DNA of 31,056 nucleotides, taken from positions 1 through 31,056 of IMG/VR virus record IMGVR_UViG_3300036770_002506; one strand, written 5' to 3'. The position numbers were made by a program, and so were the translations under genes. Shown here piece by piece: positions 1 through 31,056 of this stretch. The DNA comes from a virus. The notes under the pieces are model-generated. The model was given only the letters and a program-made list of their open reading frames with translations, ran no database searches and had not been told where the DNA came from. Position 1 is the first letter of the stretch. Each line of letters begins with the position of its first letter.

Positions 1-388
1 GATAAAAATTGTATTTAGATTTTATATTTACTAATTGTTTGAATTGTTCTGTATCAACATCTGTAGATAGTATATTTCCTGCAGCTGCATTATTAATATT
101 AAAATCATGATCATCAAAAGGTTGTTCTGAATATATCATGATGTTATTATTATTTTGTACTCGCAATACTCGGCCATTATACATTGATTGTAAACTTACA
201 GGAACTTGAGAATCAATTCGTTCGTGTATAGTTCCAAACATTGCTTTTTGCACAATACGTTCTGCATCTATTAGGTCGATGTTAGTCATTTCTAATATAA
301 CATCTTTTAATATTGTAAAATCTTCTGCTGATTTAGGATACCCATGCGGCAGTCGAAATCTCCATTCTGTTAATATTGAATCGATCAT
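1..388 (-). CDS. Unknown protein, truncated by the window edge
   Basis: The first 129 codons of a gene that continues past the left edge. It begins MIDSILTEWRFRLPHGYP and continues with a mixed helical sequence (TILKDVMLEMTNIDLIDAERIV); I do not recognise the family. Its ATG overlaps the stop codon of the polymerase-like gene upstream as ATGA, which implies translational coupling and a shared transcript. A copy of the recurrent ATATTTATAATAAA motif lies 17 bases before the start, inside the 3' end of the polymerase gene, so it may also have its own promoter. No clear Shine-Dalgarno is seen. The function is not deducible; the neighbour suggests DNA metabolism, but that is a guess from context. 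Confidence 0.75.
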   Translation of the reverse strand, partial: MIDSILTEWRFRLPHGYPKSAEDFTILKDVILEMTNIDLIDAERIVQKAMFGTIHERIDSQVPVSLQSMYNGRVLRVQNNNNIMIYSEQPFDDHDFNINNAAAGNILSTDVDTEQFKQLVNIKSKYNFY

Positions 389-1707
389 AATGTGATAGTA
401 CTCATTTTATTATAAATATTACCTACCTTTGTTTTAACGGGAAAATTTCCTTGCTGCAAAATTTCCTTGATTTTTGGTAGTATATCTTTTGCTTCGTTAA
501 CTGGAACATCGAATAAAATTGAATCATATGTATACAGAATCATCTTTGTTTCCGAATCAATTAATAAATTTTGAACCTGATATAACTTTTGTACTGATAC
601 CTCAGTCTCTGTTGCTTGCAAATAATAATTAAATATTTTATTCGCAGTCGGATTTGTTATCATATCATGCGTAATTTGACGTTTTAGTATTGGAGTTTCT
701 ATGTATTTTTTAGATTTCCATTTCGCCCATAACGAATAAATAAAATCATTAACTTGATTAAAAAATGTAATAGATAAAAATTCTTTATCAATACCACCAT
801 ATAACAATCTAAATGTTATTGATTTACTTTCTTCTCGCTGTTCATCAGTTAATTCAGATGTGCCAAAATAAAACTGACCTAAGTGCTCATGTATTGATGT
901 ATTTGGTAATTCGTAGCCTACAATTCTAGCAATCAATCTAACGTGATATGAATCAAAATCCATTTCTACTAATGCACCGTTTTCGAATCTACTACAAAAT
1001 GCAGATCTAGTTCCATCTTCTTTATTCATTGCAGCAAAGTTAAATCCTCGAAATGCATTACTAGGTCTACCTGTTGTTGTATGATAATTGTATTGCGTAT
1101 ATACTCGTCCGTCATGAATTAATTCCGGCATACGAAATTCATCATTAACTGCTAATCCGACTGATTCTATATGTGCAAAGACTTTTGGATACAATGAATT
1201 AAACTTTATATATGAATTTGTTAATTGAGCATTTACACACATTGGCCAAGCATAGTGACGTATTTTTTGACACATTGCTAAATGTTGTTGCAATGGTATG
1301 ATTGCATTTACTTGTGGCATTGCGGAGTGCCTTCTCCAATAAAACTGATGTGCAACGGTTGGATAATGAGATTCATCATATGCTTCGCCGTACGTATACC
1401 ACCACAATGTTTTTACATCCCATACAGCCCCATTTCCTCCCGTTTGTAACCATTGCTTCTTGTCATGAACAAAGATATTCTCTAATGCTAAGAACTCCGG
1501 GACATGTTCTGAAAAGCCCCTTATCTGTTCAGTATGTCGTATTGGTATTATTCTTTCTACATCATCTTCCGTATAAATGTATATAGCACATAACGGATTA
1601 TGCGTAACATGATACGTAGGGCTAGAAAATATCGGCACAAGCAAAGCACGTTTATTACGTACGGCTTGTAACGTACTTATTACATCTTCTACGGAATCCA
1701 CTATCAT
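385..1707 (-). CDS. Family A DNA polymerase-like protein
   Basis: A 440-residue protein whose second half carries the Pol I-type polymerase motifs. Motif A is EMDFDSYHVRLIA, with Asp250 as the likely first metal ligand and Arg257 matching the conserved Arg. The O-helix motif B is R291-x3-K295-x3-F299-x3-YGG. Asn360/Gln364 (NYYLQ) fit the N-x3-Q motif. Motif C is Y394-D395-S396 in place of the usual His-Asp-Glu. His255 stands where Pol I has the ribose-sensing Glu. The first 180 residues show no DxE exonuclease signature, so proofreading is probably absent. At 440 residues it is shorter than a normal Pol I Klenow region. It probably synthesises phage DNA, but the divergent motif C leaves open a repair or inactive role. 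It lies just downstream of baseplate genes, an unusual place for a polymerase. No Shine-Dalgarno is visible. Confidence 0.8.
   Translation of the reverse strand: MIVDSVEDVISTLQAVRNKRALLVPIFSSPTYHVTHNPLCAIYIYTEDDVERIIPIRHTEQIRGFSEHVPEFLALENIFVHDKKQWLQTGGNGAVWDVKTLWWYTYGEAYDESHYPTVAHQFYWRRHSAMPQVNAIIPLQQHLAMCQKIRHYAWPMCVNAQLTNSYIKFNSLYPKVFAHIESVGLAVNDEFRMPELIHDGRVYTQYNYHTTTGRPSNAFRGFNFAAMNKEDGTRSAFCSRFENGALVEMDFDSYHVRLIARIVGYELPNTSIHEHLGQFYFGTSELTDEQREESKSITFRLLYGGIDKEFLSITFFNQVNDFIYSLWAKWKSKKYIETPILKRQITHDMITNPTANKIFNYYLQATETEVSVQKLYQVQNLLIDSETKMILYTYDSILFDVPVNEAKDILPKIKEILQQGNFPVKTKVGNIYNKMSTITL
406..419 (-). promoter_or_regulatory. Promoter-like motif upstream of the gene at 388
   Basis: ATATTTATAATAAA read on the minus strand, 17 bases before the start codon. 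It lies inside the end of the polymerase gene. One of 11 copies in this window. Confidence 0.5.
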
Positions 1708-1733
1708 TAATGGTAATATAAGAAATTTTTTGC

Positions 1734-2351
1734 TTATTCCAAACCGTTAATATCAGTTGCAATAATATATGTTGATCCAATATAAAATTCTGTTAAATTT
1801 GTTAGATATGATGACAATCCGGGCATGAAATTTTCTACTGATTTAATTGCTAATGAATTTATTGTACTAACTGATGGTACTAATACACCGGCAACCTTTG
1901 TATCTTGCAAATCTCCTTTTATCGTCCATTTAAGTTTAATCATTGTGTATAAGTTATTGTCAATTTGTTTAAGATTCCATTTATTGAAATCATCTTGTGT
2001 CGTTTCATAAAACAACATTTCATTATTTTTCTTAACAATATATCTATAAAAATAGCCTTTTGTTATTGCATCTTGATTAACTGTAGGTATTATAGATACA
2101 AATGATTTATATGTTGTTGTTACATTAGAAATTTGTTGATATATAAATACATCTTGATTAATGTCTTGATATGGTAATAACTGTTGAGAAAGTGTTTCGT
2201 TCCATGATGCTAAAGTATATGTTTCGCCGGTGGAATATGTATGATATAAACCTGTATATTCAGTGCCATCAGTTAACATCCATTCGTTTCCAAACGTATA
2301 TAGATTATTAGTAATTTCATCTACTGTATAATATGATTTTTTTCTAGCCAT
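1734..2351 (-). CDS. Unknown protein, probable baseplate component
   Basis: A 205-residue protein with no motif I recognise, rich in Tyr, Thr and Asn, with no membrane segment or signal peptide. I start it at the ATG at 2351 (MARKKSYYTVDEITNN), five bases after the stop of the upstream hub-like gene. The frame stays open upstream, but using that extension would overlap the hub gene by 43 bases and add 16 residues of translated hub sequence. Its position at the end of the hub and baseplate block suggests a baseplate or wedge protein. That is inference from synteny only. Confidence 0.7.
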   Translation of the reverse strand: MARKKSYYTVDEITNNLYTFGNEWMLTDGTEYTGLYHTYSTGETYTLASWNETLSQQLLPYQDINQDVFIYQQISNVTTTYKSFVSIIPTVNQDAITKGYFYRYIVKKNNEMLFYETTQDDFNKWNLKQIDNNLYTMIKLKWTIKGDLQDTKVAGVLVPSVSTINSLAIKSVENFMPGLSSYLTNLTEFYIGSTYIIATDINGLE

Positions 2352-2356
2352 TTGAA

Positions 2357-4489
2357 TTAAATTTTCGGTCGCATTATACAACGTATATCTGTAGTCCACT
2401 CCCCTGAGTTAGAAACTGTATGTGCTATACTAACAACTAGAAATACTACATTGTCTGTATAACGTTTAGGTAATCCATTAATTTGTAAAACATTTCCATA
2501 TCTAAATCCGTTGATGCCGTCTATAGTAAAACTACAATCAAATGGAATAACCGGAGCTTTTAGTTGATTGGTATCTTGTATAGTAGGGGTTGGATATTGA
2601 ATATGTTTACGTAATGCATCTGATAATGCAATCTGTTTTTGTGCATCTGTTATATTATTACCGTATTCTACTTTAGCATCATTTAATTGTTTTAAAAATG
2701 TTTCGTGAGTTGTTTTAAACTTTTCATTCATTTCTTTAATTTTTTCTTGATCAAACTGTAATGATTTAGTTTCGGTATTTTCAGTTCTTTCTATTTTAGT
2801 AGACGTATACATATATGCTAAAAATGGAGCAATTTCTGATTCTGATATAGCAGATGGATCCTGATTCATTACATAAGATAAACTAGATGCATCAGTTGGT
2901 AATTTCCCAGAAAATTTGAAATCTCGTACAATTGTACCTGTTTTACTGTTTGCAAATATCGGAACTACGTATGGCGTTACAGGCGTATTAGAATCTGGTA
3001 ATACGTTATTTGAATCATAAAACAATAAACTTTTATCGTATATTGGGTCAGGGTGTGTTATTAATTTCATATCAATTGCCCCACCGGTACATTTAGATAT
3101 TATCATACTTAAATTATCTATAAACGTATTAAGATGGTATGATTGATTTTCTTTCATACTATCAATCGTAGTTTTAATCCATTCTAAGTTTATAAATAGT
3201 CTAGCAGGTAATAATTTTTTATCATATGGCTGCATTGAATTTAATTGAGGTTTATATTCATTAAACCATTCGGTAGAACCGTATGTACAATACTTAGGTA
3301 TAAAAACATCCATAGGATATGGCGAAATTATATTAGAGTATAGAATACTTTTACATAAATCTTGATTAGATGTACATATTATGTTTGATTGTCCCGTTAC
3401 CAATTGAAGCTTTGTTGTAATAAATGTATTAATATACTCAATTAGTTTACCTAAAGTTATATAACGCTGTTGTTTACTATTTGCATACGGACTACCCCAA
3501 ATAAATGCTTTATCATTATCATTTTCAATTATGATACCATTTTTTGCTGCGGCTTTTCTTTTATCAAAATCCGTACTTATAGTCGAATATAGATCTTGAA
3601 TTTCTTTTACTGCGGCATCGGTTTTCTTTTTTTGTGCTTCTTGTTCTTCTTTTGTTTTTTCTTCAGTTTCTTTCTGATCAGAGTCTAAATACATTGATAC
3701 ATCGGTATATAATTGACTTGCACCGCGCATTGATATTGCAGCGGATATACTACCATCTGATTGATAATCTAATTGGAATGAAACGATAACGCCATCAAAC
3801 GACATTTTATTCATTTTTCCATATTTTGTTTTAAATTCAGATAATTCATTAGGTTTTGACTGCAATTCTTTTAATAATGTTTGCGAACTAATTGAACTAG
3901 ATAATAAACCGTCTGTAGAAGATAATAATGCTGTATCTGGGTGTTCGAAAGTCATTGTTACATGACGACCTGGTCGTAAGTAGACATATTCAAAAAATTC
4001 TAAGTCTCTACCCGGATTTGGTATAACAAAATTAGCATTTGCAGTATTCATCATACCCATTGAATTATCACCTATAGTTATATCTGCAGATGTTAAATAT
4101 GGAGGTATTCTTCTAGATGTGTTGAGCTGCGCCTCTGTTCTTAGATTTTCTTGTTCTGTGTTGTCGATAAATTTATAGTTACGATCAGTTAAAAACCCGT
4201 TTGGGCCTGATGGTAAATACTCAGCTGATCTAGGTGTCGTGCCTCCTAAAATAGCTGATTTGATTGGCTTACGTGTTTCTTGAAATTTATCCTGTTTGCC
4301 ATCGGCTGTTTTTTCTCCAGTTTTTACATAATCAACTTCATACGGAACGATTTCTACATTTGCAATTTTAGTAATCATGTAATTCAAATCTGCCGTAGTT
4401 CTACTATAACGACCAGCTGCAGCTCTTTTGTCTAATTCTAGTTTCAAATTAGCATCTACATCTGTATAAAAAACATCTCCTGCACTCAT
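2357..4489 (-). CDS. Baseplate hub protein, gp27/late-control-D-like
   Basis: A 710-residue structural protein. The N-terminal third contains the segment FEYVYLRPGRHVTMTFEHPD followed by DYQSDGSISAAISMRGAS, which resembles the beta-barrel domains of phage hub proteins (gp27, GpD/late control). Around residues 270-305 there is a highly charged Lys/Glu/Gln coiled coil. The C-terminus (FRYGNVLQINGLPKRYTDNV, then a W-x-T-x-I strand) looks like the final barrel of such hubs. It would form the trimeric ring at the tube tip. No lysozyme or spike domain is visible, so the puncturing spike must be a separate gene outside this window. The ATG overlaps the previous stop as ATGA. Hub assignment rests on weak motifs and neighbours. 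An alternative is another large baseplate protein. Confidence 0.55.
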   Translation of the reverse strand: MSAGDVFYTDVDANLKLELDKRAAAGRYSRTTADLNYMITKIANVEIVPYEVDYVKTGEKTADGKQDKFQETRKPIKSAILGGTTPRSAEYLPSGPNGFLTDRNYKFIDNTEQENLRTEAQLNTSRRIPPYLTSADITIGDNSMGMMNTANANFVIPNPGRDLEFFEYVYLRPGRHVTMTFEHPDTALLSSTDGLLSSSISSQTLLKELQSKPNELSEFKTKYGKMNKMSFDGVIVSFQLDYQSDGSISAAISMRGASQLYTDVSMYLDSDQKETEEKTKEEQEAQKKKTDAAVKEIQDLYSTISTDFDKRKAAAKNGIIIENDNDKAFIWGSPYANSKQQRYITLGKLIEYINTFITTKLQLVTGQSNIICTSNQDLCKSILYSNIISPYPMDVFIPKYCTYGSTEWFNEYKPQLNSMQPYDKKLLPARLFINLEWIKTTIDSMKENQSYHLNTFIDNLSMIISKCTGGAIDMKLITHPDPIYDKSLLFYDSNNVLPDSNTPVTPYVVPIFANSKTGTIVRDFKFSGKLPTDASSLSYVMNQDPSAISESEIAPFLAYMYTSTKIERTENTETKSLQFDQEKIKEMNEKFKTTHETFLKQLNDAKVEYGNNITDAQKQIALSDALRKHIQYPTPTIQDTNQLKAPVIPFDCSFTIDGINGFRYGNVLQINGLPKRYTDNVVFLVVSIAHTVSNSGEWTTDIRCIMRPKI

Positions 4490-4785
4490 CTATTATCGTT
4501 TGTTTGAATTAAAATATCAACTATATTTTCCTGAGACGGTATACGTATATTAGTATTTTCTGGAATAACGTACGTGCCATGGCCAAGTCCATTTGCAGCT
4601 GCAATCACCCACCATAAAGTTGTGTCCCCATAAAATGTATATGCTAATTTATCTAAACGTTCTGGCGATGTTGTTATAATGAATACATCGTCCGGGGTAG
4701 ATGGTATTGATGGCAGAATAGTAGTAGATTTTCTAGAAATACCTTTATCATCTTTCAAATTAAATGTTGTACCATATCTACTCAT
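4486..4785 (-). CDS. Small LysM-type baseplate protein (gp53/tail protein X-like)
   Basis: A 99-residue protein with a LysM-like core at about residues 43-83: ERLDKLAYTFYGDTTLWWVI, then ANGL and a final IRIPS. The pattern LA-x3-YGD-x3-WWVIA-x-AN-GL is typical of phage baseplate proteins of the P2 gpX and T4 gp53 kind, where the fold serves as an assembly module rather than for peptidoglycan binding. The start at 4785 lies one base after the tube-cap-like gene, whose last codons ATA GGA TAA supply the Shine-Dalgarno. Its own stop overlaps the hub gene start. The context between tube cap and hub supports a role joining the hub to the wedges. Confidence 0.75.
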   Translation of the reverse strand: MSRYGTTFNLKDDKGISRKSTTILPSIPSTPDDVFIITTSPERLDKLAYTFYGDTTLWWVIAAANGLGHGTYVIPENTNIRIPSQENIVDILIQTNDNR

Positions 4786-4786
4786 A

Positions 4787-6235
4787 TTATCCTATCGTTT
4801 TTTCGGATTGAACAAAGTCACTTAACCAATTATCATTACCTTGTTTAGGAGTCGCATCTTCTTCGAATTGTTTTGCTAGTGTGAAGAATCTTCCTCCTTG
4901 TTGCGGTAATGAATCTGTTACTATTTTAAGTGATAAAGAAACATCTACTCGCATCGGAACTTGCATCATTTCTGGATCATTTTCTATGTTTATTTCCCAT
5001 GGTGTTTCAGCATCATAATATGTATATTGTAAACTTGATATAACAGCCGCTTGTTGATAAAATATATCTCCAATAGTAATGCGTATCCATGGTGCTATCA
5101 TTCCAATATTATTTTTATCATATTTAGGTGCAGTATATCCAGCTAACGCATTAAGTTTTCTCCAAATTGGTTTTAATTCGTCTCGATCTGTTGCATATAC
5201 CGTAAAATCTAAACTCACGTCTCTACTATATCCAGAATATTGAAAATTTGGATCAGCTCTTCCTATCATTTGAACTTCGGACCATCCTGCGTTAAATGTA
5301 TCTCCTAAACTAGTTATTGCAGCTCTAAATACAATGATATTATCAGTATCTCCGGTTTCTTTAAGTCCAGCATGTAACGTTGGTCCAGTAATAAAAAATT
5401 TTATGAAATCTCTAGTTATATTTAATTTATCTAATTGTTTTTGTAGTTTCTTTTCGCCTATAGTTGTTTCGCCAGCAGAATCTTTAAATCTAGGACGCCA
5501 TAAATATGCTTCCGATAATGATCGTTTCGTATAATCGATTACTGTAACTTTATCTCCTCGAAATGCTGTAACAACTTCTAATGGATTACGCGTTGGCTTC
5601 CATTCTAATCCGTCCCAACGTGTTGCAATATTGCTACGTGCGGTAAAGTCTTTACGATTTGCATATGGATTATCATGATCGCCCCATCCGTATGTAGCAT
5701 CTAAATTAAATATGCTATATGCTCCGCCTAATGGATTAGCAGATGCAGCTGCATAGATTGCTGCCGTTCCTCCTCCGGGAGTTCTTATTGCAGCGCTGGT
5801 ACCATCTAATCGAATTGTTGCTGCTGCTATATTTGTATCAGCTCCTTTAAAATTAAACTTACGAGCTCGAAAGTCTGCATATTTAACGCCTGGTATCGGC
5901 TTCATTTGTGTTTCATCTGCTACGGCATATGTTGAGCGTACTGAATAATTTTTTGATGCATCAGTAACACTTTGGCCTATTTGAGTTACTTGTGGAATAC
6001 CACCTAACCCGCTTAAACTGCCAATTGTTGCACCCGTTCCAACTTGCAATAAACTTCCTGCAGATATATTAGTTGTTGTCGCGCGCAACGGAGACCATAG
6101 TTTTGCGTTTGGATATACATTATCAGAATATGTTATATTTTCTACTGCCGGAGTTCCTTGTGCTGTTTGCGGCGGAATAGCGCCCCACGCAGCTGCATTA
6201 GGATATGGATATGTTATACTAAAGTTTCGTATCAT
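4787..6235 (-). CDS. Baseplate-tail tube cap/initiator-like protein (gp48/gp54-like)
   Basis: A 482-residue protein. The first 190 residues are low in charge and rich in Ala, Gly, Thr and Asn. The C-terminal part, about residues 290-450, carries the conserved block QMIGRADPNFQYSGYSRDVS, then FTVYATDRDELKPIWRKLN and MRVDVSLSLKIV. This is like the tube-fold domain of the proteins that cap the baseplate and start tube polymerisation in T4 relatives. Position after the tape measure matches T4 order (29-48-54). It probably forms the hexameric ring between hub and tube. Only one such gene is seen where T4 has two, so it may replace both. The family assignment is from remembered motif patterns and needs a profile search. 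Confidence 0.6.
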   Translation of the reverse strand: MIRNFSITYPYPNAAAWGAIPPQTAQGTPAVENITYSDNVYPNAKLWSPLRATTTNISAGSLLQVGTGATIGSLSGLGGIPQVTQIGQSVTDASKNYSVRSTYAVADETQMKPIPGVKYADFRARKFNFKGADTNIAAATIRLDGTSAAIRTPGGGTAAIYAAASANPLGGAYSIFNLDATYGWGDHDNPYANRKDFTARSNIATRWDGLEWKPTRNPLEVVTAFRGDKVTVIDYTKRSLSEAYLWRPRFKDSAGETTIGEKKLQKQLDKLNITRDFIKFFITGPTLHAGLKETGDTDNIIVFRAAITSLGDTFNAGWSEVQMIGRADPNFQYSGYSRDVSLDFTVYATDRDELKPIWRKLNALAGYTAPKYDKNNIGMIAPWIRITIGDIFYQQAAVISSLQYTYYDAETPWEINIENDPEMMQVPMRVDVSLSLKIVTDSLPQQGGRFFTLAKQFEEDATPKQGNDNWLSDFVQSEKTIG

Positions 6236-6239
6236 TGCA

Positions 6240-8144
6240 TTATCCTATTTGTTTTTTGCCATTCATTGACGTACTACCATATAAATTATCAGTAACAAGT
6301 GTTGCGTATATTGGGGTTGATTGTAATGCTTGTGCTACTGCTGCACCCAAGGCTGCGTAATTTATACTAGAAGCTGCATTGAGCATTGATTTAGTTTGAT
6401 TAGTAGGTGTTACGCGGCCAGATTTTCTAAATGATACTATTTCAGGACCTCGTTCGCCTACTAAATATGATGATCCAGCAACTACCGGGCCACCGGATGC
6501 TTTTTCTCCGTCGGTAAGCTCTGTTACACCACCAGTGGTGTATGGGGCTGGAATTGCACTAGTTATCTTTTTTAATGGATCTACGAGTTTACTAAGAGCT
6601 GTACCGAGCCCTGGTAATGTGCTAGCTAACTCAGTAACCGGATCAACTATAGTTTTTATTTTATCTGACATGGTGCCTAATGCACCTAAACCTTTTATGA
6701 AAGTTGGATTACCGAATGTTTCAGACATTTTATTTGCAAAGTTTAATGGAGCGTCAGCTGCATCGCGCATTGCAGTAACGAATTCTTTTCCCGTACCCGT
6801 TTGTGCTTTTCCTAAAATTTTTGAATCAATTGATTGTAAATACTTTTCAGAACGTTCTGCAGTTGTTTTCGTATCTCTTAAGTTAAATAAGTCTTGTATT
6901 TCTTTTTCGCTAGCTCCTTTTGCTTTTAAGTCTTTTGCAATTTGTTCTGTAGATACTTCTGATAGTTTTAAGATATCTTCCATATCATATTTTGCTAACA
7001 GTTTACGTTGATTGACCATATTTAATAGTTCAGTTTCTTGAACTCCGAATAACTCTGCAGCTTTCTTTCTTGCATACATATTATTCTTTAACGAATCCCC
7101 TTCTTTTTCAACAAACTCAGCCATTAACGCTGCTTGTTTTGCACCATCACCTCGAACCGTTGCCATGCGGTATTCGTTAGTTAAACTTTTTCCTTGATCC
7201 GTTAATAAACGTCGGCCTGTTAACTGTTGATATTCTAATTCAGAACCAATACTTGATTCGATATTTAATAGCGTACTGCCTATGCTACTTAGTTTTTCCA
7301 TACTCGTACCTAAAGCTCGTGCTTTAAGTACAGCTACTTCTAAATTGCCAGGTATTCTAGAATATTGTGCTTGTATGTCTGAACTTAAATCTGAAATACC
7401 TTCTAATAGATCTGATTGAACTTGTGTTGCATCTAGCCCCGTAGATGTTGCAATAGATTCTGCTAATTTATTAAGTGATACTGCTGCATCGATACTAGAT
7501 TGTCCTAAATTTGAAGCATATAATTCGAAAGATTGAGCTTGAGTTTCGGTTAAAGCCATATTATCTTGCAAGAACGATTGACCTGTCAAAAGTTCTTTTT
7601 GATTTTTTTCTTGTGCTTTAGATGATGCAATCATTCCACCGGTTAATGATTTAAGACTTCCAGCATATTTCATGAGATCGGCATCTCCTCGTGACATGGC
7701 TTTGTCGAGTGAACTAAACTGTACGCCGATATTACGTAATCTTTTTGAAAAGTCATACGCTCGTTCCGATGACATTCCAAATGATTTATTCAATTTAGAA
7801 TTTGCCGTTTCTAGATATGTTGTATTTTTTATTTGGTTTAGAACAGCTGTATTAAATTTATTTTGTACTGTTAATGCTCGGCCGACTCCGTTACTTAACT
7901 TTTCATATTCACTAACGTTGGCTTGTAATACTTTTTTGGCTTCGGTTATATAGTCATTTCCCTTGATTATAGTACCTAAGAATTCATCAAAGCCATCATT
8001 TAAATCTTTAATAAATTTTTGTGCGTTGGTATCTGTTAAACTTGATAATCCCTTATTGAATTTATCTAAGAAGCCCTCATCAGCCATACCGTGCTTAGGT
8101 TGTTTTTTTAAGTGTTTAATCAACGAAATATTTGAAGTACCCAC
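6240..8144 (-). CDS. Tail tape measure protein
   Basis: A 634-residue protein, mostly predicted helix with long Ala/Leu/Lys/Glu stretches. It ends with the ASGGPVVAGSSYLVGERGPE motif common near the C-terminus of tape measure proteins. The length would set a tail of roughly 95 nm at 1.5 angstrom per residue, close to T4 gp29 (590 residues). It follows the gp26/gp51-like chaperone pair and precedes the tube cap, the usual place. The start is GTG at 8144, preceded by AGGCATAACT and by the 14-base promoter-like motif 11 bases upstream. A possible alternative is the ATG at residue 20 (MADEGFLDKF), which lacks a good ribosome binding site. No transmembrane segment is obvious. Confidence 0.87.
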   Translation of the reverse strand: MGTSNISLIKHLKKQPKHGMADEGFLDKFNKGLSSLTDTNAQKFIKDLNDGFDEFLGTIIKGNDYITEAKKVLQANVSEYEKLSNGVGRALTVQNKFNTAVLNQIKNTTYLETANSKLNKSFGMSSERAYDFSKRLRNIGVQFSSLDKAMSRGDADLMKYAGSLKSLTGGMIASSKAQEKNQKELLTGQSFLQDNMALTETQAQSFELYASNLGQSSIDAAVSLNKLAESIATSTGLDATQVQSDLLEGISDLSSDIQAQYSRIPGNLEVAVLKARALGTSMEKLSSIGSTLLNIESSIGSELEYQQLTGRRLLTDQGKSLTNEYRMATVRGDGAKQAALMAEFVEKEGDSLKNNMYARKKAAELFGVQETELLNMVNQRKLLAKYDMEDILKLSEVSTEQIAKDLKAKGASEKEIQDLFNLRDTKTTAERSEKYLQSIDSKILGKAQTGTGKEFVTAMRDAADAPLNFANKMSETFGNPTFIKGLGALGTMSDKIKTIVDPVTELASTLPGLGTALSKLVDPLKKITSAIPAPYTTGGVTELTDGEKASGGPVVAGSSYLVGERGPEIVSFRKSGRVTPTNQTKSMLNAASSINYAALGAAVAQALQSTPIYATLVTDNLYGSTSMNGKKQIG

Positions 8145-8155
8145 AGTTATGCCTA

Positions 8156-8169
8156 TTTAATATAAATAT
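8156..8169 (-). promoter_or_regulatory. Promoter-like motif upstream of tape measure
   Basis: ATATTTATATTAAA, 11 bases before the GTG at 8144, in a 29-base gap. Confidence 0.6.
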
Positions 8170-8173
8170 AAAA

Positions 8174-8461
8174 TTATAAATTTTTATACATCGGTAAACG
8201 TTCAGGTTGTTTTTTTATTTTAGCAGTCTCGTTTTTAGGGGTGTCTTCTGCTTCCGATTGTTGCAATTGCATTTTATTTATTCGTGCAATCCATAGTTTT
8301 CTTATACGTATTGGTAGATAGTATATATCATCCCATGTCCAACGGCCGTTACCATACCATAATAAATCAAACAAACGATCATGAAGAATTACTTGATCTG
8401 CTGAACTAAAACCAAAAAAGGTCTGATTCAATTCGAAACCCTGCGATGAAGGTGCTCCCAT
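8174..8461 (-). CDS. gp51-like baseplate/tail assembly protein, possible frameshift partner
   Basis: A 95-residue protein with the segment RWTWDDIYYLPIRIRKLWIA at about residues 42-61. It resembles the small gp51-type baseplate hub assembly proteins and the second chaperone domain of other phages. The tail is charged (Lys, Glu, Gln). I chose the ATG at 8461 (MGAPSSQGFELN), inside the end of the upstream gp26-like gene. GAAGG stands five bases before it, a usable Shine-Dalgarno. The frame is open a further 10 codons upstream. It overlaps the previous gene by 56 bases, and near the end of the overlap is a run of six T (8414-8419). A frameshift there could instead fuse it to the gp26-like protein. 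Both modes are possible; the sequence alone does not decide. Confidence 0.75.
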   Translation of the reverse strand: MGAPSSQGFELNQTFFGFSSADQVILHDRLFDLLWYGNGRWTWDDIYYLPIRIRKLWIARINKMQLQQSEAEDTPKNETAKIKKQPERLPMYKNL

Positions 8462-9179
8462 CTTCACCTTCAACTTCAATATTATAATCAATACCTGGAG
8501 TATTATCTATTACGTATTTTCTAAATTCTTTGCTTTCTTTAGCTCTAAACGAGTATGCTAAAAAATTGTCAATTTCTTTAGAATCTCTAATGCCATTTAC
8601 TGCAGTAATACAACCCTTTAAAAAATCTGATATCATTGTTACATCGCTAAGATTTTTAGATTGCTCTGCCGTTAAATATTTAAATTTTAATGTTGTTCCA
8701 TCTTCAATTTGATAATCGAATTCGCCATTTTCATCCGATTGCAATTCAAATGGCTTAAATTGAATTTTCGAAAGGTTAAGAGTATGTTTTTCAGTTTGAC
8801 CATTATTTACTACGAATGCTGGGTAATCTGGCCCATAACCTAATATTCTAGCAGATATAATTAATGATTCTTTATCTGAATTAATTAAATCATTTACATC
8901 TACACCTGGTGTTATGATTAATGCTTCTAATAATTTATCGAAAACTATGCCCGTATTAATGTATGATGAATTAGTAATGATATCTTCATCATATGCAGTC
9001 ATTAATCTCAATTCAACAACGCCTTCCCGTAGTGGACTAGATTCTGGATATACTTTCCCCGCACTAGGCAGTTTAACAATATGGCCAGGGTATTTATTAG
9101 TTTTTTGACGTTGCTCGTATTGTTTTCTTGCTAAATCAATAATTTGTTTATTATCTAAACGATCGGTAACTTTACTCAT
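8406..9179 (-). CDS. T4 gp26-like baseplate hub/tail assembly protein
   Basis: A 257-residue protein matching the T4 baseplate gp26-type family. Visible landmarks are KLPSAGKVYP, then LRLMTAYDEDIITNSSYIN, then SLIISARILGYGPDY. T4 gp26 is 208 residues. In T4 it belongs to the central baseplate hub, and related genes sit where other phages encode tail assembly chaperones. The start at 9179 follows a short leader with AAGGA and a copy of the 14-base motif 19 bases upstream, downstream of the tube-gene terminator. The gene ends CTT TTT TGG TTT TAG, so six T residues lie two codons before the stop, a candidate recoding site into the gp51-like frame. Confidence 0.8.
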   Translation of the reverse strand: MSKVTDRLDNKQIIDLARKQYEQRQKTNKYPGHIVKLPSAGKVYPESSPLREGVVELRLMTAYDEDIITNSSYINTGIVFDKLLEALIITPGVDVNDLINSDKESLIISARILGYGPDYPAFVVNNGQTEKHTLNLSKIQFKPFELQSDENGEFDYQIEDGTTLKFKYLTAEQSKNLSDVTMISDFLKGCITAVNGIRDSKEIDNFLAYSFRAKESKEFRKYVIDNTPGIDYNIEVEGEDGSTFIAGFRIESDLFWF

Positions 9180-9198
9180 ATATTATATTCCTTGTAAC

Positions 9199-9212
9199 TT
9201 TATTATAAATAT
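9199..9212 (-). promoter_or_regulatory. Promoter-like motif upstream of gp26-like gene
   Basis: ATATTTATAATAAA, 19 bases before the ATG and 14 bases after the tube-gene terminator hairpin. Confidence 0.62.
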
Positions 9213-9226
9213 GTATAAACGCGAAA

Positions 9227-9249
9227 AAAGCCCTATAAAATAGAGCTTT
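9227..9249 (-). terminator. Intrinsic terminator after tail tube
   Basis: Minus-strand hairpin AAAGCTCTA / TAGGGCTTT (one G-U pair) with a five-base loop and a T run ending TTTTTTCGCG. It follows the tube gene by 19 bases. Confidence 0.75.
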
Positions 9250-9268
9250 TAACTTTTAAAATAAAATA

Positions 9269-9793
9269 TTAATAATTTAAGAATGCCCAATCGTAACGAA
9301 GTGTTACTTCAATCATCATTACGTCTTCTGAACCCCAATCTAAACTTCCGAAGTTTGATTCGGTAATGAAAGCACCTTTTAATATCCATTCTTCTACCTT
9401 TTCACCTAAAGGCGATAATTGAGTTAATGTTATTTCTTTTTTATACATTGAAGAATATCCATTACGTCCGGTAGCAGATTCGTGGTGTAAGCGTACCCAA
9501 TCCATTACTGCTTGTGTTCCAGATGGGATGATTGGATCATAAAGACTGATACCAATACTATTCCACTCGGATTTTCCTTTTACGTAACGTTTAACATTCA
9601 TATGATCTAATGCTACTTCATTGTTATTGATAGTAGGTTTCGCAGATGTTTTTACTAAATATGCAGGAATTCCTTCAATTTCCATGATAAAATGGTTTGA
9701 ACGTTTTGGCTCCCACGAATATGCATTTTGCCAATAATTATTATCAATTCCGTAATCTTCGAAGTTCGGATTTAATTTGTCTTTTAAGGCCAT
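9269..9793 (-). CDS. Tail tube protein (gp19-like)
   Basis: A 174-residue protein of the T4 gp19 type (T4 gp19 is 163 residues). Key segments are SNHFIMEIEGIPAYLVKTSA near the N-terminus, the central ISLYDPI and the C-terminal EVTLRYDWAFLNY, characteristic of the family. It stacks as hexameric rings to form the inner tube through which DNA passes. AAAGGAAACAGAGAT precedes the ATG, and the 14-base motif is 15 bases upstream. It is followed by an intrinsic terminator, so it can be transcribed as a single gene, as expected for a high-copy protein. It lies directly after the sheath gene, as in T4. Confidence 0.93.
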   Translation of the reverse strand: MALKDKLNPNFEDYGIDNNYWQNAYSWEPKRSNHFIMEIEGIPAYLVKTSAKPTINNNEVALDHMNVKRYVKGKSEWNSIGISLYDPIIPSGTQAVMDWVRLHHESATGRNGYSSMYKKEITLTQLSPLGEKVEEWILKGAFITESNFGSLDWGSEDVMMIEVTLRYDWAFLNY

Positions 9794-9808
9794 ATCTCTG
9801 TTTCCTTT

Positions 9809-9822
9809 TTTTATATAAATAT
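9809..9822 (-). promoter_or_regulatory. Promoter-like motif upstream of tail tube
   Basis: ATATTTATATAAAA, 15 bases before the ATG and directly after the sheath-gene terminator. Confidence 0.62.
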
Positions 9823-9835
9823 ATGTTACAGTAAA

Positions 9836-9861
9836 AAAGGTAGAACCGAAGTCCTACCTTT
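9836..9861 (-). terminator. Intrinsic terminator after tail sheath
   Basis: Perfect stem AAAGGTAG / CTACCTTT with a loop containing TTCG, followed by TTT and ACTG. Confidence 0.85.
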
Positions 9862-9876
9862 ATTTGATCTTTTTTT

Positions 9877-12348
9877 CTATTCAGGGAAACTAGCTCCTGT
9901 TGGTTGAATATTGAAATCTAAAATAATAAATTCAGCGGTTCTTGTTGGCTGAAGAAATATTTGACCGTAAAGAATATTTTGATCAATTAAATCTGGTGTA
10001 TTATTCGATTCATCCATTACAACTCGGAATGCTGATAATCCGTTTTGAGCTCGTACTTGTTCTAAATATGGATTAACAATACTTAAAAAACGTGTTCTTG
10101 TTGCTGAATTATTCTGTTCAAATACTAAGAATTTAGTTGACGATGCAATAAATTTCTTTACAGTTATCAATAAACGTCGGACATTTACTCGATCTAATGC
10201 ACTCGGACGAGCCTGTAATGTCTTTTGTCCCCAAACAACAATACCTTCATTAGGGAAGTTTGCTATAGGATTTACGCGAGCTTCATACAACGAATCTCTA
10301 TCTGATTGTGAAAGATTTTTATATGTACCAATTACTGATGTTAAACCTCCTCGAGTCAAACCAGCTGGCGCATACCATGGTGCTGTTACTGAATCGTTAA
10401 ATGCTAATACTCCAGGTATAACAACTGATGGTGGTACCCAGATTGGAACATTTTTTCCAGGATTTACAATTCTAACCCATGGCCAATATGTTGCTGTATA
10501 ATTGCTATCTAATGTAGTTACTTGTTGAACTACGGTATCAATTGTATCAGTTAATGCATTTGAATCCATTACATAGAAAGTATCTTGACGTCCTTCTGCT
10601 AAATTTCTAGCAGCACTAGATACTACAGGATGCAAACTATCAATGATACCTGGCGTTAATAACAAATTCATATCATAATAGTCTGTATTTGCTAATAATG
10701 TAAATGCTTTATTATATGCTTTGGTACCGGTAGTAGATGTTCCAGAACAATCAAAACCAAATACATTTGATGCAGCAATGTTAACGCCGCTATATTTTGG
10801 TAAGTTTGGACGTGCCCCATCAAATCCACCTTGCATTGGAACAATAAATTTACGTGTTCCTATTGCAACGTTATCAGTAAATGTTCCGCCAGTTAATGCA
10901 GATTCTAATGATCCTGAATATGCTGTCGTAAACGTTGGAAATGCCGCATCTGCATCTTGATTTACATTACCTAAATAGAAATCAGTATTGCTACCTGTTA
11001 CAGAACCAGAAGTTGGTATTGGTGCAAGATAATTTAAGTTGTTTAAACTATCAAAATTAAATCCAAAATAGTTTCTAGAACTATATGTTGTTTGCACTTG
11101 CGATGTTCTATATGCAGCTGCTGCTAAATTTACAGATCCAGAAGCCATTGGTATTGGTGATTCAATAGCTCGGAATCCAAATGGAATCAATGTTTTATCA
11201 TTAGTTTTATTAGATACACCTAAATCAACTTCAACTCTAATGAATTTAGATAAATTTGGATAATCTCCATTAATAACTAAATCATTTGAGTCTGTTACAG
11301 TTTGATAACGATCTCCAATTACGGCAGCAATATATCTAGGCGAATCTGGATCTAAGTTTACATTTAAAAATGTTTCAACTAAATCAGGTGTTCTATCTGT
11401 GTCTTGTGAAGAATATGGAGAATTTGGAATATTCGTAGTATTAACTCTACGTACTTCTACAGTAAATGTACCATATCCATTTGGGTCTGCCACTTCTGTA
11501 GCAGTTCTTACATCTCTAATTCCTATTTTTACTTCCTGACTAACTGAAGTACCATGTGACAATGTATGAAACTTAAATAAGTTTTTAGTTACAGAACCAA
11601 TTTTTTGCGATGTAATCCACGGCGTTGCAGCAGTATTATAATCTTGCAAAAATTCATAATTTGAAAGTTTTGCTAATTCTACAGTTACGTGTGCTAAATT
11701 TGCAAATAAGCTCGATGCTGTTTTATTTTCATACTGAACATATACCGGATAATCAACTGATTTAGGCGATGTTCCAAATACTTTATTAAGATATGTGTTA
11801 TCTGTTGATAGTATAGATCCTGAAATTGAACCGCCTTCTGCTACTAGGAATGATCCATCAAACCCAATTGCGGTATTTGCTGCAGCAACATATGATCCGG
11901 AAATTTTAAGTTCAAATGATCCAGATACGTTATTATTTAATACGCTATTTTCAAATAAGTTAGTTGCACCCGTTGTTGTTACTGCTTGGGTTGGATGTAA
12001 TACGTGAGTTACAACTTCAACTTTAGCTGCACCAGAACCAGATTTTGCAATGATTGCTAATGCTCCATTTGATAAATAATATCCATCTTCATACAATAAA
12101 CGTGTTACTGTAATTACATTTCCGCTACGTAAATAATCTTGAACAACGAATGGTACATATGAATCATCGGTATATGATCCAAATATTTGTACAAAGTCAG
12201 AATAAGATGTTATTTGCGTAGGAATTAATGCAGGGCCTTTTACAGTTGGTCCTACTATTGATGCACCAATTTGTGCTACTCCGCCGGCTAAAAACGATTG
12301 ATCAACTTCGTTCGTAAATACACCAGGCGAAACGATTCTTTCTGCCAT
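9877..12348 (-). CDS. Contractile tail sheath protein (gp18-like)
   Basis: An 823-residue sheath protein (T4 gp18 is 659). The N-terminus MAERIVSPGVFTNEVDQSF and the C-terminus (RVVMDESNNTPDLIDQNILY, then QPTRTAEFIILDF) are the most conserved sheath regions. The middle is an expanded Ser/Gly/Asn/Thr-rich region that would be exposed on the outer surface. The protein polymerises round the tube and contracts during infection. AAGGAG stands seven bases before the ATG and the 14-base motif 19 bases before it. A strong hairpin terminator lies just beyond the stop. The extra 160 residues over T4 are probably surface insertions. Confidence 0.95.
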   Translation of the reverse strand: MAERIVSPGVFTNEVDQSFLAGGVAQIGASIVGPTVKGPALIPTQITSYSDFVQIFGSYTDDSYVPFVVQDYLRSGNVITVTRLLYEDGYYLSNGALAIIAKSGSGAAKVEVVTHVLHPTQAVTTTGATNLFENSVLNNNVSGSFELKISGSYVAAANTAIGFDGSFLVAEGGSISGSILSTDNTYLNKVFGTSPKSVDYPVYVQYENKTASSLFANLAHVTVELAKLSNYEFLQDYNTAATPWITSQKIGSVTKNLFKFHTLSHGTSVSQEVKIGIRDVRTATEVADPNGYGTFTVEVRRVNTTNIPNSPYSSQDTDRTPDLVETFLNVNLDPDSPRYIAAVIGDRYQTVTDSNDLVINGDYPNLSKFIRVEVDLGVSNKTNDKTLIPFGFRAIESPIPMASGSVNLAAAAYRTSQVQTTYSSRNYFGFNFDSLNNLNYLAPIPTSGSVTGSNTDFYLGNVNQDADAAFPTFTTAYSGSLESALTGGTFTDNVAIGTRKFIVPMQGGFDGARPNLPKYSGVNIAASNVFGFDCSGTSTTGTKAYNKAFTLLANTDYYDMNLLLTPGIIDSLHPVVSSAARNLAEGRQDTFYVMDSNALTDTIDTVVQQVTTLDSNYTATYWPWVRIVNPGKNVPIWVPPSVVIPGVLAFNDSVTAPWYAPAGLTRGGLTSVIGTYKNLSQSDRDSLYEARVNPIANFPNEGIVVWGQKTLQARPSALDRVNVRRLLITVKKFIASSTKFLVFEQNNSATRTRFLSIVNPYLEQVRAQNGLSAFRVVMDESNNTPDLIDQNILYGQIFLQPTRTAEFIILDFNIQPTGASFPE

Positions 12349-12367
12349 TATTATACTCCTTAATGAT

Positions 12368-12381
12368 TTTTATATAAATAT
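12368..12381 (-). promoter_or_regulatory. Promoter-like motif upstream of sheath
   Basis: ATATTTATATAAAA, 19 bases before the ATG of the sheath gene, in the 37-base gap. Confidence 0.62.
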
Positions 12382-12385
12382 CGTA

Positions 12386-12667
12386 TTATTTTGCTAAACC
12401 TGAATCTGGCGTAAACGTTCCATCTGCAACATTGATTTGTCCTTCGCCATATCGTATGCGCATTTTTTCTATAAGCTCCGTTTCTCGTGCTTGAAGATTA
12501 TAAAATGTTTGCATCAATTGTTCAACTTCATTATCGATGAATTCAATTTTTTTATTTAAAATATCTTTTTCTATAGATAAATTACCTAATTGTTTTGCAG
12601 TTTCATCAAATTCTTTTTGTAACGTTTGAATTTCTTCTAAATGTTCTTTGTCCAGTTTTCGAGTCAT
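12386..12667 (-). CDS. Small coiled-coil protein upstream of the sheath gene
   Basis: A 93-residue protein. Residues 5-70 form a continuous heptad-rich coiled coil (KLDKEHLEEIQTLQKEFDET and on), followed by a short tail with GEGQINVADGTFTPDSG. No catalytic motif and no membrane segment are seen. AAAAAGGAAC precedes the ATG with suitable spacing. It is transcribed just ahead of the sheath gene. It might be a tail fibre or tail assembly accessory protein, but I do not recognise it. Confidence 0.75.
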   Translation of the reverse strand: MTRKLDKEHLEEIQTLQKEFDETAKQLGNLSIEKDILNKKIEFIDNEVEQLMQTFYNLQARETELIEKMRIRYGEGQINVADGTFTPDSGLAK

Positions 12668-12703
12668 GTAACTTGTTCCTTTTTCATTTATTATATGAAA
12701 TTT

Positions 12704-14878
12704 TTATACATCATCCAACCAAGTTAAAGAAACTTGAGCACCTGCATTGTTACCGTTAGCTATAATAGACCACGTATCACCTTCTCTTAAAAAGAATTCA
12801 AAATCAGCTAAATTAATCTGCGCACTATCTAGTTTTTGTAGTACTATTTTAAATGCTTGTCGACCAGTACCTGCAGTATATGTTCCTGTAATATCATATT
12901 GAACTGGTGAGTAGGTTGAAGTTGTAAGGAATGATTGTCCCGTAAAAGTTCCGTTTTTCACTAATGTAAATGTTACAGCTTGAGTACCATCCGTTGTTAG
13001 TGACATTTGTTTTAGTAAACCTTGTGTCTTATTTGCGTATCCTTTATAAGTCGGTGGCATATAGATTGTTAACATATTCTTGTTTGTACCAGAAGCAGTT
13101 GTACCATCTCTAGAATAATTAACCCCATTATAGATAATATCCCCTTCAACAAATGCTGCCATTGAAGCGTTGGACATTGTTGTTTCTGTTGTTGCTGTAG
13201 TATTCTGTACTGTAAACGATACTGGGAATGTTGGGTTTGTAACGGATGGTACTGTATTTGTATTAGCATATTCTAAAATATGCACTGGTTGGAAACGGCC
13301 GGTGGCTGAATCTTCAATTGAAAATTTAACAGCTCCATATCCTAGCCATTGTGCTGATATATCATATACGTTACCTAAACTTTGGGATAAAAATTGTCCG
13401 GATGGATTGTTTATATTGCTAGATCCATCCATTGTATCCGCATTCCAATCGGATTGTGAGATAAAAGTAGCAGCTGAACCGGAACGTTGGTACATGATTC
13501 CAAAATTCGATCCAGAATATGCAAAGAAGAACCCACCGGTTGATAAATCACCCCAACCTGCCATTTGGTTTCTTCCTGCTTCAGGTGTTCCAAATCTTGT
13601 TGTAAATCGTGTTGTTAAACCTTGACCATTTCTATATTTTGCTGGTTTAAGACTGTATAAAGTAGCTGAGCTGTTTGAACCTGATGTTGCAATGTTAATA
13701 TATCTGCCAACTGAATCATATGATACTGATCCTCCGGCTACACTACCAGTTCCTACTAAATCCAAGTTAATTTCATATGGATGTGTAATCTGTAATAGTG
13801 GAGACATATTGGCTGTCTTTAATTCACCGAATGCAGTTAATGGGTCATTTAATCTAATCTTTAAATCACCAGTTCCATCTACGCCAACGTTACGGAAGTT
13901 TCCGGCTGAATCTCTTCCCGCTATTACGTTTCGTCCTAAGTTGGCTGTCATCCCTCCTGCAATCGGAGCAGTCAGTGTTAACACTTGTCCATTGATTGCC
14001 TTTGTAGTAAATTTGGTATCGTAGTAGAAATCTGTTTGGTCTACTGCACCATTCTCAAATGTATATTTTATATATGGAGCAAATGCAGGCGCTCCAAACA
14101 TTTGGAATCCATCACTTCCGCTATAAGGAAGTGTTAAAGTTCTAATATTATCCGTTCCTGCAGCATCTGAATACCAGAAAATTTTAAGAGTTCCGTTTTG
14201 GTCAGCTCTTACGTGGGTTTGAACTTGAGACCATCCTGGTGATAGTGCTAAAATTCCAGAATCATATGTTGAACCAGAAGTTAATGGGGTTGTAGTTAAA
14301 AACGCATACCCATCTGTTTTCTCGTTTGTATAAGTACCATTTGGTTGTAATCCAACTTGAACGTTTCTATTTAACGTAGCAGTCATGTTAGGAGCAATAA
14401 AAGCATCCAAACCTAATATCTGCGCATTAAGTGCTTTTGTTAAAAATTTAGTTTCATAAAAGAAATCACCTTGATCTAATGAACCATTTGTAAACTTATA
14501 ACGAATATACGGAGTAAAAGCAGGTGCGGCAAAAAGTTGGAAGCCAGATGAAGATGCATATGGAATAGTCAATGTTCTAGCTATATCCGTGCCTGCTGCA
14601 TCTGTACAAAATTCTACCCCAATTGTACCATTTTGGTCTGCAAGGACGTGAGTTTGAACTTGTGTAAAGTTTCTTGCATCCAATATCCCAGAATCAAATA
14701 CTGAACCTGATGTTAGAGGAGTTGTAGTCATAAAGGCAGACCCATCTGTTCTTCCTATTATGATTTCATCTAGTGGGTTTTGTAACTGATTAAGCGTATA
14801 CACACTACCACTTTCATCAACCTTTACTTCTTTTGGTTGACCTCCAAATAAACCTTTTATTACTGAAAAGTATGACAT
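12704..14878 (-). CDS. Large virion surface/fibre-like protein with duplicated domain
   Basis: A 724-residue, Thr/Ser/Asn/Gly-rich protein with no recognised enzymatic motif. Residues 45-176 and 189-321 are a clear tandem duplication with a 144-residue offset. Both contain TTTPLTSGS, SQVQ/TQVQ-THV, ADQNGT, DAAGTD and RTLT, and end in a NRNV/GRNV strand. The rest is beta-rich, including LKTANMSPLLQITHPYEINL, and may be a lectin-like or jelly-roll domain. It starts with MSYFSVIKGLFGGQPKEVKV, a possible docking segment. AAAAGGTAAATAAT gives the ribosome binding site, overlapping the end of the upstream fibre gene. It is probably a tail fibre or receptor-binding protein, inferred from composition and neighbours. 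Confidence 0.75.
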   Translation of the reverse strand: MSYFSVIKGLFGGQPKEVKVDESGSVYTLNQLQNPLDEIIIGRTDGSAFMTTTPLTSGSVFDSGILDARNFTQVQTHVLADQNGTIGVEFCTDAAGTDIARTLTIPYASSSGFQLFAAPAFTPYIRYKFTNGSLDQGDFFYETKFLTKALNAQILGLDAFIAPNMTATLNRNVQVGLQPNGTYTNEKTDGYAFLTTTPLTSGSTYDSGILALSPGWSQVQTHVRADQNGTLKIFWYSDAAGTDNIRTLTLPYSGSDGFQMFGAPAFAPYIKYTFENGAVDQTDFYYDTKFTTKAINGQVLTLTAPIAGGMTANLGRNVIAGRDSAGNFRNVGVDGTGDLKIRLNDPLTAFGELKTANMSPLLQITHPYEINLDLVGTGSVAGGSVSYDSVGRYINIATSGSNSSATLYSLKPAKYRNGQGLTTRFTTRFGTPEAGRNQMAGWGDLSTGGFFFAYSGSNFGIMYQRSGSAATFISQSDWNADTMDGSSNINNPSGQFLSQSLGNVYDISAQWLGYGAVKFSIEDSATGRFQPVHILEYANTNTVPSVTNPTFPVSFTVQNTTATTETTMSNASMAAFVEGDIIYNGVNYSRDGTTASGTNKNMLTIYMPPTYKGYANKTQGLLKQMSLTTDGTQAVTFTLVKNGTFTGQSFLTTSTYSPVQYDITGTYTAGTGRQAFKIVLQKLDSAQINLADFEFFLREGDTWSIIANGNNAGAQVSLTWLDDV
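13916..14746 (-). repeat. Duplicated domain inside the 724-residue protein
   Basis: Residues 45-176 (14351-14746) and 189-321 (13916-14314) are homologous at the protein level, with TTTPLTSGS, ADQNGT and DAAGTD in both. Confidence 0.85.
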
Positions 14879-14890
14879 ATTATTTACCTT

Positions 14891-16210
14891 TTAAATGAAT
14901 CTCCAATTGCTGTTGTTGCTTATTAATCTCGGTGCATCTTCCGAGTATAAAGTTATTGTTGAACTGTTACCTGATGCTTGGTTACCTATTGTTTCTGATC
15001 CGTTTGCTACAATTAGTACACTACCAGATGTAGCATTTATTATTGAATACTCTTTTCCAAGTAAACCTACTGCACTTGGAAGTGATTGAGTTGTAAATGC
15101 TTCAACTACTTCAATAGTAGTGTCTGTACTTGTTAATGTATATGAAGCACTAACTATTTTGTAATTAGCAATGAAGCTAGGAGCTGTTATGCTAGTTGAT
15201 ACATCAAGGGAACCCGTTAATCCATATGAACCAGTAAGTTGTTTTGTACTTGTCCAAACACTACCACTTTTTACAAACAAGTCTCCATATGAAGCTGTAG
15301 TAGTAGTATCAATCACATCATGCAAACTACCTATATCACTACCTAAATCAGGTCGTACAAATATAGATCCATTTGTTGCAGCATCGATTACAATTGCCAT
15401 TTGCAATCTTAAATTTGGTGCTTCAGGTTCAAATTTTGTTAATGTACCAGGAACTGTTGGGGAAACATATAGAATATCTCCATCTACCCATGTCTCTCCG
15501 TTACTACCAGTTGTATTAATTCCACGAACTAAACCAAATTGTGTTACATATCCCTCATCGCCATCAACAATATCTTCTGTAGTAATACCTAATGTATAGA
15601 AATAAGGTATGGATCCATCGGCTATCATTAAATCTGCTAATATCCGACCTGATGCACCAAGTGTTCCAGATGCATATGTTACGGTACCGTTTAATATGGT
15701 TGTGCCTGTTTGGTTTTTTACGTAAAAATACTCTTCAAGTCCTATTTGTTGTACTACTTGACCTCCGTGCATTCCCAAAGACAAAGTTCCATTATCTTCA
15801 TCCCAATATATTCTACCTTCTTGATCTGTTGGAGTTGGTATTCCGGTGTTGTTGAAATCAATGTAATCTACTACGGAAATATGTGAACCTGTTAATAGAA
15901 GTGATCCGGTTACAATAACGTCTTGTGTGAGTGGGTCAACGTAAGATGCAGTTGCTGCATATGAAGCAGACATCATGTTTAAGCCGGATATATCTAAATC
16001 AAATGTTGATCCATTACCTTTAGTAAATGTTATATTAGGATCTGAAAATGATGCTGTAGTAATTCCTTCTAATGGTAATGATGATGTTATGGCATATGAA
16101 GCCGTACCAAATAAAGATCCAGTTATTCCACCGGTTACTATTAAACTACCGGTTATTTCCGAGTCACCTTTTGATAGGTAACCATTTTTGATTACAAATT
16201 CATTTGCCAT
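14891..16210 (-). CDS. Tail fibre-like protein with TASY motifs
   Basis: A 439-residue protein. The N-terminal 110 residues contain Ser/Thr/Gly-rich strands with the repeated ASYA motif (GTASYAITSS, SASYAATASYVD) seen in other genes of this cassette. A central part (DQEGRIYWDEDNGTLSLGMH) is followed by a domain with GDILYVSP. The C-terminus (IINATSGSVLIVANGSETIG, then NSNWRFI) resembles trimeric fibre tips. No chaperone or peptidase motif is visible. The 14-base motif is 23 bases before the ATG; no Shine-Dalgarno is obvious. A fibre role is inferred from repeats and position. Confidence 0.75.
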   Translation of the reverse strand: MANEFVIKNGYLSKGDSEITGSLIVTGGITGSLFGTASYAITSSLPLEGITTASFSDPNITFTKGNGSTFDLDISGLNMMSASYAATASYVDPLTQDVIVTGSLLLTGSHISVVDYIDFNNTGIPTPTDQEGRIYWDEDNGTLSLGMHGGQVVQQIGLEEYFYVKNQTGTTILNGTVTYASGTLGASGRILADLMIADGSIPYFYTLGITTEDIVDGDEGYVTQFGLVRGINTTGSNGETWVDGDILYVSPTVPGTLTKFEPEAPNLRLQMAIVIDAATNGSIFVRPDLGSDIGSLHDVIDTTTTASYGDLFVKSGSVWTSTKQLTGSYGLTGSLDVSTSITAPSFIANYKIVSASYTLTSTDTTIEVVEAFTTQSLPSAVGLLGKEYSIINATSGSVLIVANGSETIGNQASGNSSTITLYSEDAPRLISNNSNWRFI

Positions 16211-16233
16211 ATCTGTTCACTATCCGAGATTGG

Positions 16234-16247
16234 TTTATTATAAATAT
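16234..16247 (-). promoter_or_regulatory. Promoter-like motif upstream of fibre gene at 16210
   Basis: ATATTTATAATAAA, 23 bases before the ATG and just after the 51-residue gene. Confidence 0.6.
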
Positions 16248-16254
16248 GTTGCTA

Positions 16255-16410
16255 TTAGCTATTTTGCCAATCTAAATATGCTTGAGGTGGTTCATCATAC
16301 CATTGCCATCCATCTCGTGGTGGGTCATTTGGTGATTGTATCATACCACCATCTGGGAAGTAGATTTTAGTTGCAATAAACCATTCATTTTGTTCAAATT
16401 TGTACCACAT
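16255..16410 (-). CDS. Small Trp-rich protein in the fibre cassette
   Basis: A 51-residue open frame, MWYKFEQNEWFIATKIYFPD at the start and QNS at the end, with five Trp and four Tyr. The codons are typical of this genome. AAAAAGGAATAT precedes the ATG, and it begins 10 bases after the stop of the LRR protein gene. The following motif copy lies just beyond its stop. The aromatic composition with PDGG and NDPPRDGWQWYDEPP could suit a small adhesion or fibre-tip module. No known family is recognised. It is supported by its ribosome binding site and tight packing rather than by homology. Confidence 0.7.
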   Translation of the reverse strand: MWYKFEQNEWFIATKIYFPDGGMIQSPNDPPRDGWQWYDEPPQAYLDWQNS

Positions 16411-16420
16411 ATATTCCTTT

Positions 16421-17608
16421 TTATGTTGCCACTGTCCAACCTTTGTCTGTTGCTATTTGTAGGTCTGCTGCAGATAAATCTGGTACTCCAGGATTGCCGG
16501 TTATTGTTATTGTTGCTGTTGTTGTTGCTAAATCGCCAAATAATGCCACTAATGCATCTCGTTGAAGATTGCAAGATGCAATACTAAATGATACTGCAAT
16601 TCCTGGCATTCTTAAACTTCGAAGAGCTCGGCACGCATTAAATGCCGTTGTAGTTGTTGTTACATTGGAGCAATCAGTAAATGCTATCTCTTCTAAAGAA
16701 ATACATGTATTAAATGTGCTCGATATACTTGTATTATTAGGTGTATGTATAAGTCCTAAACTTTTTAATCTGTAACATGTTGAGAATGCTGTTGCTAAAT
16801 TTGTACATGCACTACCCGTAACGCCCCCAACAACCTCGAGACCGTATGAACTTACAAATAAACTAGTTAATGCAGTGCTACTATCTATTGTAATATTTCC
16901 TAATTTTTTAGCCGTTGAAGCTTGAAACATAACATTAGATGTACCAGTATTATTTATGTATATGTTAGGTGAATTTGTAACAGGTCCTAATGCTCTAAAT
17001 GCGACTTGGGCTGATGTTATGCTTGATCCGGATGGTAATTCTAGATACCGTACATTGGTCAATTTATAATCATAATAACTATTAATGTTGCTACCTAGAT
17101 TAGGTGCTAAATAGATAAATCTTTCACACTTGTCCCATGTTTGATTAGTTATAAAATATGCATTACCATCCCATGAAAATACAAAATCTAATATATTTCT
17201 TGTCCCTTGGGAGTTGTATGTTGAAGTACGTGCAAGTTCTACTGTTGAATATGTACCCCCGGATCCAGTTGCTATAATTATTACTTGTTTGTAGTTTTTA
17301 CCATCTGTGTCTTGATATACAGATCCGGTAAGCGATGCGTAATCATATAGATGTTCTTCGATTGCAAGTCCCGTCACGGTTCCTGCAGTACCATCTCCCC
17401 AATCTACATAACCATCAATGTTAGTAAATCGAATGTTTATTTGATTGTAATCATTTTCATATACGCCGAAAAGTGCAGCTAATTTTTGTTCACCGGGTGT
17501 TATAGTTGGCATCGGTAACCAGTCTGCAGGTCGTACCCAATCTTCAGTGTATTGTATAGATTCTGATACTATGACAGTAGGTGGTGGTGAGCTTATTCTA
17601 ATTCCCAT
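16421..17608 (-). CDS. PKD-like plus leucine-rich-repeat surface protein (BspA-like)
   Basis: A 395-residue protein with two parts. Around residues 58-115 is a PKD-type fold signature (GYVDWGDGT and HLYDY). From about 195 to 350 are irregular leucine-rich repeats with a recurring Cys: AFSTCYRLKSLGL, TFNTCISLEEIAF and AFNACRALRSLRM. It ends with the pattern ITGNPG...LQIATDKGWTV, which closes many BspA-like phage and bacterial proteins. Such repeats bind proteins or glycans, so a receptor-binding role on the tail is likely. The start is two bases after the previous stop, with AAGG rather far upstream. No signal peptide is present, as expected for a virion protein. Confidence 0.8.
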   Translation of the reverse strand: MGIRISSPPPTVIVSESIQYTEDWVRPADWLPMPTITPGEQKLAALFGVYENDYNQINIRFTNIDGYVDWGDGTAGTVTGLAIEEHLYDYASLTGSVYQDTDGKNYKQVIIIATGSGGTYSTVELARTSTYNSQGTRNILDFVFSWDGNAYFITNQTWDKCERFIYLAPNLGSNINSYYDYKLTNVRYLELPSGSSITSAQVAFRALGPVTNSPNIYINNTGTSNVMFQASTAKKLGNITIDSSTALTSLFVSSYGLEVVGGVTGSACTNLATAFSTCYRLKSLGLIHTPNNTSISSTFNTCISLEEIAFTDCSNVTTTTTAFNACRALRSLRMPGIAVSFSIASCNLQRDALVALFGDLATTTATITITGNPGVPDLSAADLQIATDKGWTVAT

Positions 17609-17610
17609 AA

Positions 17611-18183
17611 CTATATTGACCTTATAATTGTTTTAATTTGCCATCCATCTGTAGAAGCACTTCCTGATAAGCATGCACTAGAACCGCTAATAGTTACTTG
17701 TATGCTAGCACCACTTGTATCTCCTATATCAGTTGTTGTTGTTTCTGTAAAATTTATGTTTGCGGATGTGTCCCAAATTGACATCACACTTCCAGCTCTT
17801 GCATTTGATCCGCTACGTAGTGTGTATTCAAACCATGCTCCATCATATGATGCGGTTGATATACTATATATTGTAGCCGGCGTTGTTCCAAAAGATGCAG
17901 TTGCCGTTGCATATAATGAAGTAGCTGCAGGATTACCTAAATTGATTTCATAGCTTGCACTTACATTTAAAATTGCATCACCGTTAGCATCTGTTACTGA
18001 CAGTAAATCTCCTGATAGATCATCAGTAATTGTAAACAATTCTCCTGCACTTCCGGATATAGTCAGTAAAGTTGAGCCTGAGCTTTGTATCAACACGTTA
18101 GATGCTGTTACACTAGTAGTTACAAGTAATGAATTCAATGCAGCATCACTGCCAGAGACAATGACTTTTTTCCAATTTGGCAT
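17611..18183 (-). CDS. Short fibre-like protein sharing a WKKV-VSGS N-terminus
   Basis: A 190-residue Ser/Thr/Ala-rich protein. It begins MPNWKKVIVSGSDAALNSL, closely matching MAEWKKVVVSGSNITQLNN of the gene at 18651-19628. The shared leader suggests a common attachment point on the virion. The middle repeats ISGSAGELFTITDDLSGDLL-type strands and the C-terminus has one Cys (SSACLSGS). AAGGAAATAAT precedes the ATG. A leader of 80 bases separates the start from the nearest motif copy and contains a small hairpin. It is probably a fibre or adhesin component; the exact role is unknown. Confidence 0.72.
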   Translation of the reverse strand: MPNWKKVIVSGSDAALNSLLVTTSVTASNVLIQSSGSTLLTISGSAGELFTITDDLSGDLLSVTDANGDAILNVSASYEINLGNPAATSLYATATASFGTTPATIYSISTASYDGAWFEYTLRSGSNARAGSVMSIWDTSANINFTETTTTDIGDTSGASIQVTISGSSACLSGSASTDGWQIKTIIRSI

Positions 18184-18207
18184 ATTATTTCCTTATCATA
18201 TTGCGGT

Positions 18208-18231
18208 TAGATACATACACTTATGCCGTGT
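18208..18231 (-). promoter_or_regulatory. Leader hairpin before the fibre gene at 18183
   Basis: ATACAC / GTGTAT inverted repeat with a seven-base loop within the 80-base untranslated leader. No T run follows. A GGCC...GGC segment next to it may extend the structure. Boundaries are approximate. Confidence 0.35.
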
Positions 18232-18263
18232 ATATGCCTACTTCCTTTCGGCCAACAACGTAT

Positions 18264-18277
18264 TTTAATATAAATAT
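18264..18277 (-). promoter_or_regulatory. Promoter-like motif with long leader, upstream of fibre gene at 18183
   Basis: ATATTTATATTAAA. It is 80 bases before the ATG, far longer than the other copies, and the leader contains a hairpin at about 18208-18231. Confidence 0.55.
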
Positions 18278-18278
18278 A

Positions 18279-18428
18279 CTACTTTTTAGAATTAGGTGGA
18301 GTTGAAGCTTGTTGAATTTGTTCTTCAATTTTAGTTTGAAGTTGTGCCAAATATTTTGCATCAGCTCCGCGGATCGTTAATGAATCCAGGCCCGCTCGTA
18401 TCAATTGTAATTCTGCTAATTCGTACAT
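18279..18428 (-). CDS. 49-residue unknown protein
   Basis: A short open frame running from MYELAELQLIRAGLDSLTIR to a PPNSKK end. Residues 1-40 look like an amphipathic helix pair (ADAKYLAQLQTKIEEQIQQ). It begins six bases after the stop of the 64-codon gene and ends one base from the next motif copy, so it fills the space exactly. No Shine-Dalgarno is seen; coupling to the upstream gene is likely. The two small genes may encode partner proteins. No function is recognised. Confidence 0.65.
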   Translation of the reverse strand: MYELAELQLIRAGLDSLTIRGADAKYLAQLQTKIEEQIQQASTPPNSKK

Positions 18429-18434
18429 AACTTA

Positions 18435-18629
18435 TTATTGATTTTGATATTGTTGTTGTAATTTATAAACCATGGTATATAGAGTTTCTACATGTTCTCC
18501 TTTAAATGTAGATTCTCGTATAAGTGTTAATAATAATTCTATTTCCGTTTTAGATAAAGAAAAAGCATCTCGTTCCGAAGATTGAGATGCTTCTATATTT
18601 TGTTGTTTAATTTTATCTAATAGACCCAT
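18435..18629 (-). CDS. 64-residue unknown protein
   Basis: A 64-residue helical protein (MGLLDKIKQQNIEASQSSER, then LSKTEIELLLTLIRESTFKG and HVETLYTMVYKLQQQYQ). The pattern E-x-LL-LI-x2-STFKG-x3-E-LY-x3-KLQ resembles small conserved proteins I associate with marine T4-like phages, function unknown. AAGGTTAT precedes the ATG. It is followed closely by the 49-residue gene. Confidence 0.7.
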   Translation of the reverse strand: MGLLDKIKQQNIEASQSSERDAFSLSKTEIELLLTLIRESTFKGEHVETLYTMVYKLQQQYQNQ

Positions 18630-18650
18630 ATAACCTTATTATATAAAAAT

Positions 18651-19628
18651 TTATGCATAAATCCAAATTTCGCTGTCATCAGTATCAACGTGGATTGTAC
18701 CATATCCTGCTGCTGCGCCACCGTAAATTGGAGCCGCACTTGCTGCAGTCTGACCTGTTCCTGTTTGAACTGCACCTACATATACTATCGGAGTAAATGC
18801 CGATGTTGTTGCATCAAATGAAGAAGTAAACCCCCAACGCGTTGCAGATGAGTCATAGCCAAATAACTCACCTATGTTTTGCGTACCTTGTTGAACAACG
18901 ATACCACCATCCCCGGTAGAGACAGATCCTGATGCAAAAAGTACAAATCTATCTGCTACTAATAAGTTTTGCGTGTTTTGGAATGATGCTGTACCGCTTA
19001 CTACTAAATCTCCATTTACTGTTAAGTCGTTTGATATAGTAACATCATTTGGTAAACCAATTGTAAGAGTGTTACCTGCTGCGCTAGTTTCAATCTCATT
19101 TGCAGTACCGGTAATAGTTAAATCTTCAGTCTTTAGATCAATAGTGATACTACTTCCATTGGATCCTGATACATCTAGTGATGTTACAATTCCGGTTAAT
19201 CCCGAACCATCTCCTATAAATGATCCTGTGAATGAACCAGTTAAAGAAGAATTAGCACCTGATAGTTGTATCGACGTTGTTCCTGTAACTGCAGTACCAT
19301 TATCTGTTAAAGATGAGTTAATAAACTTGTTATCTGTGTTATCCCACTTTGTTATAGCATTTGCTGATAATTGAGCTGCGCCTGATACTGCTACAGATAC
19401 TGCTGCAGATCCATCAAAGGTAAATGTAGAGATACCTTCTCCCGACGTTAATGCATTAGCTAATGTGTCTGCGGTAATACCTGTTAATCCACTACCGTCC
19501 CCGGCAAAAGATCCTGTAAATGATCCGGTTAGTACGGCGCCTGATTGGCCGTTTATTAGATAATTTGCGTCATTATTGAGTTGTGTAATATTACTCCCCG
19601 AGACGACGACCTTTTTCCATTCTGCCAT
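18651..19628 (-). CDS. Tail fibre-like protein with GSFTGSF repeats
   Basis: A 325-residue Ser/Gly/Thr/Ala-rich protein. After the docking-type start MAEWKKVVVSGSNITQLNN it carries two copies of LTGSFTGSF-x-GDGSGLTGI, at residues 33-52 and 129-148. Central strands DLTVNGDLVVSGTASFQNTQ are typical of phage fibre shafts, and the C-terminus (GYGTIHVDTDDSEIWIYA) would be a tip or trimerisation region. AAAAAAAGGATATTG precedes the ATG and the 14-base motif is 16 bases upstream. It probably assembles as a trimer on the baseplate or neck; no enzymatic domain is visible. Confidence 0.78.
   Translation of the reverse strand: MAEWKKVVVSGSNITQLNNDANYLINGQSGAVLTGSFTGSFAGDGSGLTGITADTLANALTSGEGISTFTFDGSAAVSVAVSGAAQLSANAITKWDNTDNKFINSSLTDNGTAVTGTTSIQLSGANSSLTGSFTGSFIGDGSGLTGIVTSLDVSGSNGSSITIDLKTEDLTITGTANEIETSAAGNTLTIGLPNDVTISNDLTVNGDLVVSGTASFQNTQNLLVADRFVLFASGSVSTGDGGIVVQQGTQNIGELFGYDSSATRWGFTSSFDATTSAFTPIVYVGAVQTGTGQTAASAAPIYGGAAAGYGTIHVDTDDSEIWIYA
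19185..19532 (-). repeat. Two GSFTGSF motif copies in fibre gene
   Basis: LTGSFTGSFAGDGSGLTGIT (19473-19532) and LTGSFTGSFIGDGSGLTGIV (19185-19244). The DNA copies have diverged, so protein selection keeps the motif. Confidence 0.8.
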
Positions 19629-19644
19629 TTTTCAATATCCTTTT

Positions 19645-19658
19645 TTTAATATAAATAT
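19645..19658 (-). promoter_or_regulatory. Promoter-like motif upstream of fibre gene at 19628
   Basis: ATATTTATATTAAA, 16 bases before the ATG. Confidence 0.6.
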
Positions 19659-19663
19659 ATATG

Positions 19664-19975
19664 TTAATCCAAACCTACAAAAAAAGATGAAGATGTAAAA
19701 TACATTCCTCCATTTGGTGCAGGATTTGATAATTCTATGCTTTGTGTTGCTAATACAACAACACCATTGTTTTGTACTTTAAACAAATCTAAACTAGCAG
19801 ATGTTATTAAAAATGCATTTATTCCTGATTGAACCGATCCGGTTATGGATCCAAATACGATACGACTAGTTTGTACTGCTGCACCATCTACAAATGATGC
19901 AGTTACTGCATATGATGAAGTAATATCATACAATAATCCGGGGCGTAATTGACCTGGTTTTAATTGTCGTGCCAT
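19664..19975 (-). CDS. Small fibre-related protein
   Basis: A 103-residue protein, MARQLKPGQLRPGLLYDITS at the start, then SSYAVTASFVDGAAVQTSR with the same TASY-type motif as the larger fibre proteins. I start at the ATG at 19975, which overlaps the gp15-like stop as TAATG, rather than the GTG three codons earlier. The end (GGMYFTSSSFFVGLD) is hydrophobic and may seal a trimer. It probably attaches to or completes a fibre; this is inferred from composition and neighbours. Confidence 0.7.
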   Translation of the reverse strand: MARQLKPGQLRPGLLYDITSSYAVTASFVDGAAVQTSRIVFGSITGSVQSGINAFLITSASLDLFKVQNNGVVVLATQSIELSNPAPNGGMYFTSSSFFVGLD

Positions 19976-21198
19976 TATGCCCACCTTCCATTTACAATTA
20001 TTACATCTTGTGTATCTAACGAATAACCTAATGTTGTAGTGTTAAACACGATAGATTGCGTTGCAATATCGCTCGGCGTCCATGTATATGCTACTTTATC
20101 TACGTATTGTCCGTTAATGTATACATCAAATTCATTAACAGATGCAACTTGATTGGTAACAGGATTAACGGCTGCGAATGCTGATATTGTAGCAGTTGTT
20201 GCCGATGCATATGTTGCTTGTTGATCCGTTAAATTAGTTAGATATGCCATTGCAACGGCATCTATAGAAACAGATCCGCCGCCGCCAGATACTATAAAAC
20301 TACCACCCGACGACACAAAGCTTTGTTGTTGTAGTATAGCTTGTGGTACCGTTGTTGTATTAAATATATTAAAATTAACATCGACAACTATATCGAAAAC
20401 TACTTTCTTAATAGAATACATTTTTTTAATTGTATCTATTCTAGTTTCTTGTTCCGAAAGCAATGTTCCTAGTACAGTTAATGGTATAGTAGCTCTAACT
20501 AGCCGATCTTCGCCAACCGTATTAACAGTTTCGAATGTTACAGAACCTATAGTTGTGGGAAATTTATTTGATTCATTGCCCCATGAAAACCGACCATATG
20601 GCATAATTTGATCTACTAAATCATTCATCTGCGTAGTAAAATCGCACCATAACATCATCTCATATTCAATTGTTACGTATTTAGGAATATCTATAACGTA
20701 TATTTTTTCTGATGATTGTGGTTGATTAATAGGCAGCGGAAATAGTTCATCTTCGTAACGATTTCTAGAATTATATTTTGTTTTATAAATCAATCTATTA
20801 CCGGGTTGCATTCTATTAACATCTAATGTTTTTTGTGCATCTCGTTCTTGCATACTACTACGTTTTAACATGATAGCTGGAGATTGTAACATTCCCTTTT
20901 CATCACGTAAATAGCCTAAACGACGTACATTATCCCATTTTTCTCCATTGGCAAAAATAACCGGTACGGCTATTTGTTGTTTATCTGCAGTAATTTGGGG
21001 TTGGATTTCGTTTTCTATATACCATTTAATTGCATAATCAATATCATATATTGTACGTTTTGCAGAGCGAACTACATCGTCATCTCGACGTATTTGTTCT
21101 GCCCGATTTAATTTTAAATCGGGTGTTAATCCTTCTGTGATATTAGGATTTGGCTTATTAGTTTTTCGGTCAATATTTTGTCTATTTAATCTAGGCAC
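19975..21198 (-). CDS. gp15-like tail terminator / sheath stabiliser with C-terminal extension
   Basis: A 407-residue protein (T4 gp15 is 272). The core, residues about 70-265, follows the gp15 pattern: VPVIFANGEKWDNVRRLGYL, a central basic region, then KYVTIEYEMMLWCDFTTQMN and DQIMPYGRFSWG. gp15 closes the tail and joins it to the neck in T4. The position after gp13 and gp14 is exact T4 synteny. Beyond residue 285 there is an added Ser/Gly linker and a beta domain (EFDVYINGQYVDKVAYTW, then DTQDVIIVNGRWA) not in T4 gp15. The start is GTG at 21198, with AAAGGATAACG before it. Confidence 0.72.
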   Translation of the reverse strand: MPRLNRQNIDRKTNKPNPNITEGLTPDLKLNRAEQIRRDDDVVRSAKRTIYDIDYAIKWYIENEIQPQITADKQQIAVPVIFANGEKWDNVRRLGYLRDEKGMLQSPAIMLKRSSMQERDAQKTLDVNRMQPGNRLIYKTKYNSRNRYEDELFPLPINQPQSSEKIYVIDIPKYVTIEYEMMLWCDFTTQMNDLVDQIMPYGRFSWGNESNKFPTTIGSVTFETVNTVGEDRLVRATIPLTVLGTLLSEQETRIDTIKKMYSIKKVVFDIVVDVNFNIFNTTTVPQAILQQQSFVSSGGSFIVSGGGGSVSIDAVAMAYLTNLTDQQATYASATTATISAFAAVNPVTNQVASVNEFDVYINGQYVDKVAYTWTPSDIATQSIVFNTTTLGYSLDTQDVIIVNGRWA

Positions 21199-21200
21199 CG

Positions 21201-21719
21201 TTATCCTTTATATGCAGGCGAATTGTTATTTCCGCCAAATCTAATATTTTTAATTCCTTGTGGCGTTTGACGAGTTGCATGTGCATCTACTACAATTGAA
21301 ACGCTATATCCATGGGAATCGCCGTTTGGCCATGTTTCTGGATTTTTACCTACGAAATATTGATTTGCGTCTACATTATCAACTTCAAAGTATTCATTAT
21401 CCCAAAATATGATATCACCTACTTCTGGATAAAAATCTGCTCTAACTAGAATATCTCGAGATATTGCAAATTTGCTTGTTCTGGTATATGAATGACCATA
21501 ATCATCCATATTCGATGACTTATCATCTTTAGTTACTAAACATGGAATCAATATTGAATCATAGAATGATTTTGATTCTGATTCTCCATACATATTAGAA
21601 TTTGATGATTCTATAATTAGTTTATAAAATTCAATTTCAGTGTCTATAATAGCATTAATCAATTCCGCATTAATAGAAGCTAAAAACTTTGCATCGCGCA
21701 TTCCTCCAAAAAGAGCCAT
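21201..21719 (-). CDS. gp14-like neck protein
   Basis: A 172-residue protein (T4 gp14 is 256). The segment FYPEVGDIIFWDNEYFEVDN at about residues 96-115 matches the head-tail connector fold, followed by VGKNPETWPNGDSHGYSVSI. Together with gp13 it forms the neck to which the tail is joined in T4. AGGAG overlapping the previous stop gives the ribosome binding site, and the gene lies between gp13 and gp15 as in T4. Identification depends mainly on this order and one motif. Confidence 0.68.
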   Translation of the reverse strand: MALFGGMRDAKFLASINAELINAIIDTEIEFYKLIIESSNSNMYGESESKSFYDSILIPCLVTKDDKSSNMDDYGHSYTRTSKFAISRDILVRADFYPEVGDIIFWDNEYFEVDNVDANQYFVGKNPETWPNGDSHGYSVSIVVDAHATRQTPQGIKNIRFGGNNNSPAYKG

Positions 21720-21728
21720 AATTATCTC

Positions 21729-22952
21729 CTATCCTACGTAAATTTTTAACGGAACTTTTGCTAATATTTCATTCATTTGTGTTGCTTCTGCATTTTGGCG
21801 AGTCAACATTTGTTCTTTAGTTAATTTATCTAAAAATTCTCTTAGTTGAGTAATCAATGCTTCTTTTTCAGACTGTCCTTGTGAAACTAAATCCGAACCA
21901 TTAAGTGTTACTTCGCCATTTGGAATTGGAACGGAACTATATTTGTTACGTACATATCCTAACATTTCTTTTACTAAAGCCGAACCGTATCTATAAATCC
22001 AAGCACGCCCCATATCATTAATACTCCCGTATTTTTGATACGTGTATGGTATATTTGATGCGTCTGTTACAACATTGTTTAAAAGTGCTGTATTGCCGAA
22101 TAAAAGAGCATCATTAGCTTTGTCTTCTTCAAAAATAAATTCAAACCATACTTTATCAAAATACGGTGATGCTAATGTTCCTCTTGTAGTTGGAACTGGA
22201 TAAAATTTAATATTATCGCCATGTATTTCAAAGGTAAAGTGTGATTTTCTAATTTGATCATTAAATTCTATTTGCTGTATACGAAACAAATCTGCGTGTA
22301 TAGGCATCATCATGAAATTTACAGATGGAGAAAAGCCTCCAAAATCAAACGCATCAAGTAATTGTTGTGAGCCTAATCCTGTTCCAACAAATGGATCGAA
22401 ATATCTAACAATTGCCGGAGGTGTATTATGAAGTACTCGTTTTATTTCTACGGAACTAGAATTACTTAAAACGATACCTAAAGAAGATGATATTGCATCT
22501 CGTATACTATATGTTTGTTGTCCTGATATAATATCTACCGATGCAGTATACCATTTTACAGTACCACCGGAATCAGCTTCAGTACCATATGCTTTTGAAA
22601 GCTTAGTAATATAACTTAATGAACTTCCAACTAATGCTCCGGTAAAACCTTGTGATGTTAAAAAATTAGATGCAGTATTAATACCTAAAGTATTCATCAA
22701 ATTGTTAACGATATTAACTTGATTGATTTGATTGGAATATTCAATTACTGCTGCTTCGAATGCCGTATAAAAGTTTATATCAATTAATTCAACATCCATT
22801 ATAGGATATCCAACTGAATTTGCAGCAAATTTTGCAAAACTATCTGCTTCAGATTGGAACATGGGATCAGTATCAAAAAATCCAAATGGCGTAGAACCTG
22901 TAGTAAATGATGAACTACCTGGCCAAATTGGCTTATTTTCACTATAATCCAT
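21729..22952 (-). CDS. gp13-like neck protein
   Basis: A 407-residue protein (T4 gp13 is 309). Identification rests on the C-terminal helix region RAWIYRYGSALVKEMLGYVR, the NKYSSVPIPNGEVTLNG loop and the position immediately before gp14. The middle carries beta strands with HFTFEIHGDNIKFYPVPTTR. It probably binds below the portal as the first neck ring after DNA packaging. AAAAGGACAGTATC precedes the ATG, and a variant of the 14-base motif, with one extra base, lies 11 bases upstream, overlapping the end of the PhoH gene. Confidence 0.78.
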   Translation of the reverse strand: MDYSENKPIWPGSSSFTTGSTPFGFFDTDPMFQSEADSFAKFAANSVGYPIMDVELIDINFYTAFEAAVIEYSNQINQVNIVNNLMNTLGINTASNFLTSQGFTGALVGSSLSYITKLSKAYGTEADSGGTVKWYTASVDIISGQQTYSIRDAISSSLGIVLSNSSSVEIKRVLHNTPPAIVRYFDPFVGTGLGSQQLLDAFDFGGFSPSVNFMMMPIHADLFRIQQIEFNDQIRKSHFTFEIHGDNIKFYPVPTTRGTLASPYFDKVWFEFIFEEDKANDALLFGNTALLNNVVTDASNIPYTYQKYGSINDMGRAWIYRYGSALVKEMLGYVRNKYSSVPIPNGEVTLNGSDLVSQGQSEKEALITQLREFLDKLTKEQMLTRQNAEATQMNEILAKVPLKIYVG

Positions 22953-22963
22953 GATACTGTCCT

Positions 22964-22978
22964 TTTAAATATAAATAT
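22964..22978 (-). promoter_or_regulatory. Variant promoter-like motif upstream of gp13
   Basis: ATATTTATATTTAAA, one base longer than the others, 11 bases before the ATG, overlapping the phoH stop codon. Confidence 0.5.
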
Positions 22979-23643
22979 CAATATCTTTCATTTAAGAGAC
23001 GTAAAATTTCATCTAGAGCTGCATGACGATGATTATCTGTTAAAATGATTTCATTGACGAATTGTGATTTAGTTAATTTTGGTACTTCGTGCACTGCTGA
23101 ATCATTGGAAAACTTTAAATCTATTTGATAACGATCTCCTGTTAATATCATTATACTGTCTTTTCCTAAACGAGATAATACCATTTGTAATTGTTGTTTA
23201 GTTAAGTTTTGAAATTCATCTACAATGCATATTGCATTATCAAAAGTACGTCCTCGAAAATGGGCTAATGAAACTAATTCAATATTTTCTTCTCGTTCCA
23301 TTTTATCTAGTATTTCAGGTTTATTATAAACCTTACGCATATTGCTACGTAATGGAACTAACCATGGATCCATTTTTTCTGCTAATGAACCGGGAAGAAA
23401 ACCATTATCTTCATTTGATACTGTAGGACGAGTTATTATGATTTTATTAATTCGTCTTTTAAAAAACATATCCAATGCAATTTGCACTGCTAACAATGTT
23501 TTTCCTGATCCAGCTTTCCCTAAAATAAAATTAAATGGTGTTTCTATTATTTTAGCTTTTGCATCTTTTTGTTCATCCGATAATGATATTGAAAATTTAA
23601 TATCATTTTTTGGTGGAGTTTTCTCCTTGTTTTGAGTAGTCAT
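22978..23643 (-). CDS. phoH: PhoH-like P-loop ATPase
   Basis: A 221-residue protein of the PhoH family. The Walker A motif is GKAGSGKT at residues 42-49, followed by ITRPTVSNEDNGFLPGSLAE, and the Walker B is IVDEFQN at 140-146. GDRYQID and the C-terminal DNHRHAALDEILRLL are family landmarks. PhoH proteins are ATPases linked to RNA metabolism and phosphate stress; their phage role is not settled, and the gene is a common marine phage auxiliary gene. It lies between the capsid and neck genes, an unusual spot. No Shine-Dalgarno is visible before the ATG; it starts 17 bases after the previous gene. Confidence 0.93.
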   Translation of the reverse strand: MTTQNKEKTPPKNDIKFSISLSDEQKDAKAKIIETPFNFILGKAGSGKTLLAVQIALDMFFKRRINKIIITRPTVSNEDNGFLPGSLAEKMDPWLVPLRSNMRKVYNKPEILDKMEREENIELVSLAHFRGRTFDNAICIVDEFQNLTKQQLQMVLSRLGKDSIMILTGDRYQIDLKFSNDSAVHEVPKLTKSQFVNEIILTDNHRHAALDEILRLLNERY

Positions 23644-23660
23644 AACACGCTTTGTTTTAA

Positions 23661-23939
23661 TTAAGATGATAATTTTACTAATGATTGCTCATGCAATGTC
23701 ATGTCCTTGAGTTGTTCTATTTTACCTAGACATTCCATTCTTAACTCTCTAAATGTTGGTACTGGTGGTTTAGATGTTAATATTTTTATTTTAATTAATT
23801 CTTTATCGGGACCTAAATCTTTTTCAATATGAACCATTAAAACTAATTCTATTGCACGTATTCTATCTAATACGTCGATAAGTCTACCATCATATCTAAT
23901 GCTAGCAAACATATCATATTTTATTACTTGTACTGCCAT
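23661..23939 (-). CDS. 92-residue unknown protein
   Basis: A small protein beginning MAVQVIKYDMFASIRYDGRL, then a helical segment (VLDRIRAIELVLMVHIEKDL) and a C-terminal helix. No family recognised. The 14-base motif ends only five bases before the ATG, so a message starting there would have almost no leader and no Shine-Dalgarno. A later ATG at residue 10 is possible. It lies just after the capsid terminator, and is probably cotranscribed with phoH. Confidence 0.65.
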   Translation of the reverse strand: MAVQVIKYDMFASIRYDGRLIDVLDRIRAIELVLMVHIEKDLGPDKELIKIKILTSKPPVPTFRELRMECLGKIEQLKDMTLHEQSLVKLSS

Positions 23940-23944
23940 ATCAT

Positions 23945-23958
23945 TTTAATATAAATAT
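23945..23958 (-). promoter_or_regulatory. Promoter-like motif upstream of 92-residue gene
   Basis: ATATTTATATTAAA, just five bases before the ATG and directly after the capsid terminator. Confidence 0.58.
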
Positions 23959-23970
23959 CAAAACAGTAAA

Positions 23971-23996
23971 AAAGGGATGACCGGAGCCATCCCTTT
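23971..23996 (-). terminator. Intrinsic terminator after major capsid
   Basis: Nine-pair perfect stem AAAGGGATG / CATCCCTTT with an eight-base loop, then TTT and ACTG. It separates capsid transcription from the next gene. Confidence 0.88.
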
Positions 23997-24022
23997 CTTT
24001 TAATTAGTTAAATGGTTAACTA

Positions 24023-25669
24023 TTAAAGAGTTTCTAAACCTCTTACATATACTTTACCATAGAACTCTGGACGAACTACTTTCTTCGCGTAACGTGTCAT
24101 AACACCTTTACGTGGAGTGAAGTTAACTGGATCGTATACCAATGGAGTCATGATAAGTGGAACGTATGGGCTAAATACTGCACCTGTTTCAAGGAATTGA
24201 CTTCCTCTGAATCCCATAAGGATTACGTTTTCTTTCATGTATGGGTTTTTGTAAACAGTGTATCTGTTATTGATTGCACCAATTTTTTGTACGCCTGCTG
24301 CAAATTCCATTTTGTTACCATCTGTATCAGCAGCAAATCCTGGGATAGATTCAAGGATAGTTGCAACTGCTGGAGAAGTTACAAGGAAGTTAGCACCACC
24401 ACGTAATGTTTTTTGGTGAATTTTATTTGATACTTTTTGAAGTTTAGTACCTAAAGTTTGGAACCATCCACCTTGAGTGTTATAGAATCCACCGTTAGTT
24501 ACAGTTTGAGCTGTAAAGTTAGATCCGTTCCAAATTTCGTTATTAATTGCTGACCAATACTCAGTTGTTGGAGCTGATGCAATCAACATATCAAGAATTT
24601 CTAAATCGATTTCCATTGATACATACTCAGACAACATTGAAGTCAATTCAGCTTCAGCATCAATTGAGTGGTAAGCGTTAAGGTCTTGAGCAAATTCAGG
24701 TGTCCAAACTGCTTTCAACTTACGTGTTTTAGCAACGATTGGCTCTGATTGAAGCTCTAAGTTAACTTCTGGGATATCAATATCAGTACCTTGGTTGATT
24801 CCAGATGTTCCTGATCCTCTAAATGGATTAGCATCTTCAAAATCACCTCTAGTGATATCTGTAGGTTGTTTGCTATATGTTACAGTATATCCTGCTGTAC
24901 CGCTTAATCCTAATGCACCTGATACAAAGAATTCAATTTGACCTGTAGCGGCATTGAATTTGTTAAATGCAGGAACAACATTTGCTGCAGAATAATTAGA
25001 ACCAGAAGCAATAGTAAATGATCTAACTGCTAATAAATCTGGATTAACTAATGAAGATGTATTTACATAGATAACTGAATATCCTGCTAATCCGTTAGTA
25101 TAAGCTGAATCAAAGTTAACTGATCCTGAACCTGCAGAAACAGCTGATGCAGTTGTTGCAGAAACTACAGATGATGTTTCGTTAATTGAATAACCGAAAC
25201 GACCTGCACCGTAAAGACCTCCTGATGGATCACCAGTTGTAGTAGTAACACCGAACATTGAGTCATCAGCATTTGGAGAACCAAATGGATCACCTGTTCT
25301 GTTTAAGTTGTCAGAATCAAATCCTGGTTGAGCTGTACCGTATTTGAAATCAAGATAGAAAATAAGTCCTGATGGCAAATTCATTGGTTGAACTGAAACG
25401 AATTCTTTAGCTGCAAATTCAGCAAAGATTCTTCTTACCAATGGAAGTGCAACACCAGCCCACTCTTCAGATCCTTCTGCAGTACCTGTAGCTGACGCTT
25501 CTTTTACTAATTGACGTGCTTGGTTTTCAAGCAATTGAGCCATTCCGGCTTTTTCTGTCTCATTTCTAAGACCTTCTAATAGTCCCGTTTTTTCCCATTT
25601 AGTAACCAAACCTTTAGCGGCTGATCTCTGAGATGCATCTGGACTTTGTAATAATGAATTTAAACTCAT
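24023..25669 (-). CDS. Major capsid protein (gp23-like)
   Basis: A 548-residue protein (T4 gp23 is 521). Identifying segments are SEEWAGVALPLVRRIFAEFA, then AAKEFVSVQPMNLPSGLIFY, near residues 67-105, and the end VRPEFYGKVYVRGLETL. It forms the HK97-fold hexamers of the head. The N-terminal 57 residues are probably removed by the prohead protease; VKE57-Ala58 is a candidate cleavage site related to the T4 (Leu/Ile)-x-Glu rule, but this is a guess. AAAGGAG stands eight bases before the ATG, the best site in the window, and a strong terminator follows. High expression is expected. Confidence 0.96.
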   Translation of the reverse strand: MSLNSLLQSPDASQRSAAKGLVTKWEKTGLLEGLRNETEKAGMAQLLENQARQLVKEASATGTAEGSEEWAGVALPLVRRIFAEFAAKEFVSVQPMNLPSGLIFYLDFKYGTAQPGFDSDNLNRTGDPFGSPNADDSMFGVTTTTGDPSGGLYGAGRFGYSINETSSVVSATTASAVSAGSGSVNFDSAYTNGLAGYSVIYVNTSSLVNPDLLAVRSFTIASGSNYSAANVVPAFNKFNAATGQIEFFVSGALGLSGTAGYTVTYSKQPTDITRGDFEDANPFRGSGTSGINQGTDIDIPEVNLELQSEPIVAKTRKLKAVWTPEFAQDLNAYHSIDAEAELTSMLSEYVSMEIDLEILDMLIASAPTTEYWSAINNEIWNGSNFTAQTVTNGGFYNTQGGWFQTLGTKLQKVSNKIHQKTLRGGANFLVTSPAVATILESIPGFAADTDGNKMEFAAGVQKIGAINNRYTVYKNPYMKENVILMGFRGSQFLETGAVFSPYVPLIMTPLVYDPVNFTPRKGVMTRYAKKVVRPEFYGKVYVRGLETL

Positions 25670-25702
25670 CGTTTTATCTCCTTTGTTTTGTTTTTTAAAA
25701 AA

Positions 25703-26671
25703 TTAAATTAATCCTGCCAATTTTTTCCAACGGTTTGCATATTCAAAACCTTCGTTAAGAATTTGCGTTTTTGGCGCCGTTGATGCAACTGGTCTTGAAG
25801 CGTAAGATTTAGATTCTTTAACTACTTTTCTAGCTTTTGTTGGCTTATTAAAGCTTTCTGCTAATGTAGCAAATACTAATTTTGCTTCGCGAGTTGTTGC
25901 TGCTCTATCAAAGTTTTCAATAACTTTCATTTTTTGTGCTTCGTTAAGCTCAAAGTTACGGAATAACTTGTTAGTGTATAACAATTTAGCGTTAAGAAGA
26001 TTAACTTCGTTGATTACTGATTGAAGTTGTTTCACAGTACGATATGCTTCTTGAAGATCTTCTTCCATTTTTTTGTACTTGCCTTCTTCTACCGTTTCTT
26101 CATCTTCAGCAGGCGCACCCATATCTTCTTCTCCTTCTTCAGCAAGAATAGCTTCGATCAAAGAATCGATATCTTCATCTACTGTTTTTTCATACTTGCC
26201 ATAATCGCCTTCATCTACTGATGCTGGTTCAACATCTTCTAAATTTTCTTCAGAACCCATTGCCTCTAATTCAGCAATAATTGATTCTAAATTCAATTCG
26301 TCTTCTTCTTCGGCAGCATACTCGTCTTCTGCTGGCATTTCCGCTTCAGCTTCTGGTTCTCCACCAATCATACCTGTTAAGTCATATTCGCCGTCATTGT
26401 CGAAATCTAACCCGATGTTTACTGAATCTGGCATACCCATTCCCATATCATCTGCACCAGCTTCCATTTCGTCAGCTCCCATTGCCATATCCTCTGCACC
26501 AGCTTCCATTTCTTCTTCGCCTTCTAATTCGCTCATCAATTGAGTTTCTAGCATGCTTTTCATTTGAGGCATAAATGCTTCTTGTAACGCTAATTTTGCA
26601 TTAGCTAATGCAGTTTCTTTAACAGCTTTAGCATCTGCGATTGCTTGTTTTAGCAAATCTGATTTTGCCAT
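25703..26671 (-). CDS. Prohead core scaffold protein (gp22-like)
   Basis: A 322-residue, strongly acidic protein; residues 45-200 are mostly Glu, Asp, Ala, Gly and Met. It has a helical C-terminal domain, LNAKLLYTNKLFRNFELNEA onward, recognisable as T4-type prohead scaffold. It lies between the head protease and the capsid gene, as gp22 does. It would form the internal core that the capsid assembles on and would be degraded by the protease. Two features stand out: a tandem 14-residue repeat at 54-79 and a calcium-loop-like DFDNDGEYD at 89-97. AAGGAG precedes the ATG by seven bases. The 176-base gap before it holds a terminator, a possible promoter and a hairpin. Confidence 0.85.
   Translation of the reverse strand: MAKSDLLKQAIADAKAVKETALANAKLALQEAFMPQMKSMLETQLMSELEGEEEMEAGAEDMAMGADEMEAGADDMGMGMPDSVNIGLDFDNDGEYDLTGMIGGEPEAEAEMPAEDEYAAEEEDELNLESIIAELEAMGSEENLEDVEPASVDEGDYGKYEKTVDEDIDSLIEAILAEEGEEDMGAPAEDEETVEEGKYKKMEEDLQEAYRTVKQLQSVINEVNLLNAKLLYTNKLFRNFELNEAQKMKVIENFDRAATTREAKLVFATLAESFNKPTKARKVVKESKSYASRPVASTAPKTQILNEGFEYANRWKKLAGLI
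26436..26515 (-). repeat. Tandem 42-base repeat in scaffold gene
   Basis: Two copies (26436-26473 and 26478-26515, period 42) that differ at about five positions. They encode the 14-residue repeat E-M-E-A-G-A-(E/D)-D-M. Such repeats can expand or contract by slippage. Confidence 0.8.
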
Positions 26672-26701
26672 TGTTTTTCTCCTTAAATTTGTTTTTGGAA
26701 G

Positions 26702-26721
26702 TAAGATTATTCTAAATCTTA
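26702..26721 (-). promoter_or_regulatory. Hairpin in the scaffold gene leader
   Basis: TAAGATT / AATCTTA, a perfect seven-pair inverted repeat with a six-base loop, 30 bases before the scaffold ATG. It lacks a following T run, so it is a leader element rather than a terminator. It might influence message stability or translation. Confidence 0.45.
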
Positions 26722-26768
26722 ATAGAAATTTATTTATTTATCGACACTATATAGAAAATAGCGTATTC

Positions 26769-26782
26769 TTTAATATATATGG
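26769..26782 (-). promoter_or_regulatory. Degenerate promoter-like motif upstream of scaffold
   Basis: CCATATATATTAAA shares 11 of 14 positions with the motif and lies after the bS21 terminator, 97 bases before the scaffold ATG. It could drive the scaffold and capsid genes. Confidence 0.35.
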
Positions 26783-26807
26783 GCATGTTTGAAAAAACAG
26801 TAAAAAA

Positions 26808-26829
26808 GTCCTAACTTTTTTGTTAGGAC
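26808..26829 (-). terminator. Intrinsic terminator after bS21
   Basis: Eight-pair stem GTCCTAAC / GTTAGGAC with a six-A loop, followed by TTTTTT and ACTG, 18 bases after the bS21 stop codon. Confidence 0.85.
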
Positions 26830-26847
26830 CTTTAAAATAATTTAAAT

Positions 26848-27099
26848 CTAGCTATTTTTTTGATGAAAATCTTTAATTTGTTGCAAATACTTAGCTGAAT
26901 TAAGTTGTTCTCTACGTTTAACACTAGGTTTTGTAAATGTTTTATTGTCTTTAAGTTTTTCTAACGTGCCTGTTGATTTAACTTTTCTTTTAAATGTTTT
27001 TAATGCATACGCTAAATCTTCTCTGCTTGTTCCTAAAACATTAACTCCTGTTGAGTGTCCTGGAATGATAGTTTTGTGATGTTTTTGTTTTTTATTCAT
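26848..27099 (-). CDS. rpsU: Phage-encoded ribosomal protein bS21 homologue
   Basis: An 83-residue basic protein. Residues 27-79 match bS21: ALKTFKRKVKSTGTLEKLK, then FTKPSVKRREQLNSAKYLQQ. From memory, Bacteroidota bS21 (KKFKR/YKRKF...TG...KPSVxRR...AAYIQ) aligns without gaps at an offset of 17. That puts Tyr71 at the position of the Flavobacterium Tyr54, known to help hold the 16S rRNA anti-Shine-Dalgarno. The 17 extra N-terminal residues (MNKKQKHHKTIIPGHST) are basic and phage-specific. bS21 binds the small subunit near the 3' end of 16S rRNA. The gene has no strong ribosome binding site, lies 10 bases after its neighbour, and is followed by a terminator. It probably modifies host translation. 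Confidence 0.85.
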   Translation of the reverse strand: MNKKQKHHKTIIPGHSTGVNVLGTSREDLAYALKTFKRKVKSTGTLEKLKDNKTFTKPSVKRREQLNSAKYLQQIKDFHQKNS

Positions 27100-27109
27100 A
27101 TATGTTAAA

Positions 27110-27574
27110 TTAAATTTTTCCTTGTGGTCTTTTTGCAGGTAATTGTGGCTGTTGATTAACTACATTAAATCTAAAATGTTTAAGTTCTGGTAATTGTGAA
27201 AAATATCCTTGAATCTTTTGTGCTTCAGTGCCCGGATCTTGTCCTAACCGAAAATAGAAATATCCCATTTTACCTGTTTTTGATTTCGTATGTTTAACTA
27301 TAGTAAAACCTTTTTTAGTAGTCCATTGCTTAATAGTCTCTGCTACTTGTTCAGCTTGAGACGGATCTCGAAGAATGTATTGAACGCCCCCTTGATAGTC
27401 AGTGATATTATTTACGAGTTGAGCTTCATCTAGTTCAGCCATATTAGTTTTAAATTTTTCTGAAGCAGCTGCTATTCGCTCCATATTTGTAGCAATTTGT
27501 TCAGAGTCCTCTGCACTCATTGCTTCTCGCAATCCAAACCATTCTCTATACATTTTTTTAAACTTACTCATCAT
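27110..27574 (-). CDS. 154-residue unknown protein in the head module
   Basis: The N-terminal 60 residues are helical (MSKFKKMYREWFGLREAMSA, then MERIAAASEKFKTNMAELDE). The second part (GGVQYILRDPSQAEQVAETI, then KMGYFYFRLGQD) could be a small alpha-beta domain. AAAGG precedes two adjacent ATGs, and the second (27571) has the better spacing. Located between the protease and bS21, it may be a prohead core protein like T4 gp67/gp68. No direct evidence supports that. Confidence 0.7.
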   Translation of the reverse strand: MMSKFKKMYREWFGLREAMSAEDSEQIATNMERIAAASEKFKTNMAELDEAQLVNNITDYQGGVQYILRDPSQAEQVAETIKQWTTKKGFTIVKHTKSKTGKMGYFYFRLGQDPGTEAQKIQGYFSQLPELKHFRFNVVNQQPQLPAKRPQGKI

Positions 27575-27605
27575 TGACCTTTATATTATATAAAAAATAT
27601 TACAA

Positions 27606-28013
27606 TTATCCAATATCATAATATTTTTTTAATCCTTCTGCAATATCTTCATATGCCTGTGCACATTTTCTTTCGTTAATAATAACTTCGGTTGCAGCTT
27701 TTTTAAATTCCTTTAAAGCTTCTGACATATATTTAAAATGACGTCCAGCAGCGGTTGCTTCTACAACATCGGATGATGCTTCATTAACGTGACGTTGAGC
27801 TGTTTCAACCATACGTTCTATTTTACTTACGGCTTCTTCTAATTGTCGTTTACTATATACTGATTCTCCTAATTGAGAAAATGTTCGTAATGATTCTACA
27901 AACGCACGTTTTTCTTCTGTTGTTAATGGAGCTGGTCCTTCTTGAAATACATTTTGCTTAGCAGAATCCATTTCATATAATAAACCTCGTAATGTTTCTA
28001 ATTTCTTTCCCAT
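27606..28013 (-). CDS. 135-residue helical protein in the head module
   Basis: A mainly alpha-helical protein starting MGKKLETLRGLLYEMDSAKQ. Residues 50-135 are rich in Glu, Ala and Lys and could form a helical bundle. I start at the ATG at 28013, one base after the protease stop, with AGGA eight bases before; the open frame continues upstream into the protease gene but without support. It is probably a prohead core or internal head protein by position; the family is unrecognised. Confidence 0.7.
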   Translation of the reverse strand: MGKKLETLRGLLYEMDSAKQNVFQEGPAPLTTEEKRAFVESLRTFSQLGESVYSKRQLEEAVSKIERMVETAQRHVNEASSDVVEATAAGRHFKYMSEALKEFKKAATEVIINERKCAQAYEDIAEGLKKYYDIG

Positions 28014-28014
28014 A

Positions 28015-28644
28015 TTATATCCTGCATTTACCATCTTCGCATAAAATCGAAGTAATGATTTCGTTTACTTTTGCGTATTTATTTATTTGTTTATTTTTAT
28101 TTACTGATTCATTCATCTGTGTAGGTCGCATAAAAGCGCCATGAGTTGATGGATTTGATACAAAGTCCCAACAAATTAATTCAAAATCTTCTTGAACTTC
28201 AACTACGCCTTCATTACGTAATTCTTTAACGGAGCCTAAACCTCTACTAGAAATACCTAATGTTATTCCAGCTTTAAAAAGACTCTTTAAAATATTACCC
28301 GACGGAGTATCTAGTATTTGAACTGCACCTTTAAGATCATCGCCATCCCACCAAATTTTTAAAACATTGTGAGATACATTGTTTAAGTTTACTACAGATG
28401 ATTCTGGATGATCTAATTCACCTAATGCTCTGTGTTGATCAATATATTCTCTTTGATATCGTTGACATTCTCGCATCAATATATTTTTAGGATATATTCT
28501 TCCGTTTTGATTTTTTGCGCCTGCTCTTTGTAAAACTCCTTGTACAACAAAACCACCAGGTATTCCATATGCAGCACCATTAGATTCATTTAATGAACCA
28601 ACAGGCTTAAATGGCATATATTCTACTATTAGTTGTTTTGACAT
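28015..28644 (-). CDS. Prohead core protease (gp21-like)
   Basis: A 209-residue serine protease of the T4 gp21 type (T4 gp21 is 212 residues). The likely catalytic His79 is in GELDHPESS and the nucleophile is in ISSRGLGS (Ser132 or Ser133). VVQGVLQRAGAKNQNGRIYP and FVSNPSTHGAFMRP are other family segments. It cleaves scaffold, capsid and internal proteins during maturation, clearing space for DNA. AGGAGAATAAT precedes the ATG, one base after the previous stop. The C-terminal CEDGKCRI has two Cys. Position between portal and capsid agrees with T4. Confidence 0.9.
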   Translation of the reverse strand: MSKQLIVEYMPFKPVGSLNESNGAAYGIPGGFVVQGVLQRAGAKNQNGRIYPKNILMRECQRYQREYIDQHRALGELDHPESSVVNLNNVSHNVLKIWWDGDDLKGAVQILDTPSGNILKSLFKAGITLGISSRGLGSVKELRNEGVVEVQEDFELICWDFVSNPSTHGAFMRPTQMNESVNKNKQINKYAKVNEIITSILCEDGKCRI

Positions 28645-28645
28645 A

Positions 28646-29506
28646 TTATTCTCCTAATGATCTAATTCGTTCTGATATTTTTATTAATCGTTCTGATATT
28701 TTATTCAATGCATTTTTAGATGACTCTTTCAAACCGCCATGTGCAATACCTGATTCGGTTTTTAATCTGCTTGTATATCTAATAGTTTCTTCAATCTCTT
28801 TAAGTTTTTTTGCAACTTCTTTTATTGATTCGTTTACACGCTGCTCCGGAGATTGTTTTGCATTGCCAAATGCAAATGAACGATAACCTTCGATAAGTTG
28901 TTCATATTTTCGATCCATTGCTTCCGTTAGCTTAGGAGTTTGACTTGGCGTATCTGTTAATGGTACCGATGGATATTTAGTTACTTTTTTATTTTGCCAA
29001 TCTGATTCATCTTCTGCAAAGGCAAACTTATCCATCCATTCCTCTTCTTGTGATTCAGGACGTTGATATTTTTCTGGCTGATATGATGGTGGAGTATTAA
29101 TAGATTCTACTACTTTATATCCCAATTGTTCTGCAGTATCTTTATCAGTAGTTTTCGCAAAAGCATTTTTTGTCATGTATGACCCTGCACCTGCTGATGT
29201 TGAAATTTCTTCTAATTCTTCATGATACCCCTTGTAATCACAATGTAAACAACCTTTTCCTTCACACTTAGTGCATTGTTTTATATTTTGATACTCAGGT
29301 TTCATTCCTGTATTTTTACAACGTTTGCATCCTGCTCCATGACATGAATCACATTCTGGTTGATCGTTATTCATAGCTTTTTTAATAGCTCGATCTTTTA
29401 CGCCCATATATTCTTGTTCTGGTTTTTCTTGGTTACCATCACCATCCCAATCTTTTTCATTTAGCGATTCGAAGCTTTCTTCTATTTGTTGAAGGAATGA
29501 TTTCAT
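28646..29506 (-). CDS. Head-module protein with DnaJ-type zinc motifs
   Basis: A 286-residue protein. Residues 52-63 and 78-89 hold two C-x2-C-x3-GC-x2-C units (Cys 52, 55, 60, 63 and 78, 81, 86, 89; CDSCHGAGCKRC and CTKCEGKGCLHC), each ending TG or KG. These are the zinc motifs of DnaJ's cysteine-rich domain, but no J-domain is seen. Residues 19-30 (DWDGDGNQEKPE) resemble an EF-hand calcium loop except at position eight. The C-terminal half is helical. The start overlaps the previous stop as ATGA. Its place between portal and protease, where T4 has gp67/gp68, suggests an internal prohead or chaperone role. No known phage family is recognised. Confidence 0.78.
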   Translation of the reverse strand: MKSFLQQIEESFESLNEKDWDGDGNQEKPEQEYMGVKDRAIKKAMNNDQPECDSCHGAGCKRCKNTGMKPEYQNIKQCTKCEGKGCLHCDYKGYHEELEEISTSAGAGSYMTKNAFAKTTDKDTAEQLGYKVVESINTPPSYQPEKYQRPESQEEEWMDKFAFAEDESDWQNKKVTKYPSVPLTDTPSQTPKLTEAMDRKYEQLIEGYRSFAFGNAKQSPEQRVNESIKEVAKKLKEIEETIRYTSRLKTESGIAHGGLKESSKNALNKISERLIKISERIRSLGE

Positions 29507-30363
29507 GCACTAACCTCATTTAATTCATCAACTAAGTCCATATATCGCATTAAGTTTAATACATGAGATTCTTTAATCTTTTTAATATTTTCTACATTAC
29601 AAAGCATTTCAGATAATTTTTGTACTTTAATTTGAGTGACTTTATCTGAAATATGTTTTGCGTGTTCCGATAGTGACGTTTTTAACTTAGGTATGACTTG
29701 TTGAACATATTCTCGTAATGCTTCAGTATCATTAACATTTGTAATGTATTTATTTAATAACTGTTTTTGTGATTCTGATAATGTTGAATATTTTTCGTTG
29801 AATTTATCAATCATTATTTTATATGCTAATAGTCTAGTATCTTTCTCTTGTTTAGAAAGCGTTTCAGTAATAGTATCTTTTTCTACTACACGTCGTTCCG
29901 TACGTTCTGTAAGTAAACAATGATCTAAAACTACATTTTTACATTCCGTTAATTGTTTGATATTTGAATTATCATCGAATTCAAACAACATGTAAATTGA
30001 AGCTAAAACCTTATAGTTATTTATATGCGCTTTCGAAAGTGAGTCAAATGAAAATTTTTCAGAAATTTCTTTTACTAAATTATATTTCTGACGATTTAAT
30101 AAACTTTTATTTAATTTTTCATGAGATTGCCTAACAGAACGTATGTATTCTAATGCACGTGCTTCAGACTTATGTTGTTCTTTTACTAATGAATTATATA
30201 AATGTAATTCTTTTGCTAATTCAGTATTTTTACCAAAATACTTTTTAATTATGTCTATAGTATTAGATTTATCTGATGTTAATGTTTCCGATGTTAGTTT
30301 CCTTACTAACATTTCGAATAGCAATCCGGTATTTTTATACTTTGAATGTTTTAGTTTTTTCAT
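29503..30363 (-). CDS. 286-residue unknown helical protein next to the portal gene
   Basis: A basic, almost wholly helical protein (MKKLKHSKYKNTGLLFEMLV, then KLTSETLTS, KKYFGKNTELAKELHLYNSL). No catalytic or membrane motif is visible. I associate its first 50 residues (KHSKYKNTGLLFE..., NTELAKEL) with proteins beside the portal in marine T4-like phages, function unknown. Its stop overlaps the zinc-motif gene's start. The 14-base motif is 19 bases before the ATG, with no Shine-Dalgarno. It is perhaps a prohead core protein. Confidence 0.72.
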   Translation of the reverse strand: MKKLKHSKYKNTGLLFEMLVRKLTSETLTSDKSNTIDIIKKYFGKNTELAKELHLYNSLVKEQHKSEARALEYIRSVRQSHEKLNKSLLNRQKYNLVKEISEKFSFDSLSKAHINNYKVLASIYMLFEFDDNSNIKQLTECKNVVLDHCLLTERTERRVVEKDTITETLSKQEKDTRLLAYKIMIDKFNEKYSTLSESQKQLLNKYITNVNDTEALREYVQQVIPKLKTSLSEHAKHISDKVTQIKVQKLSEMLCNVENIKKIKESHVLNLMRYMDLVDELNEVSA

Positions 30364-30382
30364 ACTGTTGTCAGTAATTTAA

Positions 30383-30396
30383 TTTTATATAAATAT
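30383..30396 (-). promoter_or_regulatory. Promoter-like motif upstream of the gene at 30363
   Basis: ATATTTATATAAAA, 19 bases before the ATG, after the portal gene. Confidence 0.58.
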
Positions 30397-30404
30397 GTTT
30401 AAAA

Positions 30405-31056
30405 TTATAAAATGTTGTTTTCATCTAACATTGTGCCAGAATCTAAATCTTGTTCGGAAGATTTGAGTGACTCTGTTATAATTTTAGACGTATTCGATTT
30501 ATTTTTCAAGTATCTTAAAATATGTTTTCCTTCTGCCGTAAATGGTTTTCGTTCTTTAGGTAAAGGTTGAAACGCTGTTTTTTGATTTTGTACATCAAAT
30601 GCCTGATCTAATTCTTTTTTACCTGTAGGATCCCATCCGAATGCGTTTTTATGTTGTCCAAATTTGATACCTTCTTTAGGTCGGCCGCCTTTATCTTTTT
30701 CTTCTACTTCATCTGAACTCATATGTAATGAAGCTAAATCATGTGGTGTACCATAAGATACTCCTGTAATCGTTGGATCATTTCCTTCTTGTTCAATTTG
30801 ATTTTGACGGAATCGAAGTTTAAGGTCTTCAATAACATTAGTACGTTCTTGTAACCATTGGTCTTCTGACATATTGAATATAAATTCATATATGTATTTA
30901 TCTGAAACTAATTTAGAGTCCTTCATCGAGTTAGCCAATGTCATTTTTTCAGTCATTAACGCAACTTTTTGTTGATCATATATAATTGATGGAGCGGTTA
31001 ATTCTAATTCAAAACCAACTAAATCTTCTCCTTCAAATCCTTGTGCATATAAATGT
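30405..31056 (-). CDS. Portal protein (gp20-like), C-terminal part only
   Basis: The last 216 codons of a gene entering from the right edge. The frame runs open through the edge, so the Met at 30956 is internal. The sequence GEDLVGFELELTAPSIIYDQ, then QKVALMTEKMTLANSMKDSK and FNMSEDQWLQERTN, is typical of the C-terminal region of T4-type portals. The dodecameric portal is the vertex through which DNA enters and leaves. The final 90 residues (GGRPKEGIKFGQHKN and on) are polar and probably disordered. It heads the head gene block seen here. Confidence 0.9.
   Translation of the reverse strand, partial: HLYAQGFEGEDLVGFELELTAPSIIYDQQKVALMTEKMTLANSMKDSKLVSDKYIYEFIFNMSEDQWLQERTNVIEDLKLRFRQNQIEQEGNDPTITGVSYGTPHDLASLHMSSDEVEEKDKGGRPKEGIKFGQHKNAFGWDPTGKKELDQAFDVQNQKTAFQPLPKERKPFTAEGKHILRYLKNKSNTSKIITESLKSSEQDLDSGTMLDENNIL

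Follow-up and report, generated by a model that had tools for sequence, protein, structure and literature searches.

In the ribosomes of Bacteroidia, the anti-Shine-Dalgarno (anti-SD) sequence is hidden in a pocket formed by bS21, bS18 and bS6 (PMC9976891), where an aromatic residue of bS21, Tyr54, stacks on A1534 and docks the 3' tail of 16S rRNA. In Flavobacterium johnsoniae, the Y54A substitution, C-terminal truncation or depletion of bS21 leads to more SD-led translation (McNutt et al. 2023, PMC9976891). Chen et al. 2022 (PMC9723584) described Bacteroidetes phages that carry a late-transcribed bS21 gene in the head region, with an aromatic residue at the Tyr54 position, and hypothesized that the phage protein replaces its host counterpart; the available part of that article contains no comparison of SD use among these phages. 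N-terminal extensions of the rpS21 proteins of huge phages were noted by Al-Shayeb et al. 2020 (PMC7162821), where the extension is not linked to SD, and a comparison of phage S21 with ribosome binding sites found no clear link (Watson et al. 2020, PMC7550191). Likewise a phage bS21, the protein of Pelagibacter phage HTVC008M enters Escherichia coli ribosomes (Mizuno et al. 2019, PMC6375957), although this phage and its host belong to lineages different from those considered here. The closest cultured relative of the virus analyzed here, Flavobacterium phage immuto, shares the head gene order and has a capsid protein that is 56% identical; unlike the virus described below, immuto, which infects Flavobacterium, lacks bS21 and avoids SD sequences, of which it has almost none.

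The stretch of DNA analyzed (hereafter, the window; 31 056 nucleotides) comes from a T4-like myovirus, as a linear IMG/VR fragment of 31 kb, and encodes a gp21 protease and a gp23 capsid protein (Table 1). The headline of the initial annotation, a Bacteroidota phage bS21 in the head gene cluster with an aromatic residue 54 and late expression, was already known because it is published in PMC9723584. By profile and structural comparison, the window ORF is a genuine bS21: the 83-aa protein matches both PF01165 (E=1.6e-10, 40.9 bits, cut-off 27) and TIGR00030 (E=1.3e-8, 34.6 bits, curated cut-off 28.95) above the curated cut-offs, and its top match in the PDB is F. johnsoniae bS21 (7jil, E=7.7e-9), with residues 27–78 aligned on 10–61. 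As initially proposed, this alignment is gapless from helix 1 onward, matches the KPSV/KRR motif and places Tyr71 on Tyr54 of Flavobacterium; the corresponding residue is aromatic (Y or F, residue identity alone being compared) in 70 of the 70 near relatives. AlphaFold2 predicts helices at residues 26–43, 45–51 and 58–82 (mean pLDDT 76.7), a helical core as in ribosome structures. The likeness to F. johnsoniae bS21 thus covers the core, KPSV and the aromatic residue 54; the extension, by contrast, is missing from the host protein, and a strong autoregulatory SD is present before the host gene but not before the phage gene.

Table 1. Features of the bS21 locus and of related genes in the window
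Feature	Position	Strand	Remark
bS21 gene, 83 aa	26848..27099	minus	passes cut-offs of PF01165 and TIGR00030; matches PDB 7jil
N-terminal region before helix 1, residues 1–25	27025..27099	minus	exceeds that of bacterial bS21 by ~16 residues
Tyr71 codon (F. johnsoniae Tyr54 position)	26887..26889	minus	Y/F in 70/70 near relatives
bS21 leader without Shine-Dalgarno	27100..27120	minus	SD in 0/70 and 0/66 group relatives
w27110, 154 aa, bS21 operon partner	27110..27574	minus	C-terminal beta-alpha-beta-beta-alpha-beta domain
Promoter TTGGAT-N17-TATAAT directly 5' of w27110	27585..27613	minus	75/77 group loci
Intrinsic terminator directly 3' of bS21	26804..26833	minus	hairpin and T tract, 66/66 relatives
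Prohead protease, gp21 type	28015..28644	minus	PF03420 5e-32
Shine-Dalgarno TTAGGAG of prohead protease	28651..28657	minus	
Putative prohead scaffold gene	25703..26671	minus	position and homologues
Shine-Dalgarno TTAAGGAG of scaffold gene	26679..26686	minus	kept in 4/4 long contigs
Major capsid protein, gp23 type	24023..25669	minus	PF07068 4e-76
Shine-Dalgarno AAAGGAG of major capsid gene	25678..25684	minus	107/113 extended-bS21 loci
Shine-Dalgarno TTAAGGAG of tail sheath gene	12356..12363	minus	kept in 4/4 long contigs

The gene lies in the head cluster, as had been stated, between the gp21 protease gene and the scaffold and gp23 genes. This arrangement is like that of clades a–e of Chen et al. 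2022 (PMC9723584), in which the neighbors of bS21 are terminase, portal, prohead protease and capsid genes, residue 54 is aromatic and Bacteroidetes hosts are predicted. In those clades, however, bS21 and the structural genes lie on opposite strands, whereas in the window they share a strand, with bS21 following w27110 in a unit of two genes. Given that this unit has its own promoter and terminator, bS21 does not merely belong to the capsid operon, and the expectation that it would be expressed together with the capsid genes is not supported. The scaffold and protease neighbors also bring to mind a non-translational role, in which this basic protein would be packaged in the head, a possibility raised in PMC9723584, or would bind scaffold or DNA; such a role appears highly improbable in view of the conserved bS21 core, KPSV motif and aromatic residue 54, and of the promoter and terminator that set bS21 apart from the scaffold gene. 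Along with this separate unit, a further new observation is that no SD precedes bS21 in any of the 66 members of the window group or in any of 27 other aromatic relatives; GAGAGGAGGTG is found before many host rpsU genes, and the strong extended SD of host rpsU autoregulation is absent from phage bS21 (0/70).

The promoters of the window group are TTGGAT-TATAAT and not of the Bacteroidota TAnnTTTG type; because promoter counts over whole contigs were uninformative, intergenic regions alone were used. A sigma factor as the cause of these promoters was considered and rejected, a region-4 match being found in one contig only. In G011, G012, G013 and G001 (L099–L126), many TTGGAT-N17-TATAAT promoters have TATAAT 5–6 nt 5' of ATG, a spacing that suggests leaderless or almost leaderless phage messages. 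Another motif, ATATTTATA, is strongly enriched upstream of window genes (for example, at 9793, 19628 and 22952) and looks like a T4-type late promoter; over the group, ATATTTAT occurs upstream of genes 56 times compared with 5 expected. The terminators after the capsid gene (23968–23999) and after bS21 (26804–26833) share the downstream tail TTTTTTACTGTTTT, and TTTTACTGTT is enriched in the group.

The operon partner w27110 is present in 64 of the 105 extended-bS21 loci and in none of the 66 loci without bS21. Its C-terminal domain is predicted by AlphaFold2 to be ferredoxin-like, and a Foldseek search places bS6 chains (called bS6 by position and length, from several bacteria, one of them F. 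johnsoniae) among the top matches (E ~2e-3), mixed with other ferredoxin-like folds. At the sequence level, no PF01250 (bS6) match was found in 14 phage records and the hhalign probability for w27110 against bS6 is 0.2%, one of the bS6 searches having used as its seed an E. coli bS6 sequence that may be approximate. With no sequence support, the identification of w27110 as a bS6 homologue was rejected, leaving a fold lead only.

The protein in the window does not share the short N-terminus of Bacteroidia-type bS21: 25 aa precede helix 1, compared with 8–9 aa (MLII..) in the latter. The extra basic N-terminus pointed out initially (MNKKQKHHKT...) is conserved in the family, near relatives having in common a segment M[NS][KR]KQKxH...PG...VNV before the bS21 core, and 7 of the 20 columns that are invariant in the alignment of these relatives fall within the first 21 residues. 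In the AlphaFold2 model of the isolated protein, the extension is predicted to be unstructured. Relatives of this bS21 are encoded on >300 IMG/VR stretches; when 85k bacterial genomes were scanned for the family patterns, no relative came to light, and a bacterial source of the extended form was rejected, there being none among 250 pattern hits in bacterial genomes. In an unrooted tree built from 53 columns, all extended bS21 form one clade (support 99/88), separate from the Bacteroidota hosts and from the short phage bS21. The initial assignment to the Bacteroidota type therefore stands with respect to the aromatic residue 54 and the gapless core but not with respect to the tree, in which the phage-only clade adjoins the Bacteroidota hosts instead of falling within them. 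What is new here is that, judging from these sequence comparisons, the window protein is a member of a bS21 clade confined to phages, an apparently old lineage marked by a conserved basic extension of ~16 residues at the N-terminus.

The possession of the extended bS21 can be compared with SD use in the same phages. In the window, an SD core is located 5–20 nt upstream of 19 of the 32 genes (control 6%), with the canonical spacing of 4–10 nt. Across 122 loci with an extended bS21 and the window's capsid family, an SD precedes 50.1% of 1806 genes (control 4.2%) and the capsid gene in 107 of 113 cases, compared with 11.3% of genes (control 8.0%) and 10 of 66 capsid genes in the 66 loci of the same capsid family without bS21; many of these loci are near copies, and gene starts come from a simple caller except for immuto and Mel-JY01, annotated starts giving the same contrast. 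The ten SD-led capsid genes among the bS21-less loci belong to a subset with GC ~0.38–0.43. The main exception to the association is L456–L482 (with L459 and L469), bS21-less capsid relatives with GC 0.38–0.43 and moderate SD use. In phage clades with a short bS21 (6–8 residues before helix 1), the SD fraction is 0–13%, at or near the control, compared with 37–67% in the extended clades; inside the extended clade, background SD levels are seen in L434 and L437, which have lost bS21, and in L422, where it is shortened.

The association of extended bS21 with SD-led phage genes in the window's capsid family, the second new observation, thus appears in genome comparisons but is essentially clade-level: the extension and SD use amount essentially to one event at the level of the clade plus a few losses. 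Because the two are largely of one shared origin, the locus counts are not independent, and an independent-pairs test on the capsid tree, with 3 supported pairs, 2 agreeing and 0 opposed, leaves significance out of reach. To this extent the comparisons support the earlier suggestion that the phage copy could alter the choice of messages read, in that SD on phage genes accompanies extended bS21 and is missing in the bS21-less relatives. On the view of Chen et al. 2022, the phage protein would be swapped late for host bS21, the anti-SD would stay docked, phage mRNA would be favored via N-terminal contacts and SD use would have another cause. The retained aromatic residue 54, the shared genome region and the late expression published for Bacteroidetes phages (PMC9723584) are consistent with this account, which nevertheless seems unlikely since it leaves unexplained why SD tracks extended bS21 and is missing in short-bS21 phages.

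In four contigs of 112–145 kb, with gene functions inferred from homologues in annotated relatives, the scaffold, capsid, sheath, tube, protease and neck genes as well as SSB and RecA are SD-led wherever found, whereas polA, terminase (TerL), portal, helicase, clamp loader and bS21 never are. This pattern seems to fit protein demand better than timing; a strict early/late split was rejected, structural and metabolic genes differing only weakly (p=0.036 for 4 pooled contigs).

A third new observation comes from surveying the Bacteroidota (L659–L678, L592–L606), where bS21 residue 54 may predict SD use within the phylum: bacteria with Arg54 ('KAIRR') are SD-using (30% versus 7%) and those with an aromatic residue 54 are SD-blind. 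The promoters of Arg54 Bacteroidota are TTG-TAnnTTTG. Some Bacteroidota genomes encode two or three bS21 paralogues (L570–L572 in G157, L569 in G142, L573 in G237). Among the extended-bS21 phages, both aromatic-54 and Arg/Lys54 kinds exist, and two of the latter, Mel-JY01 and G020, have Bacteroidota promoters in intergenic regions; the Arg/Lys54 phages probably infect Arg54 hosts, in which one would expect SD use. Mel-JY01 (L031, L129, L130; PP395634), with Microcystis as the recorded host, contains 7–8 TTG-N-TAnnTTTG promoters compared with 0.3 expected, and its actual host may have been a member of Bacteroidota growing in the same culture. For the window phage, the combination of an aromatic residue 54 with SD use would be a paradox if the host is an SD-blind member of Bacteroidia. 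Simple unlocking by loss of Tyr54, possible for Arg/Lys54 phages, is ruled out for the window group, in which the aromatic residue is kept.

The main alternative is that the host uses SD anyway, being a Bacteroidota relative outside Bacteroidia, of the Arg54 type, or a member of another SD-using lineage, and that the extension aids ribosome takeover in some other way. In its favor are the SD use and the promoters of Arg54 Bacteroidota, the latter recurring in the extended-bS21 phages Mel-JY01 and G020, and the TTGGAT-TATAAT promoters of the window group. The alternative remains on the doubtful side because residue 54 is aromatic, the SD-blind host state, in every window-group member checked, and most genes of the group are SD-less; the start contexts of SD-less window genes are most like those of immuto (0.88), with Bacteroidia (0.54) ahead of Arg54 hosts (0.14), differing GC being a confounder. 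Furthermore, the nearest bacterial bS21 found are those of Bacteroidia, the best 80 of 127 bacterial matches to the core pattern being all from SD-poor Bacteroidota, although this pattern, derived from the present phages together with Bacteroidia, favors Bacteroidia.

The preferred reading, to which a little less than an even chance is given, is that the phage bS21 takes the place of host bS21 and renders ribosomes SD-competent, favoring SD-led phage messages. The SD-less bS21 mRNA would be translated by unmodified, SD-ignoring host ribosomes; the product would displace host bS21 on the 30S platform, placing the extension beside the mRNA exit path; the anti-SD would become usable, and the SD-led messages in high demand (scaffold, capsid, sheath, tube, protease, SSB and RecA) would gain over the SD-less host messages. 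From the sequence features and the association, which are observed, we infer the incorporation, the release of the anti-SD and the host. Replacement of this kind is consistent with the tracking of extended bS21 by SD, including the lineages without SD in which bS21 is lost or shortened (L434, L437, L422), with the SD-less bS21 in its own promoter-terminator unit and with nearest bacterial matches among SD-poor Bacteroidota, the aromatic-54 state being SD-blind. Several observations argue against it: the conserved aromatic residue should favor anti-SD docking, not release, and so needs explaining, for example, by the extension or by w27110; the bS21-less clade L456–L482 has moderate SD use; SD marks RecA and SSB too, and thus not strictly late genes, with polA, TerL and portal SD-less as well; and the window-group promoters are not of the Bacteroidota TAnnTTTG type. 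The more specific proposal that an SD-blind Bacteroidia ribosome is converted to SD use via the extended bS21, perhaps with the operon partner of bS6-like fold, the converter itself being made from an SD-less message, is advanced tentatively, as a possibility short of a probability.

Here, one form of phage bS21 is connected with SD use, a concrete and testable feature of the phage messages, in the setting of a bacterial branch known for SD-ignoring ribosomes. The comparisons suggest that extended phage bS21 may retune the host ribosome. If true, this would mean that a virus changes the way in which start codons are found by the host ribosome, the outcome being a virus-made specialized ribosome with an initiation code of its own. 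Even if the host proves to be SD-using, the residue-54 rule and the phage-only clade of extended bS21 would help to predict hosts and translation modes.
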